Positions 1 to 64,000 of a DNA stretch of 64,000 nucleotides are shown here, piece after piece. The DNA is taken from the NCBI RefSeq assembly GCF_020923435.1, contig NZ_CP087263.1:434001-498000 (forward strand), written 5' to 3'. Position 1 is the stretch's first letter. Each line of letters begins with the position of its first letter. The DNA comes from Brevibacillus humidisoli. GTDB lineage: Bacteria; Bacillota; Bacilli; Brevibacillales; Brevibacillaceae. The notes beneath the pieces were generated by a model that worked only from the letters and a program-made list of their open reading frames with translations, searched no databases and was not told where the DNA came from. The translations under genes and the position numbers were made by a program.

Positions 1-1023
1 GATATCGCTTTTTTTCACCGCATCAAAGATGTTTTTCACACCCAGCAGATCTTTCGGCGTCTGGGGAACATGCTGCTCAAAACGCAGGTGTTCATACCCG
101 GGCAGAGTGGAAAACTTGAAGAAAAAAGTGGGATCAAGCGGACCGTCGATCCGGTACACCTCCCAATCCTCCAACTCCAGCCAGTCTTGCAGTGTGTTGG
201 TCAAAAAATCGCTCATGGCTGCGTCTACGGCAAAGCAGACCGGTTCTCCCATTCGCCGCTTTTTCAGCTCTTGTTCAATCGCTTCCAGCAGGTCTTCTGT
301 TTCGTCCTCATCAATGGTTAAGTCTGCGTTGCGGGTGATGCGAAACGGACTCGATTCCAGGATGCTGTACCCTTCAAACAGACGTTCCATATGCTTGCGT
401 ATCACGTCTTCCAGCAAGATAAAGTGAGACTCGCCTTCAGGAGACGGAAGCGGCAGGAAGCGAGGGACGACGGCAGGCACCTGAACGACCGCAAACAACG
501 GGTCTTCATCTTCCTCGTTATCTAGCAGGACTGCCAGATTCAAGCTTTTATTCAGCAGCATCGGAAATGGACGGCTAGCATCGACGGCCATCGGAGTTAG
601 TACAGGATAGAGGTGGTAATCGAAGAAATCCGTGACAAAAGCGGCCTGCTCTGCATTCAATTGATCTGCGGTCAAAAAACGAATCCCTACTCGTTCCAGT
701 TCGGGATAAATCTCATCCCGCAGTATCTCGTACATCCTGTTGGTTACGGCATGCGTCTGCTCCCAGACCGCAGCCAGCTGTTCTTTTGGCGTCATCCCTG
801 ATTTGTTGTCAGGCCCCTCAAACCCTGCTTTGACCTGATCTTTCAGCCCGGCTACCCGAACCATGAAGAATTCATCAAAGTTGCTGTTGACGATTGCGAC
901 AAACTTTAGTCGCTCCAGCAGCGGGTTGTCAGGATTGGCCGCTTCCTCTAACACGCGCTCATTAAAAGCAACCCAACTTAACTCCCGATTGATATAGTAT
1001 TGCGGAAGACTGAAATCATTCAT
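1..1023 (-). CDS. ppk: Polyphosphate kinase 1 (Ppk1), N-terminal part, cut by window edge
   Basis: Polyphosphate kinase reversibly transfers the gamma-phosphate of ATP onto polyphosphate. Reading leftward from ATG 1021-1023 the frame is open to base 1 (341 codons), so the C-terminal half with the catalytic histidines lies outside. The N-terminus reads MNDFSLPQYYINRELSWVAF, followed by FVAIVNSNFDEFFMVRVAGL, both hallmark stretches of the Ppk1 N and head domains. A ribosome site AGGAAAAGG lies just upstream of the ATG. The gene runs codirectionally with and about 80 bp downstream of an exopolyphosphatase-family gene, the usual pairing. Partial only because of the window boundary; identification is firm. 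Confidence 0.95.
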   Translation of the reverse strand, partial: MNDFSLPQYYINRELSWVAFNERVLEEAANPDNPLLERLKFVAIVNSNFDEFFMVRVAGLKDQVKAGFEGPDNKSGMTPKEQLAAVWEQTHAVTNRMYEILRDEIYPELERVGIRFLTADQLNAEQAAFVTDFFDYHLYPVLTPMAVDASRPFPMLLNKSLNLAVLLDNEEDEDPLFAVVQVPAVVPRFLPLPSPEGESHFILLEDVIRKHMERLFEGYSILESSPFRITRNADLTIDEDETEDLLEAIEQELKKRRMGEPVCFAVDAAMSDFLTNTLQDWLELEDWEVYRIDGPLDPTFFFKFSTLPGYEHLRFEQHVPQTPKDLLGVKNIFDAVKKSDI

Positions 1024-1101
1024 TCTGACTCAACCTTTTCCTTGTAAAGTGGAATGTCGTTCAAATATGCAACAGTATACCAATCTATTATTAAGCTTGT
1101 G

Positions 1102-2637
1102 TTAATCTTTGGCAGGATTCTGTATCGCCAAATAGGTAACAGGACGCTTCAGTAGTTTTGACATTTTGACCAGCACTTCTTGCAGCAGCGAATACTCAAT
1201 AAGCTCCTTTTTCGTTCCCACACATTCCAGTACCAGGTTTTCCCCGTTCATGCGCAGGAGAACGTTTTGAATCTGTTGTGTCATCGATCGATCCAATGCA
1301 CGGGCCAGCAGGATAATATATCCTAGCAGCTCGATCATCTTTTTGTCGGACTTGTCCACAATGTCCGAATGGCGGCTAAGCTGGGCTTGCAGTTGTTTGC
1401 TGTTCTTGTAGGACGAAATCATCGCGATCAGCAGGCGCTCCCGGTGGCTGAATCCTGGCAAGAGTACGTGTGACAGCAAATAAAACGTATGTTGCGAAGA
1501 CTCGTATACATTGATCGATCGACCGATATCGTGCAGAAGGGCAGCCGCCTCCAGCCAGTCTTTCTCTTCTGACCCCAGATCAATCAGATTTAGTTGGTTC
1601 AGATGGTCAAACAGGCTGGATGCCAGATGACGAACGTGAAAAGCATGCAATCGGTTCATCTGGTAGCGCGTCATAAACTGCTCGATACTGGTCTGTCGGA
1701 CGGTCCGTGCTGCCGGAACATGTTCATTGTGCCCCGCTTTTTCATGCAACAATCCGTCGCGCAGTCCCTTGTTGCTGATCAACAACCGCGTACCAGCAGC
1801 ACTCTTCAACAGCTGCTCAAAAACAATGATGCCTGGGATGATCACATCGGCCCGATCCTTTGACAATCCGGGGAGCTGTTTCCGCTGCTCCAGCGGCAGG
1901 CTGCCGGTCAACTCCAACATCTCGTCAACTTGCGCGGCGGACATTGTGTAATGATGCAAGCTGGCCATCGAGTAATGGATCTGACGCTGATGAATCTTGG
2001 CCAGATTCCTAGCGGTTCCACCGATGGCGACGACCGGGCAGCGTTTACTCCATATCCATGGACAGGCAGCCAACTGCTCGGCCACATATGCCCTCAACTG
2101 CTCCAGCTCTTCTGATGTAGGAGGATCGTGCTGCAGGAACTGCTTGCTTAGCGTGACCACCCCAAACGGCAAACTGATACATTCTTGCAGCCGCCGGTCA
2201 GTAAAATAGGTGATCTCGGTACTGCCGCCTCCGATGTCGATGGTAATCCCTTCCTCCAGGTTCATACTGCTTGCAACCGCGAGGAAACCGTAGCGGGCTT
2301 CTTGTTCCCCGCTTAACAGACGGATGCTGATACCGGTCTCGTGTTCAATCTCTTTCAAAAGTGTTAATCCATTGCGGGCCTGTCTGACGGCGGCTGTGGC
2401 TACTCCCACAACATGCTTCACCTGCCGGGCTTCCAGCAGTGATCGAAACTGACGCATCACAGACAGGGTTTGATCGATCCCTTCTTTGGCCAGGTACCCA
2501 TCGTGCAGGTAATTGCTCAGACGCAGAGTACGCTTCATATTGTCGATCTCATACAACAACCCTTGGTTATCCTGATGATATACCACCAGCCTGGCCGTAT
2601 TGGAACCCAGGTCAATCATTCCGATGTAGCTCTCCAT
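1102..2637 (-). CDS. Ppx/GppA family phosphatase with C-terminal HD domain
   Basis: Exopolyphosphatase / guanosine pentaphosphate phosphatase family, 511 residues. The ASKHA-fold phosphate-binding motifs are visible: MIDLGSNTARL near residues 6-16 and ITIDIGGGSTEI near 130-140. A C-terminal HD-type domain carries LLHDIGRS near residue 368. The start is placed at ATG 2635-2637 (MESYIGMIDLGSN) because homologues begin there; the open frame extends another 87 codons upstream without family-like sequence. It precedes ppk on the same strand, so synthesis and breakdown of polyphosphate (or (p)ppGpp turnover) are probably co-regulated. Which of the two activities dominates cannot be read from the sequence. 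Confidence 0.9.
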   Translation of the reverse strand: MESYIGMIDLGSNTARLVVYHQDNQGLLYEIDNMKRTLRLSNYLHDGYLAKEGIDQTLSVMRQFRSLLEARQVKHVVGVATAAVRQARNGLTLLKEIEHETGISIRLLSGEQEARYGFLAVASSMNLEEGITIDIGGGSTEITYFTDRRLQECISLPFGVVTLSKQFLQHDPPTSEELEQLRAYVAEQLAACPWIWSKRCPVVAIGGTARNLAKIHQRQIHYSMASLHHYTMSAAQVDEMLELTGSLPLEQRKQLPGLSKDRADVIIPGIIVFEQLLKSAAGTRLLISNKGLRDGLLHEKAGHNEHVPAARTVRQTSIEQFMTRYQMNRLHAFHVRHLASSLFDHLNQLNLIDLGSEEKDWLEAAALLHDIGRSINVYESSQHTFYLLSHVLLPGFSHRERLLIAMISSYKNSKQLQAQLSRHSDIVDKSDKKMIELLGYIILLARALDRSMTQQIQNVLLRMNGENLVLECVGTKKELIEYSLLQEVLVKMSKLLKRPVTYLAIQNPAKD

Positions 2638-2818
2638 GCCTATCCCTACTTTGTTTCTAGATCGAAAAGGAAAAACGGTGACTGTACCAGTATGTCCTGA
2701 TAGCTTTCTTACCAGCATACCCGACAGTTCTGCCGATGAAAAGAGGGGAGAGGGGGAATCCACGGTGGGAAAAAGCAACACCGACCACGTTAGGGTCGGT
2801 GTTCTGGAGATCGTCTGA

Positions 2819-3313
2819 TTACGCAAAGGTTCGACTGGTCGGCCATGAGCCTTGCAGCTTGCGAAGCTGAATGATTTGACCAGTGTGATACGCATCATGC
2901 AATAAAATACTGGTCATCAAGATTCCCATTGGTGTTTGCGGTATAGGTTGGTCAAAACTGTTATCATCCATTCCCGCCAAAGTCTCGCGAATCTGTTGAT
3001 GCACGTCTTGCAAGCGGTTAAGCGTCTCCTGCCAGCTCTGTTCGGCGTCGGCTGCTGCCCCAGCGGAAAACGTCTCATCGTTGTTTGCTGCCGTGGATGT
3101 CGGTTCGCTTCCTCTTAGTCGCTGGAGCACACGTTCTTTATAAAATAGCAGATGATTCACCGTCTCCCCGATCGTGTTGACGGCTGCTCCGGGTGGTCGC
3201 CAACTGGCCTGTTCCGCTGTCACGCCTGCCAGAGCAGGAACCAACGGCGGGTACCAGTCCTCCTTGTCGTATGTAATCTCCAGTTGATGCAGCAGCAATT
3301 CCATCCGATTCAT
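2819..3313 (-). CDS. DinB family protein
   Basis: A 164-residue DinB/YfiT-like four-helix bundle protein. It starts MNRMELLLHQLEITYDKEDW and shows the early helix ending in GETVNHLLFYKERVL and the late motif LLHDAYHTGQIIQLRKL; the histidines in these helices normally bind a divalent metal. Members of this family are thiol-dependent transferases (bacillithiol S-transferase is the characterised Firmicute type) or remain unassigned. The start ATG is preceded by AAGGAGGCATTGCC. It ends about 180 bp before the phosphatase start and is probably its own unit. The exact substrate is unknown. Confidence 0.8.
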   Translation of the reverse strand: MNRMELLLHQLEITYDKEDWYPPLVPALAGVTAEQASWRPPGAAVNTIGETVNHLLFYKERVLQRLRGSEPTSTAANNDETFSAGAAADAEQSWQETLNRLQDVHQQIRETLAGMDDNSFDQPIPQTPMGILMTSILLHDAYHTGQIIQLRKLQGSWPTSRTFA

Positions 3314-3384
3314 GGCAATGCCTCCTTATCTCTTTGTTACCCACCGGTTGGCAGGAGAGTTATAATAGCAGTAACACAAATGTT

Positions 3385-3412
3385 TTGAGTAACGATCTAA
3401 ATCGTATATAGT
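3385..3412 (+). promoter_or_regulatory. Sigma-A-like promoter for the CGNR gene
   Basis: TTGAGT at 3385-3390 and TATAGT at 3407-3412, spacing 16, about 65 bp before the GTG start at 3476. Read directly from sequence; activity not tested. Confidence 0.55.
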
Positions 3413-3475
3413 GGTTACAAAAAAAGAATATCATCTCTCGTGGTAATGGTCAACGGCATTTTAGGAGGTTACATC

Positions 3476-4039
3476 GTGGAGTGGTTATGTCTCGATTTTC
3501 TCAATAGTGAGTGGCGCGACTGGCGGGGCTCGGGCCGCCAGGAAGATCGGCTGGACCAGCTTGGCTGGCTTACACAGTTTCTGGGGAAGTGGGGATTGGA
3601 AGCACCACTGCCGCCAGATCCCGAGATGCGGAGCCGTCTGGGTGAACTGCGGCAGAGGATGCTCGGCATGGTGGAAGCGATCGTCGAGGGGGGGCCTGTT
3701 GAGGATGCGGATCTGGAGGCAATCAATCTGCTGCTGGAGCAGGTGCCGACCTACTCTCGGCTGATCCGCAGCGGTGAAGCGTATTCCCAAGAACAGGTTG
3801 CGTTAGCCCGGGGGTGGCCTCTTGTGATGGGGCGGATCGCTGCTTCCTTTGCCGATATGCTGGCGGGAGAAGATCTTCGCCGATTGAAGATCTGTGCAAA
3901 CGAGGACTGCCGTTGGGTGTTTTTTGATCAGAGCCGGAATCGCACAGCTAGATGGTGTGATGACCGGATGTGCGGCAACTTGATGAAAGTACGCCGGTTT
4001 CGGGAGCGGCAGAAGGCGAAGGGGACGAAGGATGGTTAA
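3476..4039 (+). CDS. CGNR zinc-finger / ABATE domain transcriptional regulator
   Basis: A 187-residue protein with an N-terminal ABATE-like region (EWLCLDFLNSEW) and a C-terminal CGNR zinc finger, CANEDCRWVFFDQSRNRTARWC then CGNLMKVRRFRER, containing the four cysteines and the signature CGN. Such proteins are thought to be stress-related DNA-binding regulators. The start is placed at GTG 3476, which follows TTAGGAGGTTACATC; the longer frame from 3440 has no ribosome site. It is transcribed away from the DinB gene and stands alone. Confidence 0.8.
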   Translation: MEWLCLDFLNSEWRDWRGSGRQEDRLDQLGWLTQFLGKWGLEAPLPPDPEMRSRLGELRQRMLGMVEAIVEGGPVEDADLEAINLLLEQVPTYSRLIRSGEAYSQEQVALARGWPLVMGRIAASFADMLAGEDLRRLKICANEDCRWVFFDQSRNRTARWCDDRMCGNLMKVRRFRERQKAKGTKDG

Positions 4040-4160
4040 CCAAGCCGGGCAATCGCCGAGTGCAGAATAACAGACAGAGGCGCGCGGGGGAGAACAATCC
4101 TTTTCCTGCGGTCGCTCAAGGCCACCCTTCAAGGCAAGGAAGCGGGACTATTCGCTGAAA

Positions 4161-4189
4161 AGGCGGCTGCCTATTCCGGTCAGCCGCCT
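4161..4189 (-). terminator. Hairpin, probable terminator of the VOC gene
   Basis: AGGCGGCTG (4161-4169) pairs with CAGCCGCCT (4181-4189). On the minus strand the stem is followed by CTTTTCAG, a short T-run, about 80 bp past the end of the VOC gene; the plus side has no T-run. Confidence 0.45.
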
Positions 4190-4267
4190 ATAAAGGATAT
4201 GTTCGGTGCTCAAGCTCCACAAAGGTACGTTAAGCCATGGTTGAACATTGTTGCGTATATCGAGGAT

Positions 4268-4648
4268 TTATTTTTTTTCTATTACAGCAAAGTAATTTTC
4301 TTCATGATCTGCAAAGTTAAATACCCTGCCGGAAGGCATTTGTACAATTTCTCCGACTTTGACATTTTTATTGGATAAGTCGCTATGTAGTTCGTCGAGA
4401 TGCTCCGTAAAAAACAGTAAAGAAGGCGTACCAAGATGTAACTCAGGTTGCATCTTAGCAACCAATTCCTTATTGTGCAGAACGATGCTTGTCTCTGCGC
4501 CCTGTCTAGGAGCGATTTCAATCCATCTCATTCCTTGACCGTTGTTTTCATCAGAAATGACAGAAAATCCTACTTTTTCTGTCCAAAATGTTACAGCCTC
4601 ATCTTGGTTACTTACATATAACATGATTTGACCGACTTTGCTGATCAT
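4268..4648 (-). CDS. VOC superfamily (glyoxalase/bleomycin-resistance-like) protein
   Basis: A 126-residue single-domain vicinal-oxygen-chelate protein. It begins MISKVGQIMLYVSNQDEAVTFW, typical of the first beta-alpha-beta unit, and ends with FADHEENYFAVIEKK, the usual C-terminal strand with an acidic metal-ligand position. VOC proteins include glyoxalases, dioxygenases and antibiotic-binding proteins; nothing here selects one. CGAAGGAGTG precedes the ATG. Codons look more AT-rich than in neighbouring genes, so it may have been acquired separately. Confidence 0.8.
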   Translation of the reverse strand: MISKVGQIMLYVSNQDEAVTFWTEKVGFSVISDENNGQGMRWIEIAPRQGAETSIVLHNKELVAKMQPELHLGTPSLLFFTEHLDELHSDLSNKNVKVGEIVQMPSGRVFNFADHEENYFAVIEKK

Positions 4649-4819
4649 AGACTTTTACACTCCTTCGATAGGTGTTTCTCTATATTATAACAAGTGAAAT
4701 CCGTAATGATTTCTTTTCAATTGCGCATTTTCGGACATTCAAAGCTTTTTTTGTGCAACGGAGAAAGGGTCTGTCTTCCTACGTAGGTAATGAAGAGCCC
4801 TTGCATGGGATCATGTACC

Positions 4820-5590
4820 CTACAAACAAAGCAGCAATTCCTGCAGAGAGTGAATGACAATCTTCGGAGTCCATTCCGGCGAAAGTGCGGTGAACTCGTT
4901 CCTCCTGTTTTCTGCGGCCCACTTTTGCTCACAGGCCGCGATCACCGTTGGATGGCTGGCGCGGGTCTGTGGTGCCAACGAGACAGCCTCCTTCGGCAAT
5001 CTGCGGTAAATCCAGACAGACAGCGTATCGACCCGATTGGCCAACTGAACATCGTGGTCCAGGCGATCACCGATATGGGCCACGATCTCTCCCTCTAACT
5101 GCAACGGCCGCAGGATCTCCGTTTCCGGTTTGGCGCAGCCCACCATTTCCGGTGTAATGATTCGTTCAAACTGTTCCGCCAATCCTAACGCTTCCATCAC
5201 GGGGAACTGGTATTTGCGGAATCCGTTGGTTACCGCTGCCAGCGAGTAGCCGCGCTCCCGAAGCTGTTCCAACACATGAATCACTGTTTCTTCCAGCAGA
5301 TAGCTATACGGATGCACAGCATATGCTGTAACCAGTGCCGCGATGTCAATCTCTACGGACAGACCGAGACGCCTGAACAATTGTCGGACGATGTCATCCC
5401 AGTCGTAAGCGGCCACCCATTGACGGGCGGCGAACCGCCGCTCATGCTCCGCTACCAGCGCCGCTGTGGTGTCATACGGTCGACCGAGGTGCTTGGCAGC
5501 GATGGCTGCTACTTCCGGAAATACCGCTTTGCCAAACGGATTCTGCATCAGGGTACCGTCCAGGTCAAAGCTGATCCACTTTTTCATCAC
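4820..5590 (-). CDS. HAD superfamily hydrolase (phosphatase-like)
   Basis: A 256-residue haloacid-dehalogenase-fold protein with all four motifs: FDLDGTL near residue 8 (nucleophile Asp and acid/base Asp), AVTNG (motif II), the lysine in GCAKPETEI (motif III) and GDRLDHD (motif IV). A helical cap lies between motifs I and II, as in the subfamily of YjjG-like phosphatases. Its ATG overlaps the TGA of the upstream permease gene by 4 bp, so it is translationally coupled to the sugar ABC transporter. That context suggests a sugar-phosphate or sugar-acid-phosphate phosphatase; this is inference. Confidence 0.85.
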   Translation of the reverse strand: MMKKWISFDLDGTLMQNPFGKAVFPEVAAIAAKHLGRPYDTTAALVAEHERRFAARQWVAAYDWDDIVRQLFRRLGLSVEIDIAALVTAYAVHPYSYLLEETVIHVLEQLRERGYSLAAVTNGFRKYQFPVMEALGLAEQFERIITPEMVGCAKPETEILRPLQLEGEIVAHIGDRLDHDVQLANRVDTLSVWIYRRLPKEAVSLAPQTRASHPTVIAACEQKWAAENRRNEFTALSPEWTPKIVIHSLQELLLCL

Positions 5591-6408
5591 TTCACCGCCC
5601 CTGAGGTTAATCCCTCAATAAACTGCTTGGAAGCAAACAAAAACGCGATAATCATCGGCAGCGAAGAGATGGCCAGACTGGCAAACAACAGGTTCCACTC
5701 CGTATCGTACTCGCCAAAGAAGGTAAGCACGCCAAGCGGGATCGTGCTCAACTCGGTACTCTTCAGGAAAATCAGCGGGTAGAAGAAATCGTTCCACACG
5801 CCGATCAGGTTGACGATCCCCACGGTAGCCAGCGCCGGTTTCATCAGCGGCAGGATAATCTTGTAGTACACCTGAAACCCGTTGCAGCCGTCGATTCGCG
5901 CCGACAGGTCGAGATCTTTCGGCAGCGTGCGGAAAAAGCCGTAAAAGACGAAAACAGCAAACGGAATGTTCCCGGCCACATAGATGATCACGAGCGAATG
6001 AAGCGTATCCAGCAAGTTCAGTTTTAACATTAACATGTACAGCGGCAAGATAGCCAGCTTCATCGGCAGCATCAGTCCCAGCATGAAAAAGAACAGAATA
6101 AACATGTTCCACCGGAAGCTGTAGCGCGACAGATAAAAGGCGGCCAGTGAAGAGACGAACAGGATCAGGAAGACAGACATGGCGCTTACGTAGATGCTGT
6201 TCCAGACGTATTGTTTAAAGTTCACCTCGTCCCAGACCTGAAAGTAGTTGTCTAGTGAGATTTGGCTGGGCAGCCCCAGCGGCGAAGTCAAAATCTCCAT
6301 ATTGGTTTTGAACGAAGAGGCAATCATCAAAAAGATCGGGTACAGGGCCAGAAAGGCAAAGAGACCTAGCACCAGATACTTCAGCCATTGTCCGGCTCGC
6401 ATAGTCAT
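5587..6408 (-). CDS. Carbohydrate ABC transporter permease (MalG/CUT1 type)
   Basis: A 273-residue inner-membrane permease with six predicted hydrophobic segments. The start is taken at MTMRAGQWLKYLVLG (ATG 6406-6408) behind AAGGTGGGATC; the upstream extension overlaps the previous gene and lacks membrane character. The CUT1 EAA-type coupling loop is visible as DLSARIDGCNGFQVYYKIILPLMKP. With the preceding MalF-type permease and the lipoprotein binding protein it forms a sugar importer. No ATPase gene is present; in Firmicutes such systems commonly use a shared MsmX-type ATPase encoded elsewhere. Confidence 0.9.
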   Translation of the reverse strand: MTMRAGQWLKYLVLGLFAFLALYPIFLMIASSFKTNMEILTSPLGLPSQISLDNYFQVWDEVNFKQYVWNSIYVSAMSVFLILFVSSLAAFYLSRYSFRWNMFILFFFMLGLMLPMKLAILPLYMLMLKLNLLDTLHSLVIIYVAGNIPFAVFVFYGFFRTLPKDLDLSARIDGCNGFQVYYKIILPLMKPALATVGIVNLIGVWNDFFYPLIFLKSTELSTIPLGVLTFFGEYDTEWNLLFASLAISSLPMIIAFLFASKQFIEGLTSGAVK

Positions 6409-6421
6409 GTACGATCCCACC

Positions 6422-7381
6422 TTATTGTTCGAATTCCTTGCGTTTGAAGAAGAAGAGCATGGCTGCGGTGGCACTGGCGATGATCAGGACCAGGACAATG
6501 GCCAGTGCCGAGCCAAGACCGATCGACTCGCCTCCCTCTACGGTTCCGAAAGCCAGCCGGTAAAAATAGGTGGCCAGCACATCGGTAGAGTAGTAAGGCC
6601 CTGCTGCTGAGCCCTGCATCGCAAAGATCAACTCAAACGTCTCAAAGGAACCGATAAAGGTGAGGATGGTCATCACCATGATCGACGGCATCGCCATCGG
6701 GATTGTAATGCGAAACAGCATGCGCAGGCCGGAGGCGCCATCGATCTTCGCCGCTTCGTATATCTCGGACGGGATGGCCTGCAATCCCGCCAAAAAGATC
6801 AGTACGGCAAAGCCCAATCCGTACCAACTGTTGACCAGAATGATTGTGTACAAGGCTGTATCCGGGCTGCCCAACCACGGTCGCGTCAGCGACTCCAGCC
6901 CGATGAAGCTGAGGAACGTATTTAATGCACCGTAGGTAGGATTGAGAATCAAGCTGAACAGGAAGCCAACCACGATCACAGACAACAGCTTCGGCAGGAA
7001 AATCACTGTTTTGAAAAACTCTTTGCCGCGAATCTTGCTGTTGATTAACAACGCCAGCAAAAAGGCAATCACCATCTTGGACACGACTGTGCCGATAAAA
7101 AAGATTACGTTGTGACCGAATGCATTGGCGAACATCTCCTGAAACGGTGATTCTGTAAACAGCCGCACAAAATTCTCCAGACCAACAAACTGATCGCGCT
7201 GCATGCCGTCCCAAGAGTAAAAACTGTTCAGGAAAGCCGTAAAGATCGGATACACCTGAAAACCGACGTAGAAAATCATCGCTGGCAGTAAAAAGAGATG
7301 AACCAGATGCTTTTTGTAACCGCGCTTTCTTGCGGCGGGTCGGGTCATTTTTACTTCGGTTCCTTTTTCCAAGGTTGTCAT
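6422..7381 (-). CDS. Sugar ABC transporter permease (MalF/CUT1 type)
   Basis: A 319-residue permease with an N-terminal positively charged stretch (RPAARKRGYKKH) and six or so membrane spans. The coupling loop reads EIYEAAKIDGASGLRMLFRITIPMAMP, the classical EAA motif. GATAGGAGATTTTCGTC precedes the ATG at 7379-7381. It lies between the binding-protein gene and the MalG-type permease, the standard CUT1 operon order (SBP, F, G). Confidence 0.92.
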   Translation of the reverse strand: MTTLEKGTEVKMTRPAARKRGYKKHLVHLFLLPAMIFYVGFQVYPIFTAFLNSFYSWDGMQRDQFVGLENFVRLFTESPFQEMFANAFGHNVIFFIGTVVSKMVIAFLLALLINSKIRGKEFFKTVIFLPKLLSVIVVGFLFSLILNPTYGALNTFLSFIGLESLTRPWLGSPDTALYTIILVNSWYGLGFAVLIFLAGLQAIPSEIYEAAKIDGASGLRMLFRITIPMAMPSIMVMTILTFIGSFETFELIFAMQGSAAGPYYSTDVLATYFYRLAFGTVEGGESIGLGSALAIVLVLIIASATAAMLFFFKRKEFEQ

Positions 7382-7517
7382 GACGAAAATCTCCTATCTG
7401 AACTGTGCTAAGTCATACGGACAGAAACATTCAACATGAAAGAACGATCGGAATAAGCGGGAAAAACAGGATACAGCCAAGAGATCACTCACTTGACTGT
7501 ATGTTTGTCATCCCATT

Positions 7518-8819
7518 CTATTTTTGTGGAGTAAACCACTTGTCAGCTGATTTTTGTGCTTCGTCTGCCACCTGCTCGACAGTGAGCTGATCGATGTACA
7601 TACCCTGCAGAGCGTTTTCAAACGTAGTTTTGGTAGTTGGGGTTCCATCGCCAAAATGGACCAGCATCAGATAAGGAGTATTGCTTTTTTCGGTCAGCTC
7701 CGTCATCTTTTTGACCAGCGGGTGTTTCGGTACAACACCGCTGATCGCACTGACGCGGTTTAGTTCGTCACTGTACATCTGCCCGAATTCTTTGGAGGCG
7801 AGGAACTCCATGAACTTCTTGGCTTCTTCCTGATGTTTGGAGGATTTTACCACGCCGAACGAACCGTCAACCCATGTCGTCATCGGCGTAGTACCGCCTT
7901 TTTCAGCGGCAAATGTCGGAATGACGTCCAAGGGCAGGTCTGGATTGTTTTTCTCAAATGTCTGCAAACGGTGGCTGCCGTTAATGTACATGGCCGCTTT
8001 GCCAGTCAGGAACAACGCTTGGGCATCTTTATCATCAATGCCGATGAAATCTTTGGGGAAGAAGGACTCCATATCGGCCATCCGCTGGATGGATTGGATA
8101 AAGGCAGGATCTTTCAGATTGACTTCCCCTTTGAGTGCTTTTTCGACAAAATCGTTGCCGCCGTAAGCGGTTGTGCCGATCACGCTATGGGTCATCGACA
8201 GCAGGTAGGCGGCTTTGCCGGACTGAGCGACGGGAACTATCCCTTTGCTCTGCAGCTGCTTGGAGACGTCGAGGAACTCGTCCCAGGTCTGTGGTACTTG
8301 TACATTGTTCTCTTCAAACACCTGTTTGTTATAGAAGATCACGCCGTTATTGAGAAACAGCGGGACACCGTATACGTTGCCGTCGCTGCCGCGTGCCGCA
8401 TCCAGGTAAGCTTGTTGAATGTCGCTCACCCCTTTTACATCGTCCAGCGGAACCAGGTAGCCGGCGTCGGCCATTGTTTTGGTCCCTTGATACGGACGAA
8501 GCTGTACGATATCGGCCCCGGTGCCCGAGGTGAGCGTATTGGTCAGAATCGTGTTGTACTCTGTGGACTTAAACGGCTTAAACGTAACCTTGATCGTTGG
8601 GTTCTCTTTCTCAAACGCTGCGATAAACTTTTCATACGCTTTCTTGTCTTCAGGCCGCCAACTGTACATGATCAGCTCAACCTGTTCTCCTTGCGTATTG
8701 CCTACTCCTTCGCCACCGGAGCCACTGCCGCTTTGACCGGATTGCGAACTGCTGCATCCGGACAAAAGCAGAGCTGCGGCAAACATCCCGCAGAGTAGCT
8801 GCATTCCCATCTTTTTCAT
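7518..8819 (-). CDS. Extracellular sugar-binding lipoprotein of ABC transporter (family 1 SBP)
   Basis: A 433-residue solute-binding protein with a lipoprotein signal: a hydrophobic segment ending LLLSGCSSSQSG, where the Cys at about residue 22 would be lipidated. It is followed by a Gly/Ser linker and a mature domain beginning VELIMYSWRPEDKKAYEKFI. The family-1 SBP fold is supported by GTGADIVQLRPYQGTKTMADAGYLVPLDD and GKAAMYINGSHRL. It is the first gene of the transporter operon, downstream of a good promoter at 8907-8935. The ligand cannot be named; proximity to sugar-acid genes makes a sugar or sugar acid likely. Confidence 0.92.
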   Translation of the reverse strand: MKKMGMQLLCGMFAAALLLSGCSSSQSGQSGSGSGGEGVGNTQGEQVELIMYSWRPEDKKAYEKFIAAFEKENPTIKVTFKPFKSTEYNTILTNTLTSGTGADIVQLRPYQGTKTMADAGYLVPLDDVKGVSDIQQAYLDAARGSDGNVYGVPLFLNNGVIFYNKQVFEENNVQVPQTWDEFLDVSKQLQSKGIVPVAQSGKAAYLLSMTHSVIGTTAYGGNDFVEKALKGEVNLKDPAFIQSIQRMADMESFFPKDFIGIDDKDAQALFLTGKAAMYINGSHRLQTFEKNNPDLPLDVIPTFAAEKGGTTPMTTWVDGSFGVVKSSKHQEEAKKFMEFLASKEFGQMYSDELNRVSAISGVVPKHPLVKKMTELTEKSNTPYLMLVHFGDGTPTTKTTFENALQGMYIDQLTVEQVADEAQKSADKWFTPQK

Positions 8820-8906
8820 TTCTGTTTCTCCTCCCTGCGATTCGTTGAATGATGAACCTGCGTCCCTTTGAAAAAAGGAATATTTATGTAATTTTATTTC
8901 AGATTT

Positions 8907-8935
8907 ATTATAATTTTTATGAAATATTAATTCAA
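8907..8935 (-). promoter_or_regulatory. Sigma-A promoter of the ABC transporter operon
   Basis: On the minus strand TTGAAT (8930-8935) is followed after 17 bp by TATAAT (8907-8912), about 90 bp upstream of the binding-protein ATG. It sits just beyond the terminator of the preceding sugar-acid operon, so the transporter has its own promoter. Confidence 0.75.
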
Positions 8936-8951
8936 GAAGTTTTTGAAATTT

Positions 8952-8986
8952 TAAAAAGAGGAGCCCGAGGCGGTTGCCCCGGGCTC
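8952..8986 (-). terminator. Rho-independent terminator of the sugar-acid operon
   Basis: GAGCCCGAGG (8961-8970) pairs with CCCCGGGCTC (8977-8986) with one internal mismatch. On the minus strand the stem is followed by CTCTTTTTAAAA. It lies directly after the aldehyde dehydrogenase stop codon (TAA, 8990-8992). Confidence 0.85.
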
Positions 8987-8989
8987 TGT

Positions 8990-10459
8990 TTATGGCTTGA
9001 CGAAGACGGTCTTGATGGCGGTAAAAAACTCGATTGCGGCTTGGCCTTGCTCGCGTGAATGGGAACTGGACTGTTTCATCCCACCGAACGGCGCCTGCAG
9101 TTCGACGCCTGCGCTTTCGGCGTTGACCCGGACCAGACCGGCGTCCATCTTCTGGATAAAGGAGAGCATGCTGCCAATATTCTTGGTAAAGATCGAGGCA
9201 GAGAGGCCAAACTGGGAATCGTTGGCGATCTCTAGCGCTTGATCCAGCGTCTCCACTTTGATCAAAGCGAGGACAGGGCCGAAAATCTCTTCTTGCGCGA
9301 TCGTCATCTGCGGAGAGACGTTTTCAAAGATGGTGGGTTGGACGTAAAAACCGTTTTTCCACTCCCCATCTGTCAGCCGCTGTCCGCCGTAGAGCAGAGT
9401 AGCTCCCTCTGAGCGCCCTTTTTCGATGTAGGAGAGGACGGTGTTGAGCTGCTTGTCGCTGGCGCATGGCCCCATCCAGGTTCCCGTTGCCAATCCGTCT
9501 CCAATCTGCAGTTCTTTTACCTTAGCCAGCAGTTTTTCCTTAAACGCCTCGTACACTCCACTTTGCACGATCACCCGGCTGGTGGCGGTACACTTCTGGC
9601 CGGTGGAGCGGAGTCCGCCGCTGATCGTCGCCTCGACTGCCTGATCCAGGTCGGCATCATTGGTCACAATCACCGGGTTTTTGCCGCCCATCTCCAACTG
9701 GTATTTGGCGCCGCGAGCCAGCGCCCCTTGGCCAACTGCCTTGCCCACCTGGTCAGAACCGGTAAATGTGATGGCGGCGATGTCAGGATGCTCAACGATT
9801 CCCTGTCCGATCACCGAACCGGCACCCGTGACCATGTTTACAACCCCGGCGGGCAGACCCGCTTCGGCGAAGCATTCGACGATTTTAGCTGCTGTTACAG
9901 CTGTCTCCTGTGCAGGTTTAAACACGACGGTGTTGCCGTAAATGATCGCCGGTGCGATTTTCCAAATCGGGATGGCAACCGGGAAGTTCCAGGGCGTGAT
10001 CACACCGACGACGCCAAGGGGGACCCGGCTGGTAAACATAAGGGCCTCCGCGTCGGTAGAGGGGATCACGTCACCCGTCTTGCGCATGCCTTCGCCCGCA
10101 TAGTAGCGGAGGATCGCGACGCCGCGGGCGGTTTCTCCTTTTGCTTCAGGCAGCGTTTTACCCATTTCCCTGGTCATCGTTTCAGCGATTTGGGAGAGGT
10201 TGCGCTCCAGTACGTCGGCCATCCGATAGAGGTACTCCCCCCTGGCCGGGGCAGACAGTTTGCGCCACTGTCGCTGTGCCTGGCAGGCTGCTTGCACAGC
10301 TTGGTTCAGGTCTTCGCGTACAGATTTTTGTACGTACCCGACGATCTCCTGCTTGTTGGCGGGATTGATGCTTGCCTCTGCCTCGCGGCTTGCAGACTCC
10401 TTCCATTCGCCATTGATATAGTTGAGATACGTTTTAGCGGTTGTTTCCACACTCATCAT
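8990..10459 (-). CDS. Aldehyde dehydrogenase, probable 2,5-dioxovalerate (alpha-ketoglutarate semialdehyde) dehydrogenase
   Basis: A 489-residue NAD(P)-dependent aldehyde dehydrogenase. Visible motifs are the Rossmann FTGSDQVG, the general base in LEMGGKNP and the catalytic cysteine in GQKCTATSR; the C-terminus ends IKTVFVKP. It is the last gene of an operon with a split UxaA-type dehydratase and a KdaD-like FAH protein. In oxidative pentonate/hexarate routes (Weimberg-type) the third enzyme oxidises 2-oxoglutarate semialdehyde to 2-oxoglutarate, and this assignment fits the neighbours. Family membership is firm; the substrate is inferred from context. Confidence 0.85.
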
Positions 10460-10507
10460 CGATTCACCCCTTTATAGAAATAGGACGTGGCGCTCTGATT
10501 GCGGCTC

Positions 10508-11677
10508 TTAGAAGGTTGGACCAACGCGCCAAATGCCAAAGTCAAACTGTTTTAAAATCTCCGCCTTGGTCAGCTTGCCGGAGCACACCTGCTCGATTTC
10601 GTCAAAGATACGCTGCCCGACGCTTTCGATCGACTCCTTGCCTTCGATAATCGTGCCTGCGTTGACATCGATATTATCGCCCATCTTTTCATAGATCGTC
10701 GTATTGGTGGCGATCTTGATCACGGGTGCAATCGGCGAACCAGTCGGTGTGCCGCGCCCAGTGGTGAAGAGTACGATTTGTGCACCGCCGGCGACCATTC
10801 CGGTCAACTGCTCAATGTCATGTCCAGGCGTATCCATCCAGACTAGCCCCTTTTTGCTTGGCATTTGGGCGTAGTCGATCAATTCCTGCAGCGGTCGGGT
10901 ACCCGCTTTGTTGGCTGCCCCGAGTGATTTTTCCTCAAGCGAACTGATCCCTCCTGCGATATTGCCTGGGCTCGGATTGCCGGTACGGATGTCAACGCCC
11001 ATCATGATCGAACGGTTTTCCATCGCCTGGATCACCTCGTAGACGCGTTTGGCTACCTTTTCGTCGGCAGCCCGGTTGGCCAACAGGTGCTCCGCCCCAA
11101 TCAACTCGGTCGTCTCGGCCAAGATGGAGGTGCCACCGCAATCGACGATCATATCGCTGACCACCCCGACCGCCGGATTGGCGGAGAGACCGGAGCAGGC
11201 GTCGGAACCGCCGCACTCTGTCCCGACGATCAGTTCGCTGAAACCGCACAACTCCCGCTGTTGGGCCGAAGCATCTTGGACCAGCTTGGCGGCCAGTCTG
11301 GCTCCTTGGGCGATGGCCATCAGTGTACCGCCGTGATCTTGAATCGATACGACTTCGACAGGTTTGCCGCTCTTGGCGATCTCGCCGGCAACGCTTCTGG
11401 CCTGGTGTGTCTCGCAGCCCAGCCCGAGGACGACCACTCCGTATACATTGGGATTGGTGCCCATCCCGACGTAGGTGCGAAACGTTTGCTCATAGTCAAC
11501 GCCCACTTGGGCACAGCCATGCTGGTGAATGAACGAAACGGTTCCCTGCACCAGTTCCGTAATCTGCTTAGCCGCTTGTGTGGCGCAGGTGATGGTAGGC
11601 AGAATCAGGACGTGATTACGGATGCCGACGCGGCCGTCTGGACGTCGATAACCCCAAAATGTACGCTCAGTTTTCAT
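10508..11677 (-). CDS. UxaA family sugar-acid dehydratase, large (C-terminal) subunit
   Basis: A 389-residue protein of the altronate/galactarate dehydratase family, here encoded apart from its SAF-domain partner. It begins MKTERTFWGYRRPDGRVGIRNHV and contains the family stretch IVGTECGGSDACSGLSANPAVG and, later, GMVAGGAQIVLFTTGRGTPTGSP. Enzymes of this family dehydrate aldonic/aldaric acids to 2-keto-3-deoxy acids, usually with iron. Its start overlaps the end of the small-subunit gene by 11 bp, so the two are coupled. The true substrate (altronate, galactarate, a pentonate, or a deoxysugar acid) cannot be read from sequence. Confidence 0.88.
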   Translation of the reverse strand: MKTERTFWGYRRPDGRVGIRNHVLILPTITCATQAAKQITELVQGTVSFIHQHGCAQVGVDYEQTFRTYVGMGTNPNVYGVVVLGLGCETHQARSVAGEIAKSGKPVEVVSIQDHGGTLMAIAQGARLAAKLVQDASAQQRELCGFSELIVGTECGGSDACSGLSANPAVGVVSDMIVDCGGTSILAETTELIGAEHLLANRAADEKVAKRVYEVIQAMENRSIMMGVDIRTGNPSPGNIAGGISSLEEKSLGAANKAGTRPLQELIDYAQMPSKKGLVWMDTPGHDIEQLTGMVAGGAQIVLFTTGRGTPTGSPIAPVIKIATNTTIYEKMGDNIDVNAGTIIEGKESIESVGQRIFDEIEQVCSGKLTKAEILKQFDFGIWRVGPTF

Positions 11678-11975
11678 GGACAGCCCTATCTCCTCTCCCG
11701 CGTTTTCCTTCTAGATTGTGGACGTGGACGTGTTCTCCCGGCTGTATGTCCCGCGAGGCTGCGCCGATCACTTCCCCGTACTTGAAAATGTCATCCGCTT
11801 GTCGGATCGGCACGACGGCGAACTTGTGTCCAAACGGAATCGTTTCCTTCAGTTCAACCGTGTAGTGGGTATCCTGACAGGTGATGTGGACGACACTGCC
11901 TGCCGGGATCTCCATCAGCGCCACCGCCACCTGGTCCTGCGGCTTCATCATAATCGAACGGTATTCCGTACTCAT
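11667..11975 (-). CDS. UxaA family dehydratase, small SAF-domain subunit
   Basis: A 102-residue protein matching the N-terminal SAF domain of altronate/galactarate dehydratases: MMKPQDQVAVALMEIPAGSV, then IPFGHKFAVVPIRQADDIFKYGEVIG, ending with HVHVHNLEG. In many proteins this is fused to the larger domain; here it is a separate gene whose end overlaps the start of the large subunit by 11 bp. A GGAGGTGGTTCC ribosome site precedes the ATG. Confidence 0.9.
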   Translation of the reverse strand: MSTEYRSIMMKPQDQVAVALMEIPAGSVVHITCQDTHYTVELKETIPFGHKFAVVPIRQADDIFKYGEVIGAASRDIQPGEHVHVHNLEGKRGRGDRAVHEN

Positions 11976-12047
11976 GGAACCACCTCCTGGGCTAGCAGTT
12001 TCTAATGCGGCAATGACAGCGGCATACGATTGATAGAGAAGAGACGG

Positions 12048-12950
12048 CTACGAAAGCGCTGTCATCGTCTTGCGCAAGGCGCGAACGGGATTGCGCAAAA
12101 TGCCGATCCCTGGAATCTGAATCTCGATCCGGTCGCCGTCTGCCAGGGTAAAGTCGTTAGGAGGAACAATGCTGGTACCGGTCAAGAGAACCGTACCGTC
12201 AAAGATTTGATTGTCCTGTATCAAAAACGAAACCAGCTCATCCAGTCGTCGTTTTAATTGACGGGTACTGGCCGAGCCTTCGACCACTTGTTGCTGGTCG
12301 CGATAGATGCGGCAGATGATCTCCAGGCTGTAGGGATCGGGTACCGTTTCGGCCAAGCGGATGGCGGGGCCGATCGAGCAGGAGTCTTTCCAGATTTTTG
12401 CCTGTGGCAAATAGAGCGGGTTTTCTCCTTCGATATCGCGGCAGCTCATGTCATTGCCGATCGTGTAGCCAACAATCGTCCCGTGCTGATCGAGGACGAG
12501 TCCCAGTTCCGGCTCCGGGATCTGCCAGTTGGAATCACTGCGCAGGGAGAGAGGAGCATCGGGCCCCACTGTCCTGGCCGACGTCGACTTGAAAAAAATC
12601 TCTGGCCGCCAGGCATCGTACACCTTGTCGTAAAATGTGGTCACATCCAGCTTCCCGGCAGTTGCCTCGTAATTCCTCGCTTCCTTGCTCTTCTCGTAGG
12701 TGACGCCGCATGCCCAGATCTCTGGAGCCACGATCGGCACCAACAATCGCAGCTGCTCCAGAGATTGCGCTAACGGCTCCACATCGCTGATCATCCGCTT
12801 TACCAATGTAAGCGGAGTGGTCTTGAGCCGGTCAGCCTCTCGGATCAGCTCCATAAACTCCTGATACGGCAGGGGATATACCTGTCCGTCATCTGTAAGT
12901 GCGGCACATCTCGGTTTCTCATCTGAATCAACAAATCGAATGACGCGCAT
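12048..12950 (-). CDS. FAH-family protein, probable 2-dehydro-3-deoxy-pentonate dehydratase (KdaD-like)
   Basis: A 300-residue fumarylacetoacetate-hydrolase-fold protein. The C-terminal core has the metal-binding acidic residues in IPEPELGLVLDQ and the stretch GNDMSCRDIEGENPLYLPQAK, followed by SCSIGP. This pattern is characteristic of the branch containing 2-keto-3-deoxy-D-arabinonate dehydratase, which makes 2-oxoglutarate semialdehyde. It is the first gene of a leftward operon with UxaA subunits and an aldehyde dehydrogenase, giving a complete acid to 2-oxoglutarate route. It differs clearly from the second FAH gene at 14977. Substrate is inferred. Confidence 0.82.
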   Translation of the reverse strand: MRVIRFVDSDEKPRCAALTDDGQVYPLPYQEFMELIREADRLKTTPLTLVKRMISDVEPLAQSLEQLRLLVPIVAPEIWACGVTYEKSKEARNYEATAGKLDVTTFYDKVYDAWRPEIFFKSTSARTVGPDAPLSLRSDSNWQIPEPELGLVLDQHGTIVGYTIGNDMSCRDIEGENPLYLPQAKIWKDSCSIGPAIRLAETVPDPYSLEIICRIYRDQQQVVEGSASTRQLKRRLDELVSFLIQDNQIFDGTVLLTGTSIVPPNDFTLADGDRIEIQIPGIGILRNPVRALRKTMTALS

Positions 12951-13313
12951 CGCCAGCCTCCTTCATACATGTTTTTGCAGTTTATCCCACAGCGGTGGAG
13001 AAGCGGCAGCTAGTCCCGTGACGATGGCCGCCGATCTGTTTCCGCTATTGGACGACGTTTCTTGCAATTGTTTTACATTATAAAACTTAGTATTACTATT
13101 ACGACATTCGGATGGATAATCTTACTATAGTATACAGATCAAGAAATGATCAACGATTTTTTTAATAAAAACTGTTCAGAAAATTTGCTGTTGTCTAGGT
13201 TTATGCCCGCGTGTTATAGTGGGTTTACCTAATATGTAAAACTTGGTTTATTATACTAAACCACTCCGTATGATCTATTCCATTCAGCAGCAAGAAACCG
13301 GAAAGGCGTTGGT
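12951..13313. promoter_or_regulatory. Divergent control region between FAH/UxaA operon and IclR gene
   Basis: A 363-bp AT-rich intergenic region. Towards the left operon there is TATAAT (minus strand, 13077-13082) with a poor -35. Towards iclR there is TTGTCT (13191-13196), 18 bp, TATAGT (13215-13220). Inverted repeats: GTTTTA-5-TAAAAC (13070-13086), overlapping the left -10; GGTTTA-9-TAAAAC (13222-13242); and GGTTTA-6-TAAACC (13245-13262), just downstream of the iclR promoter. The repeated half-site suggests IclR operators. Confidence 0.6.
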
Positions 13314-14081
13314 GTGTTCATGCAAAAAAAGTATTGGGTGCCGGCGGTTGAGCGGGCAGATGCGATTCTCCACCTTTTGGCCGCAGAACCTTCCCAACTC
13401 CGATTGATGGATTTGTCCAACCGTCTGGGGATACACAAGAGCTCGATGTTTTCGCTTCTTCACACCATGGAAACGCTGGGGTGGATCGTAAAGGAAAAAG
13501 GGGATACCTATTCGCTGGGACCGTCTCTTGGCGCGTTAAGCGCTTCGTATTTCAGACAGTTTAGTATTTTGGAGTCTTTTTATTTGGAAGCGGTCTCTTC
13601 TGTAAAACGCGTCGATGAGACGGTGCAGTTATCAATCCTGGATGGGCGAGACATCATCTATCTGGCCAAACGGGAATGCGCCGGTCCGGTACGAGTGGTG
13701 ACCGATCCCGGTATGCGCTACCCTGCCTATGCGACTGCGATGGGCAAAGTACAGTTGTCGCAGTTCAGCTATGACCAGCTAAAAACGCTTTATCCTGAGC
13801 CGAAGCTGGAGGCGAAAACCCCTTTTACCGTAAAAGATGTGGATCAATTGTGGCAGCAGCTGGAGCAGATTCGGGGACAAGGATACGGGAGCGAACAGCA
13901 GGAAGCGACGCCAGGGTTTTACTGTGTCGCCGCGCCGATTTTTAATCACGAAAACCGCATCATCGCTGCCGTCAGTTTCACGATGCTGGAGAACAGATGG
14001 CTGGAAAAATCGGAACTAGCCACGACGGAGATCATCGATCTGGCCAGACGGCTCTCCACTCATGCGGGACACACAAGATAA
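13314..14081 (+). CDS. IclR family transcriptional regulator
   Basis: About 255 residues: an N-terminal winged helix (AVERADAILHLLAAEP, then SNRLGIHKSSMFSLLHTMETLGWI) and a C-terminal IclR effector domain (PVRVVTDPGMRYPAYATAMGK, ending with IFNHENRIIAAVSFTMLE). IclR proteins bind small acids and repress or activate catabolic operons. Two starts are possible, GTG 13314 (7 bp after GGAAAGG) or ATG 13320; the first has the better spacing. It is divergent from the UxaA/KdaD operon and codirectional with the SDR and FAH genes, so it probably controls both sides. Confidence 0.9.
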   Translation: MFMQKKYWVPAVERADAILHLLAAEPSQLRLMDLSNRLGIHKSSMFSLLHTMETLGWIVKEKGDTYSLGPSLGALSASYFRQFSILESFYLEAVSSVKRVDETVQLSILDGRDIIYLAKRECAGPVRVVTDPGMRYPAYATAMGKVQLSQFSYDQLKTLYPEPKLEAKTPFTVKDVDQLWQQLEQIRGQGYGSEQQEATPGFYCVAAPIFNHENRIIAAVSFTMLENRWLEKSELATTEIIDLARRLSTHAGHTR

Positions 14082-14112
14082 GTGGTGCAGTAAGGAAAAG
14101 AGGGGGAGGCAG

Positions 14113-14886
14113 ATGAGATTAAAGGGGAAAGTTGCCTTGATTACCGGGGCGGGCTCGGGCATCGGCAGAAGCACCGCCCTCCTGTTCGCCAGCCAAGGGG
14201 CGAAAGTGATCGTCAACGATATCTCCGATGCACAAGGTAGCGACACCGTCGCGGAGATTGTACGGCAGGGAGGGGAGGGGCTCTTTCTCAAGGGGGATGT
14301 CACAAAGGCGGAAGAAGTGGAGGCGATTGCGAGACGAGCGATTGAGCGATACCGGCAGATTGACGTCTTGTTCAATAACGCTGGCATCTCCGGAGTAGGC
14401 GCCGTCCATGAAACGGCGGAAGACCTCTGGGATCGGGTAGTCAATGTGAACATCAAGGGGGTCTTTCTGGTCAGCAAAGCCGTCCTGCCCCACATGATGG
14501 CACGCCGAACAGGAAGCATCATCAACATGTCCTCCTGTATCGCTGAGATCGGCTTGCAGCGCAGAGCGGTCTACTCGGCCAGCAAGGGAGCCGTTCTGGC
14601 CCTGACCAAGTCGATGCAGGTGGATTACGCCACCTACAACATCAGAGTCAATGCGCTGTTGCCGGGGACGATTCTCACCCCGTTTGTCGAGGAATATCTG
14701 CGAAAGTCCTACGATAATCCAGAGGAAGCGATGGAGAGCCTGAAGCAGCGCCAACTGAGCGGTGATCTGGGACGCCCGGAAGACGTAGCGCAAGCAGCGC
14801 TTTACCTCGCTTCCGATGAGTCGAGATTTATGATGGGCTCACCGCTGTACATTGATGGCGGCGCGACGTTTGGAAAGATGGCATGA
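14113..14886 (+). CDS. Short-chain dehydrogenase/reductase, possible 2-keto-3-deoxy sugar-acid 4-dehydrogenase
   Basis: A 257-residue classical SDR. Motifs: TGAGSGIG nucleotide binding, NNAGIS, active-site Ser in SIINMSS and YSASKGA (Tyr-x3-Lys). The ending is ESRFMMGSPLYIDGGATF. The start is ATG 14113 after AGGGGGAGGCAG rather than 14062, which would overlap iclR. Together with the downstream FAH-type hydrolase it resembles the deoxysugar-acid route in which a 2-keto-3-deoxy acid is oxidised at C4 and the 2,4-diketo acid is cleaved to pyruvate plus a hydroxy acid. Family is certain; substrate is an inference from the neighbours. Confidence 0.85.
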   Translation: MRLKGKVALITGAGSGIGRSTALLFASQGAKVIVNDISDAQGSDTVAEIVRQGGEGLFLKGDVTKAEEVEAIARRAIERYRQIDVLFNNAGISGVGAVHETAEDLWDRVVNVNIKGVFLVSKAVLPHMMARRTGSIINMSSCIAEIGLQRRAVYSASKGAVLALTKSMQVDYATYNIRVNALLPGTILTPFVEEYLRKSYDNPEEAMESLKQRQLSGDLGRPEDVAQAALYLASDESRFMMGSPLYIDGGATFGKMA

Positions 14887-14888
14887 AG

Positions 14889-14915
14889 GAGCCGGTCACA
14901 TCCAGCGACCGGCTC
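14889..14915 (+). terminator. Hairpin between the SDR and FAH genes
   Basis: GAGCCGGTC (14889-14897) pairs perfectly with GACCGGCTC (14907-14915), right after the SDR stop. There is no T-tract (TGATTCCTTC follows), so it may only attenuate or stabilise the transcript. Confidence 0.5.
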
Positions 14916-14976
14916 TGATTCCTTCATCAGTTTCAGCATAAGCCAGGCTTACATAGCGAATCGGAGGGGTTCTACA

Positions 14977-15879
14977 ATGAAAATCGTAACATTTCACACA
15001 GGATCTGATTGGCAGTTAGGAGTAAAAACAGAGCGAGGGGTCTTATCCACTGCAAACACAACAGTGGGGGACACTGACCATCCCAAGTTGCCGCAGACTG
15101 TCCGCCAGTATCTTGACGGAGGAGAAGCTGCCCACCGCCAGTTGGCCAACTACATCCAGGCCGCCGAGAAGACCGGCGAAGATGAACTGTTTCTGCAGGA
15201 AGCGAGTCTGCATTTTGGACCTTGTGTCCCTGATCCAGGCAAAATCATCTGTGTCGGCTTAAACTACCGAAAGCATGCGGAAGAATCCAACATGCCCGTT
15301 CCCCCATACCCGGTGCTGTTCAACAAATATATCAACACACTGGCGGGACACGGAGAGGAGATTTTCCTGCCGCCTGATGCAAAACAGGTCGATTACGAAG
15401 CGGAGCTGGCGATCGTGATCGGCAGACAGGCAAAGCGGGTGGCGCGAGAAGCTGCCCTGAACTATGTGGCAGGATACTGCAATGCCAATGATTTGTCGGC
15501 CCGCGACTTGCAGTTCCGCACCAACCAGTGGCTGCTTGGCAAGTGCTGTGACGGGTTTAGTCCCATCGGTCCCTACCTGGTGACCGCAGACGAAGTGGGA
15601 GATCCCAACCAGCTTGAAATCAAGACGTTCGTAAATGGCGAGCTGAGACAGCACTCCCATACTTCGGATATGATCTTCCACTGCGATCAGATCGTCAGCT
15701 ATCTCTCTCATTACATGACGCTTGAACCAGGGGATGTCATCCTGACCGGAACACCAGAAGGCGTCATCATGGGATACCCAAAAGAGAAACAGGTCTGGCT
15801 CAAAGACGGAGATGAAGTGACAATTGAGATTGAAAAGCTGGGGAAGCTGACCAATCGGATGAGAGAAGAGCGGCTGTAG
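14977..15879 (+). CDS. FAH-family hydrolase, possible 2,4-diketo-3-deoxy acid hydrolase
   Basis: A 300-residue fumarylacetoacetate-hydrolase family protein. It shows KIICVGLNYRKHAEESN, the metal ligands in DYEAELAIVIG, CNANDLSARDLQF, and the C-terminal GDVILTGTPEGVIMGYP. This is the acylpyruvase / 2,4-diketo-3-deoxy-L-fuconate hydrolase branch (hydrolytic C-C cleavage), unlike the dehydratase-like FAH at 12048. It follows the SDR by 90 bp and starts at ATG 14977 behind GGAGGGGTTCTACA. The pairing with an SDR supports a cleavage route giving pyruvate. Confidence 0.85.
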   Translation: MKIVTFHTGSDWQLGVKTERGVLSTANTTVGDTDHPKLPQTVRQYLDGGEAAHRQLANYIQAAEKTGEDELFLQEASLHFGPCVPDPGKIICVGLNYRKHAEESNMPVPPYPVLFNKYINTLAGHGEEIFLPPDAKQVDYEAELAIVIGRQAKRVAREAALNYVAGYCNANDLSARDLQFRTNQWLLGKCCDGFSPIGPYLVTADEVGDPNQLEIKTFVNGELRQHSHTSDMIFHCDQIVSYLSHYMTLEPGDVILTGTPEGVIMGYPKEKQVWLKDGDEVTIEIEKLGKLTNRMREERL

Positions 15880-16234
15880 ACATAGCCGACCTCCAAGAAA
15901 ACAGACTTGTTCAAAAAGCCAATGCGAAGCGGACGAGAAAGTGTCGCTGCGTCGTTTTTTAAGATGCGGCGGCAAGACCCCCGCTTCGTATTGGCATATG
16001 TATTTCTTCATTAATATAAGAAACAACACGAATAGGTGCAGGAGAAAAGGGAAAGGGCTGTTGGAAGAGATGCACAATGATATTAAAATCTTGGTAAATA
16101 AGGTATGATATAAGAGAAAGAATGAAAACGAAAGAAAATTCTATCAAAAAAGCAATGGAACGATTGACGGGAGAGTAATGTGTATAGTATTGTGTATACA
16201 TAAAGCACATTCAAATCATAAAAGGTGTTAAACA
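15880..16234. other. Intergenic region with a long imperfect inverted repeat
   Basis: No gene seen. GCCAATGCGAAGCGG (15918-15932) is repeated in inverted form as CCGCTTCGTATTGGC (15981-15995), one G-T mismatch, with a 48-bp interior that includes GTCGTTTTTT. It could be a terminator of the upstream unit or a small repeat element. The right part is AT-rich promoter DNA for gntR, with TTGACG at 16164-16169 and an operator-like TTGTGTATACATAA at 16190-16203. Confidence 0.5.
16190..16203. promoter_or_regulatory. Probable GntR operator upstream of gntR
   Basis: TTGTGTATACATAA matches 12 of 14 positions of the perfect palindrome TTGTGTATACACAA in the hpaB promoter (17467-17480). A partial tandem copy, TGTGTATAGTAT, directly precedes it. 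Autoregulation by the GntR protein is the simplest explanation. Confidence 0.55.
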
Positions 16235-16912
16235 ATGCCGAAATATAACTTAAAACCGATTGTAAAAGAAGAGACAACGAAAGAGCGAGCGTACAAGGAA
16301 ATCAAGAGCGCCATTCTCAATGGCTATATTTCCTATGACGAGATTTTTACGGAAGTGCAGCTCGCAGAATCGCTGAATACGTCTCGAACGCCGATTCGGG
16401 AAGCGGTTCAGGATTTGATCAAGGAGGGATTGGTGATCGCCATCCCCCGCAAAGGATTGACGGTCAGAAAGATCACGGAAAATGAGCTGGAGCAGATCTT
16501 TATGCTGCGCATCTCCATTGAAAGTGAAGTGATCAAGAAGCTGACCGGCATGATCAGCCAAAAGCAGTTGGAAGAGCTGAAACAGATCTGCCAAGACCAG
16601 GAAGAGGCGATGAACAACGACGAAGGAGCCGTGTTTATCAACCTCGATCAGAACTTCCATCTAACTTTAACCCGATTTGCCAGCTATGAACTGGTCGAGC
16701 AGGTCTTGCTCAACCTGCATGATCTGAGCACGCTGATTGGGTTGCAGGCGGTAAAGCGGAAAAACCGCATGAATGAAGTCCTGCAGGAACATCTGGCCAT
16801 CATCGAAGCGATGGAGACACAGGATCCTGAACAGGCTGCCCGCCGCATGATTGAGCATCTCAGACTGACGAACAAGTCGATCAAACTACAGGAAAAAGGA
16901 GAGACATCGTAA
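16235..16912 (+). CDS. GntR family (FadR/FCD-type) transcriptional regulator
   Basis: 225 residues. The N-terminal winged helix reads KERAYKEIKSAILNGYI, then LAESLNTSRTPIREAVQDLIKEGLV, the GntR signature. The C-terminal all-helical FCD domain includes LRISIESEVI, then DQNFHLTLTRFAS and EHLAIIEAMETQD, carrying Asp/His residues that normally bind a metal plus a carboxylate ligand. Its TAA overlaps the ATG of the next gene by one base, so it is cotranscribed with the flavoprotein. It is the obvious regulator of the downstream monooxygenase/TRAP cluster. Confidence 0.9.
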   Translation: MPKYNLKPIVKEETTKERAYKEIKSAILNGYISYDEIFTEVQLAESLNTSRTPIREAVQDLIKEGLVIAIPRKGLTVRKITENELEQIFMLRISIESEVIKKLTGMISQKQLEELKQICQDQEEAMNNDEGAVFINLDQNFHLTLTRFASYELVEQVLLNLHDLSTLIGLQAVKRKNRMNEVLQEHLAIIEAMETQDPEQAARRMIEHLRLTNKSIKLQEKGETS

Positions 16913-17364
16913 TGAGCAAACCAACCAACGAGCTTTCGCCGCAACTGATTGAAGCACTGCAGGGACAGACCGTCGTTTTCGTCAATGTCATTGAGCCTGA
17001 GTCGAAAAAGGTGTACACGTCAGCGCTTTCCTGGGTGTTTGCCACTGACGACAAGACGATCCGCTTTGCGATCGACACTAAGTCGGAAATGGTTGCCATC
17101 CTGGAAAAAGACCCGAAAATTACACTCAGCTTTATTGCAGATGAGAGCGCTTACGCTGTCTACGGAAATGCGACGGTCAAAGTACGCAAGACGGAGGACT
17201 TGACGCTAAAAATGGCGCTGCTCGAAGTTGCGGTGGAAGAAGTGCGTAACATCATGTTCTATGGTGGGAAAATCGTACAGGAGCCTAGCTTTATCAAGAC
17301 CTATAATGCCGATTTGGCCAAGAAGCTGGATAACGAAATGAAAGAGGCGCTGTACGCCCTGTAA
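16912..17364 (+). CDS. Pyridoxamine 5'-phosphate oxidase-like (split-barrel) flavoprotein
   Basis: A 150-residue protein of the PNPOx-like split beta-barrel superfamily, with VYTSALSWVFATDDKTIRFAID, then MVAILEKDPKITLSFIADESAYAVYGNATV as the barrel strands that normally bind FMN or a related cofactor. Coupled to gntR by a TAATG overlap and followed 170 bp later by the HpaB-type monooxygenase. HpaB enzymes need reduced flavin, and no separate flavin reductase gene of the usual HpaC type was seen; this protein may serve flavin handling here, but that is speculation. Confidence 0.78.
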   Translation: MSKPTNELSPQLIEALQGQTVVFVNVIEPESKKVYTSALSWVFATDDKTIRFAIDTKSEMVAILEKDPKITLSFIADESAYAVYGNATVKVRKTEDLTLKMALLEVAVEEVRNIMFYGGKIVQEPSFIKTYNADLAKKLDNEMKEALYAL

Positions 17365-17457
17365 CCGATCAGGGAACAGCAGCGGCCGGCCATCAGCGCC
17401 GGTCGCCCGCAAGTGCACGAGGCAGAAAACTGGCATTACTGTGAATTGTCGTTTTTT

Positions 17458-17486
17458 TTGGCCAGTTTGTGTATACACAATACAAT
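17458..17486 (+). promoter_or_regulatory. Promoter with embedded palindromic operator before the hpaB-like gene
   Basis: TTGGCC (17458-17463), 17 bp, TACAAT (17481-17486). The perfect 14-bp palindrome TTGTGTATACACAA occupies 17467-17480, almost exactly the spacer, the classical position for a repressor site. A related copy lies upstream of gntR at 16190-16203. Confidence 0.7.
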
Positions 17487-17533
17487 ATTCAATATTCCCG
17501 GTATCCGGGAAACACCGAGGAAGGGGATTGGCT

Positions 17534-19021
17534 ATGACAAGAACCGGAAAACAGTACTTGGACTCTCTGAAGGACAACAGATGTGTGTACATCGGCGGGG
17601 AACGGGTCGAAGATGTGACCACCCATCCCGCTTTTGCCGGTATTGCACAGAGCTTCGCCGGTCTGTACGATTACGCTGCAAACCCTGAGAACGACATGAC
17701 CTACATTACGGAGGATGGAACGGTCGCCAACAAGATCTACATGATGCCGAAAAGCAGGGAAGACCTGGCGGTACGCCGAGAAGCAATTGCCAAATGGGCG
17801 AGGCAGACGTGTGGCTTTGCTGGTAGAAGTCCTGACCACGTCGCCAGTTTTCTTGCCGGATTCGCCAGCCATCCGGAAGTGTTTGCGCGTGGTGGAGAAC
17901 GGTATCAGGAGAATGTCCAGCGTTTCTACAAATATGCTCGTGACAACGACCTGTTTGTCACCTACGTCATCATTCCGCCACAGATCGATCGCAGCAAAGC
18001 GGCTCATGAACAAGAGGAGAAATATCTGCCTGTAGGTGTGTATGAAGAAAAGCAGGACGGAATTGTCGTGCGCGGCTCACAGATGTTGGGAACCAGTTCA
18101 GCGGTCAGCAATTACCTGTTCGTCAGCTGTATCACCCCGCTCCGTCCGGGGGATGAAGATTATGCCGTTTCCTTTGTCGTACCGATGGACGCACCAGGGT
18201 TGAAGATGTATGCTCGTCCCAGCTTTGCAGCAGACAAGCCGAGTACCTTTGACTATCCGCTGTCTACCCGCTTTGATGAAAGTGACTCGCTGCTGGTGTT
18301 TGACGACGTATTTATCCCTTGGGAAAACGTGTTTGTCTATAAAAATATCGATTTGTGCCGCGCTCAATTCCATGAGACGCCAGCCCACATCTGGGGGAAC
18401 AATCAAGCGCAGACGCGCTTTACGACCAAGCTAAAGTTCTTGCTGGGGATCGCGCGTAAAATCACGGAGATGAACGGAACGGACAGATTTCCGCAAGTTC
18501 AGGAAAAGCTGGGGGAATTGGCTTCACTTGCTTCTTCCGTAGAAGCAGCACTGCTCGCTTCGGAATACAGCTGCATCACCGACAAGAATGGCATGGTTCG
18601 ACCCAATCCTCGCTTCCTGTATGGTGTGGTAGGAATGCAGGACTACCTGTATCCGACCGTTATCAAGATCTTGCGTGAGCTGGCCGGTGGCGGCGTACTC
18701 CAGGTCCCTTCGTCGTACAAGGAGATGGTGAATCCGGAGACCAAAGACGATATCCGCCGCTACATTCGCTCATCCAACGGAGATTCCGAACAGCGGATCC
18801 AATTGTTTAAACTGGCATGGGATGTGATCGGCTCAGAGTTTGGCGGTCGACACCAGCAATACGAGCTGTTTTACAACGGGGCTCCGTTTGTTGTGAAAGG
18901 ATATTCGTTCCGCAACTACGGATACCAGGAGACAGTTGAGTTGGTCGATGCTTTCTTGGCCAGCTACGGACTGCCAGGGAAAGAAAACTCCGAAACTTCG
19001 GACAAGGTAGAGCAGATGTAA
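17534..19021 (+). CDS. HpaB family flavin-dependent monooxygenase (4-hydroxyphenylacetate 3-monooxygenase-like)
   Basis: A 495-residue protein starting MTRTGKQYLDSLKDNRCVYI at ATG 17534 behind GAGGAAGGGGATTGG. Family stretches are GERVEDVTTHPAF, FVTYVIIPPQIDRS, VRGSQMLGTSSAVSNYLFVS, FDDVFIPWENVFVY and GGGVLQVPSS. HpaB enzymes use reduced FAD from a partner reductase to hydroxylate phenols; relatives act on other aromatic and heteroaromatic acids. Here the neighbours are an amidase-type nitrilase, DUF2848, a cupin and a TRAP importer and not the homoprotocatechuate meta-cleavage genes, so 4-hydroxyphenylacetate is not the evident substrate. Confidence 0.88.
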   Translation: MTRTGKQYLDSLKDNRCVYIGGERVEDVTTHPAFAGIAQSFAGLYDYAANPENDMTYITEDGTVANKIYMMPKSREDLAVRREAIAKWARQTCGFAGRSPDHVASFLAGFASHPEVFARGGERYQENVQRFYKYARDNDLFVTYVIIPPQIDRSKAAHEQEEKYLPVGVYEEKQDGIVVRGSQMLGTSSAVSNYLFVSCITPLRPGDEDYAVSFVVPMDAPGLKMYARPSFAADKPSTFDYPLSTRFDESDSLLVFDDVFIPWENVFVYKNIDLCRAQFHETPAHIWGNNQAQTRFTTKLKFLLGIARKITEMNGTDRFPQVQEKLGELASLASSVEAALLASEYSCITDKNGMVRPNPRFLYGVVGMQDYLYPTVIKILRELAGGGVLQVPSSYKEMVNPETKDDIRRYIRSSNGDSEQRIQLFKLAWDVIGSEFGGRHQQYELFYNGAPFVVKGYSFRNYGYQETVELVDAFLASYGLPGKENSETSDKVEQM

Positions 19022-19074
19022 CCACAAAAAAACAAAAAAAGAAGTTTCAAACAGAGAAAGAGAGGCAATAGGAA

Positions 19075-19845
19075 ATGAAGGTAGCATCCATTCAGTTGGA
19101 AATCAAAGATCAGGAGTCGAAAGAGCAGCGGATTGCTCGCGTCGAATCGATGCTTGGAGAAGTGGCAGGCTGTGATTTGGTTGTTCTGCCGGAAATCTGG
19201 GCCACCGGATACTTCTCCTTTGATCGCTATCATGAAGAAGCAGAAGAGCTGGACGGTCCGTTTGTCCAGCGGATGTCGGCCAAAGCAAAAGAACTGCATA
19301 CCTACCTGTTCGCTGGCAGTTTTGTAGAGCGGCAAGGGGATCGTTACTACAACACCAGTGTCTTGTTTAACCCTGAGGGTGGCATAGTCGGGACATACCG
19401 CAAGATCCACCTGTTCCGCTATGGTTCTGCCGAGGGTGAGCTGCTGACGCGAGGGGAGGAGATCTCCGTATTTGACACGCCTTTTGGCAAAGTAGGGCTG
19501 GCCACTTGTTATGATTTGCGTTTCCCGGAACTGTTTCGCAAGCAAGTGGATCTCGGGGCAGAAATCCTGCTGATCACCTCTGCCTGGCCGCATCAGCGAC
19601 TCGCTCACTGGAACCTGTTCAATTCTGTGCGCGCCTTGGAAAACCAGTGCTTTTTGATCTCCAGCAACTGTGTCGGAACTACGAGAAATGTACTTCTGGG
19701 CGGTCACAGTCAGGTTGTCGATCCGTGGGGGATCACGGTTGCATCGGGTGGAGAGCACGAGACCATCGTGAGGACGGAGATCGACACGGAACAAATCAAG
19801 CGGATTCGGGAGGTCTTCCCACAATTGAAGCACCGTGTCCTATGA
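19075..19845 (+). CDS. Carbon-nitrogen hydrolase (nitrilase superfamily amidase)
   Basis: 256 residues with the complete Glu-Lys-Cys catalytic set: VVLPEIWATGY (Glu), YRKIHLFRYG (Lys) and GLATCYDLRFPELFR (Cys). The sequence resembles the omega-amidase / amidohydrolase branches and not true aromatic nitrilases. The start ATG 19075 follows GAGAGGCAATAGGA and lies 53 bp after the monooxygenase. An amide- or carbamoyl-containing ring-opening product would be a logical substrate if the monooxygenase acts on a nitrogen heterocycle; that is inference. Confidence 0.88.
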   Translation: MKVASIQLEIKDQESKEQRIARVESMLGEVAGCDLVVLPEIWATGYFSFDRYHEEAEELDGPFVQRMSAKAKELHTYLFAGSFVERQGDRYYNTSVLFNPEGGIVGTYRKIHLFRYGSAEGELLTRGEEISVFDTPFGKVGLATCYDLRFPELFRKQVDLGAEILLITSAWPHQRLAHWNLFNSVRALENQCFLISSNCVGTTRNVLLGGHSQVVDPWGITVASGGEHETIVRTEIDTEQIKRIREVFPQLKHRVL

Positions 19846-19873
19846 CCAGAGAACACACCAGGGAGGGAAGCAG

Positions 19874-20551
19874 ATGAAGCTCTACACGGCCGATTTTACA
19901 CTGGACTGGAAACCACAGCGGCTTGTAATTGCCGGGTATACGGGAAGAGACCAAGAGGCTGTCAAAAAACACATCGATGAATTATTGGAACTTGGCGTGC
20001 CGGCGCCCAGACGGGTTCCGATGATCTACGATCTCTCCCCGGAACTGCTGCGGACATCAGAGGAGATTTCCGTGGTCTGCAATGATTCCAGCGGCGAAGC
20101 GGAAGTCGTCCTGCTGGATGTCGACGGGAGTTGGTATGTGGGGCTAGGCAGCGACCACACCGATCGCGTATTGGAGGCTGTCTCGGTCCAAAAATCAAAA
20201 CAGGTTTGCGCCAAGCCGATGGCCAGAGAAGTATGGCCCCTTGATTCGATTGCTGATCACTGGGACGAGATTGAACTCCGTAGTTGGGTCACCATCAACG
20301 GTGAAGAGCAGCTTTACCAATCTGGCAGGCTGGACGCTTTTCTGGCACCGCAGGATCTGCTCGATATCGTCCGGCAGCGTGACTATGCGGCGCCTAACAT
20401 GGCCTTGTTTTGTGGCACACTGGCCTTGATCGATGGGCAATTCCAATATGGCGAGGCGTTTCGCGCCGAGTTGCTAGACAACAAAACCAACCGCTCAATC
20501 AGCCTTTCCTACGAGGTAAAACAGCTGAAAAATGCAGAGGAGGACGAATAA
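19874..20551 (+). CDS. DUF2848 family protein
   Basis: 225 residues, starting MKLYTADFTLDWKPQRLVIA at ATG 19874 after AGGGAGGGAAGCAG. It carries the family-typical IAGYTGRDQEAVKKHIDELLELGVPAP, then YVGLGSDHTDRVLE, KPMAREVWPLDSI and a final CGTLALIDGQFQYGEAF. DUF2848 has no established biochemical role that I know of; the overall pattern of acidic and histidine residues recalls FAH-like hydrolases, but I cannot prove that. It sits between the amidase and the cupin gene, 2 bp before the latter, so it should act in the same pathway. Confidence 0.8.
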   Translation: MKLYTADFTLDWKPQRLVIAGYTGRDQEAVKKHIDELLELGVPAPRRVPMIYDLSPELLRTSEEISVVCNDSSGEAEVVLLDVDGSWYVGLGSDHTDRVLEAVSVQKSKQVCAKPMAREVWPLDSIADHWDEIELRSWVTINGEEQLYQSGRLDAFLAPQDLLDIVRQRDYAAPNMALFCGTLALIDGQFQYGEAFRAELLDNKTNRSISLSYEVKQLKNAEEDE

Positions 20552-20553
20552 TC

Positions 20554-20898
20554 ATGGCAAAACCGGAACTGGAATTTACCGACTACCGCAAGTTTGAGGC
20601 AAAACCGTTCAGCAAAGTGGAGGGGTTGTCGGAGAGAGTGATCGCTGCCGATCCCGAGACAAAAGTAGCGACTCGCATCCTGCAGTTTGAACCAGGAACC
20701 GATACCTCACCAAACGGCGTTCAGATACACGACTTCTGGGAGGAGCTGTACATCATCGAAGGCTCTATCATCGACCTTAACCTCAATGAAGAATTCTCTG
20801 CGGGAATGGTGGCATGTCGCCCTCCGGGCATGAAACACGGCCCGTGGAAATCGCCGAATGGCTGCAAAATTTTTGAAGTTCGTTACTACGCCAAGTGA
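20554..20898 (+). CDS. Small cupin-domain protein
   Basis: 114 residues, starting MAKPELEFTDYRKFEAKPFS two bases after the DUF2848 stop. Cupin strands are visible: TRILQFEPGTDTSPNGVQIHDFWEELYIIEGS (cupin motif 1, with His and Glu ligands) and CRPPGMKHGPWKSPNGCKIFEVRY (motif 2 His). Small cupins of this type can be metal-dependent isomerases, lyases or dioxygenases. Coupling to DUF2848 implies a step in the same pathway. Confidence 0.82.
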   Translation: MAKPELEFTDYRKFEAKPFSKVEGLSERVIAADPETKVATRILQFEPGTDTSPNGVQIHDFWEELYIIEGSIIDLNLNEEFSAGMVACRPPGMKHGPWKSPNGCKIFEVRYYAK

Positions 20899-20988
20899 CC
20901 GTTTAGGGAACCGGACAGGGGAGCCATGCTGCACTCCTGCCTTTCCATAGATCATCTAACTAACAGGTTCCGTAGGGGGTAAAAAAAC

Positions 20989-22056
20989 ATGAACAAGGCA
21001 AAGAAGATGTTTCAAGCAATTGCGACTGGTCTGCTCTCCGCTGCGCTCTTGACGGCTTGCGGAGGCGGTGGAGCACCGGCTGACTCCACGCAAGGAGGGC
21101 CGACTGATTCCGGAAGCGGAGAAGCGGCACAAGAGACACTGAAGTTGAAGATGGCTTATATCACCAAGGAAAATAGTGCCTGGCATCTGGCCGCTGAGCG
21201 GATCAACTCCATTCTCAAGGAAAAGTCGAACGGTCGCATTACTGTCGAACTATTCCCGGGTGGACAGCTGGGGAACGAAACGGACATGATGCAGCAGATC
21301 AACACAGGAAGTGTTGATATGGGAATTATTACGACAGCTCAGCTGAGCAGTTCTTCTGAGGCATTTGGAGCATGGTTGATGCCGTTTGTCGTTGATACCC
21401 ACCAGCAGGCTTACAAGCTGATGAAAAGTGACGAGGCCAATGCCTTGTTTGACACGCTGACCAAAGAAAACGTCCATGGATTAGGCTACCTGACAACCGG
21501 CTTCCGCTACATGTTGTCCACCAAGCCGATTGAAAGTAAACAGCAGTTGGAAGGGCTGAAGTTGCGGACTACTCCAAGCCCAACGATCCTTGATTACTGG
21601 ACAGCGTTAAAGGCAAGCCCAACTCCGATGCCGCTGACCGAAGTCTACACCTCCTTGCAAACAGGTGTGATTGATGCGATCGACATCGATTCTGACTCAC
21701 TGGTTAATGAGAAGCTGACAGAAATCGCCAAGCATATGACGCCGGACAAGCATATGTACTGGGCTGGCGGCGTGTTGATCAACAAGGATCGCTGGAGCGG
21801 TTTGTCCGATGAAGACAAGAAGCTGATTGAAGAAGCGGTCGATACGGCGATGCAAGAAAACATTGAATACCTGGAAACGAGTGAAGCCGACCTGTTGGCC
21901 AACTACGAACAAAAATACGGCATTACCAACGTGTACGAATTGAAAGATAAGGAACAACTGCAACAGCAAGTCCAACCTGTTATCGACGCTTGGGTGCAAA
22001 AGGCACCGGAAATCGGGAAGTTCCTGGAGAAGGCAAAACAAATCGCAGCTGAGTAG
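20989..22056 (+). CDS. dctP: TRAP transporter substrate-binding lipoprotein (DctP family)
   Basis: 355 residues with a lipoprotein signal ending LLTACGGGG (Cys near residue 24) and a Ser/Gly-rich linker. The mature DctP fold is recognised from MAYITKENSAWHLAAERINSILKEK, GQLGNETDMMQQINTGSVDMGI and KLRTTPSPTILDYWTALKASPTPM; the arginine in LRTT is the usual carboxylate ligand. The following genes encode the DctQ and DctM membrane subunits. Position behind the monooxygenase/amidase genes makes an organic acid substrate of that pathway likely. Confidence 0.92.
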   Translation: MNKAKKMFQAIATGLLSAALLTACGGGGAPADSTQGGPTDSGSGEAAQETLKLKMAYITKENSAWHLAAERINSILKEKSNGRITVELFPGGQLGNETDMMQQINTGSVDMGIITTAQLSSSSEAFGAWLMPFVVDTHQQAYKLMKSDEANALFDTLTKENVHGLGYLTTGFRYMLSTKPIESKQQLEGLKLRTTPSPTILDYWTALKASPTPMPLTEVYTSLQTGVIDAIDIDSDSLVNEKLTEIAKHMTPDKHMYWAGGVLINKDRWSGLSDEDKKLIEEAVDTAMQENIEYLETSEADLLANYEQKYGITNVYELKDKEQLQQQVQPVIDAWVQKAPEIGKFLEKAKQIAAE

Positions 22057-22064
22057 GTGGTAAT

Positions 22065-22562
22065 GTGATCTCCATCATCGCTGGCCTTTTGGATAAGCTG
22101 CTGGTCTGGTTAAGTATCGCAACCGGAGCTGCACTGACAATCAACATGGTTGTAGCGGTATTTTTCCGCTACGTGATCAATCACGCCATTTTTTGGGCGG
22201 ACGAACTCTCGCTCTATCTCTTTTGCTGGGCGACATTCCTGGGAGCTTGTCTCGCCGTAAAGCGTTCCGATATGGCGGCGGTCACGGTTTTGCTTGACCG
22301 CCTGCCTCCTGCAGCTCGCTTTGTCGTTCAACTGGTGATTCACGTCTGTGTCCTGTTGTTCGCAGCAGTGATCGGTTATTACTCGATCATCTGGGTGATG
22401 AGTCCAAGTGTCGATCAGTACTCCCCGACCATCCCGATCAAGTTGTCCATGCTGTATTCCATCCTTCCTGTCGGAATGTTCTGCATGATGGTGTTTGCAT
22501 TGGAACATATCGTGGATTTGGTGAAAAACAGGAAGTCTGGGGAAGGGGAGAATCAGAAATGA
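22065..22562 (+). CDS. dctQ: TRAP transporter small membrane subunit (DctQ family)
   Basis: 165 residues with four hydrophobic segments. The family signature is seen in VVAVFFRYVINHAIFWADELSLYLFCWATFLGACLAVKRSDMAAV. The start is GTG 22065, preceded by GTAGGTGGTAAT, 8 bp after dctP. Its end overlaps the dctM start by 4 bp (ATGA). Confidence 0.92.
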   Translation: MISIIAGLLDKLLVWLSIATGAALTINMVVAVFFRYVINHAIFWADELSLYLFCWATFLGACLAVKRSDMAAVTVLLDRLPPAARFVVQLVIHVCVLLFAAVIGYYSIIWVMSPSVDQYSPTIPIKLSMLYSILPVGMFCMMVFALEHIVDLVKNRKSGEGENQK

Positions 22563-23836
22563 TTTCAGGCGTCGGATTTTTTCTGCTGATGATCATCGGG
22601 GTGCCGATTGCATTTGTACTCGGCATCACCGCACTACTGTACGTCTACTCTACCGGCAACATCGCCATCCTGCAGTCGATGCCGTCCAAGATGTTTAACG
22701 GACTGCAAAACTTTGGGCTGGTGGCCATCCCCATGTTTATCCTGTTGGGAGAGATCATGAACCGAGGGGGAATTACCAATCGGCTGATCGAATTTTCCAA
22801 GGTGATCTTCGGGCATTTGCGAGGCGGGCTTGCCTATGTTAACGTTGTCGCCAACATGTTTCTCGCCTCGATTATCGGATCGGCCAACGCCCAGACCGCA
22901 GTGATGAGCCAAGTGGTTGTGCCATCGATGGAGAAAGAGGGATACAAACGCGATTTTAGTACGGCGTTGACGGCCGGATCATCGATCATGGGTCCGCTGA
23001 TACCGCCAAGCATGCCGTTTATCATTTACGGGGTGACAGCAGGCGTCTCGATTGGCAGTCTGTTTTTGGCCGGTATTTTGCCAGGTGTCCTGTTTGCCAT
23101 CGGATTCGGATTGTATATCTACTTGATCGCCAAGAAGGAAAACTTTCCACAGTCGGAACGAGTCGGCTGGAACAAGGCGGTAAAGTCAACTCTGTATGTG
23201 CTGCCTGCCTTGAGCATCCCGATTCTGATCATGGCCGGTATTACGACGGGAGCTTTTACGGCCACTGAGTCAGCGGCAATTGCTGCCTTCTTCGCGCTGA
23301 TCGTGGGAGCCTTCTTTTATCGGGAACTGAAGTGGCAGCATCTGCCGCAAATCCTGCTGCGGACGATTATTACGACATCCACCGTCACTTTTTTGTTGGC
23401 TACATCCAATATCTTTGGTTGGGTGCTCAACTTCCAGCGGATCCCGCAGTTGATCACTGATGCCTTTCTGTTTGTGGCCGATAATGCGATCGTCTTTCTG
23501 TTGTTGGTGAACATCCTGCTGCTGGTTGTAGGAATGTTCCTGGAAGGCGTGGCGGCGCTGATCCTGCTGACACCGATTCTACTGCCGGCTGCTGCCAGCT
23601 TTGGTGTCGATCCTGTACACCTCGGGGTGATCATCGTGATCAACCTGACGCTGGGACTGTTGACGCCCCCGGTGGGGACGGTGTTGTTTATTGCATCAGC
23701 CATTGCCCAGGTCAAGATTGAGCATCTGGTTCGCCGCCTGGTTCCCTTCCTGGCGATCTCGTTTGCCATCTTGATCCTGATCACTTACGTACCGTGGCTC
23801 ACCCAGTGGATTCCCGGTATGTTCAATCCGCAGTAG
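22559..23836 (+). CDS. dctM: TRAP transporter large membrane subunit (DctM family)
   Basis: 425 residues, about 12 membrane spans. Typical segments are AIPMFILLGEIMNRGGITNRLIEF, MGPLIPPSMPFIIYGVTAGVSIGSLFLAGILPGVL, TESAAIAAFFALIVG and NLTLGLLTPPVGTVLF. It energises uptake with the sodium or proton gradient together with DctQ. A strong terminator at 23878-23925 closes the operon. Confidence 0.95.
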   Translation: MISGVGFFLLMIIGVPIAFVLGITALLYVYSTGNIAILQSMPSKMFNGLQNFGLVAIPMFILLGEIMNRGGITNRLIEFSKVIFGHLRGGLAYVNVVANMFLASIIGSANAQTAVMSQVVVPSMEKEGYKRDFSTALTAGSSIMGPLIPPSMPFIIYGVTAGVSIGSLFLAGILPGVLFAIGFGLYIYLIAKKENFPQSERVGWNKAVKSTLYVLPALSIPILIMAGITTGAFTATESAAIAAFFALIVGAFFYRELKWQHLPQILLRTIITTSTVTFLLATSNIFGWVLNFQRIPQLITDAFLFVADNAIVFLLLVNILLLVVGMFLEGVAALILLTPILLPAAASFGVDPVHLGVIIVINLTLGLLTPPVGTVLFIASAIAQVKIEHLVRRLVPFLAISFAILILITYVPWLTQWIPGMFNPQ

Positions 23837-23877
23837 GAGCAGGATGACAGAATTCCTGCACTACCTCGTCTGCATAA

Positions 23878-23925
23878 CAAAACAGTTGCTGAGCCATGTG
23901 CGCCATGTGCTCAGCAACTGTTTTT
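23878..23925. terminator. Bidirectional rho-independent terminator
   Basis: AACAGTTGCTGAGC (23881-23894) pairs perfectly with GCTCAGCAACTGTT, followed by TTTTTC on the plus strand; the minus strand also ends in TTTTG. It serves both the TRAP operon and the convergent antiporter gene. Confidence 0.92.
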
Positions 23926-23945
23926 CATTGCTGCCCCTTTTTCCT

Positions 23946-25421
23946 CTACACGTCACTCTCCTGCTGTTGCTCTGGATCGGCCATCTCCAGGATGATATTT
24001 TTCACCTGCTGCCGTTTGTTTTGGGGGACAAGGACATACAAGACATCGCCTGTGTGGATCTTCGTTTTCCCTCGAGGGGTAATCAACTTATCCCCTCGTA
24101 TCACCGCAGTCACAAGCGCATCTTGCGGCAGGCGCAGTAGGCGAAGCTCTTCACCTGCAATCTTGGCTCCTTCCACAATCTCGATTTCGATAATTTCTGC
24201 ATTGGTCTTGCCGATCGAAACCAGTTCCAGACTGTGGGGAACTGGGGTTTTCTTTTCCCCTGAGAGTCCCAGTTTGTTGGCCAGCGGGGAAATCGTCGCT
24301 CCTTGAATCAAAGCGGAGGTCAACACGACGAAAAATACAACATTAAACAGGAGTTGGCTGTGCTCCAGACCAGCGAGCATGGGATAGGTGGCCAAAACAA
24401 TCGGGACTGCCCCCCTCAATCCGGCCCATGAGATAAACATTTTCTCTTTTGTACTGTAGCGCATCCACATCATGCTGACGAAAACACCGATCGGCCTGGC
24501 GATCAGCATCAGCAGCAGCGATAACGCAATGCCCTCCCAGATGATGTCCAGCAGCTGCGCCGGGAACACCAGCAGCCCCAGCAGGACAAACATCAAGATC
24601 TGCATCATCCAGGCGAATCCTTCATTAAAACGGAAGATCGAATGTCGATAGGTCAAGTCGGAGTTTCCTACCATGACCGCCATCACGTAAACGGCAAGCA
24701 GGCCGCTGCCGCCAAGAACCGATGTGCTGCTGTAGGTTAAGATGGCAAATGCCATCGATAAAACAGGATAGAGCCCAGAGGAATCCAGGTTGATTTTGTT
24801 TATGCTCCACACCGATAATTTTCCCATCAACCAGCCCATCGCAAGCCCAAAGCCCATCTGCCAGCCAAAATCCAAAAGCAGATGGAGATAATTTGTCTCA
24901 GGATACTGGATCAGCTCGATCAGCGCAACGGTTAGAAAGATGGCCATCGGGTCGTTGGTTCCGGACTCTGCTTCCAGCGTTGAGGTCAGTTTTCGTTGGA
25001 TGTTCTTGTTGCCGAGAACAGCAAACACTGCCGCAGCGTCGGTAGAACCAACAATCGCTCCAAACAGCATGCCTTCCAACCAGGAAACATCCAAAATAAA
25101 CTTCGCAAATGCGCCGATGATCACCGTTGTAAGAAAAACGCCGATGGTGGCCAATGAGAGAGAGGGAGCTATCACTTTACGAACATAACCCCACTTGGTT
25201 TGCAATCCACCTTCAAACAAAATAACGATCAGCGCAAGCGTACCGAAAAGCTGGGTCAAATAGGCATTGTCATAATAAATAAACTCGCTTAAGACCATAC
25301 CGACCGCGATGAAGAACACAAGCGACGGCAGCCCGATGCGGGAGGAGAACTTGGTAGTGAGAACACCGATGATGAGAAGCATGGAGAACAATAATATGGC
25401 ATCATTAACTGTGAACAACAA
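23946..25421 (-). CDS. Potassium/proton antiporter (CPA1 family, NhaP2/CvrA-like) with TrkA-C domain
   Basis: About 491 residues. An N-terminal Na+/H+ exchanger domain shows 12-13 spans (LFSMLLIIGVLTTKFSSRIG; GAIVGSTDAAAVFAVLGNKN with the conserved Asp; LRGAVPIVLATYP), followed by a cytoplasmic TrkA-C-like regulatory domain (EEKTP-like linker, EIVEGAKIAGEELRLLRLPQ, TKIHTGDVLYVLV). The start is taken at TTG 25421 (next TTG 25418), behind AGAGGGTGAAGCG; the ATG at 25502 has no ribosome site and adds soluble, unrelated sequence. It probably exports K+ and adjusts pH or turgor. Confidence 0.85.
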   Translation of the reverse strand: MLFTVNDAILLFSMLLIIGVLTTKFSSRIGLPSLVFFIAVGMVLSEFIYYDNAYLTQLFGTLALIVILFEGGLQTKWGYVRKVIAPSLSLATIGVFLTTVIIGAFAKFILDVSWLEGMLFGAIVGSTDAAAVFAVLGNKNIQRKLTSTLEAESGTNDPMAIFLTVALIELIQYPETNYLHLLLDFGWQMGFGLAMGWLMGKLSVWSINKINLDSSGLYPVLSMAFAILTYSSTSVLGGSGLLAVYVMAVMVGNSDLTYRHSIFRFNEGFAWMMQILMFVLLGLLVFPAQLLDIIWEGIALSLLLMLIARPIGVFVSMMWMRYSTKEKMFISWAGLRGAVPIVLATYPMLAGLEHSQLLFNVVFFVVLTSALIQGATISPLANKLGLSGEKKTPVPHSLELVSIGKTNAEIIEIEIVEGAKIAGEELRLLRLPQDALVTAVIRGDKLITPRGKTKIHTGDVLYVLVPQNKRQQVKNIILEMADPEQQQESDV

Positions 25422-25640
25422 CGCTTCACCCTCTTTTCCGTCGCATCTTCGGTACGAACCAATGTCTTTATTATAAAACAATTTTGTTCCGCCAGTAGGC
25501 AAGGTTTGTCAACCGTCTGATCCGCTATCGGACCTCACAGCCCCCTGTTTACAGAATATTCCCTACTAAAGTACAATCTTAGCAAGGTGACAAATATTCT
25601 CCTCTTCCTAAGAGTATAGCAGAAAAGGTAGGGTGTGCGC

Positions 25641-26807
25641 ATGAGCATGACCAGTGAGAGATGGGGTGCCAGCAATCCGAGTCCCTTTGACGGGAGATGT
25701 GGAATAACGAGTAGTAGAATCGCCGCGGCGGCAGATAAGCGAGCGCTGCTGCAACTAGCCGCTCAAGGTGCCGAGCGGGACGATCTGTCTCACGCGGCCA
25801 AGGTGATGAACGCCTACTTCAAGCTGGTCAAGAACAGCCAAGCATCAACTCTGCCGGAGGATTTGTTCATCGGAGTATATCTGCTAAGTTTATGGCAGGA
25901 ACGTGTACAGCAGCAGCACCCGTCATTGCAGCGGAAGGCCGACTTTCTTTGCAGATGCCTAGAATCACTCTCTGCTCAGGTATTTGCCCAGGTGATTGAG
26001 CAAATCTATCAGTACAGCAAACAGCATCAGACGTTTGTTTTGATGTTTGCCGTATTGGACCGTGCTGTGGAGCGTTTTCAGGGGCAGCGTGAGAAGCTGT
26101 TTCGTTTGTGGGCCAAGAATTCCTCGGCATGGTATTACATGAAGGATTATCAGAAGGGCTATGAGTCCTCATTAAATGCACTTCAGTACTGTGATCATGC
26201 TGACGAAACCTCGCTCTCCCATCTGCTGATCAGACACGGCAATCTCTGTCTTCAGTTAAAGAAATACAAAGAGGCATTGTTCTCTTACTTAAAGGGATAC
26301 AACTTGCTGGATCATAAAACGAACTCCTTTTCGTTGGCCTGTAAGGTGAACATCGGCCGTACCTATTTCAAACTGTATGATTACGAGAACGCTCGAGGGC
26401 ATTGGGAAGAAGTACTGGCGCATACATCCGCGGATGATGCCATTCGCATCAATCTGTTGACCGATTTTGCTTTTTTGGAACTAACAAAAGGAGACTATAC
26501 GAGAGGGAGGGCCCTCTATTATGAGACGGAGCGGCTGCTTTCGAGACTGACAGAGAGCGAAAGAGAAGCGTACGCAATCGAAGCGATCTTGCACCAACGT
26601 AACGGAGCGCTGCTCTTGTACCCAAGGGATCCTAGATTGGCACTGAAGCAGATGCTGGAGAGCGCCTACAAAATGATCACATCCCCCTTAAAAGACGAAA
26701 TCTTTGAAACAGTCTATTTAATGGTTGTCTTTTTGGCGAAATATGGTAATATATGTGATGAGGACGATCTCCGCAAACTGGAGAACCTCAGAAAATATAT
26801 TGATTGA
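25641..26807 (+). CDS. TPR-repeat protein, candidate Rap-like receptor of a peptide signalling pair
   Basis: 388 residues, almost entirely helical, with TPR-like units such as KLFRLWAKNSSAWYYMKDYQKGYESSLNALQYCD, LCLQLKKYKEALFSYLKGYNLL and VNIGRTYFKLYDYENARGHWEEVL. No helix-turn-helix is visible at the N-terminus, so it resembles Rap phosphatases or HTH-less RRNPP receptors and not NprR/PlcR. ATG 25641 follows AAAGGTAGGG (GTG 25635 is an alternative). Only 12 bp after its stop begins a 35-codon gene for a secreted peptide, the diagnostic arrangement of rap-phr loci. Its target protein is unknown. Confidence 0.72.
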   Translation: MSMTSERWGASNPSPFDGRCGITSSRIAAAADKRALLQLAAQGAERDDLSHAAKVMNAYFKLVKNSQASTLPEDLFIGVYLLSLWQERVQQQHPSLQRKADFLCRCLESLSAQVFAQVIEQIYQYSKQHQTFVLMFAVLDRAVERFQGQREKLFRLWAKNSSAWYYMKDYQKGYESSLNALQYCDHADETSLSHLLIRHGNLCLQLKKYKEALFSYLKGYNLLDHKTNSFSLACKVNIGRTYFKLYDYENARGHWEEVLAHTSADDAIRINLLTDFAFLELTKGDYTRGRALYYETERLLSRLTESEREAYAIEAILHQRNGALLLYPRDPRLALKQMLESAYKMITSPLKDEIFETVYLMVVFLAKYGNICDEDDLRKLENLRKYID

Positions 26808-26819
26808 GGGGGAGTATTT

Positions 26820-26927
26820 ATGAAAAAGTTCCTGTATTCTCTGCTCATCATCGCCGCGTTGTTATCCATCGGTACATCCGTCTATGCCGGTCCTGTGGAA
26901 CCTGACGTAATCAAACATGATAAGTAG
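26820..26927 (+). CDS. Small exported peptide, candidate Phr-like signal precursor
   Basis: A 35-residue product: a start MKKFLYSLLIIAALLS, a hydrophobic core and a probable signal-peptidase site after TSVYA, leaving the short tail GPVEPDVIKHDK. GAGGGGGAGTATTT precedes the ATG. It lies 12 bp downstream of the TPR gene and just before a strong terminator, so both share a transcript. Phr precursors have exactly this design, with the active peptide cut from the C-terminal tail. No database check was possible; the active segment is unknown. Confidence 0.72.
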   Translation: MKKFLYSLLIIAALLSIGTSVYAGPVEPDVIKHDK

Positions 26928-27362
26928 TCCATTCTTATACATCTGGTACCTGCGCAACAACTGTCGACGGACGATCCCGTCGACGGTTTTTTTACGTATT
27001 AGAAAGTACAAATTTCTGGAGAGGAACCCCCCTCTTTTTTTAAAAAGTCTACGATTTGATTGTTTTGGAGAACGGAAGGTTTTCTCCTCGTTCAACTTTC
27101 TATTCTGCTCGAGTGATGGAGAGATATACGATGTAGCGTAGTTGATTTGAAGCATCAGCACGGGACTGTGTTCGCAACAAAGCATGGGAAGAACTATCAT
27201 TGGCGGCCAACCGTTTTACCTAATATCCAAATAAATCGAATAAGCGAAACCAATCAAGAATTCACAAAATTTTAATAATGCCTTCGTGGATCGGACATAT
27301 CCAGATGATATACTAAAGCTAGATAAATAGAAAAAAACAGATGGGAGTATGAGGTGACAAAG
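26928..27362. other. Intergenic region between the peptide gene and the CxxC gene
   Basis: Apart from the terminator at 26963-26993 and an extended -10 (TGATATACT, 27306-27314) for the next small gene, I see no gene or RNA in this AT-rich 435-bp stretch. Confidence 0.5.
26963..26993 (+). terminator. Rho-independent terminator after the Rap/Phr-like pair
   Basis: GTCGACGG (26963-26970) pairs with CCGTCGAC (26977-26984), then GGTTTTTTTA. It closes the two-gene transcript 36 bp after the peptide stop. Confidence 0.9.
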
Positions 27363-27500
27363 ATGAATCTCGTGTTGACGGAGAGAAAATGTCGAGTTTG
27401 CAAAACCAAGCTAACTGAGTATGAATATGAGCAAAAAGACGAGTTGTGCATGGAGTGCTACCAAGAGCAGGTACAATCGAAGGACAACCGTTCAGCATAA
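27363..27500 (+). CDS. 45-residue two-CxxC zinc-ribbon-like protein
   Basis: Reads MNLVLTERKCRVCKTKLTEY and ends NRSA. Two cysteine pairs, CRVC near residue 10 and CMEC near residue 29, spaced as in small zinc ribbons. It has GAGGTGACAAAG just before the ATG, an extended -10 50 bp upstream and a hairpin downstream, so it looks like a genuine independent small gene. Function unknown; no homologue can be named from sequence alone. Confidence 0.65.
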   Translation: MNLVLTERKCRVCKTKLTEYEYEQKDELCMECYQEQVQSKDNRSA

Positions 27501-27539
27501 GGACTGGTAGCGGCAACAGATGCCAGGATACCATCACAG

Positions 27540-27590
27540 ATCGCCCTCCGGCGGCCCCTCGAATGGATAGAGGTAGCAGCGGAGGGCGAT
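27540..27590 (+). terminator. Hairpin, probable terminator of the CxxC gene
   Basis: ATCGCCCTCCG (27540-27550) pairs perfectly with CGGAGGGCGAT (27580-27590), followed by GCTTTTG. A long 29-nt loop and only a short T-run. Confidence 0.6.
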
Positions 27591-27754
27591 GCTTTTGTTG
27601 GCAGAAGTGCCATTCTCGCCAACTTCCAAAACCAAGCTCCCGACAGAGAAAGCCCGTTTGATGTTGAAAAAGAGAGAGTGATTTCGGTACACTGTATAAT
27701 AATGCAACATATTATGGGCGATCGATTCGGTCACAAAATGAGGGGATTGGCGTT

Positions 27755-29626
27755 ATGGGACGGATTTTGGTGATTGCACCCTATCCAGGGCTGAAAGATA
27801 CATTTTTAGAAGTAAATCAAGAGATGGGAAAAGAGATTCACGTCGAAGTAGGCGATCTGTACAAAGGATTGACGATTGCCAAAAGTATGGAAGAAGGATT
27901 TGACGTGATCATCAGCCGCGGGGCCACGGCTCGTCTGCTCAGGGAGCATTGCAATCTGCCGGTTGTGGAGGTAAAGATATCAGGATACGATATCTTGCGC
28001 ACCCTGACATTGGTCAAGGGGTACCCAGGGAAAATCGGATTGATGAGCTATCTCAATACGATTCAGGGGGCAGATGCGATCGGTACGCTGTTGGAGATGA
28101 ATCTCTCCTTTTTCCCAATCGGCGAGGAAAAGGAGATTGAGAGCGGGATCAAAAAAGCTGTGGAACAAGGAGTACAGGTGATTATTGGAGACGTAATCTC
28201 TACATCTGTCGCCACCCAGCTCGGTCTGCATGCGATTTTGATTACCTCAGGGCGGGAAGCAGTGCTGGAATCGATCTTAGAGGCGGAGCACATGGCATAC
28301 TATACCAAGCGGGAAAAGGACCGGATCGAACAGTACGAGGCATGGATAGACAGCTATCCGGAGGGGATTGTGGCGATCAATCTGGAAGATCAGGTATACG
28401 TCTATAACCAGAAGGCGGAAGAATTGCTTGGAGTCAGGGGACAAGATGCAATCGGTAGGCATGCTGCGGATTTGCATCACCTGCTTCATCTGGGAGCGGT
28501 CTACCGCAAAGGAAAGCCAGTGGAAGAGGTTGTGGTGCTGAACGGAGAAAAGGTAATGGTCCGAAAGATGCCGGTGCATGTCAAAGGGCAGCTCATAGGC
28601 GGCCTCGTCATTTTGCAGGCCGCGAGCAGCATCCAACGGGCCGAGTCGCAGATTCGTCAGTTGTCGTCGGGACAGGAGTACCGTGCCCGGATGCACTTCA
28701 ACCACTTGGTCGCCACCTCAGAGGTGATGAAGGAGACGATTCGGCAGGCAAAGCAGTACAGTGGGACGGACGTACCGCTGATCATCTATGGTGAGCCGGG
28801 GGTAGGCAAGCAAAGTATTGCCCAGGCTATTCATAACGCCGGCCCGCGGCGGGACTATCCGTTTGTGTTTGTCAACTGCGAGGCGTATACCGAGGAACAG
28901 CTCGAGGTGGAGATGCTCGGCTCCGAGGGCAGAGTGAGTCGACAGGGGGCGTTTGAACTGGCACACGGCGGAACCCTGTTTATCGACGCAATCGGCAGAA
29001 TGCCGCTTTCCATTCAGGCCAAGCTGATCAACATCATTCAAGAGAAAAAAGTGATTCGTCTAAACGGAACGGTTGCGATTCCCACTGATATACGGATCGT
29101 GGCAGCCAACAGCCAAGATCTGAAAGAGAGTATGGAGAGTGGCGAGTTCCGCAAAGACTTGTTCCACTTGATCAATGGAGGAGTGCTGACCATTCCGCCG
29201 CTGCGCCAACGAAAGCAGGATATTGCAGAGCTGGTTCGCTGGTTTATCGCTTCCTACAACACGAGATCCGGTAAGCAGATTGTCGGCTTTCGTGAAGAGG
29301 TGATGAACATGCTCAATCAGGCGGAGTGGTACGGTAATGTACAAGAGCTCCGGAGTGTGGTGGAAAAGATGTGTGCGGTCGGGAGTGGGCCGTTCATTGA
29401 GCAGGACGAGGTAGAAGGGATTCTGAAAGAATTGGACAGCCACAAAGCAGGACGGTCTATAAACAATGGATTGGATATTGCGGGAAAAACGTTGGAAGAA
29501 TTAGAGCGAGAGATTATCCTTCAAGTATTGGAAGAAGAGGGACACAACCAGTCGCAAGCAGCGAGAAGGCTTGGAATCAATCGCTCGACGCTATGGCGGA
29601 AAGTAAAAGAATTCTTGGGAAACTAA
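27755..29626 (+). CDS. PrpR_N / PAS / AAA+ / Fis regulator with degenerate sigma-54 motifs
   Basis: 623 residues: a PrpR-type N-terminal sensor (about 1-190; VIISRGATARLLREH, VVEVKISGYDILRTL), a PAS-like domain (about 200-300), an AAA+ module (about 320-560) and a C-terminal Fis helix-turn-helix (NQSQAARRLGINRSTLWRKV). Walker A is intact (GEPGVGKQ near 346), but the sigma-54-contacting GAFTGA loop is missing: VEMLGSEGRVSRQGAFELAHGG runs straight on. Walker B reads LFIDAIG, losing the usual Glu. It probably does not activate sigma-54 promoters. It precedes the acid-sugar operon and is separated from it by a terminator. Confidence 0.88.
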   Translation: MGRILVIAPYPGLKDTFLEVNQEMGKEIHVEVGDLYKGLTIAKSMEEGFDVIISRGATARLLREHCNLPVVEVKISGYDILRTLTLVKGYPGKIGLMSYLNTIQGADAIGTLLEMNLSFFPIGEEKEIESGIKKAVEQGVQVIIGDVISTSVATQLGLHAILITSGREAVLESILEAEHMAYYTKREKDRIEQYEAWIDSYPEGIVAINLEDQVYVYNQKAEELLGVRGQDAIGRHAADLHHLLHLGAVYRKGKPVEEVVVLNGEKVMVRKMPVHVKGQLIGGLVILQAASSIQRAESQIRQLSSGQEYRARMHFNHLVATSEVMKETIRQAKQYSGTDVPLIIYGEPGVGKQSIAQAIHNAGPRRDYPFVFVNCEAYTEEQLEVEMLGSEGRVSRQGAFELAHGGTLFIDAIGRMPLSIQAKLINIIQEKKVIRLNGTVAIPTDIRIVAANSQDLKESMESGEFRKDLFHLINGGVLTIPPLRQRKQDIAELVRWFIASYNTRSGKQIVGFREEVMNMLNQAEWYGNVQELRSVVEKMCAVGSGPFIEQDEVEGILKELDSHKAGRSINNGLDIAGKTLEELEREIILQVLEEEGHNQSQAARRLGINRSTLWRKVKEFLGN

Positions 29627-29654
29627 CGGTAACGGTATTACGGAAAACAATACC

Positions 29655-29690
29655 AAAAGAGCAGCATGCCTTCGGGCTGTTGCTCTTTTT
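29655..29690 (+). terminator. Rho-independent terminator after the PrpR-like regulator
   Basis: AAGAGCA...TGCC-TTCG-GGC...TGCTCTT stem at 29657-29687 (one internal mismatch region) followed by TTTTTG. Confidence 0.85.
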
Positions 29691-29754
29691 GATTGAGAAG
29701 AGGAATATTTATGATTATGTTTAAAATTGCAACACAATTCTTAGGGATTATGTA

Positions 29755-29783
29755 TTGAAATTTGCAACTACATCCTGTATTCT
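29755..29783 (+). promoter_or_regulatory. Sigma-A-like promoter of the acid-sugar operon
   Basis: TTGAAA (29755-29760), 17 bp, TATTCT (29778-29783). TTGCAAC occurs within the spacer (29762-29768) and again 35 bp upstream (29727-29733); no sigma-54 -24/-12 (GG-N10-GC) element was found. The promoter type agrees with the regulator lacking GAFTGA. Confidence 0.55.
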
Positions 29784-29861
29784 TGTTGTGAAGTGGTAAT
29801 TCAGACATGCTAAATGAGGTGATCTGTCACTTAAGCGGTTACAGAAGAGGTGATTGACTCA

Positions 29862-31184
29862 TTGCCGAAGTTAGCCATTATTGCTGATGATTTGACAGGA
29901 GCCAACGATTCAGGAGTGCAATTCGCCAAACAAGGCTTCCAAACGATATCTCTGTTGGACAGCCGTCATGCGGAATACGGTCGGGATGCCGATGTGTGGG
30001 TGCTGAATGCAGAGACCCGATCGCTGGATGCCGAACAGGCTTACGCCAAGATAACGGAGATCTGCTCATCATTGAGCTTGTCCCGGATCCCGTATATCTA
30101 TAAGAAAATTGATTCCACCATGCGCGGAAACATCGGGGCGGAAATCGACGCGCTCATGGACCAGGTCCACTTTGATCTGGCGGTAGTGATTCCTGCTTAT
30201 CCGGGAAACAGTCGGGTAACGATCGGAGGTTACCATCTCGTAAACCAGATGCTGCTGGAGGATTCCGAGATTGCCCGCGATCCCAAATCGCCCGTTCGTC
30301 AGTCTCATCTACCGACGATGCTGTCGAGCCAGTCCAAGCATGCTGTGGGGCATATCGAGCTCATGGTGGTACGGCAGCCACAACGGCTGGCTGATGAACT
30401 GAAACGGCAGAAAGCAGAAGGCAAGCAGATCATCGTATTTGACAGTTATGCCCAGCATGATTTGCAAGCGGTTACGCAAACACTGGTAGATAGTGGACTT
30501 CGCATCTTGTGGGTTGGATCGGCTGGTTTGGCCTGCTCCCTATCGGAGGTACTGAGCCGAGGAGAGAGAAGCCAACCGCTTAGGTCCGCATTGGAAAGTG
30601 ACTCTCAAGCCCCCATTCTAGTTGTGGCGGGTAGTGTAAGTGCTGTAACGAACGAGCAGATTACGGTGCTGGGAGAGAGGGCGCAGTTTGCGATCATAGC
30701 GGCGGATCCTTTGGCACTGTTGGATACCGATAAGCGGCCGCAAGAGATGCGGCGGTTGATCGATCGTGCCGTCGCCTTGATCGATGAGGGCAAAAGCCCG
30801 ATTCTCACGACCGATACCTCGGATCTCGCGCGACGGGGAGTGGAAGACTGGATCACCCGGACGCATACGGAAGCGTTGGCAGCAGGCAACCTGCTTGCCG
30901 ATTGCCTGGGGCAGTTGGGAGCTGCGATCGTGGCAGAGAGAACACTTTGCGGGTTTGTCCTTACCGGTGGTGACATCGCTTACCGCACATGTCTCCATCT
31001 GGATGTGAAAGCGCTGCAAATTGTAGAAGAGGTGGAGGAGGGCATTCCGCTGTCTGTAGCGATTGGCGGGCCTGCCGATCATCTGCCGGTGGTAACCAAA
31101 GCCGGCGCATTTGGACAACGTTTTTCCTTGGTTCACGCCGTGGAAAAGATACAAGAAAAAACTAGAGTTGAACAAGGGGGATGA
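29862..31184 (+). CDS. Four-carbon acid sugar kinase (DUF1537 family, DtnK/OtnK-like)
   Basis: About 440 residues. The N-terminal domain reads LAIIADDLTGANDSGVQFAK and KKIDSTMRGNIGAEIDALM; the C-terminal nucleotide-binding domain has GFVLTGGDIAYRT and IGGPADHLPVVTKAGAFG. DUF1537 proteins are ATP-dependent kinases of D-threonate, D-erythronate and related acids. The start is placed at TTG 29862, 8 bp after AGAGGTG; GTG 29850 is the alternative. A PdxA2-type dehydrogenase at 38253 completes the known kinase-dehydrogenase route to dihydroxyacetone phosphate and CO2. Confidence 0.88.
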   Translation: MPKLAIIADDLTGANDSGVQFAKQGFQTISLLDSRHAEYGRDADVWVLNAETRSLDAEQAYAKITEICSSLSLSRIPYIYKKIDSTMRGNIGAEIDALMDQVHFDLAVVIPAYPGNSRVTIGGYHLVNQMLLEDSEIARDPKSPVRQSHLPTMLSSQSKHAVGHIELMVVRQPQRLADELKRQKAEGKQIIVFDSYAQHDLQAVTQTLVDSGLRILWVGSAGLACSLSEVLSRGERSQPLRSALESDSQAPILVVAGSVSAVTNEQITVLGERAQFAIIAADPLALLDTDKRPQEMRRLIDRAVALIDEGKSPILTTDTSDLARRGVEDWITRTHTEALAAGNLLADCLGQLGAAIVAERTLCGFVLTGGDIAYRTCLHLDVKALQIVEEVEEGIPLSVAIGGPADHLPVVTKAGAFGQRFSLVHAVEKIQEKTRVEQGG

Positions 31185-31188
31185 AGGG

Positions 31189-32223
31189 ATGAAAAAGTTT
31201 GTAAGCACACTCATTCTGTCGACCATGTTGATCGTCTCTGCATGCGGTGGCGGCGGCGGAGAAACCGCTCCGGCTACTGACAATGGCGGCGGACAAGGTG
31301 GTCAAGCCGCTGAAAGCGTTACCTTGAAGGTGGGCCATACGCTGGCCGACACTTCTCACTACCAAAAAGGGTTGGAGAAGTTTAAGGAACTGGTTGCCGA
31401 AAAAACCAACAACGCAGTCAATATCGAGATCTTCCCGAATGGTTCGCTTGGCGGCGAACGGGACATGGTAGAAGGGCTGAACGTTGGAAGTGTAGATATG
31501 GTGCTCACCTCAACCGGCCCGATGAGCGGCTTCGTACCGGAAGTAACCGTCGTAGACCTGCCGTTCCTGTTTAGAGACGCAGAGCACGCTCACAAGGTAC
31601 TGGATGGCGAAATCGGCCAGCAGTTGCTGCAAAAAGTAGACGACACGCTGGGCGTTAAAACGCTGGGATGGTGGGAAAACGGTTTCCGCAACATCACCAA
31701 CAGCAAGAAACCGATCACAAAACCTGAGGATCTGCAAGGCTTGAAGATCCGTACCATGGAAAACGACATTCACATGGATTCGTTTAATACGTTGGGAGCA
31801 CAGCCGACACCGATGGCCTTTACTGAGCTGTTCACGGCCCTGCAGCAAGGTGTGATTGACGGTGAAGAAAACCCGGTGCCGATCATCATGACCTCCCGTT
31901 TTTACGAAGTGCAAAAATACCTGACGATGACCCGTCACTTCTACTCTCCGTCGCTGTTGATGATCTCAAAGTCCAAGTTTGACGGTCTGACGCCGGAGCA
32001 GCAGCAAGCACTGCAGGAAGCTGCGACAGAAGCTGCCAAATACGAGCGTCAAGTCGTAGCGGACATGGACAAGGAGTACATCTCCCAGTTGAAGGAGAAA
32101 GGCATGGAGATTGTTGAGAACCCTGATATTGAGCCATTTGTAAAAGCGGTTCAACCCGTCTATGAGAAGTATCAGGACCAGTTTGGCAAAGAGTTGATTG
32201 ACAGCATTCGCAACACACAATAA
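31189..32223 (+). CDS. dctP: TRAP transporter substrate-binding lipoprotein (DctP family), second system
   Basis: 344 residues. Lipoprotein signal MKKFVSTLILSTMLIVSACG (lipidated Cys near 19), Gly-rich linker, then VTLKVGHTLADTSHYQKGLEKF, GSLGGERDMVEGLNVGSVDMVL and KIRTMENDIHMDSFNTLGAQPTPM. ATG 31189 follows GGGGGATGAAGGG, 4 bp after the kinase stop. It is the closest DctP type for sugar acids; ligand presumably a tetronate or similar acid. Confidence 0.92.
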   Translation: MKKFVSTLILSTMLIVSACGGGGGETAPATDNGGGQGGQAAESVTLKVGHTLADTSHYQKGLEKFKELVAEKTNNAVNIEIFPNGSLGGERDMVEGLNVGSVDMVLTSTGPMSGFVPEVTVVDLPFLFRDAEHAHKVLDGEIGQQLLQKVDDTLGVKTLGWWENGFRNITNSKKPITKPEDLQGLKIRTMENDIHMDSFNTLGAQPTPMAFTELFTALQQGVIDGEENPVPIIMTSRFYEVQKYLTMTRHFYSPSLLMISKSKFDGLTPEQQQALQEAATEAAKYERQVVADMDKEYISQLKEKGMEIVENPDIEPFVKAVQPVYEKYQDQFGKELIDSIRNTQ

Positions 32224-32342
32224 AAGGCATATCAACTGCTGTTGAGCGCTGATTCGTCAGCGGTCAGCGGCGAATAGCAAACAGCGGAAGGCGGATAGGG
32301 CAACCTATCCGCTCATCCGTAACCAAGGGGTGGTGAATCGCC

Positions 32343-32858
32343 GTGCAGTCTTATATCAAAATCATTGATACCCTAAATAAAGGTTTGCGTTATTTTGCAG
32401 CCATCTTGCTTGCTGTCATGTCTGCCCTGATCGTCTACCAGGTACTGGCCCGCATCCTCGGACAGTATATCGATATGGAACTACCGAGATGGACCGAAGA
32501 GTTGGCGCGCTATCTGATGATCTGGCTGGTATTTATCGGGGCATCACTTGCCGTGCGCTATGCCGCCCTGATCGGGATGGAGGCGATTGCCGAGCGCTTG
32601 CCAGTCAAGCCGCAAAAAGGCCTGCGGATCGTCGTTCTGCTCGTTTCCAAGGTTTTTTACGTCGTCTTGATCATCTATGGGATTGAGATGTTGGGACACG
32701 TCTCGACACAGCTGTCACCGGGACTGAAGATGCCGATGGCCTTCGTTTATGCAGCCATTCCGGCGGGCGGCCTGTTTATGCTGCTCAATTCGTTTGCGGT
32801 GTTGTTTGAGACTATGCGCGGCGGCGCCAGCAGAGAGTTTTTCAAGGGGGCTGAGTAA
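32343..32858 (+). CDS. dctQ: TRAP transporter small membrane subunit (DctQ family), second system
   Basis: 171 residues with four membrane spans; LARILGQYIDMELPRWTEELARYLMIWLVFIGASLAVRY is the family core. GTG start at 32343 behind AAGGGGTGGTGAATCGCC. A 120-bp gap separates it from dctP. Confidence 0.92.
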   Translation: MQSYIKIIDTLNKGLRYFAAILLAVMSALIVYQVLARILGQYIDMELPRWTEELARYLMIWLVFIGASLAVRYAALIGMEAIAERLPVKPQKGLRIVVLLVSKVFYVVLIIYGIEMLGHVSTQLSPGLKMPMAFVYAAIPAGGLFMLLNSFAVLFETMRGGASREFFKGAE

Positions 32859-32861
32859 TCG

Positions 32862-34148
32862 ATGGCGACGGTGATGTTAACGGGTCTGTTTATCCTTTTG
32901 CTACTCAGTGTACCTGTGGCCCTCTCACTAGGGTTGGCTTCCACCATTGCTCTGACCACTGAAGGCAATATGGGGTTGATCGTACTGATCCAGCGGATGT
33001 TTGCTGCATTGGATTCGTTTCCGCTGATGGCGATCCCATTTTTTATCCTTGCGGGAGCGTTAATGGAGACAGGAGGGATCTCACGACGGCTGGTCAATTT
33101 TGCTAATTCGCTCGCTGGTGGGATGGCAGGTGGGTTGGCGATCGTTACCGTGGTGACGGCGATGTTTTTCTCGGCCATCTCTGGTTCCAGTGCCGCGACG
33201 ACGGCAGCGATCGGCTCGATTTTGATCCCGGCCATGGTGAACAAAGGGTATGATATCCGCTTTGCCGGAGCGACCCAAGCTGTCTCAGGGGAATTAGGGG
33301 TCATCATTCCACCCTCGATCCCGATGATTTTGTTCGGGATTTCCGCTAGCGTATCGATCGGTGATCTGTTTATCGCAGGCTTCTTGCCAGGGATCCTGAT
33401 CGGTGGTTCGCTGATCTTCGTCTGCTGGTTTATCTCCAAAAAGAGAGGCTACAAAGGAGAGGCCGGCATAACCTGGTCTGACCGGATCAAAGCGTTTCGG
33501 GAAGCGTTCCTAGCCCTGCTGATGCCGGTGATTATCCTCGGCGGGATCTACGGAGGGTTCTTTACCCCTACAGAGGCAGCCGTGATTGCTGTCTTGTACG
33601 CCTTTATCGTCGGTGTCTTCGTCTACAAGGAAGTAAAGTGGAAAGACTTGGTTGAGGTGTTTGCCAAATCTTCGATTACGACATCGATCATCATGATCAT
33701 TATCTCGACGGCCGGGATGTTCGGCTGGATTTTGACGAGAGAGCAGGTACCGCAAAAGGTAGCTGCCATGTTTACATCGTTCTCTGACAGTCCGTTTGTC
33801 TTTTTACTGCTCATCAACCTGCTGCTGCTGTTTGTCGGGATGTTCTTCGAGACATCGGCGGCGATTATCATTTTGGCCCCACTGCTGACACCTATCGCGA
33901 TGACATTGGGTATCGACCCGGTTCATTTCGGGATGATCATGATCATCAACCTGGCGATCGGGATGGTGACGCCGCCGGTCGGGGTAAACCTGTTCGTGGC
34001 TTGTCAGATAGCCAACATCAAGCTGGAACAACTGTCCAAAGCGTTGCTTCCGTTCTTCCTGATGCTGGCGATCGACATCTTGATCATTACCTACGTACCA
34101 GCGCTATCTACTTGGCTTCCCGAATTTCTTGGCGGGATAACGCGTTAG
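32862..34148 (+). CDS. dctM: TRAP transporter large membrane subunit (DctM family), second system
   Basis: 428 residues, about 12 spans. Diagnostic segments: AIPFFILAGALMETGGISRRLVNFANSLAGG, SGSSAATTAAIGSILIPAM, GVIIPPSIPMILFGISASVSIGDLFIAGFLPG and NLAIGMVTPPVGVNLFVA. Starts 4 bp after dctQ. Confidence 0.95.
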   Translation: MATVMLTGLFILLLLSVPVALSLGLASTIALTTEGNMGLIVLIQRMFAALDSFPLMAIPFFILAGALMETGGISRRLVNFANSLAGGMAGGLAIVTVVTAMFFSAISGSSAATTAAIGSILIPAMVNKGYDIRFAGATQAVSGELGVIIPPSIPMILFGISASVSIGDLFIAGFLPGILIGGSLIFVCWFISKKRGYKGEAGITWSDRIKAFREAFLALLMPVIILGGIYGGFFTPTEAAVIAVLYAFIVGVFVYKEVKWKDLVEVFAKSSITTSIIMIIISTAGMFGWILTREQVPQKVAAMFTSFSDSPFVFLLLINLLLLFVGMFFETSAAIIILAPLLTPIAMTLGIDPVHFGMIMIINLAIGMVTPPVGVNLFVACQIANIKLEQLSKALLPFFLMLAIDILIITYVPALSTWLPEFLGGITR

Positions 34149-34168
34149 CAGGATGAAAAGGAGGCGCA

Positions 34169-35440
34169 ATGAGCGCGATGAGATTTCCCAAGATGGTGAA
34201 AATCAAACAGCATTTCACAGGGCCAGTCGTTGAGGATATTGATCGTACGGTTGCCGAGCAGTTGGCCGCTGTTGGCTTGGCTGACCAGGTCAAGGCGGGG
34301 ATGAGGGTTGCGATTACGGCCGGCAGCCGAGGGATTGCCAACATCCATGTGATCGTCCGCGCTGTTGTCCGCGAACTGAAGCGATACGGGGCGGAACCGT
34401 TCATCGTACCGACGATGGGCAGTCACGGCGGAGCGACAGCCGAGGGGCAGGTGGAGGTGCTGGAGAGCCTGGGGATTACGGAAGCGTTCTGCGGCGCACC
34501 GATTCTCTCCTCGATGGAAGTGGTGCAGATCGGTGAAACACCTGGCGGGATGCCGGTTCACCTCGACAAGCATGCCTGGGAAGCTGACGGGATCGTGCTG
34601 ATGGGGCGAATCAAAGTCCACACCGATTTCAAATCGGCGCTCCATATCGAAAGCGGTCTGTTAAAAATGGCGGCGATCGGTCTGGGCAAGCATAAACAGG
34701 CACTCTTGCTGCATGGGCACGGGTTGCACGGGATTCGCGACATCATGCCTGATGTCGGCCGTGTTGTGCTGGAAAAGGCCAAGGTTCTGTGCGGCGTCGG
34801 GATCATCGAGAATGCCTTTGAACAGACAGCCAAAATCGAAGCGATCCCGACCAAGCAGATCCCGGAGAGGGAACCGATCCTGCTGCGGGAATCGGCAGAG
34901 CTGATGCCGAAGCTGCCTGTCGAAGAAATCGATATCCTCCATGTCGGAGAGATTGGCAAGAACTACAGCGGCACCGGGATGGACACCAATATTATCGGCC
35001 GGCTGCGCATTCATGAGGCCCAAGAGCCAGCTTCCCCACAGATTCGCTACATCATAGCCAGTGATCTGAGCGAGGCTTCGCACGGCAACGCATTGGGGAT
35101 CGGTCTGGCCGACCTAACCACCCAACGCCTATTTGACAAAATTGATTTCAAGAGCATGAACGAAAACGTGATTACCAGTACCTTTCTGCTGCGGGCAGCG
35201 ATCCCGATCGTTCTGCCCAATGATCGCGAAGCCCTCACCGTCGCGCTGCGGGCCAACTGGGGCATCGAACCGGACCAGGCCAAGATCGTCCGTATCCCCA
35301 ATACGCTCCACTTGGAATATCTTTACGTGTCGGAAGCGCTGCTGCCGATCGTGGCAGAATTGCCTCACGTAGAAGTGCTGGGAGAGCCGGAAGAGTTCTC
35401 GTTTGATGAAGCAGGTTACCTGCCGAAAATGCATGTGTAA
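34169..35440 (+). CDS. LarA-like (DUF2088) nickel-pincer racemase/epimerase family protein
   Basis: 423 residues of the lactate-racemase domain family. Visible: VAITAGSRGIANIHVIVRAVV, IVPTMGSHGGATAEGQ (family histidine), GRIKVHTDFKSALHIESG, MAAIGLGKHKQA (His and Lys region where the pincer cofactor is held in LarA) and GTGMDTNIIGR. LarA interconverts D/L-lactate with a nickel-pincer nucleotide; relatives racemise malate and epimerise other 2-hydroxy acids. Here it lies between a TRAP importer and dehydrogenases of an acid-sugar cluster, so a C2-epimerase for tetronates is plausible. No larB/C/E genes occur in the window. Confidence 0.8.
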   Translation: MSAMRFPKMVKIKQHFTGPVVEDIDRTVAEQLAAVGLADQVKAGMRVAITAGSRGIANIHVIVRAVVRELKRYGAEPFIVPTMGSHGGATAEGQVEVLESLGITEAFCGAPILSSMEVVQIGETPGGMPVHLDKHAWEADGIVLMGRIKVHTDFKSALHIESGLLKMAAIGLGKHKQALLLHGHGLHGIRDIMPDVGRVVLEKAKVLCGVGIIENAFEQTAKIEAIPTKQIPEREPILLRESAELMPKLPVEEIDILHVGEIGKNYSGTGMDTNIIGRLRIHEAQEPASPQIRYIIASDLSEASHGNALGIGLADLTTQRLFDKIDFKSMNENVITSTFLLRAAIPIVLPNDREALTVALRANWGIEPDQAKIVRIPNTLHLEYLYVSEALLPIVAELPHVEVLGEPEEFSFDEAGYLPKMHV

Positions 35441-35525
35441 TCTCTAGTTGATTGCGTATGCTCCACAGGAGTAGATGAACTGCAGTACCGTTTGTACGTG
35501 TAGGAGGAAAGGAGAGAATCAGGCT

Positions 35526-36971
35526 ATGCAAGCACAAACAGAACAAAAAACCATTCCCGTTTACGGTCAGTACATCGCGGGAGAGTGGCGCAGCGAGGGA
35601 GAGACACTGCCGGTGATCAACAAGTACACCGGTGAGGAAGTGGCGCGGATCGTCAAAGCGTCTCGAGAAGAGGTGCGGGAAGCGGTGACAAATGCGCTGG
35701 AGACGTTCCGCCGCACCAAACTGACCCCCACCCAGCGCTATGAGATCCTGATGCGTGCCGCCCAACTGTGTCAGGAGCGGAAGGAAGAGCTAGCGCTGAC
35801 CATGGTGCATGAAGTGGGCAAGGTGCTAAAAGATGCGCGGGCAGAGGTGGATCGCGGGGTTCAGACCTTGATCGCTTCTGCGGAAGAAGCGAAGCGGATT
35901 GCTGGTGAAGGCATCCCGCTGGCCCAGCCAGGCGGTGAAAACAAGCTGGCGTTCACCATTCGAGTGCCGGTTGGTGTCGTCGGAGCGATCACTCCGTTCA
36001 ACTTTCCGTTTAACTTGACTGTACACAAGCTGGGACCGGCAATCGCGGCGGGCAATACAGTTGTGTTGAAACCGGCCGAGCTAACCCCGATTATCGCCTG
36101 CAAGCTGGTGGAGATCCTGAGCGAGGCAGGCCTGCCGGCCGGATTTATCAATGTGGTGAATGGATTGGGACCGGAGACTGGTCAATATCTGCTGGAAGAT
36201 GAGCGGATCGCCATGTTTACCTTTACCGGCAGTCCCGGTGTCGGGCGCCATATCAAAAGTACGACCGGGATTCGTAAAGTCACACTGGAGTTGGGCAACA
36301 ATTCACCCAACATCGTGCACGAGGACGCTCCCGACCTCGATCGTGCAGCCGAGCTCTGTGTGACACGCGGATTTAGCAACGCCGGTCAAGCGTGCATCTC
36401 TGTGCAGCGCGTATACGTGCACCGTGATATCTACGATACCTTTGTGGAAAAAGCGGTTCGTGTCGTCCAATCGCTCAAGGTGGGCAACCCGGAAGATCCG
36501 ACCACAGATGTGGGTCCGATGATCACGGAAAAAGAAGCGAAACGGGCGGAAGAGTGGATTCAGGAAGCGGTTGACGGTGGAGCGAAAGTGGCCGTCGGGG
36601 GGACGCGTGAAGGGGCTGTACTGTACCCGACCGTGCTCACCAACGTAACGCCGGAGATGAAGGTGATGTGCCAAGAGGTGTTCGCCCCGGTGATCAGCAT
36701 CGTGCCGTATGACGAGATTGACGAGGCGTTCCGCGAGGCCAATGAGAGCCGTTTCGGCCTTCAGGTGGGGCTGTTTACCGCCAACCTGCAGCTGGCCATG
36801 CGGGCGGCGCATGAGTTGGAGTTCGGTGGAGTGATCATCAACGACGTCTCTACCTATCGTGCCGACGTGATGCCGTACGGCGGTGTGAAAGACAGCGGCA
36901 TCGGCAAGGAAGGGCCGCGTTACGCGGTTCAGGAGATGACGGATGAACGGATTGTCGTAATCAATCTGTAA
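35526..36971 (+). CDS. Aldehyde dehydrogenase family protein
   Basis: 481 residues. NAD-binding FTGSPGVGRH, general base in LELGNNSPNIV, catalytic Cys in AGQACISVQRVY. The sequence type (ELGNNSPNIV, DVMPYGGVKDSGIGKEG) resembles lactaldehyde/phosphonoacetaldehyde-type dehydrogenases. The start ATG 35526 lies behind GGAAAGGAGAGAATC. Followed 19 bp later by an iron-type alcohol dehydrogenase, so the pair could carry a hydroxyaldehyde between alcohol and acid in the acid-sugar pathway; the substrate is unknown. Confidence 0.88.
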   Translation: MQAQTEQKTIPVYGQYIAGEWRSEGETLPVINKYTGEEVARIVKASREEVREAVTNALETFRRTKLTPTQRYEILMRAAQLCQERKEELALTMVHEVGKVLKDARAEVDRGVQTLIASAEEAKRIAGEGIPLAQPGGENKLAFTIRVPVGVVGAITPFNFPFNLTVHKLGPAIAAGNTVVLKPAELTPIIACKLVEILSEAGLPAGFINVVNGLGPETGQYLLEDERIAMFTFTGSPGVGRHIKSTTGIRKVTLELGNNSPNIVHEDAPDLDRAAELCVTRGFSNAGQACISVQRVYVHRDIYDTFVEKAVRVVQSLKVGNPEDPTTDVGPMITEKEAKRAEEWIQEAVDGGAKVAVGGTREGAVLYPTVLTNVTPEMKVMCQEVFAPVISIVPYDEIDEAFREANESRFGLQVGLFTANLQLAMRAAHELEFGGVIINDVSTYRADVMPYGGVKDSGIGKEGPRYAVQEMTDERIVVINL

Positions 36972-36990
36972 TGAGGAGATGGAGAGAACC

Positions 36991-38193
36991 ATGCGAAATA
37001 CCTGGGAGTTCTACTCGACAGAAAAAATCGTGTTCGGTATCGGTGCGATTCGACAGCTGGATTCGGTACTGACGCGATTGAAAGCAAAAAATATCCTGCT
37101 GGTTACCGACCCGGGCATTAAGCAGGCGGGGATTGCCGACCGTGTTGTCGCCATCCTCCAAGAGGCTGACTACCAAGTGGTCGTCTACGACAAGGCAGTG
37201 CCGGAACCTCCCGTAGAGACGGCTCTGGAATGCTTCCAGTTCGCCAAGGACCAGATGAATACAGATGCCGTGATTGGGCTTGGCGGCGGCAGCAGCATCG
37301 ATTTGGCCAAAGTGGTTGCGCTGTTGATGGCACATGGTGGTCATCCGCTCGACTACTTTGGTGAGAACCTGGTGCCAGGTCCGATTGCACCGCTGATCGC
37401 GATCCCCACGACGGCGGGAACTGGCTCGGAGGTAACATCGGTTGCGGTACTGACCGATGTGGAGAACAATATCAAAGTAGGCATCTCGGACAACTACCTG
37501 CGTCCTGCCGTGGCGCTGCTCGATCCCGAACTAACGGTTGGGCTGCCGCCATACGTGACCGCCTGCTCCGGCATTGATGCGCTCTCCCACGCAATCGAAG
37601 CGTACACGGCGAAAAACTTCAAATACATCCAAGCGGAGGGTAGCATTCTCTTCCAAGGTTCGATTCCGATCAGCGACACGCTGGCACTGGAAGCAATCGA
37701 GCTGATCGTACAGAATCTGCCGTTAGCCGTCCATCAAGGCAGCAATCTGGAAGCACGATCCAATATGTTGCTTGGCAGTCTGCTGGCGGGGATGGCATTC
37801 TCCAACGCCGGTACAGCGGCTGCCCACGCCCTGGCCTATCCGATCGGCGGACTGGTCAAATCACCGCACGGCGAAGTGACTGGACTGCTGCTGCCATATG
37901 TGATGGAGTTCAACGTCGAAGTGGAGCCGAAAAAAATGGCCAAGATCGCACGTGCCTGTGGAATTGATCCGACAGGGGCAAGCGAACGCGAGTTGGCGCT
38001 GGAAGCGCCCAAAGCGATCCTGAGGCTGTTGGAGGTAATCGGACTCCCTACTCGACTGTCGCAGATCGGGATCAAGGAAGATCAGATCCCGCAGATTGCG
38101 GAAAAAGCACTGCCGATCCTGCGCCTGGTGCGCAACAACCCGCGGGTGCCGACACAGCAGGGATTTGAAGAACTGCTGCGCAAGGCACTGTAA
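36991..38193 (+). CDS. Iron-containing alcohol dehydrogenase (group III)
   Basis: 400 residues starting MRNTWEFYSTEKIVFGIGAI at ATG 36991 behind GAGGAGATGGAGAG. Motifs: GLGGGSSIDLAK (dinucleotide binding), TTAGTGSEVTSVAVLTD, and the metal-binding histidines of GIDALSHAIEAYTA and AAHALAYPIGG. An extended loop, KYIQAEGSILFQGSIPISD, separates the first metal motif from the following helix. Substrate is likely a short hydroxyaldehyde or hydroxyacid; codirectional with the aldehyde dehydrogenase and PdxA2 genes. Confidence 0.9.
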   Translation: MRNTWEFYSTEKIVFGIGAIRQLDSVLTRLKAKNILLVTDPGIKQAGIADRVVAILQEADYQVVVYDKAVPEPPVETALECFQFAKDQMNTDAVIGLGGGSSIDLAKVVALLMAHGGHPLDYFGENLVPGPIAPLIAIPTTAGTGSEVTSVAVLTDVENNIKVGISDNYLRPAVALLDPELTVGLPPYVTACSGIDALSHAIEAYTAKNFKYIQAEGSILFQGSIPISDTLALEAIELIVQNLPLAVHQGSNLEARSNMLLGSLLAGMAFSNAGTAAAHALAYPIGGLVKSPHGEVTGLLLPYVMEFNVEVEPKKMAKIARACGIDPTGASERELALEAPKAILRLLEVIGLPTRLSQIGIKEDQIPQIAEKALPILRLVRNNPRVPTQQGFEELLRKAL

Positions 38194-38252
38194 GCGCACT
38201 GTCGCATGCCGCACAGTCTTGACACACCTGAGGAAGGGATGCGTGATACTTG

Positions 38253-39254
38253 ATGTCGAGTGAAAAACCAATTGTTGCGATTACCATGGGCGATGGAGCG
38301 GGTGTGGGCCCGGAGATTATCATGAAGGCCCTGAGCGATCGAGCGGTCTATGAAGCGTGTGCTCCGCTGGTCGTGGGAGATGCCAAACTGCTGGAGAGGG
38401 CCGACTCCATTGTCGGAAGCGGTTTAAGCGTACGGTCGATCTCTGCTGTAGACGAAGCTTCTTTTCAACCGGGTACGGTCGACTGCATGGATCTCAATCT
38501 GCTGCCCGCCGATCTGCCATTCGGCCAGGTTTCGGCGGAAGCAGGGAATGCTGCGTTTCGTTACCTGGAGAAAGCAATCCAACTGGCTAACGAGGGGCTG
38601 ATCGATGCGATCTGTACCGCTCCGCTCAACAAAGAAGCCCTGCACAAGGCAGGCCACATCTATCCTGGGCATACCGAGATTCTGGCCGAACTGACGGGAA
38701 CCAAGGACTTTTCGATGATGCTGTCGGCGCCTAAGCTGAAAGTGATCCACGTCACCACCCACATCGGATTGATCGACGCCGTCAAGATAATCAACCCGGA
38801 GCGGGTCTATACGGTGATCAAACTGGCGCACGATACGCTGCAGAAAGCAGGCTACCGCGAGCCGCGCATCGCTGTTTGCGGCATCAATCCGCACGCCGGT
38901 GAAAACGGTCTGTTCGGGTACGGAGAAGAAGAGGAAAAAGTGATACCTGCTGTGGAAAAGGCACAGGCGGAGGGAATCAACGTCGTCGGCCCACTGCCGG
39001 CCGATACGCTGTTTTTCCGCACGACGCGCGGCGATTTCGACATCGTCGTAGCCATGTACCACGATCAGGGACACGGTCCGGTCAAAGTGCTTGGATTGGA
39101 AGCAGGTGTGAACATCACAGTTGGCCTGCCGATCATTCGCACCAGTGTCGATCACGGTACGGCTTTTGACATCGCCGGAAAAGGGATCGCCGATGAATTG
39201 AGTCTGAAAGAAGCGCTTCGCCAGGCGATTGAACTGGCACCCAAGCGTGCTTAA
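38253..39254 (+). CDS. PdxA2-type 4-phospho-tetronate dehydrogenase
   Basis: 333 residues of the PdxA family: ITMGDGAGVGPEI at the start, CTAPLNKEALHKAGHIYPGHTEIL (metal-binding His region), CGINPHAGENGLFGYGEEE and MYHDQGHGPVKVLGLEAGVNITVGLPIIRTSVDHGTAFDIAG. In vitamin B6 synthesis PdxA acts on 4-phosphohydroxy-threonine, but when linked with a DUF1537 kinase the PdxA2 type oxidises D-threonate/erythronate 4-phosphate to dihydroxyacetone phosphate and CO2. Cluster context supports the latter. A terminator follows at 39262. Confidence 0.88.
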   Translation: MSSEKPIVAITMGDGAGVGPEIIMKALSDRAVYEACAPLVVGDAKLLERADSIVGSGLSVRSISAVDEASFQPGTVDCMDLNLLPADLPFGQVSAEAGNAAFRYLEKAIQLANEGLIDAICTAPLNKEALHKAGHIYPGHTEILAELTGTKDFSMMLSAPKLKVIHVTTHIGLIDAVKIINPERVYTVIKLAHDTLQKAGYREPRIAVCGINPHAGENGLFGYGEEEEKVIPAVEKAQAEGINVVGPLPADTLFFRTTRGDFDIVVAMYHDQGHGPVKVLGLEAGVNITVGLPIIRTSVDHGTAFDIAGKGIADELSLKEALRQAIELAPKRA

Positions 39255-39261
39255 AATAGAG

Positions 39262-39303
39262 ACGGGAGGGGCAGCGACATCAGGGTTGCTGTCCCGTTTT
39301 TGT
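39262..39303 (+). terminator. Rho-independent terminator after pdxA2
   Basis: ACGGGA (39262-39267) pairs with TCCCGT (39292-39297) and GCAGC with GTTGC in the inner stem; TTTTTGTC follows. Confidence 0.75.
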
Positions 39304-39374
39304 CTCTGGGAGGAGGCGAGACTTCCCCCAAAGAGCGAGATGATCTTCCCAGTACATAAAGGAGGCTGACAGGC

Positions 39375-40358
39375 ATGAGCAAACCGAAACTGGTAGTGAC
39401 AAGAGAGCTGCCCGAAGAGGCGATGCACCTGCTAAAGGAAGAGGCAGATCTGTACGTCTGGGAGAGTGAGTCGGAGTCGATTCCCCGCTCTGTCCTGCTG
39501 CAGGAGGTGCAACAGGCGACCGGAATTGTGACCAATGTTGCCGATTCCATCGATCGGGAAGTGTTGGATGCCGCCCCTCACCTTCGGGTCGTCAGCACGA
39601 TGGCGGTCGGTTTTGACAATATCGACGTGAACACAGCAACGCAAAGGGGGATTGCCATCGGACATACACCGGGGATTCTCACGGAAACGACAGCGGATCT
39701 GACGTTTGCTCTGTTGATGGCGACAGCGCGACGAGTGGTCGACGGCGACCGCTTTGTCAGAAATGGGGAATGGAAGAGTTGGGGTCCGATGCTGCTCACT
39801 GGACAGGATATATACGGGGCGACGATCGGGATCATTGGGATGGGCCGGATCGGAGAGGCTGTAGCCAGACGAGCGGCCGGATTTGCGATGAAACTGCTCT
39901 ATCACAACCGCAGCAGACGGCCGGAGGTGGAACAGAAGCTGGGGGCTGAATATCGCTCGTTGGACGAACTGCTGGCCGAGTCGGACTATGTGGTGCTGAT
40001 GGCCCCAGGTTCACCGGATACGTACCGGATGATTGGAGCGAGGGAAATTTCTTTGATGAAGCGGTCGGCAGTGTTTATCAACACATCGCGTGGAACCAAT
40101 GTAGATGAGCAGGCGCTTTACCAGGCGTTGAAGGAAAAGCGGATCTGGGCGGCAGGATTGGACGTGTTTGAGCAAGAGCCGATCCGCACAGACCATCCGC
40201 TGCTGTCGTTGGACAACGTTGTCGTCCTACCTCATATCGGCAGCGCCAGTATTGCAACGCGGACCAGGATGGCCGTGATTGCTGCGAAAAACGCTTTGGC
40301 CGGGATCAGAGGGGAACGCTTGTTGCATACCGTTAACCCGGAGGTTTACGAAGCGTAA
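39375..40358 (+). CDS. D-isomer-specific 2-hydroxyacid dehydrogenase (glyoxylate/hydroxypyruvate reductase type)
   Basis: 327 residues. NAD(P)-binding GIIGMGRIGEAVARR, catalytic Arg in NTSRGTNVDEQAL, Glu in GLDVFEQEP and His in LPHIGSAS. GhrB-like proteins reduce glyoxylate, hydroxypyruvate and 2-keto acids. It has its own AAAGGAGGCTGACAGGC site and lies 120 bp beyond a terminator, so it may be a separate unit, but orientation and theme place it with the acid-sugar cluster, where it could handle a 2-keto tetronate or hydroxypyruvate. Confidence 0.9.
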   Translation: MSKPKLVVTRELPEEAMHLLKEEADLYVWESESESIPRSVLLQEVQQATGIVTNVADSIDREVLDAAPHLRVVSTMAVGFDNIDVNTATQRGIAIGHTPGILTETTADLTFALLMATARRVVDGDRFVRNGEWKSWGPMLLTGQDIYGATIGIIGMGRIGEAVARRAAGFAMKLLYHNRSRRPEVEQKLGAEYRSLDELLAESDYVVLMAPGSPDTYRMIGAREISLMKRSAVFINTSRGTNVDEQALYQALKEKRIWAAGLDVFEQEPIRTDHPLLSLDNVVVLPHIGSASIATRTRMAVIAAKNALAGIRGERLLHTVNPEVYEA

Positions 40359-40474
40359 GGCCGGGACTTAGTACACGCAAGTCCGGCATCCAGAACCAGA
40401 CCAGCGGGGGCTCCTGGGCCGCAAGCAGGGAGGAAAAGATCTTCCACTGCTTCAGTCGGCAGGCTCCGCGCTGG

Positions 40475-40942
40475 TCAGGACTGGCGGTTTCGCCGCTTCT
40501 TGGCTCTCGATTTTTGTTGGGGTTCCTGCTGTAGTTCCTGCTCCTGCTCCTGTCGCTTTTCCTTGATGATCATCCAGGCTAGCCGCATGTGACGCAGCAG
40601 TTCGGCTTGTTCTTCCTCAGAGAGCTCCAACTGCTCTTCCCCGAAATAGAGAACATGTCTTTCGCTGATAAAGGCTTGCAGGTCACCAGCAGCCGGATGA
40701 GACGGATTTGTCTCTTTGCCGCTCGACGGTTCTGGTTTGGACTGATCCGTCCGCCCGAGCAGATAATCGATGGAAGTGCCAAAAAAATCGGCCAGCTTTT
40801 GCAGTGTTTCGTAGTCGGCCTGGTTGTCATCTGTCTCGTATCGGGCATATGTTGAGCGATTGAGACCGATGCGGTTGGCCAAATCTTGCTGGGACAAGCC
40901 CAGTTGATGCCGCAAATGTTTCAGGCGTGTTCCAAACGTCAT
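40475..40942 (-). CDS. XRE family HTH regulator with Gln-rich, basic C-terminal tail
   Basis: About 155 residues. HTH_3 domain at the N-terminus: MTFGTRLKHLRHQLGLSQQD, then LANRIGLNRSTYARYETDDNQADYETLQKLADFFGTSIDYLLG. The remainder has an acidic segment (ISERHVLYFGEEQLELSEEEQ) and ends with a Gln-rich then Lys/Arg-rich tail (QEQEQELQQEPQQKSRAKKR). ATG 40942 follows GGGAGGTCATCGT. Divergent from a second XRE gene with shared operator-like repeats. Confidence 0.85.
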   Translation of the reverse strand: MTFGTRLKHLRHQLGLSQQDLANRIGLNRSTYARYETDDNQADYETLQKLADFFGTSIDYLLGRTDQSKPEPSSGKETNPSHPAAGDLQAFISERHVLYFGEEQLELSEEEQAELLRHMRLAWMIIKEKRQEQEQELQQEPQQKSRAKKRRNRQS

Positions 40943-40962
40943 ACGATGACCTCCCACCATCT

Positions 40963-41049
40963 ATTATAGGTGACAAAAAATCACATTGAAAGTTGTGTTC
41001 TCAAGTATCACATTGACGCTTGAAATGTGATGAAAGATCACTGTATACT
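40963..41049. promoter_or_regulatory. Divergent promoter/operator region of two XRE genes
   Basis: Rightward: TTGAAA (41020-41025), 18 bp, TATACT (41044-41049). Leftward: TATAAT on the minus strand (40963-40968). TCACATT occurs at 40981-40987 and 41008-41014, and AATGTGA at 41024-41030, the last two forming an inverted repeat with a 9-bp gap that overlaps the rightward -35. Likely binding sites for one or both XRE proteins. Confidence 0.6.
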
Positions 41050-41080
41050 TTTGGTAACAGATGGGAATGGGGGGAACGGA

Positions 41081-41347
41081 ATGAGGAGATATCACTGGCT
41101 GGAGGCGCTGCGGTTGAAGGAAGGGATGACACAAGCAGAGGTTGCCAAACGATCGGGCATTGATCGCACATACTACACCAAGATTGAGCGGGGGAAGGTT
41201 CCGAGTGTTCGGGTAGCGATGCGGATCGCAAACGTACTCGGATTTGAATGGACTCTTTTTTTTGAATTGTCTTGTGATGTTTCTTCACAAAAAGAAAGAG
41301 ATAGGTCACAGTCGAGCACAGATGAGGGCAAGAAGGGGAGAACCTGA
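41081..41347 (+). CDS. Short XRE family HTH regulator
   Basis: 88 residues: an HTH domain, MRRYHWLEALRLKEGMTQAE and VAKRSGIDRTYYTKIERGKVPSVRVAMRIANVLGFEWTLFF, and a short polar tail. ATG 41081 follows GGGGGGAACGGA. Its TGA overlaps the ATG of the next gene by one base, so it is translationally coupled to the peptidase-like protein. The arrangement recalls XRE/ImmA-type pairs in which a regulator is coupled to a metalloprotease. Confidence 0.88.
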   Translation: MRRYHWLEALRLKEGMTQAEVAKRSGIDRTYYTKIERGKVPSVRVAMRIANVLGFEWTLFFELSCDVSSQKERDRSQSSTDEGKKGRT

Positions 41348-42633
41348 TGCAGGAGACCGCAAACAGGCAGATGAGTGAGGCAGAGAGCCTGGCTTGGGAA
41401 GGGTGTCATGCCTGGAGTAGCCTGTATGGAATGCTGGTGCAGCGGATGCGGATTCCGATTGAACAGAGAGAGCGGGTGGTGCAGCTTCCCATCGATCAGG
41501 CGGACTATCTGTTGCGTCATGGGAATCGTCTCGTCAGATCGACACTGGTAGAGAAGTGGGAGGAGATCTGGTCAAGAGAGGCAGAATGTTTTGCCTGCAT
41601 CCTGAATCAACTGAGTGGACTGCGTCTTGCCGTCTATCAGCAGCGGGGGTGGGACTTTGTGCTCAAAGAACCCCTGCAGCGCAATCGTCTTTCCATTCTC
41701 ACTCTGCAGGCGATGTGGGAAGCGATTGATCTCGGCAAAGAACGATTGATCCCTTTTCTGCAGCGCAAGGCGAAGCTGCTTGGCAAGGAGAAACTGGGCT
41801 GGCATGAAGTGAGGTGGCCGATCGGACGCATATTCCGGCTGGTCGATCCGATGGAAGCGTTTCTGCGTCTGGCGGATTGGGCGGAAGCGAACTGTCCGAT
41901 GCTGTCTCGGTTCGCTCGCAGTTTGGCTGCTCAGACCCAGCCAGCCGCCAGTCGAAGTGGTACGTTGGCAGAGGTTGCAGGTATGATGGGTCAGGCGTTC
42001 ATACAGGGTCTGGTCCGGGCAGCACCTTCTCCCGAGCGGAAACAGGGGATCCCGCCCCTATACAGCGGGGATCTGGCAGCAGCCTTCTTGGAGCAGTGGC
42101 TGGCCGATTACGCCATTGCGGCAGCTTCATCAGTGGAGGAGAAGCTGGCGATTATCGAGGAAAAGCTGCAGCGCGCCGTCTACTATCTGATGCAGATGCA
42201 CGCCCGCTTCCTGTTTGAACTGCGATTCTATGAACGGAGGAAGCGTGGGCCGGTGGCGGTCAACACGCTGAACCAACTGATGCTGGACGCCCAATCGTTT
42301 GCCTATGGCGAAGCGCTTGAGACGTATCATCCGTACGATTGGGCGTCTGACGAGCAGTTTTATCGGGTGGCAGAACCGTTCTGCCACTTTCAGCAGACGT
42401 TTGCGTATTTGCTGGGTAGCTGGATCTATCGTCTGACGTGGATAGAGGGGGCATTCATCGAGCAGTCGTACATCCGCTTTTTGCAAGCAGGAGGACGGGG
42501 ATCGACTGAGGAGCAGGCTGCCCGCTGTTTTTCGGTGGACCTACAGAGTTCCGATTTCTGGTGGCAAGCGATGCAATCGGTGCTGATAGAGGTAGACCTA
42601 TTTCTCCGGTATACGGAATCGTCATCCCATTAG
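41347..42633 (+). CDS. M3 oligoendopeptidase F-like protein with lost active site (pseudopeptidase)
   Basis: 428 residues. Large parts match the PepF/M3B catalytic region: NQLSGLRLAVYQQRGWDFVL, LQAMWEAIDLGKERLIPFLQRKAKLLGKEKLGWHEV, and the C-terminal MQMHARFLFELRFYERRKRG, YHPYDWASDEQFY and PFCHFQQTFAYLLGSWIYRL. Where the family has AHELGHAF this protein has AGMMGQAF (residues 211-218): both zinc-binding His and the catalytic Glu are gone, and the downstream third ligand Glu aligns with Asp. It also lacks the family's N-terminal ~150 residues. Coupled to an XRE gene, it is more likely a sensor or binding protein than a protease. Confidence 0.8.
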   Translation: MQETANRQMSEAESLAWEGCHAWSSLYGMLVQRMRIPIEQRERVVQLPIDQADYLLRHGNRLVRSTLVEKWEEIWSREAECFACILNQLSGLRLAVYQQRGWDFVLKEPLQRNRLSILTLQAMWEAIDLGKERLIPFLQRKAKLLGKEKLGWHEVRWPIGRIFRLVDPMEAFLRLADWAEANCPMLSRFARSLAAQTQPAASRSGTLAEVAGMMGQAFIQGLVRAAPSPERKQGIPPLYSGDLAAAFLEQWLADYAIAAASSVEEKLAIIEEKLQRAVYYLMQMHARFLFELRFYERRKRGPVAVNTLNQLMLDAQSFAYGEALETYHPYDWASDEQFYRVAEPFCHFQQTFAYLLGSWIYRLTWIEGAFIEQSYIRFLQAGGRGSTEEQAARCFSVDLQSSDFWWQAMQSVLIEVDLFLRYTESSSH

Positions 42634-43407
42634 CGAGTCGCTGCCAATATGACGAGTACGATCCCGCTCTTTTCTTCGCTTGATGAAATCTGACAGCGCA
42701 AATGGTATGTACAGCAGGAAAAAGAACAGAACGGCGATCACCTCCAGCGACAGGACATACCATGGATATGGGCCTAAAAAGTCAATCACGCTGGGATTGG
42801 CCGGTTTTCGTGCGACAAACATATAGTTGCCTCCGGTCAGGTAGTTGGCGACGGCAACGACCGGCAGGAGCAGATTGAGAAACGTCATCGCTTTCCATAT
42901 GGAGCGAATGGTCGGTCGATATCCCTCTACCACGGTGAGAAACAGGCAGGAGAGCAGAATACCCGCATGTGCCAGAAAAAAATGAAAAAACCGGAAGTGA
43001 GGAAACGGATAAAACAGCTCGGGGGTGAGGAGAGCTTGGCTCGCACCACCGATGCCGACAAAAAAGAGGATCTCGTACAGCAGCTTGTTTTTGTTGATCA
43101 GGACGACGACGGACAACAGCAGCGTGATGCTGCACAACTGAAGCGGCAAGGCATAGCTGGCGTCCCAGCCGATTGACAACACATACCATAGCTGCAGAGA
43201 GATCTCGGACAGCAGCAGAACGGCTGCCAGCACGCAGCGGGCAGAGGTGTTCCACTTTTCTTTTTGCAGCAGTTCTCTCTTATGGTACAGCATCCACAGC
43301 AGCAGAGCGATGAGAAGCAGAGCCGTCAAGTGTGACGGAGAAAACAGACGAAAGGGGTCTCCAGAGAACGTAGCGGAGAAAAACCAATCCATCGACATGG
43401 CCTCCAT
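42622..43407 (-). CDS. YwaF family (TIGR02206) integral membrane protein
   Basis: 261 residues with six or seven membrane segments. Family-like stretches are FSPSHLTALLLIALLLWM, SLQLWYVLSIGWDASYALPLQLCSI, LTPELFYPFPHFRFFHFFLAHAGILLSC and PYPWYVLSLEVIAVLFFFLLY. Function is unknown in the family. Internal starts at 43398 or 43392 are possible. Its end overlaps the convergent pseudopeptidase gene by 12 bp. Confidence 0.85.
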   Translation of the reverse strand: MEAMSMDWFFSATFSGDPFRLFSPSHLTALLLIALLLWMLYHKRELLQKEKWNTSARCVLAAVLLLSEISLQLWYVLSIGWDASYALPLQLCSITLLLSVVVLINKNKLLYEILFFVGIGGASQALLTPELFYPFPHFRFFHFFLAHAGILLSCLFLTVVEGYRPTIRSIWKAMTFLNLLLPVVAVANYLTGGNYMFVARKPANPSVIDFLGPYPWYVLSLEVIAVLFFFLLYIPFALSDFIKRRKERDRTRHIGSDSLMG

Positions 43408-43454
43408 TTATTGGTTGCTACACCTATTTTACTGTTTTTGCCGTGCTGTGGATA

Positions 43455-43490
43455 GAAAAAACCCCCTTTGGCATACACCAAAAGGAGGTT
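43455..43490 (-). terminator. Terminator of the siderophore-binding-protein gene
   Basis: Minus strand AACCTCCTTTTGG, loop, CCAAAGGGGGTT (one mismatch/bulge) followed by TTTTTTC, 14 bp past the stop codon. Confidence 0.8.
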
Positions 43491-43503
43491 CAGCTAAAAG
43501 GAG

Positions 43504-44538
43504 CTACTGCTCGATTTCGAAATATTTGTAGAGATCATCCAGCATTTTATTCGCCGCCATAACACCGCCAGACATGTTCCAGAACACTTCGTTGACCTGA
43601 TACACTTTGTTATTGCGGACCGCGTTCAGATTTTTCCAGAGGGGATCATTGGTCCATTCTTCCTGCAGTTTTTTCACTGCACCGTCCCCTTTCCAGTCTG
43701 CAGTAAAGTCGAAGATCACGTCGCCATCCATCTGGGCGATCTGTTCTTTGGTCAATTTGGCAATCACTTGATCCTTCACCCGCTGGGATTCAGGACGAGC
43801 CAGGCCGACTTCCTCGATGATCGATCCCGGAAAGCCGGTGTAGTAGATACGGGCATGATCAGGATTGAAGCGAATCAGGGAAACTTCTGTCTTTAGCTTG
43901 TCGCCCATTTTTTGTTTAAAGTCAGCGACTCGTTTGTCCCAATCGGAGATCAGTTTCTCTGCCTCAGCCTGCTTGTTCAGCGCCTCTGCCGAGAGCTTCA
44001 GATTTTCTTTCCAGTCAAACACGGTTTCGGTCATCACCGTCGGAGCGATTGCCGACAGCTGCGTGTAGATCTTTTCATGGCGCATCTTGCTGCCCAAGAT
44101 CAAGTCTGGTTTCAGGGAAGCGATCTTCTCCAGATTGGGCTGGGTCTCTTCGCCGAGCACGGTTACACCCTGCATGTCGTCTTTGATGTAGTCGTACCAC
44201 GGGTCGCCGATCCACGATTGGACGGCTCCGGTTGGCTTTACGCCGAGAGCGAGGGAGATGTCCACCAAACCGTTTACGAGAACGACAACCTTTTGCGGCG
44301 TCCCTTTGATCTCTGTTGTCCCCATGGCGTGAGTGATGGTGCGTGTCTCTTCTGATGATGTGCCTTGCTCGCCGCTCTCTGTACCGGGAGATGAAGCAGA
44401 GTTGTCCCCGGATGGCTGTGTTGAGGGTTGCGTCTGCTGCTGTCCGCCGCCGCATCCAGCCAGCAGGAGAACTGCTGTCAGAAATAGGGCAAGCACACGA
44501 AATGGTGTGGGTCTCTGAAGATATGTACGTGCCAACAT
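43504..44538 (-). CDS. Iron-siderophore ABC transporter binding lipoprotein
   Basis: 344 residues; lipoprotein signal ending LLLAGCGGG (Cys near 29) and a Gln/Ser-rich linker. Type III (FecB/FeuA) SBP fold from KVVVLVNGLVDISLALGVKPTGA, LEKIASLKPDLILGSKMRHEKIYTQLSAIAPTV and RNNKVYQVNEVFWNMSGG. It resembles YfiY-like proteins for carboxylate/hydroxamate siderophores. AAGGGGGATTCACC precedes the ATG. A Fur box at 44556 lies just upstream, and two permeases plus an ATPase are encoded divergently. Confidence 0.9.
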   Translation of the reverse strand: MLARTYLQRPTPFRVLALFLTAVLLLAGCGGGQQQTQPSTQPSGDNSASSPGTESGEQGTSSEETRTITHAMGTTEIKGTPQKVVVLVNGLVDISLALGVKPTGAVQSWIGDPWYDYIKDDMQGVTVLGEETQPNLEKIASLKPDLILGSKMRHEKIYTQLSAIAPTVMTETVFDWKENLKLSAEALNKQAEAEKLISDWDKRVADFKQKMGDKLKTEVSLIRFNPDHARIYYTGFPGSIIEEVGLARPESQRVKDQVIAKLTKEQIAQMDGDVIFDFTADWKGDGAVKKLQEEWTNDPLWKNLNAVRNNKVYQVNEVFWNMSGGVMAANKMLDDLYKYFEIEQ

Positions 44539-44555
44539 GGTGAATCCCCCTTAGG

Positions 44556-44574
44556 TAATAATGATTCTCATTTA
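44556..44574 (-). promoter_or_regulatory. Fur box upstream of siderophore-binding gene
   Basis: TAATAATGATTCTCATTTA closely matches the 19-bp Fur consensus GATAATGATAATCATTATC; 18 bp before the ATG of the binding protein. Confidence 0.8.
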
Positions 44575-44655
44575 CAGTAATTAAATATAGTACAACCTCA
44601 GAGACCTGTCAACAAACAACTTGGCACCTGCGACTTGTTATTTTTTTCATGGTAA

Positions 44656-44674
44656 TTGATAATGATACTCATTG
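44656..44674 (+). promoter_or_regulatory. Fur box upstream of siderophore permease operon
   Basis: TTGATAATGATACTCATTG, a close match to the Fur consensus, about 80 bp before the permease start. Together with the copy at 44556 it indicates iron repression of both divergent units. Confidence 0.8.
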
Positions 44675-44756
44675 ACACATCCCGCTCCATCTCATACACT
44701 TATAGTCGAAAGAAAAAATGGTCGCACCAGTGATTTTGCTATATGGAAGAAGGATT

Positions 44757-45770
44757 ATGATGATGGGAATGATGGCGGGTAACACGAGCAAGGTGATCGG
44801 TTTAATCATCGGAACGCTGATCTTGATCGCTTGCGTGTTTGCAAGTATCGTCTTTGGGGCAACAGATACGGGTTGGCAGGAGGCGATCGAAGCCTATACC
44901 AACTTCAACGGTTCCAATGAACACCTGATCATCCTCACGGTTCGCGTCCCGAGGGCGCTGATCGCGCTCGCCGTAGGTGCCAGCCTGGCAGTCGCCGGGG
45001 CGCTGATGCAAGCGCTGACGCGAAACCCGCTTGCTTCTCCGGAGATATTTGGGGTGAATGCCGGGGCATCATTTTTTATCGTGGTATCCGTGCTTTTGCT
45101 AACCATCACATCTCTATCGCAGTTTATCTGGATTGGATTTTTGGGAGCAGCGATTGGGGCGGCTGCTGTCTATATCTTGGGAACGATCGGCAGAGAAGGG
45201 ACGTCATCCGTCAAAATCGTGTTGGCTGGCGCTGCCGTTACCGCACTGTTCTCTGCTTTCACCCAAGGGATTCTGACGCTTAGTGAAAGCACGCTGGATG
45301 AGATTTTGTTCTGGCTGGCAGGCTCCGTTGCTGGACGAAAGCTGGAAATGCTGCTCTCGGTGCTGCCCTACATGTTGATTGGCCTGTTCTTGGCACTGCT
45401 GATCGCACGCCCGGTCAATACGCTGGCCATGGGGGAGGACGTAGCAACGGGATTGGGACAGCGAACCGCATACGTCAAGCTTGCCGCTGCTGTCATTATT
45501 GTATTGCTGGCCGGCAGCTCGGTCGCGCTTGCCGGATCGATCGGGTTCGTCGGGATTGTCGTTCCGCACATCGCCCGTTACTTTGTGGGGATTGATTACC
45601 GTTGGGTGATCCCTTACAGCGCTCTTTTAGGAGCGATCCTGCTGCTGTTGGCTGATATCGGTGCTCGGTTTGTGGTGATGCCGGAAGAAGCGCCGATCGG
45701 GATTATGACCGCGTTGGTTGGAACTCCCTTCTTTGTGTACATCGCGCGGAGGGGGTTCGCAGCATCATGA
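44757..45770 (+). CDS. Iron-siderophore ABC transporter permease (FecCD family), first subunit
   Basis: About 337 residues with nine to ten spans. Typical FecCD stretches: LTVRVPRALIALAVGASLAVAGALMQALTRNPLASPEIFGVNAGA and GSIGFVGIVVPHIARYFVG, ending LVGTPFFVYIARRG. ATG 44757 is preceded by GAAGAAGGATT; an upstream ATG (44718) lacks a good site. Its TGA overlaps the second permease ATG (ATGA). Confidence 0.92.
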   Translation: MMMGMMAGNTSKVIGLIIGTLILIACVFASIVFGATDTGWQEAIEAYTNFNGSNEHLIILTVRVPRALIALAVGASLAVAGALMQALTRNPLASPEIFGVNAGASFFIVVSVLLLTITSLSQFIWIGFLGAAIGAAAVYILGTIGREGTSSVKIVLAGAAVTALFSAFTQGILTLSESTLDEILFWLAGSVAGRKLEMLLSVLPYMLIGLFLALLIARPVNTLAMGEDVATGLGQRTAYVKLAAAVIIVLLAGSSVALAGSIGFVGIVVPHIARYFVGIDYRWVIPYSALLGAILLLLADIGARFVVMPEEAPIGIMTALVGTPFFVYIARRGFAAS

Positions 45771-46822
45771 ATCGGGACATCGTGAAGAGGTACATATCCC
45801 TCCGCTGTGCGGCTTGGCCGGTCTCCTTTCTCGTCGAGCGAAGGGTGGCAACGGTGAGCATTCTGCTGAGTGTGTCGGTGGCTGCCGTCTTTATCCTCAG
45901 TGCCGGAATGGGAGATCTCTTCCTCACCCCGCTGGAGGTGCTGCATGTGCTGACCGGCAGCGGAGAGGAGAGCCAGAGTGTCATCGTCACCACGTTTCGA
46001 CTGCCGCGCATCTTCGTCGCTATGCTGGTTGGCGCAGCGTTGGCTGTATCGGGGGCCATCCTGCAGGGGATCATTCGCAACCCTTACGTATCCCCTGACA
46101 TCGTCGGGATTACCGGTGGAGCGTCTGTTGCCGCCGTTTCGTTTATCTATTTTTTCTCAGGGGTTTTGAGCATTCACCTGCAGCCCTTGTTCGCATTTGT
46201 CGGGGCCGGTCTGATCGCTTTTGTGATCTACAGTCTGGCTTGGCGCAGGGGGGTGACGCCGATCCGTCTGGTTCTCATCGGCATCGGTTTTTCAGAAGGG
46301 CTTCGTGCCGTGACGATGCTGATGATCGTGCTGAGTCCAATGTACGCGGCAAGTCAGGCTTACATCTGGCTGACGGGTACGGTCTACGCTGCTACCTGGG
46401 ATCAAGTATTTACGCTGTTGCCTTGGGTCGTTGTTTTTATCACCGCTGCCTTTCTATACGTGGGAAACGTAAACGTGCAGCAGTTGGGTGACGACATCGC
46501 GGCCAGTCTAGGCAGTTCCGTTCAGCGGGATAGGGTTGTCTTGTTGCTGATCAGCGTCGTGCTGGCGGGCGCCGCTGTTGCGATCGCCGGGGCTGTTGGG
46601 TTTGTTGGCCTGATCGCCCCACACATTGCGCGCAAGCTGGTAGGACCGTCGTTTGGCGGTATGCTGCCGGTTTCCGCCTTGACTGGAGCACTTATCGTCA
46701 TGCTGGCGGATCTTGTCGCCAGAACAGCCTTTTCGCCGCTTGATATTCCGGTTGGTGTGTTTACGGCGGCAGTAGGGGCGCCATTTTTCATCTATTTACT
46801 CTACCGGACCCGCAAACAGTAA
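45767..46822 (+). CDS. Iron-siderophore ABC transporter permease (FecCD family), second subunit
   Basis: 351 residues: [64 protein letters not shown] and [34 protein letters not shown], all FecCD hallmarks. A heterodimer with the preceding subunit is expected. The N-terminus ([21 protein letters not shown]) is longer than in many homologues, so a start further in is possible; the 4-bp overlap favours this one. Confidence 0.92.
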
Positions 46823-46841
46823 AGAGGGGAGATCCAGCACA

Positions 46842-47663
46842 ATGAAGGGATTGGAAGCAAGAGAGTTGACGTTGTCGTATGACGACACCGTGATCATTGA
46901 CAAGTTAGATTTACAGATCCCCAAACAAAAGATTACCGTATTCATCGGAAGCAACGGCTGCGGCAAATCAACTCTGCTCCGTTCACTTGCTCGTCTGCTG
47001 AAACCGGCAGAGGGATGCGTGCTGATCGATGGGGAACAGATTACCAAGCTGTCTACCCGGGAAGTGGCGAAGCGCCTGGCGATTCTTCCCCAAGGCCCGA
47101 CAGCTCCAGAAGGATTGACCGTTCTCCAGTTGGTCAAGCAGGGGAGATACCCTTACCAGAGCTGGCTGCAGCAGTGGTCGAAGCGAGATGAAGAGGCTGT
47201 GATGAAGGCGCTGGAAGCGACGCAGATGACTCCATTTGCCGATCGGCCGGTCGACTCGCTCTCCGGAGGACAACGGCAGCGGGCGTGGATTGCGATGACG
47301 CTGGCTCAGGAGACGGAAACCATATTACTCGATGAGCCGACCACCTATCTCGACATGACCCATCAGATCGAGATTCTCGATCTGTTGTATGAGCTGAATC
47401 AAACCGAGCAGCGAACGATCGTCATGGTGCTGCATGATCTGAATCTGGCCTGCCGTTACGCCGACCATATCGTCGCTGTTCATAATCGGTCGGTCTACGC
47501 CCAGGGAGCGCCAGAACAGATCTTCACGGAAGAGATGGTCCGCGATGTGTTTCAACTGGAATGTCAAATCGCCACCGACCCCCTATATGGGACGCCGATG
47601 TGCATCCCTTACAGCAAAGGAAGAAATGTTCGTATCCGATCCTTGACGGGAGTAGGTGTGTGA
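46842..47663 (+). CDS. Iron-siderophore ABC transporter ATPase (FecE family)
   Basis: 273 residues: Walker [10 protein letters not shown] near residue 35, Q-loop [12 protein letters not shown], signature [13 protein letters not shown], Walker [14 protein letters not shown] and switch His in [15 protein letters not shown]. It provides ATP hydrolysis to the two permeases. AGAGGGGAGATCC precedes the ATG. Confidence 0.95.
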
Positions 47664-47697
47664 CGCCAATCCCCATGTATGGGGGAGAAGGGAGATC

Positions 47698-48276
47698 ATG
47701 TGCATGGAGTTGTGGGAAGCGCTCAAGGGGCGGCGCTCGATCGGCAAAGTAAAGCTAGACGTCCCTCCTCGTGAATGCATTGAGAAGATATTGGAAGCGG
47801 CTACCTGGGCGCCCAGTCACCATCAAACACAGCCTTGGAAGTTTTTTGTCCTGCAGGGAAGGGCGCGCCAACGCTTGGGAGAAGAGATGGCTCGGATTGC
47901 GATGGGCAAGATAGCGGATCAAGAGACGGAAGACGTCCGGGCCAAGATCGAAAAACTGAAGTCCAAACCACTGCGGGCACCTGTGGTGATCGCCGTCGCC
48001 GTCACTCCGTCCGAGCAGGAGAAAGTGGTCGAAATCGAAGAGATTGAGGCTGTCGCATGTGCCGTGCAAAATATGATGCTGGCGGCTCACGAACTGGGGC
48101 TGGGTACGATCTGGCGAACGGGCAGCATCACCTATGAACCAGATTTGAAACCATTTTTCGGCTTGGGCGAACGCGATCGACTGCTCGGTTTCGTCTACGT
48201 CGGATATCCTGATCTGCCGCAGCGGGAGTCAGTGGGAAGGCCCTTTACGGAGAAAACAGTTTGGTATGATGAATGA
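47698..48276 (+). CDS. Nitroreductase family protein
   Basis: About 192 residues, starting MCMELWEALKGRRSIGKVKL after AAGGGAGATC. FMN-binding nitroreductase pattern: RRSIGKVK, TWAPSHHQTQPWKFFVLQG and LAAHELGLGTIWRTGS, with a final GFVYVGYPDLPQRES. Probably an NAD(P)H-dependent flavoprotein reducing nitro compounds or quinones. It is 34 bp downstream of the siderophore ATPase and may be cotranscribed with it, which would suggest a role in iron release; that link is inference. Confidence 0.88.
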   Translation: MCMELWEALKGRRSIGKVKLDVPPRECIEKILEAATWAPSHHQTQPWKFFVLQGRARQRLGEEMARIAMGKIADQETEDVRAKIEKLKSKPLRAPVVIAVAVTPSEQEKVVEIEEIEAVACAVQNMMLAAHELGLGTIWRTGSITYEPDLKPFFGLGERDRLLGFVYVGYPDLPQRESVGRPFTEKTVWYDE

Positions 48277-48315
48277 AAAAGCGGCTATTCCTGCTTAGGA
48301 ATGGTCGTTTTTTTT
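48277..48315 (+). terminator. Terminator after nitroreductase gene
   Basis: AGCGGCTATTC pairs (with G-T wobbles) with GAATGGTCGTT across an 8-nt loop, followed by TTTTTTT. Confidence 0.8.
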
Positions 48316-48389
48316 AAAACCCATGGAACCGCAAGCATGCTGTTTGCTGTTTACATGATCATGGTGGGGTGAACCCTCCCTTTAGTGAA

Positions 48390-48427
48390 AAATAAGCTGA
48401 CACCTGTTGCATGGCAGGTGCCAGCTT
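48390..48427 (-). terminator. Terminator of the gamma-glutamyltranspeptidase gene
   Basis: Minus strand AAGCTGGCACCTG pairs with CAGGTGTCAGCTT (one G-T), then ATTTTTC, 50 bp past the stop. Confidence 0.85.
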
Positions 48428-48477
48428 GCGATCGCAGCACTGAGGTTTACTAAATCTACCTTGCGGCTGCTTCCATG

Positions 48478-50577
48478 CTAGTTGGTGATTTTATACACAT
48501 CTTCTTGATAAGCTTTTTGTACTTCGTTTTCAGAGACAGGGCTTTGTTCTTTTTCCAGCAGCACGGCCTGGTCCGCTTGGTCCCAGCCCACCTTGTAGCC
48601 GAGCGTCTCAGCTACTTTTCTCACCGGCAGGAACACATCTCCATTTACTGTCGTCTCCAGCTTCGCAAAACGGTTGGATTCGATCCCTAATGCTAGTTCC
48701 AACTGAGCAGCAGCGGCCCAGACGGTACCATCCTGGAGAACCAATTGTCCTTCCGCAAACGGATAACGTGCTCCGTTCACTTTCAGTTGAAGCTCGCTCG
48801 GATTCCATAGTGCGGGCGCGTCCGGTTCTGGTTGGACAAAAGAGACGGCGTCTACGCCAAGTACCGTTCCTTCCCTGGTATTGTCCGCGCCACCGTACAT
48901 CTTGCCCGTTTCGTAGTCGAACAGCACGGCCTGCACGTTTCCGATGTCTTGCGGCTGTTCTTCAAACACGTGACCTCTGGACATCAGATCGAGAATCACG
49001 TCTTGCTCAATCCCTGCTTCCCAGCGTACATTTGGATAGCTGCTGGAATAGATGCGCGGCGTTTCGATCGCTTTCTGGATCGGCAGTTTATGATCAATCA
49101 CATTGATGATCGTCTGCGCAACGGATGTGATAATCGTCGGTCCTCCCGGCGAGCCGACCGCCATAAACGGCTGGCCGTCTTTGAGCGCCATGGTTGGCGA
49201 CATGCTGCTTCGCGGCCGCTTTCCAGGCTCTACCTGATTGACCCCGCCTGGCTCAGCATCAAAATCGGTCATTTCGTTGTTCAACATAAAGCCGTAGCCT
49301 GGAACCATGATCCCGGTACCAAACACTTGCTCGATCGTCGTGGTGTAGGAAACCATGTTGCCCCATTGGTCGATCACCGAAAAGTGCGTCGTCTGTCCAA
49401 TCGGATTTTCCTCTTGTACAGACGCCCGTTTTTTCTTGTTCTCGCCGTCAGGTTCATACTTCCATGGGTCGCCCGCTTGTACGTTGGCATTGGCGATGCG
49501 GGGGTGGATCAGCTCTTGCCTTTGCTTGATGTATTCGTCGTCAATCAGCCCTGTTTTCGGTACCGGATAGAAATCTTCATCCGCCATGTACATCGCCCGA
49601 TCAGCGTAAGCGAGGTGCATCGCTTCGATCAGACGGTGCAGGTACTCAGGTGAATTGACACCCATCTTTTCAACATTGTAGCCTTCCATCAGTTTCAAGA
49701 TTTGCAGGACGGTCAAGCCGCCGGAGCTTGGCGGAGACATGGAAACCACTTCATAGCCGCGATACATGCCGCGAACCGGTTCGCGTTCTTTGACCTGGTA
49801 CTGCTGCAGATCATCCGTGGTCATCACGCCGCCCCGTTTTTGCACTTCCGCGACCAACGCTTCTCCAATCTCTCCATTGTACAGTGCATCGGACCCTTTT
49901 TCCTTGATCAGCGAGAAAGTCTTCGCCAGATCGGGCTGAACCAGCAGATCCCCTTCTTGAAGCGGTTTGCCGTCTGGAATGAAGACTTCAGCAGCCGTTC
50001 CGTACTGCTGCAGTTTCTCGATATTTTCGGCGATGTACTGCTCCATCGACCAGTTTACCTTGAACCCGTCTCTGGCATATGTAATCGCTGGATCAATCAC
50101 CTGGGATAACGGCATCGTACCGTACTGTTCCAGAGCGTATTCTACGCCTTTCAAGGTGCCGGGAACACCTACCGCATTTCCACTGGTATGACGTTGGAAC
50201 CAGGGAATCGGTTTGCCGTTTTCGTCGAGGAATAGATCGGGCGTGGCCTTTTGCGGCGCCATCTCGCGACTGTCGATCACTTTGATCTCGTTTTTCTCTT
50301 TGAGATAGATCATCATGAACCCGCCACCGCCGATTCCTGACATCATCGGCTCAACCACGTTGAGGGCCAATTGAATCCCGGCAGCCGCGTCGACCGCATT
50401 CCCGCCTTCCGCGAGAATCGTTTTGCCAACCTCTGCCGCCAATGGATGTGAGACGGCGACAATTCCTTTTGCTGCACTCGGCATCTCTTCAGATACGCCG
50501 GGCACAGCAGCAAACACAGGCGTGATGGAAGCAAACACCAACAACAAAGCACTGATCAGATGAAACCATCGATTCAA
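48478..50577 (-). CDS. ggt: Gamma-glutamyltranspeptidase with C-terminal copper-amine-oxidase-like domain
   Basis: About 699 residues. Signal peptide (FHLISALLLVFASITPVFA), a Ggt N-chain (GGNAVDAAAGIQLALNVVEPMMSGIGGGGFMMIYL) and the autoprocessing site QTTHFSVIDQWGNMVSYTTTIEQVFGTG, whose Thr is the nucleophile. After the normal Ggt end (GVDAVSFVQ) follows an extra ~105-residue domain, LKVNGARYPFAEGQLVLQDG... PVRKVAETLGYKVGWD, of the copper amine oxidase N-terminal type often found on Firmicute surface proteins. The start is TTG 50577, 7 bp after AAAAGGGGGA; ATG 50598 has no ribosome site. Confidence 0.9.
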   Translation of the reverse strand: MNRWFHLISALLLVFASITPVFAAVPGVSEEMPSAAKGIVAVSHPLAAEVGKTILAEGGNAVDAAAGIQLALNVVEPMMSGIGGGGFMMIYLKEKNEIKVIDSREMAPQKATPDLFLDENGKPIPWFQRHTSGNAVGVPGTLKGVEYALEQYGTMPLSQVIDPAITYARDGFKVNWSMEQYIAENIEKLQQYGTAAEVFIPDGKPLQEGDLLVQPDLAKTFSLIKEKGSDALYNGEIGEALVAEVQKRGGVMTTDDLQQYQVKEREPVRGMYRGYEVVSMSPPSSGGLTVLQILKLMEGYNVEKMGVNSPEYLHRLIEAMHLAYADRAMYMADEDFYPVPKTGLIDDEYIKQRQELIHPRIANANVQAGDPWKYEPDGENKKKRASVQEENPIGQTTHFSVIDQWGNMVSYTTTIEQVFGTGIMVPGYGFMLNNEMTDFDAEPGGVNQVEPGKRPRSSMSPTMALKDGQPFMAVGSPGGPTIITSVAQTIINVIDHKLPIQKAIETPRIYSSSYPNVRWEAGIEQDVILDLMSRGHVFEEQPQDIGNVQAVLFDYETGKMYGGADNTREGTVLGVDAVSFVQPEPDAPALWNPSELQLKVNGARYPFAEGQLVLQDGTVWAAAAQLELALGIESNRFAKLETTVNGDVFLPVRKVAETLGYKVGWDQADQAVLLEKEQSPVSENEVQKAYQEDVYKITN

Positions 50578-50757
50578 TGAACATTCCCCCTTTTTCATCT
50601 TGTTGCTACATTGTAGTGGAATGACTATGGAAACATACGGGAAACTACAAGATTTCGCTAAAAATAATCTGTATATTTAGATTTTTCTTTCGAGTAACGC
50701 TGTCGGATGCGAGAACGGATCTTAGGAAACCAAGCAATCTGTTCGTTTACCATATAA

Positions 50758-51852
50758 AGGAAGGGTGATTTTTTAATAGTTGGTGTTTTTTTTCATAAAA
50801 TTTGCGTAAAATCCATAAGGTTTTTCGCCACAGGCGATCTGACCCAATCCGTTTCCGTGAAAGGAAAGGATGAAGTGGCCCAACTGGCTTCCGAGTTTAA
50901 CCGCACGATCGGGACGTTGAAACAACTGGTGCAAGGCGTCACCGGTGCCTCTGAACGCGTGAACGGGTTTACCCGAGAGCTGGCGGTCGGCATTGACCAG
51001 ACGAACCTGGCCGCGCAAACCATTACCCGTTCGATTGAAGAGGTGACCAATGGCGTGGAGGTACAGGTACGAAGCGCCGAAGAGACGTCCAGGGCGATTG
51101 AGGAAATGTCGGTCGGCATTCAGCGGATCGCCGAGACATCCTCGTCCGTCTCCAGTGCATCGCTGGATGCGGCCAAAGAAGCGGAACAAGGCGGTGTCTG
51201 GATCGATAAAGCGGTACAGCAGATGAACAAGATCAATAACGCCACGGACCGCGTAGCTGGGGCGATTCATCGTCTGGGCGATCGTTCCGAGGCGATCGGG
51301 CTGATCCTGGAGACCATCTCCGAACTGGCCGCCCAGATTAACCTGCTTGCGCTGAACGCGGCGATTGAAGCGGCTCGGGCCGGAGAGCACGGCAGAGGGT
51401 TTGCGGTCGTGGCGGATGAAGTGCGCAAGCTGGCGGAACAGTCCGATGATTCGACTCGTCAAATCGCCAAGTTGATTACGGAGATCCGCGATGATATGGG
51501 TCATGCGGTAGGAGTCATGACCGAAGGGGAGCAGGATGTGAAGGCGGGAATTGACCTGATCGAAGAACTGCGTCAAGGTTTTGCCAATATCCTGTCATCC
51601 GTCCAGTATGTAGCCAGCCAAATCGAAGAGGTGTCGGCAGCGGCGGAACAGATGTCGGCAGGCTCTGAAGAAGTGACTGCCTCGGTGCAAGAGATGACGC
51701 GGATTGCCGTCAATTCGGCTGACAGTACCCGGGAAGTGGCGGCCGCAGCCCAGCAGCAATTGGCTTCCATGCAGCAGATCTCGGTCTCGATCCAATCCTT
51801 GGGCAGTGTCGTCGAAGAATTGGAGCAGGCTGTCCGTCGATTTAAGATGTAG
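50758..51852 (+). pseudogene. 5'-truncated methyl-accepting chemotaxis protein
   Basis: The reading frame opens at 50758 without a usable start and enters HAMP-like sequence abruptly at [21 protein letters not shown], the second half of a HAMP domain, followed by a complete signalling domain with the conserved hairpin [39 protein letters not shown]. The ligand-binding domain, both membrane spans and the first HAMP helix are missing. The bases before 50825 are AT-rich and look non-coding. GTG 50857 is a possible but site-less start. I read it as a remnant, perhaps expressed as a soluble fragment. Confidence 0.75.
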
Positions 51853-51911
51853 TAGATTTCATCCGAAAACAATAGAGAGACATCCAGATATCCAAGAAAG
51901 GAGTGAGTGTT

Positions 51912-52886
51912 TTGAAAAGGAGAAACAAGGTATTGGCAGTTGCCGCATTGGCAGTCACGTTGCTCGCAGGGAATCTGTTCACCCCGTCGATCTCAGCGGA
52001 AGGGACACCGGTCCCCATAGAGGATGCGAGTGCTGCACAGGTCTCCAAGGAGGCGGCGAGTGCTGCACAGGTCGATCTGGCCGCAGCGAACAGCGGTGTG
52101 ATGGTACCTGTTGAAGCAGTTAGCCAAGCGTTGGGCCAAACCGTCACCTGGGATCCGAAAACAAAAGAAGTAAACATCCAATCCCGCCTGGACAAGATTA
52201 TCGAACAAGGCTATATCCGGATTGGTACGACAGGTGACTACAAACCGTTTACCTACCTCAACCCTGAGACAAACGAGTTTGAGGGCTACGACATTGACGC
52301 TGCCAAACTGCTGGCCAAGAACTTGGGCGTGGAAGCAAGGTTCGTGCAAACATCTTGGCCGACGTTGATGGAAGACCTGCTCGCGGACAAGTTTGATATC
52401 GCAGTGGGCGGGATTACCCGCAATGTGGAACGGCAGAAGAAAGCTCATCTCTCCCAAGCGTATATCAGTTTCGGCAAATCTCCGTTGATTCGCTTGGCAG
52501 ACAAAGACCGCTTCAAAAGCCTGGCCGATATCGACCAGCCAGACGTCAAGATCGGGCTGAATCCCGGTGGGACCAATGAAAAGTTTGTTCGCGCCAACAT
52601 CAAAAACGCAGAGATCATCATGGTCGAGAACAATCTGGAGATTCCGCACATGGTAGCCGCTGGTGAAGTGGACGTGATGATCACGGACAACATCGAAGCG
52701 ATGCTCTACGCCAAAGAAGATGAGCGTCTCTACGCCGCACTGACCGACCAAACCTTCACCGTTGATGAAAAAGGGTATCTGATGCACCGCGGCGACCTGG
52801 TATTCGAGAACTGGATCGAACTGTGGATGGATGAAATGAAGCTAAAAGGTGAGTTTGACAAGCTGTATAAAAAATGGATAGAATAG
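51912..52886 (+). CDS. Amino-acid-type solute-binding protein (family 3 SBP), orphan
   Basis: About 324 residues. Signal peptide (KVLAVAALAVTLLAGNLFTP), a low-complexity linker containing a 30-bp tandem duplication (ASAAQV twice), a short copper-amine-oxidase-like stalk piece (VMVPVEAVSQALGQTVTWD) and a family-3 SBP domain (IRIGTTGDYKPFTYLNPETNEFEGYDIDAAKLLAKNLG; DKFDIAVGGITRN; MITDNIEAMLYAKED). No lipobox Cys is seen. TTG 51912 is the start, correctly spaced from AAAGGAG; GTG 51903 would abut it. Possibly a cyclohexadienyl dehydratase-like or sensor-type SBP; no permease is nearby. Confidence 0.78.
   Translation: MKRRNKVLAVAALAVTLLAGNLFTPSISAEGTPVPIEDASAAQVSKEAASAAQVDLAAANSGVMVPVEAVSQALGQTVTWDPKTKEVNIQSRLDKIIEQGYIRIGTTGDYKPFTYLNPETNEFEGYDIDAAKLLAKNLGVEARFVQTSWPTLMEDLLADKFDIAVGGITRNVERQKKAHLSQAYISFGKSPLIRLADKDRFKSLADIDQPDVKIGLNPGGTNEKFVRANIKNAEIIMVENNLEIPHMVAAGEVDVMITDNIEAMLYAKEDERLYAALTDQTFTVDEKGYLMHRGDLVFENWIELWMDEMKLKGEFDKLYKKWIE
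52026..52073 (+). repeat. 30-bp tandem duplication in the SBP linker
   Basis: GCGAGTGCTGCACAGGTC occurs at 52026-52043 and again at 52056-52073, period 30, encoding a duplicated ASAAQV stretch in frame. Confidence 0.85.
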
Positions 52887-52893
52887 TGACGGC

Positions 52894-52920
52894 AAGCCTG
52901 GTTTTCGGACCAGGCTTCTC
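52894..52920 (+). terminator. Rho-independent terminator after the SBP gene
   Basis: AAGCCTGGT (52894-52902) pairs perfectly with ACCAGGCTT (52909-52917), then CTCTTAT. Short T content, so moderate strength. Confidence 0.65.
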
Positions 52921-52952
52921 TTATGTCACATGTTGGATGAGAAGGTGGGTCA

Positions 52953-54251
52953 TTGAATCAGCTTTTTAAACTGCAAGAGAGAGGAACAACGGTAGGCACG
53001 GAAGTGCTGGCCGGGATTACGACCTTTCTCACCATGGTCTATATCGTCATTGTCAATCCAGCCGTCTTAAGCGATGCCGGAATGGACTTTCAGGCGGTGT
53101 TTATCGCGACAATCCTGACCAGTATCGTCGCCACACTCTTGATGGGCATATTCTCTAACTATCCGATTGCGATAGCCCCCGGGATGGGGATGAATGCCTA
53201 CTTCGCCTACAGTGTTGTGGCTGGTGGCGGTATCTCCTGGCAGGCTGCGTTGGGAGCCGTCTTTTTTGCCGGACTGATCTTTACCCTGCTTTCGCTGACC
53301 GGCTTTCGCCGCTTGCTGGTCGATGTGATACCGAACAACCTGAAGCATGCGATTACCGCCGGGATCGGTCTGTTTATTTCGTTTATCGGTCTGCAAAGTG
53401 CGAAAATCGTCGTCGATTCTCCCGCCACCCTGGTCACGATCGGGAACTTGACGGAACCGATGACCCTGCTGTCGGTGATCGGGATTGCCATATCGCTGAT
53501 CCTGCTGGCCTATCAGGTAAAGGGGTCCCTGTTTATCGGGATGATCATCACTTCTTTGCTCGCTTGGCTGTTCGGCATGATGGAGCTGCCGGCACAAATC
53601 TTCTCCATGCCAACCGGACTGGAAAAGACTGCTTTTCAGATGGACTTGGCCGGTGTGCTGGAGCAGGGGCTGTATGCTGTCATCTTTACGTTTTTGCTGA
53701 TTACGCTTTTTGACACGACCGGCACGATGCTGGGGGTAGCGGGACAGGCGGGTCTGATGAAAGACAACAACTTTCCCCGTGCCAAGTCGGCCTTGCTGGC
53801 TGACGCAGTCGGAACCACACTGGGAGCAGCGCTGGGGACTAGTCCCACCTCAGCCTATATCGAATCGAGCGCCGGGGTGGCCGTTGGCGGAAAAACCGGT
53901 CTGACGGCTGTAGTGGTCAGCTTGTTATTTGCCATCGCCCTCTTTTTTGCGCCGATTGCGCAGGTGCTGGCCAGCATTCCGGCGATTACCGCGCCTGCTT
54001 TGATTATCGTCGGGTTTTTCATGATGAACGTGCTCCGCAGTATTGACTGGAAGGACTTTGAGGAGGCATTTCCAGCCTTTCTGATCGTCATCACCATGCC
54101 GCTCACCTACAGTATTGCTACGGGGATCGGTCTCGGTTTTATCGTATATCCGATGCTGAAAATCATGCGGGGCAAAGCCAAAGACGTCCATCCGATCATG
54201 TACTTGTTTGCCGTGCTGTTCTTCATACAGATTGGATTTTTTGGCCATTAG
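52953..54251 (+). CDS. NCS2 family purine permease (AzgA/PbuG-like)
   Basis: 432 residues with 12-14 spans. Family stretches: EVLAGITTFLTMVYIVIVNPAVLSDAGMD, GMGMNAYFAYSVV, LFDTTGTMLGVAGQAGLM and GTSPTSAYIESSAGVAVGGKTGLTA. These mark the AzgA-type hypoxanthine/guanine/adenine importers. It starts at TTG 52953 behind GAGAAGGTGGGTCA. No purine riboswitch lies in the 66-bp gap upstream. Confidence 0.92.
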   Translation: MNQLFKLQERGTTVGTEVLAGITTFLTMVYIVIVNPAVLSDAGMDFQAVFIATILTSIVATLLMGIFSNYPIAIAPGMGMNAYFAYSVVAGGGISWQAALGAVFFAGLIFTLLSLTGFRRLLVDVIPNNLKHAITAGIGLFISFIGLQSAKIVVDSPATLVTIGNLTEPMTLLSVIGIAISLILLAYQVKGSLFIGMIITSLLAWLFGMMELPAQIFSMPTGLEKTAFQMDLAGVLEQGLYAVIFTFLLITLFDTTGTMLGVAGQAGLMKDNNFPRAKSALLADAVGTTLGAALGTSPTSAYIESSAGVAVGGKTGLTAVVVSLLFAIALFFAPIAQVLASIPAITAPALIIVGFFMMNVLRSIDWKDFEEAFPAFLIVITMPLTYSIATGIGLGFIVYPMLKIMRGKAKDVHPIMYLFAVLFFIQIGFFGH

Positions 54252-54322
54252 TCAACTGCCTGGTCTAGACGAGCAGCAGTTGACAGGTGAGAGAGAGTTG
54301 CATGTCATTGCATCATGATACG

Positions 54323-54348
54323 GACCGCTGTCCTTTTGGGCAGCGGTC
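54323..54348 (+). terminator. Terminator hairpin after the purine permease
   Basis: GACCGCTG (54323-54330) pairs with CAGCGGTC (54341-54348); AAGTTGTTGTTT follows, a poor T-run. Confidence 0.55.
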
Positions 54349-54358
54349 AAGTTGTTGT

Positions 54359-54658
54359 TTAGAGCGGCTCTTCGTCGTGTTCGGGGTCACTGTGCGTAGG
54401 ATGAGAGGCAGGCTCGTGCCGGGACAATCCCTCGTGGAAGTTGCGAGTCTCGTAGGCAAAGCGGGTGCTGGTCGAATGCTGACCCTCTTCCCATCCGGTC
54501 GCTTTGCCTAGGTAGCGCTCATCCGTGGCGGCGCCATAAGGGCCCTCTGGGAACTCTTCTTGGAGGATTTCGTTTCGCTGGGACTGGACCGTCTCCAACT
54601 CATGATAATCCGGCTTGTCGTACTTTTCGTAGGTCGGCTTCGGTCTTTTGCCCATCAT
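54359..54658 (-). CDS. Hypothetical small hydrophilic protein
   Basis: 99 residues, starting MMGKRPKPTYEKYDKPDYHE at ATG 54658 behind AGGAAAGGAGCGTC, an excellent site. Rich in Glu, His, Pro and Tyr, with no membrane segment, signal or known motif; the end is HPTHSDPEHDEEPL. I do not recognise a family. Low-complexity polar sequence suggests an unstructured or spore/stress-associated small protein, which is only a guess. Confidence 0.6.
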   Translation of the reverse strand: MMGKRPKPTYEKYDKPDYHELETVQSQRNEILQEEFPEGPYGAATDERYLGKATGWEEGQHSTSTRFAYETRNFHEGLSRHEPASHPTHSDPEHDEEPL

Positions 54659-55219
54659 GACGCTCCTTTCCTGTCTGGCAGTCCGTTTCCAAACCATTCT
54701 TAGTGTGTGCAAATGGTATGGTTTTACTCCTGTCGCAAGCCGATTTTGGCAGGCCATTATCCTATTGCTTGGCTCCATACGTAAGACACCCTGAAAGCAA
54801 GGGTGTTTTTTTGTTTATTCCGCAACTGCTTACGTATTTTAAAGTATTAAAGCCTATTAGTGAGCAAGTTTATCCTTTTTACGACAAAAAAGTTGTTTTT
54901 ATAAGTCGGATACAGGGAAATAGTCCCTTGTGTTCTTTTGCATGTAGATACATATTCTCTCGGTAATGGCAAATCCCCCAAACCTAATATGGGACTAACG
55001 ACATATCTGCGGTTCACGCACGAACGAACACAACCGGATTGCCGAACATACATCAAGCATGCACATCAATAGCAGGGCTACACCTGATTGTACAGCCCTA
55101 TTTCTGCGTGAAATGGTTCTATTTTGTGTTTGGATCGGGAAGGGAGGAGTCAGAAAAAGCGTTACCGTTGTGGATTGAAGCCATTTGACGATCCGAGAGA
55201 AACAAGCAGGAGGGAGAGC
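54659..55219. other. 560-bp intergenic region
   Basis: No convincing gene. It holds a terminator at 54786-54812 with no obvious upstream gene on that strand, and a weaker hairpin AGGGCT/AGCCCT at 55074-55099. No riboswitch class could be matched by eye. The last 15 bp are the ribosome site (GCAGGAGGGAGAGC) of the fibronectin-III gene. Confidence 0.5.
54786..54812 (+). terminator. Rho-independent terminator, unknown transcript
   Basis: ACACCCT (54786-54792) pairs with AGGGTGT (54800-54806), then TTTTTTG. No gene ends here on the plus strand, so a short untranslated RNA starting around 54700 is possible. Confidence 0.75.
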
Positions 55220-57143
55220 ATGTTGAAGAGGTGCATGTCCTTATTCGTTTTGTTATTTTTGTTGATTCATGCCCATTCCGCGTATGGGGCGGCGAAGGAT
55301 GAACCGTTCGAAGTCGTAAAAAAAATATCTCGTCAGCATCATACGTACTCCGTTGTCATGGACGTTGAGACAGAGGAGTATTTTCTGCGCAAAGAGGAGC
55401 GGGAAAAAGGAGAGGAAACGCTGGTTTATGAGACTTCACTCGGGAGGTATGAGGGGAAGGTAAAGGTGAAGCTCTCCGTAAGAGAAGAAAGTCTCATCTT
55501 ATTTATCAGCACAAGAGATGACTTTTCGCTGATACAGGCAGATGAGGTTTCCGGCGAAGTGATGAAAGAAATCTCGATAGATGATCTGGGGATTCAAAAA
55601 AACAAAGGGAACCGTGAGCTGAATACCGCCAGCGAACGAGATGTGTCTGCAAACCTTCGCTCGATGACGGTTCCAGAGGCGCCCAGTTTTGTAGCAACAG
55701 AAGAAATGACGCCAACGACGATTGACCTGAAGTGGAACGAGGTCGCAGGAGCGGAAGAATATCGTGTCTATTTTGCCGATCTCTCTGAAGAAGAACCGAA
55801 TGAACTGCTTGTGGAAACGACGGAGACGACAGCTACACTACAACTGCCAAGTTCTACGGTTTACCAATTCTATCTGAGAACAGTGAATGATTCCAGGGAG
55901 AGCGATCCGTATTATTTTATCGCCCTTTTGCCAGACAAGTTTCAACAGGTAGAGGCGGTAAGTGGCATGGACAATCTTCACTTTGAGTGGTCTCCTGTGG
56001 AAGGGGTGGACGATTATAAATTGTATTTCTACTCGGAAGAAGAAAAGGAAGACGAACTGAGAACGGAAGATACCTCTTATACGTTTGAGAACCTCGAACC
56101 TTTGGCCATACACATATTGAACAATGATGCCATATCTGGCACAGAGATCCTGGATGAATTCGCGTTGGTAACGATGACCTACCCACTGGTCCCGCAAGAA
56201 CCAGACGATTTCAACGCTGAGGTGTTACCAGATGCATCACTCCGGCTGGAGTGGGAAGAGAGCGATTACGCAGCAGAATACGTACTCTATCAAGAGGATG
56301 AGGAAATCGCCACTCTCGGCTCTCTGCAGACCAGTTATATCGTCCACGGACTCCAAATAGGCGAAACATATGATTTCTACCTAAAAGCCAGAAATATTTC
56401 CGGGGAAAGTGACCGGGTACATGTAGAAGTGACGATCACACCACCTGACATTCCCGACCCGCCCCTACATGAAGGGGATCTTCCGGCACCTGAAAACTTT
56501 GTAGCGGAGGAGATTCTGTCCGAGTCGGTTCTGCTGCGGTGGGACCCCATACCTGAAGCGATCCGTTACGATCTCTGGATCAACGGGGAAAAAAGTGGAT
56601 GTGGGATACACGACGGAATACGAGCTAGACGATCTGGAACCCAGTACCGTATACGAACTTCACCTAAGGGCGATTGGCCCTGATGGAAAGGATGGGGCGT
56701 CAGCTGTCCTGTTGGTGCAAACGTTAGCTGATATGCCGGACCCACCAGAGGCGCCGCTTGTCGAAGTGGAGCGAGTCACTTCGATCAGTGCTTATCTGAC
56801 GTGGAAACCGGTCGAAGGGGCGACCGTCTACAAGATCCGCTATATGGGATACGAGCAAGAACTGAGACGAGAGAACGTCAAGATAACTGGACTGCAGCCA
56901 GACCGGTCATATGTCTTTACCATAACCGCAGCAAATGAAGCTGGCGAAAGTGATCCGGTAGAAGTGGAGATTGAGACGGTCCCCTTTTCCTACGAGTACA
57001 TCTACGATGGGAGTTTGCTCAAGCAAGTGATGAGCTCGTATGAGGAGATCTGGACCTATTACTATGACGATAACGGCAACAACACAGAAGTGATCTACCA
57101 ATCGGAGCCTGATAAAGCAGATCAAGAATTTGACATTTCCTAG
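55220..57143 (+). pseudogene. Secreted fibronectin type III protein, broken by one-base frameshift
   Basis: Signal peptide (MLKRCMSLFVLLFLLIHAHS...YGA) and about five FN3 domains, each opening with sequence such as EAPSFVATEEMTPTTIDLKW, PDDFNAEVLPDASLRLEW and PAPENFVAEEILSESVLLRWD. At 56589-56594 an A6 run shifts the frame: upstream reading gives NGEKSGCG and stops at 56683, while skipping one A gives NGEKVDVGYTTEYELDDLEP and continues to 57143. The tail ends with a YD-repeat-like YYYDDNGNNTEVI. It lies 18 bp before the RHS gene, so both form an operon. Sequencing error, true mutation or slippage cannot be separated here. Confidence 0.8.
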
Positions 57144-57161
57144 CAAGAGGTGAAGATACGG

Positions 57162-60100
57162 ATGAAAAAGTGGCTGCGCCAAGCGTATACGATCTGCCTG
57201 TCACTGGTGATCGCCCTCTCCTCGGTGGCACCAGCGGGCGTTGTGTTTGGACAAACAGATGAAACAGCAGGTGTCCCGAATGCCCTGAGTACCACAGGTA
57301 TAGAGGAGACGGATGGCTTTATTGACCATACGGGACTGCTTGACGATACAGCTGATTGGGTTTTTGACGATTATCCTGAGGTCCTCGTGGACGACTCGGA
57401 CATCGAGTACCCGGATACGTCGGAGCAGCCGGTCCTGACAGAAGAGGACATTCTGGCGATGCAGTGGGATCAACTCACCGCCCACGCCGTAGTCAAAATC
57501 AACGAACTGTTTGAAAGACGAACGATCCAGATCGCATCGTTCTTTTACACCAATCTGCAGAAACTGCTCTCCATAGACGAGATCAACGAAACCTACGATT
57601 GGTCGGTAGAAGATGTGATGTGGGAGATAGAGGAACTGGACATCGATCAATACAACCACTTGATCAAATACGCACCGGTCGCGGGGTTTACCCATAAGAA
57701 GTGGAAGCGAAAAAAAGATAACGGCAACCCTGACCCGGGAAATCCTCCATCCGGCCCTCCTGGACAAGGTGAGGGAGGAGATGACGATGGAGGAGGCAAC
57801 TGCGGCAACGATAAAGACAACGGCAATGCCCAGGGCTGTGACAAAGGCAACAAAGGCGGTGGAGACAAGGGGAACGGTGGCAACAACGGAGGAAATAAAG
57901 GCGGCGACAAAGGAAACGGCAACGGCAACGGAAACGGCAAAGCGAAAAGTCTTACTGCTGTGGACGAGGTAGCGCAAAGCTCGTTTGACATCACGGAACA
58001 ATTGACCAATGTGCCACCAGAAGAACTGGTATATACCCCTAAGGACTTTACAAACACGCATTGGAAGAGCAACACGGACAATCCGGTAGATGAACTCTAC
58101 AGGGCAGCCAATCTGGTGGAGACCGATCTGGTGCTAAAGGGCAAGCAAGGCATGGATCTGGTGATTCAGCGACGGTATAACTCCCTGGACAGCTTGATTA
58201 CCCAACCCAGTTTGAAATACAAAAACAGGGAAGAAGCGATCAACGTAACGAAAAACGATGACGTCCCCGGGCCTTTCACCCTTGGAGCCGGCTGGTCGTT
58301 TAACTTCCCCATGTTTGAAGAGTCCAATCAACCGATTGAGGTTGAAAGCGAGGAAACGGACATCGGGATCAAATACAAGCTGAACAGAGATACCCAATAC
58401 GATCGCTGGATTCGGATCACACTTGATGACGGTTCTACGTTTGAAGGGGGGAACGATGATCTTTCTGGCCCGATCAGACTCCTGTCTCCGTACAGTGGTG
58501 TCTCTGCGCGACGGTATTTTGGCGGGGAAATTAGCGTGACTAGAGACGGGTACTACTACCATATGGAGCATGAATCGGACTACCTGGAAGTAAGAAAAGT
58601 AGACCCTTATGGCAATACGATCATCTATCGTATACCGGACGGAAACGAGGATATTCCGATTGAGATTATCGACAGTGTAGGACGTATCGTAATCATTGAG
58701 AAGAATGACAAGGACGTCATTACCGATCTCAAAGTATATGAGGATGCATCGCGTCAGAAGCTGCTCAAGCATATCCGATACCATGTCGAGCAAAAAGAAA
58801 TGTTGATCAATCCGGATAAATCGGAAGCAACAGATAAATTCTATCAGCTCAGCAGTGTAGAGGAAGTTCCTGTCAAACCAGAACAGGGTGAGAAAAGCAA
58901 AACGATTGCGAGTTATACGTACCTGGATCCATTTATGATGGGCAATGCCGAGTTTAATCTGACGCTAAATTATGAACTGCCTGCAGAAAACGGCAAGGTC
59001 CTGCTCGATTACCAGGGGATTGAATCGAAGGCCTATGTCGACGCGGATTTTAACAGGAGGAGTGTGATCCGCTACCTGCTGCTGGACAAGGCTAAATATC
59101 CGATACAGGGTCTTACACTGGGGTACCGGTACAGCCACTACTACCATGGGCCATATGGTCCCAATGATCCCAATACATCGGTTAAAAATCCTTTTGAACG
59201 CAACGTAGTCAGGTTGTATCTCGACAAACAGGCACTATCATACATCACGTATCACCCGGTTACGACTGTTCGCTACGAATATGAGGCGTTTAAACGCAAT
59301 CCCAATGATCCAGAGACAAGTCCGCTGGAGAAAAAGTGGTTTACCAAGGACTATACGATGACGAACAGCGAAGTCTGGAAGCGACCCAAGGAGGAAATCG
59401 AGCGGCTGCGGGGAGTGGACGAACGGCGCAGTGGGGATCGGGTTATCTCCAGGGAGCGGTACCCGTCCCTGATGTTCGGCCGTCCGGTAGAAAAGACGTT
59501 TGAGGTGAATAAAGAGGGGTTTCACCGGCTACGCTTGGTGAAATCGACCGGCTATCGGTTCAACCCACTGGACGACCGTGAAGATGGCAAAGAGTACAGC
59601 TACAATCCAGAAACATATCTAAGTTTTGCCTACGAAGATGATGACATCGATCCAACCTATCAGTATACGTTTCTGGCTCCGACTCCTGAAGTTGAACTGG
59701 CAGCCCAGGATGTGTTTGACTACCTGATGGACCCCGAGGTGGAGGATCGCGAGCAGGTGGAGGATCGCATTCACCTGTACGCCCATGAGACGAAGTACGA
59801 TTACAACCGATATGGGGACAAAATTTTTGAACAGGATCCGCTGGGGAATCAGACGACCTGGGATTACGTCGTGTTTGATGATGATTTTCGTCAGGTAGAG
59901 CACGTCGTCAAGGAGTCGGCAGATGGCACACTCGTACATGAAGAACAGTATGAGTACAACGAAGAAGGATATCTCACCGACGAAGTGATCGAGGATTCAT
60001 ACCCAGGCGGCCAGCATACAGATCGAATCGAACGGCGCTACTACTATGACGAAGATGATGAATTCGTCCTGACAAGCATGCGCGAGGAAATCTACGGTGC

Positions 60101-63032
60101 CGAAGAGAAAGAAGTGACGCGTCAGTTTGACTACGACCAGAACAACCTTCATATCACCGAAGTGACGATCGAAGATGTGGAGCTGGCAGAGGGAGAGACG
60201 GAGAATCTGCGATTGACGTACGAGTATGACGGACTGGATCGCCTGATCAAGCAGGGTTACCCGGACGGCAGTTACGTGCGCTATGAGTACGAACTGCTGG
60301 GTCGACCCAAAAAGGAAACGTTTGTCCCCAGATACGGTGAGGAGCGAGCGATCTGGTATCTGTACGACGATACGGTCACCAAACGGACAGTGGCAAAGGT
60401 GATGCCGGACTTCAAAATACTGGTGACGGTCTACACGCCATTTGGCGATGTGGAGTATCAGTTGGAGCAAGCCTTGACCAGAGGAACGTTTCAACGGCGA
60501 CCTATGTTGTACAACTTCTACTGGATTGATGGCCGTCAGCTGCGCAACAGCTACCCCTATGCACAAGAGGAGCGAAAGACCACCTATCTGTACAACGATG
60601 ACGGTTCGCTGGCATCCGCAACCAATGCATTGGGCCAAGAAACCACCTATTGGCGGGCTAATGCCGCGTTTGACGAGGGAACGGGCAGCTATCTGCCGAT
60701 GAGGGCAGAGAAGGTGGAGTACCCCAATGGTCTCGCAGTGGCTACCTACTACGATCGATACGGACGCGCGGAAAAAACCGTAGAGGAGACAGGGGACGGA
60801 AACAAGGAGCAAACGACGCATTACGACTACAACGACTTTGGCTTTGTCACCGACAAAGAGGTAGAGGGAGATACCGGTGAATCACGGGATTGGGAGTATC
60901 AGTACGATCTGCGCGGCAACCTGATCTACCTGGAGGACCCGGAGCACAACGAGTACCGGTACACCTACGATGCACTAGACAATCTCATCGACGTCTACCA
61001 AAATGACCAGCACACTACCCGTTATCGCTATAATGTGCTGTCGTGGAAGCTGGCAGAGGAAGATCTGCTCAACGACCGTGAAGAGAGCTATCGTTACACG
61101 GTCAACGGAAATGTCGACACCTACACCGATAAAGCGGGGCAAGAATACGAGTACGACTATACGCCCTACTATGAGGTAGAGGAATTGGAGATCTCCGATC
61201 GCTTTGGCGATGTAGTCTACACCAAGCAAAACGAGTACGATCCGAGCTCTCGTCTGTTGGTAGAGGAGTCAGACACCGGAGGCCATACGGTGCGCTACCG
61301 TTACGATCCCTTTCATCGTATGACTCAGTTCACCGCGCTGGGCCATACCTACCGGGTGAAGTATCAAAACGATCCGGATACGATCAACCCGTACAACCTG
61401 GACGACCTGGACGATCTGGTAGACGGTTTTGTCTATTCCGACGGTACGGAAGTGGAATACGAATACGATGAATTGGGTCGCTTGGAACGTCTCAACAGCC
61501 CGCTAACCGGACAGGTGAGCTACGACTATGACACCGATGAAGACGGGGAGACGGTTACGACCTCCTATCCGAACGGCATTTCCATGGAGGCCGAGCGCAA
61601 CTCGTTTGGAGAAACCTTGGAGACCACGCACAGCAACGGATGGGACGAGACCAACGTCTACGACGACTTTGGCAACATCGCCGCTGTCCTGCGAGATGGA
61701 CAGGTGTGGACGTATCAATACGACGAGATCGACCGCATCGTAGAGGAAGCCAATCCCGGCGAGCAAGTGAGGGAGTATCAATACGATGGACTGGGCAACC
61801 GGAAACGGCAGCTATCGGGTGAGTTCCCGATGCCGACCGAATCGTGGGAATACGAGTACGATGCACTCAACCGCCTGATAGAGGCAGAAGTAGACGATAC
61901 GGAAGCCAGATACACCTATTATCCCAACGGCCTGCGTGCGACCAAGACAGTGGAGGGAGAGACGACCCAGTACGTTTACTTTAAAGGACGTGTTGTGGAG
62001 GAATTGGATGCGTCAGGTCGAATCAAAGCACAGAACGTCTATGGGAATCAGTTGGTATTGCGGAAAGACGCTGCTGTGTCTGGCAAGTCTGGATTCTACC
62101 TGTACAACAGCCATGGCGACGTGATGAAGGTCGTGGACAAGAACACGGGTCGTACGCTTAACGAGTACCAGTACGATGCGTGGGGGAATCCGGTGGATGC
62201 GGGGCATCGGGAAGAGATGAGCAACCCGTTCCGCTACGCGGGTGAGGTCTACGATGAAGAGACGGGGATGTACTACCTGCGGGCGAGGTATTATGATCCG
62301 CGGATTGGGCGGTTTGTGACGGAGGATACGTATAAGGGGCAAGTGGATAATCCGCTGACGTTGAATCGGTATACGTATGTGCATAACAATCCGTTGAGGT
62401 ATGTTGATCCGAGTGGGCATCGCTTAGACGCAGCGCATGGAAATGGAGGGATAAATAAGGATCCAAGCGGAATTCTACGTACCGATAACGGGAAAGGGAA
62501 TGTTTATTGGGAATATTACGATTCTCTATATGAGTTAAATGGATCAGGAGCAGTTCCTGAAACAATTCGTCCTGAATATACAGGTAATGCAAAATACGAT
62601 GAAGAAACAGCAATGTATATTGAAATGGCCCTGTCGACTGGCGGAATTCTTGTCAATTCAGCGAAGCAAGGGGTCAAGCAAGCTATTAAGGGTACGGGTA
62701 AATTTGATAATGGATGGGACATGCCTAGAGGTGGTACAGAAATTGGTGGAAGAAGATATTCTGAACATGCTCTTGAAAGAATGGCACCAGATACCATCCA
62801 AGTTCGGGCAGAATTAGAGAAGAGAGCACTAGAAAAAGGATTGAAGCCTGGAACTAAGGAATTCAAGAACTTTGTAGACCCTAGAGGTATTCCTCCAATG
62901 GTCGTAGAAGACACGATCAAAAATGTTAAGCCAGTTCCAGGTAACAGACCAAATACATTGAAATATGATGGGAAGGATGTTACCGTCATTACAAACACCA
63001 ATGGTGATGTAATCACTGTAATTCCAAAATAA
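57162..63032 (+). CDS. WapA-like RHS/YD-repeat polymorphic toxin
   Basis: 1956 residues, ATG 57162 behind AAGAGGTGAAGATACGG. Signal peptide (LRQAYTICLSLVIALSSVAP), an acidic stretch, then a Gly/Asn/Asp/Lys low-complexity spacer at about 185-264, an N-terminal RHS-entry module (ETDLVLKGKQGMDLVIQRRYNSL) and many YD repeats such as YEYDGLDRLIKQGYPDGS and YRYDPFHRMTQF. The RHS core ends in YLRARYYDPRIGRFVTEDTY... YVDPSGHR near 1750. The last ~200 residues are unrelated, AT-rich in codons, and contain YSEHALERM and DVTVITNTNGDVITVIPK, resembling BECR-fold RNase tips. Predicted to be a secreted contact-type antibacterial toxin. Confidence 0.88.
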   Translation: MKKWLRQAYTICLSLVIALSSVAPAGVVFGQTDETAGVPNALSTTGIEETDGFIDHTGLLDDTADWVFDDYPEVLVDDSDIEYPDTSEQPVLTEEDILAMQWDQLTAHAVVKINELFERRTIQIASFFYTNLQKLLSIDEINETYDWSVEDVMWEIEELDIDQYNHLIKYAPVAGFTHKKWKRKKDNGNPDPGNPPSGPPGQGEGGDDDGGGNCGNDKDNGNAQGCDKGNKGGGDKGNGGNNGGNKGGDKGNGNGNGNGKAKSLTAVDEVAQSSFDITEQLTNVPPEELVYTPKDFTNTHWKSNTDNPVDELYRAANLVETDLVLKGKQGMDLVIQRRYNSLDSLITQPSLKYKNREEAINVTKNDDVPGPFTLGAGWSFNFPMFEESNQPIEVESEETDIGIKYKLNRDTQYDRWIRITLDDGSTFEGGNDDLSGPIRLLSPYSGVSARRYFGGEISVTRDGYYYHMEHESDYLEVRKVDPYGNTIIYRIPDGNEDIPIEIIDSVGRIVIIEKNDKDVITDLKVYEDASRQKLLKHIRYHVEQKEMLINPDKSEATDKFYQLSSVEEVPVKPEQGEKSKTIASYTYLDPFMMGNAEFNLTLNYELPAENGKVLLDYQGIESKAYVDADFNRRSVIRYLLLDKAKYPIQGLTLGYRYSHYYHGPYGPNDPNTSVKNPFERNVVRLYLDKQALSYITYHPVTTVRYEYEAFKRNPNDPETSPLEKKWFTKDYTMTNSEVWKRPKEEIERLRGVDERRSGDRVISRERYPSLMFGRPVEKTFEVNKEGFHRLRLVKSTGYRFNPLDDREDGKEYSYNPETYLSFAYEDDDIDPTYQYTFLAPTPEVELAAQDVFDYLMDPEVEDREQVEDRIHLYAHETKYDYNRYGDKIFEQDPLGNQTTWDYVVFDDDFRQVEHVVKESADGTLVHEEQYEYNEEGYLTDEVIEDSYPGGQHTDRIERRYYYDEDDEFVLTSMREEIYGAEEKEVTRQFDYDQNNLHITEVTIEDVELAEGETENLRLTYEYDGLDRLIKQGYPDGSYVRYEYELLGRPKKETFVPRYGEERAIWYLYDDTVTKRTVAKVMPDFKILVTVYTPFGDVEYQLEQALTRGTFQRRPMLYNFYWIDGRQLRNSYPYAQEERKTTYLYNDDGSLASATNALGQETTYWRANAAFDEGTGSYLPMRAEKVEYPNGLAVATYYDRYGRAEKTVEETGDGNKEQTTHYDYNDFGFVTDKEVEGDTGESRDWEYQYDLRGNLIYLEDPEHNEYRYTYDALDNLIDVYQNDQHTTRYRYNVLSWKLAEEDLLNDREESYRYTVNGNVDTYTDKAGQEYEYDYTPYYEVEELEISDRFGDVVYTKQNEYDPSSRLLVEESDTGGHTVRYRYDPFHRMTQFTALGHTYRVKYQNDPDTINPYNLDDLDDLVDGFVYSDGTEVEYEYDELGRLERLNSPLTGQVSYDYDTDEDGETVTTSYPNGISMEAERNSFGETLETTHSNGWDETNVYDDFGNIAAVLRDGQVWTYQYDEIDRIVEEANPGEQVREYQYDGLGNRKRQLSGEFPMPTESWEYEYDALNRLIEAEVDDTEARYTYYPNGLRATKTVEGETTQYVYFKGRVVEELDASGRIKAQNVYGNQLVLRKDAAVSGKSGFYLYNSHGDVMKVVDKNTGRTLNEYQYDAWGNPVDAGHREEMSNPFRYAGEVYDEETGMYYLRARYYDPRIGRFVTEDTYKGQVDNPLTLNRYTYVHNNPLRYVDPSGHRLDAAHGNGGINKDPSGILRTDNGKGNVYWEYYDSLYELNGSGAVPETIRPEYTGNAKYDEETAMYIEMALSTGGILVNSAKQGVKQAIKGTGKFDNGWDMPRGGTEIGGRRYSEHALERMAPDTIQVRAELEKRALEKGLKPGTKEFKNFVDPRGIPPMVVEDTIKNVKPVPGNRPNTLKYDGKDVTVITNTNGDVITVIPK

Positions 63033-63044
63033 GGAGGGTAGTAT

Positions 63045-63371
63045 GTGTCGATAAAATTTGATGAATACTTGCTACTAGAATTATTTGAAAGCGAACCGAT
63101 AATTATAGATAGTGAGGCAGAGATTTACAAGTACCAGAAAAAGGATAATATTGGATTAGCAATAATATTATACTTTTCTGTCTATGACCAATATGCAACT
63201 GTAAGGTTAGAGCATAAAGATATAATAAAACCACTATTTGAAGTTGAAATAAATAACCTAAGACTTATTGATGCAGATAATGAGAAAATCTCTCTCTTTA
63301 AGCAAGAAAGTAAAGAACCTGCTATTCAAATTATAATTTCACCGAGTTTTATGCTAGATATAAGTCTCTAA
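63045..63371 (+). CDS. Candidate immunity protein for the RHS toxin tip
   Basis: 108 residues, starting GTG 63045 behind AAGGAGGGTAGTAT, 12 bp after the toxin stop. Small, acidic, no signal or membrane span: MSIKFDEYLLLELFESEPII..., then FEVEINNLRLIDADNEKISL. Its AT-rich composition matches the toxin tip and differs from the RHS body. I do not recognise the family; the assignment as immunity protein rests on position, size, charge and composition. Confidence 0.7.
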   Translation: MSIKFDEYLLLELFESEPIIIDSEAEIYKYQKKDNIGLAIILYFSVYDQYATVRLEHKDIIKPLFEVEINNLRLIDADNEKISLFKQESKEPAIQIIISPSFMLDISL

Positions 63372-63379
63372 AGATATAG

Positions 63380-63396
63380 AGGCATAGCCTTTTTTA
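63380..63396 (+). terminator. Weak terminator after the immunity gene
   Basis: AGGC-ATA-GCCT followed by TTTTTTA, 9 bp after the stop. Stem only 4 bp. Confidence 0.4.
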
Positions 63397-63577
63397 CACG
63401 GCGATATGTAAGTGTGATCCTATAACCTTGATTGGCTACATGCCTTTCAAGGTTTCTTTTTATCCGCACCACACCCTTCGCCATCTTAGTATGAGAGGAA
63501 AGCTCCCTATGTAAAAGTCCAATTTTTCTATGGAGGCGGGGGACTAGAAATGTAGCGTTATGGTGCATATATAGAAA

Positions 63578-64000
63578 AGAGTCTATAAAATATTTTGTGT
63601 AAACTCTCAACCTACTCATTTACAATTAACTTAGAAAGGTTGGGATTTTTTATGAGCCTCATACCAAAAGAGCAACTCAGGCAGTGGATTAAGGAAAAGA
63701 ACATGAAGTCGATGGAGGATGTGCAATCAGCTTTAAAAGAGCTGTTCGCTGACACCATCCAGGAGATGCTGGAAGCCGAATTGGAGACTGAACTTGGCTA
63801 CGCGAAGCATGACTCCAAAAACAAACGAACCACGAACAGTCGCAATGGATACAGCAAGAAGACCGTTCGTTCCGAATATGGTGATATCGACATTCAGGTA
63901 CCACGGGATCGAGAGGGAGAGTTTGATCCCGTTATCGTGAAGAAACACCAGTCAAACGTTACAGGGATCGAAGATCAGATTCTTGCCATGTACGCCAAAG
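63578..64000 (+). mobile_element. IS256-family insertion sequence, left part (runs off window)
   Basis: The transposase at 63652 marks the element. Its left terminal repeat is probably in GTCTATAAAATATTTTGTGT near 63580-63600, as in IS256-type ends, but the exact boundary and target duplication cannot be set because the right end is outside the window. Confidence 0.6.
63652..64000 (+). CDS. IS256 family (mutator-type) transposase, N-terminal part
   Basis: Starts MSLIPKEQLRQWIKEKNMKS at ATG 63652, and continues with DVQSALKELFADTIQEMLEAELETELGYAKHDSKNKRTTNSRNGYSKKTVRSEYGDIDIQVPRDREGEFDPVIVKKHQSNVTGIEDQILAMYAK. This N-terminal pattern (ELGY... NSRNGYSKKT... PRDREGEFDP) is diagnostic of IS256-type DDE transposases. 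The frame is open at the window edge; the catalytic DDE part is not visible. Confidence 0.95.
   Translation, partial: MSLIPKEQLRQWIKEKNMKSMEDVQSALKELFADTIQEMLEAELETELGYAKHDSKNKRTTNSRNGYSKKTVRSEYGDIDIQVPRDREGEFDPVIVKKHQSNVTGIEDQILAMYAK

Follow-up and report, generated by a model that had tools for sequence, protein, structure and literature searches.

The usual explanation for pairs of an XRE-family regulator with a metallopeptidase is that the repressor is proteolysed. The ImmR-ImmA and CI-MpaR systems, like the locus of Brevibacillus humidisoli described here, combine an XRE regulator and a protein of metallopeptidase fold in a switch with divergent promoters, and the accessible part of the source on these systems reports that antirepressors of such switches can be proteases or can act by binding without cleavage (PMC6872733). 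The present locus differs from them in that its metallopeptidase-like protein has an M3B fold without catalytic residues and is encoded behind a small Cro-like XRE gene, not behind the CI-like one. A preliminary description of the locus had invoked the XRE-ImmA/IrrE switches; as a statement of membership this has to be withdrawn, because the partner has no M78 (DUF955) domain and is M3B-like without HExxH. Phage CI/Cro switches with an antirepressor gene (Rha/ORF6C, next after the small XRE in L204, a wider relative) have the same divergent XRE genes, spaced operator-like sites and accessory gene after the small XRE, whereas here the accessory gene is a dead peptidase and none of the four neighbouring genes that were tested is a phage gene (they encode Fe-ADH, PdxA, 2-hydroxyacid dehydrogenase and a TMEM164-family protein). 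A phage-remnant locus of Listeria, as far as it is described in the accessible part of PMC8235301, contains two XRE genes, a metzincin and a TIMP-like protein; set beside ours by description only, it is similar in its two XREs and metalloprotease gene, but its protease is secreted and belongs to another family. M3 peptidases act on peptide-controlled circuits in the PepF-ComRS and PepF-Phr systems, where, in the accessible parts of the two reports, the enzyme is active (PMC9173638, PMC7055314), and pepF of Streptococcus salivarius is located behind coiA and not with the regulator (PMC9173638). Metallo-pseudopeptidases likewise have lost zinc ligands and probably have binding roles, and no M3 member is named in the abstract of the review on them, in its section 4 or among the results of a term search of it (PMC11266112). 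Neither an M3 pseudopeptidase nor an XRE-M3 pair is described in the titles and abstract beginnings of the open-licence literature, among the matches listed. What is new here is that such a pair sits in a phage-like switch and that the third gene of the switch varies between relatives.

The window, a stretch of 64,000 nucleotides, corresponds to positions 434001-498000 of a 4.9-Mb single-contig genome (G000) and was compared with two other species of the same genus (G001 and G002, making three genomes of the genus) and with more distant relatives. The small XRE gene in the Cro-like position (41081..41347, plus strand) encodes 88 amino acids (HTH_3, E 7.6e-16), and the pseudo-M3 (PepF-like) gene (41347..42633, plus strand) encodes 428 (TIGR02290, E 7.1e-67); as the preliminary description had it, the two orfs share one base (TGA/ATG at 41347), which suggests translational coupling. 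The small XRE matches only HTH families of Pfam and has no ligand-binding domain; its sequence identity is 69% to that of G001, 61% to that of G002 and 51% to that of G030, a genome of genus g3. The pair of XRE and dead M3 is kept in G000 and G002 (loci L008/L081), and G030 (locus L085) pairs its XRE with an intact M3 enzyme that has HELGH. Convergent with the pseudo-M3 gene is a gene for a TMEM164-family membrane protein (42622-43407, minus strand; Pfam PF14808, E 6e-58), and a TMEM164-like orf was seen by eye at the matching position in G002. Elsewhere in the window, in a region unlinked to this finding, a secreted-looking protein of 1960 amino acids (57150-63032, plus strand) appears by eye to contain many YD/RHS-type repeats.

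Upstream of the pair and divergent from it is a CI-like XRE regulator of 155 amino acids (40475..40942, minus strand; HTH_3, E 5.3e-16). Its orf is open to 40960, and the ATG at 40942 was chosen as the start from aligned relatives and the ribosome-binding site. Both XREs score above the HTH_3 cut-off (58.3 and 58.8 bits versus 23), and the divergent one matches the phrog_8, phrog_4 and phrog_3 regulators and repressors. A tblastn search found 264 phage records matching its HTH part, several of them annotated as CI-like repressor and none covering 80% of the protein. Orthologues of the divergent XRE are present in G001, G002, G030, G037 and G038, and both XREs together with the intervening DNA are common to these genomes and G000, which represent four genera.

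The intervening DNA contains candidate promoters in both directions. The divergent gene has a -10-like hexamer TATAAT (40963..40968, minus strand), identified by eye and not called by the promoter scan, that is invariant in the six-genome alignment; the XRE/pseudo-M3 pair has a sigma-70-like promoter, TTGAAA-18-TATACT (41020..41049, plus strand; promoter scan 10/12). Operator-like sites of the form GTGA-N7-TCAC are spaced across them. Site O1, GTGACAAAAAATCAC (40970..40984), is exact in all six genomes; O2 (40997..41011) is degenerate, with two mismatches, and is found at the same offset with two mismatches or fewer in all six and exact in none; O3, GTGATGAAAGATCAC (41027..41041), is exact and lies between the -35 and -10 elements of the plus-strand promoter, a position at which five of the six genomes have a site with at most two mismatches, the third site of G030 being further along. 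Another exact site, GTGATGTTTCTTCAC (41274..41288), is located in the 3′ end of the small XRE gene and precedes the start codon of the pseudo-M3 gene by 58 bases; an exact site of this type occupies the matching place in G002 (L081:9535-9549), and a search for exact matches found none at that place in G001, G030, G037 or G038. The three exact sites of the locus are the only ones in the 64-kb window, and three exact sites never occurred together when the 460-base region was randomized 20,000 times (first order). The motif itself is not special to this locus, since the window has 19 sites when one mismatch is allowed, fewer than the 27.7 expected, and the whole genome of G000 has 69 exact sites versus 43 for a reversed control pattern; the latter excess may represent a wider set of sites for the same or another regulator. 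Taken alone, G001 and G002 have one site each with no more than one mismatch, a count that 6% of shuffles reach, so that in these two genomes it is the constant position of the sites that carries the argument. The locus thus has one hallmark of a CI/Cro-type switch, divergent XRE genes with shared, spaced operator-like sites over both promoters (the minus-strand promoter as seen by eye). The partnership with an XRE proposed in the preliminary description is real, but that account had mentioned neither the second, CI-like XRE nor the operator-like sites, on the basis of which the pair appears to belong to a lysogeny-type switch.

The gene behind the small XRE occupies a third slot, the content of which differs among relatives. 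In G000 and G002 it is the dead M3 gene. In G030 it is an intact M3 gene of 599 amino acids with HELGH and ETAS (L085:8209-10008), beginning 15 bases past the XRE gene, so that the module (L085:7401-10008) consists of a two-XRE switch followed by a live M3 enzyme, the branch of which is long (0.99) in the enzyme tree. In G001, which has kept both XRE genes and site O1 intact, a short stretch right after the XRE stop codon (L184:1764-1820) resembles the start of the dead gene with its start codon changed, and no match to an M3 protein better than E 0.6 was found within 18 kb; the stretch is likely but not proven to be a pseudo-M3 remnant, because its similarity is weak beyond about 13 bases past the XRE stop codon and a local alignment of that part finds nothing. 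The retention of the XRE pair without M3 in G001 indicates that the switch does not strictly need M3. In G037 and G038 the slot contains a small protein. Small proteins follow the small XRE in three genera (L185:1652-2065, L186:1562-1975 and L187:1071-1295) and have in common a motif like PVKVDLxxGADGLELxEI; the one of the three that was tested, that of L187, matched no Pfam family. A divergent XRE is present in 32 of the 34 loci of small-XRE relatives that were read among the matches listed (29 of 31 and 3 of 3), and an M3 gene is downstream in three (L181, L182 and L183), which belong to the same three genomes as the XRE-M3 pairs. In L213, an M78 peptidase gene lies behind the divergent XRE gene. 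The preliminary description had asked whether the XRE gene is always adjacent and HExxH always missing, and neither holds throughout: the partner in G030 is intact, and G001 keeps its XRE without an M3 gene. The simplest reading is that the M3 gene entered the switch alive and died in the genus of the window. Independent captures of M3 genes are a possible alternative, since the tree cannot prove the G030 enzyme to be the nearest live sister and since G037 and G038 have divergent XREs closer to that of the window (55-56% identity) than the one of G030 (42%). The third-slot position makes the XREs putative partners of the pseudo-M3 protein, and we consider it nearly an even chance that this protein is a non-catalytic partner or antirepressor within a domesticated switch of lysogeny type.

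The M3B ancestry of the protein and the loss of its active site, both proposed in the preliminary description, stood up to profile searches and alignment. TIGR02290, the NCBIfam model M3_fam_3 of the M3B oligoendopeptidase F group, matches it with 226.7 bits, well under the curated cut-off of 561.7, and matches all 26 rows of an alignment (A4) of the two zinc-less copies and 24 intact enzymes. Pfam reported no family for it up to a limit of E 10, and does report M3 for the intact relative in G030. Among the matches listed, full-length M3 enzymes are 31-40% identical to it, and a profile of the pseudo-M3 family matches the M3B/PepF-like proteins of PDB entries 2qr4 and 3ce2. The helical scaffold is common to the group, with homology from about residue 157 of relatives of about 596 amino acids to their C terminus, but the N-terminal domain of about 157 residues (previously estimated as about 150), the segment ahead of the zinc helix and the zinc ligands are missing. 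The former zinc site reads AGMMGQAF (residues 211-218; 41977..42000, plus strand) in place of AHELGHAY (AHELGHAF in the preliminary description), with both His and the Glu lost, and HExxH is absent throughout the 428-residue sequence. In the copy of G002 (A-AEIGQ-AF) both zinc His residues are gone and the HExxH Glu is kept, so loss of this Glu is not common to both species. The third zinc ligand, the Glu of ETAS, is Asp in the window and Gly in G002, and both copies have also lost a conserved His before FY and the two tyrosines of FYNFPY. Alignments A1 and A4 place an approximate junction at 41917..41952 (plus strand), where about 28 residues ahead of the zinc helix are missing. Of 147 columns that are at least 95% conserved among the 24 intact enzymes, 15 lie in the absent N-terminal part. 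The N-terminal helices that remain contain 43, of which both dead copies keep 25; the figures are 29 of 71 for the C-terminal part and 1 of 18 for the segment ahead of the zinc helix. The flanking motifs quoted as intact in the preliminary description both fall within the conserved part of the protein. A structure predicted from three rows (window, L068 and L197) was poor, with a mean pLDDT of 47.3. Judged by its residues, the protein is predicted to have no peptidase activity.

The preliminary description had also suggested that the dead fold binds a peptide. If so, the protein might sense an intracellular peptide that its ancestor cut, and signal to the XRE; the slot of G030 does contain an intact M3 enzyme. 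In S. salivarius, the ComR ligand XIP is cut by PepF, according to the accessible part of PMC9173638, and PhrA is degraded by PepF when the latter is overexpressed, but deletion of pepF has little effect on the PhrA response in what is accessible of PMC7055314. The segment missing ahead of the zinc helix we take, from M3 structures, to hold the substrate-binding edge strand, and the lost Tyr and His residues we take to be catalytic. With these, a Tyr/His loop among them, and the N-terminal residues gone, the known mode of peptide binding has probably been lost, which makes enzyme-like binding unlikely, and the small XRE of 88 residues is an HTH without any ligand-binding domain. Peptide sensing is thus an unlikely explanation and a weaker rival than a binding role at the XREs.

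The pseudo-M3 gene is rare: copies are known in two species. In the family sample of 39 genomes, which is also the order sample, the zinc-less form is found only in G000 and G002, and 34 genomes encode a full-length M3 orthologue with HELGH; no M3 orthologue was found at the thresholds used in G001, G034 or G038, and all three genomes of the genus proved to lack a full-length one in the searches made. HELGH is present in all 46 distinct full-length orthologues, a 47th row (L183, a cut copy of the G030 gene) having been left out, and in two of two more, 48 in total. Among 398 genomes of the class, drawn evenly from a larger group with up to four candidates scored per genome, only G000 and G002 match a profile of the two sequences beyond 1e-100; next in rank comes a match in G355 (1.2e-97), to an enzyme that is full-length and has HELGH. 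Genome contigs yielded no further zinc-less copies when searched with P0001 and the G002 record alone when searched with alignment A2, which matched no viral contig. Viral searches with A4 and with the L197 protein found one distant enzyme with HELGH, on the same contig both times, and phage and plasmid searches found 4 and 9 records, respectively, in which the identity of the M3-like matches did not exceed 41%. In the M3 tree, the stem of the dead copies has 2.86 changes per column and placement was not achieved; the test of a clade uniting these copies with the G030 enzyme (p-AU 0.358, without the long-branched row L075) neither demonstrates nor rejects it. An XRE gene lies within 600 bases upstream of only one of the 46 full-length orthologues, that of G030 (the upstream view was 378 bases for three and 555 for one), and of neither of the two additional orthologues. 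Another 60 upstream regions, up to 2.2 kb long and some from the same genomes, contained no adjacent XRE gene; one of them (L167) had an XRE-like orf about 680 bases away.

If the gene had been captured with the switch, were of little use and were now being lost, the two copies would be survivors of a slow decay. The absence of M3 from G001 with its likely remnant, the concentration of losses in the active site and the restriction of the zinc-less form to two of 398 genomes of the class would fit, as would the rate of change between G000 and G002, with dN 0.42 compared with 0.06-0.13 (dS 1.46-1.91) for three flanking genes. Against decay, G002 has a zinc-less copy, 50% identical, in the same genomic place. 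Decaying genes would not be expected to keep their scaffold residues in both species, as these do. Over 419 codons (NG86), dN/dS is 0.42/1.54, about 0.28, compared with 0.29/0.87, or 0.34, for the small XRE and 0.21/1.20 for the divergent XRE, ratios that are only rough because dS is probably near saturation. All gaps between the pseudo-M3 copies are in frame (1, 1 and 8 codons), and there is no stop codon, whereas random placement of the substitutions in 2000 runs gave a mean of 12.7 and a minimum of 3. The dN/dS value and the missing stop codons together indicate that the intact frame is not due to chance. From these comparisons, the gene is evidently under purifying selection, with a dN/dS similar to that of the adjacent XRE gene, and is not simply decaying, as the preliminary description had maintained; its fast evolution relative to the flanking genes indicates that the constraint is moderate. 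Slow decay is accordingly also unlikely.

Pseudopeptidases often regulate their active cousins, as stated in the accessible part of PMC11266112, and five other M3-family genes of the genome exceed the Pfam cut-off, one of them barely. The dead protein might therefore pair with or inhibit active M3 paralogues, the XRE controlling its expression only. The relationship to these paralogues is remote, the best M3 match having E 0.006 and 23% identity, and the orthologous full-length enzyme is missing from the three genomes of the genus, as described above, which makes this role quite improbable.

We return to a binding role at the XREs, which is our best guess because catalysis and the usual substrate site are gone while the scaffold is under selection. 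The locus would be a domesticated, phage-like switch of lysogeny type, the anatomy of which suggests that the CI-like divergent XRE and the small Cro-like XRE compete for shared operators that overlap both promoters. Behind the small XRE, the third position of the operon would be a slot for a phage antirepressor in one relative and for accessory proteins in others, and in this module family it would have taken up an M3 oligoendopeptidase. In the genus of the window, the enzyme would then have kept much of its helical scaffold while the N-terminal domain, the substrate segment and the zinc site disappeared. It would now most likely act by protein-protein contact, binding one XRE and changing operator occupancy as a binding antirepressor or co-regulator; the contact, the direction of regulation and the regulon are what we infer.

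Alternatively, the protein might be no more than a switch-regulated cargo with a cell function unrelated to XREs or peptidases, such as that of a scaffold or chaperone. The operator-like site that shortly precedes the pseudo-M3 gene in the two species is what one would expect of a regulated target, but a one-base overlap and an XRE-like dN/dS are more usual for partners, and the fact that G030 has an intact peptidase at this position also argues against a mere cargo, which is very doubtful. A toxin-antitoxin pair was rejected, as the M3-like protein matches no toxin-like family in Pfam, NCBIfam or PADLOC; the small XRE has weak, below-cut-off matches to antitoxin models of NCBIfam. RRNPP regulators consist of an HTH plus a TPR peptide-binding domain, and the XRE, with 88 residues and only HTH families reported, is not one of them.

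Tentatively, a CI/Cro switch derived from a phage may have taken up a live bacterial oligopeptidase that, after losing catalysis, became a non-enzymatic antirepressor or co-regulator, in which case live (G030), dead (G000 and G002) and lost (G001) stages of the process can be read from present genomes. A dead M3B protein kept under selection in such a switch would be evidence that this fold is able to function as a binding module. Because close relatives have the live, the dead and the lost form, the change from enzyme to regulator can be tested directly. The locus would also offer a small model for the domestication of a lysogeny switch where no prophage is evident.
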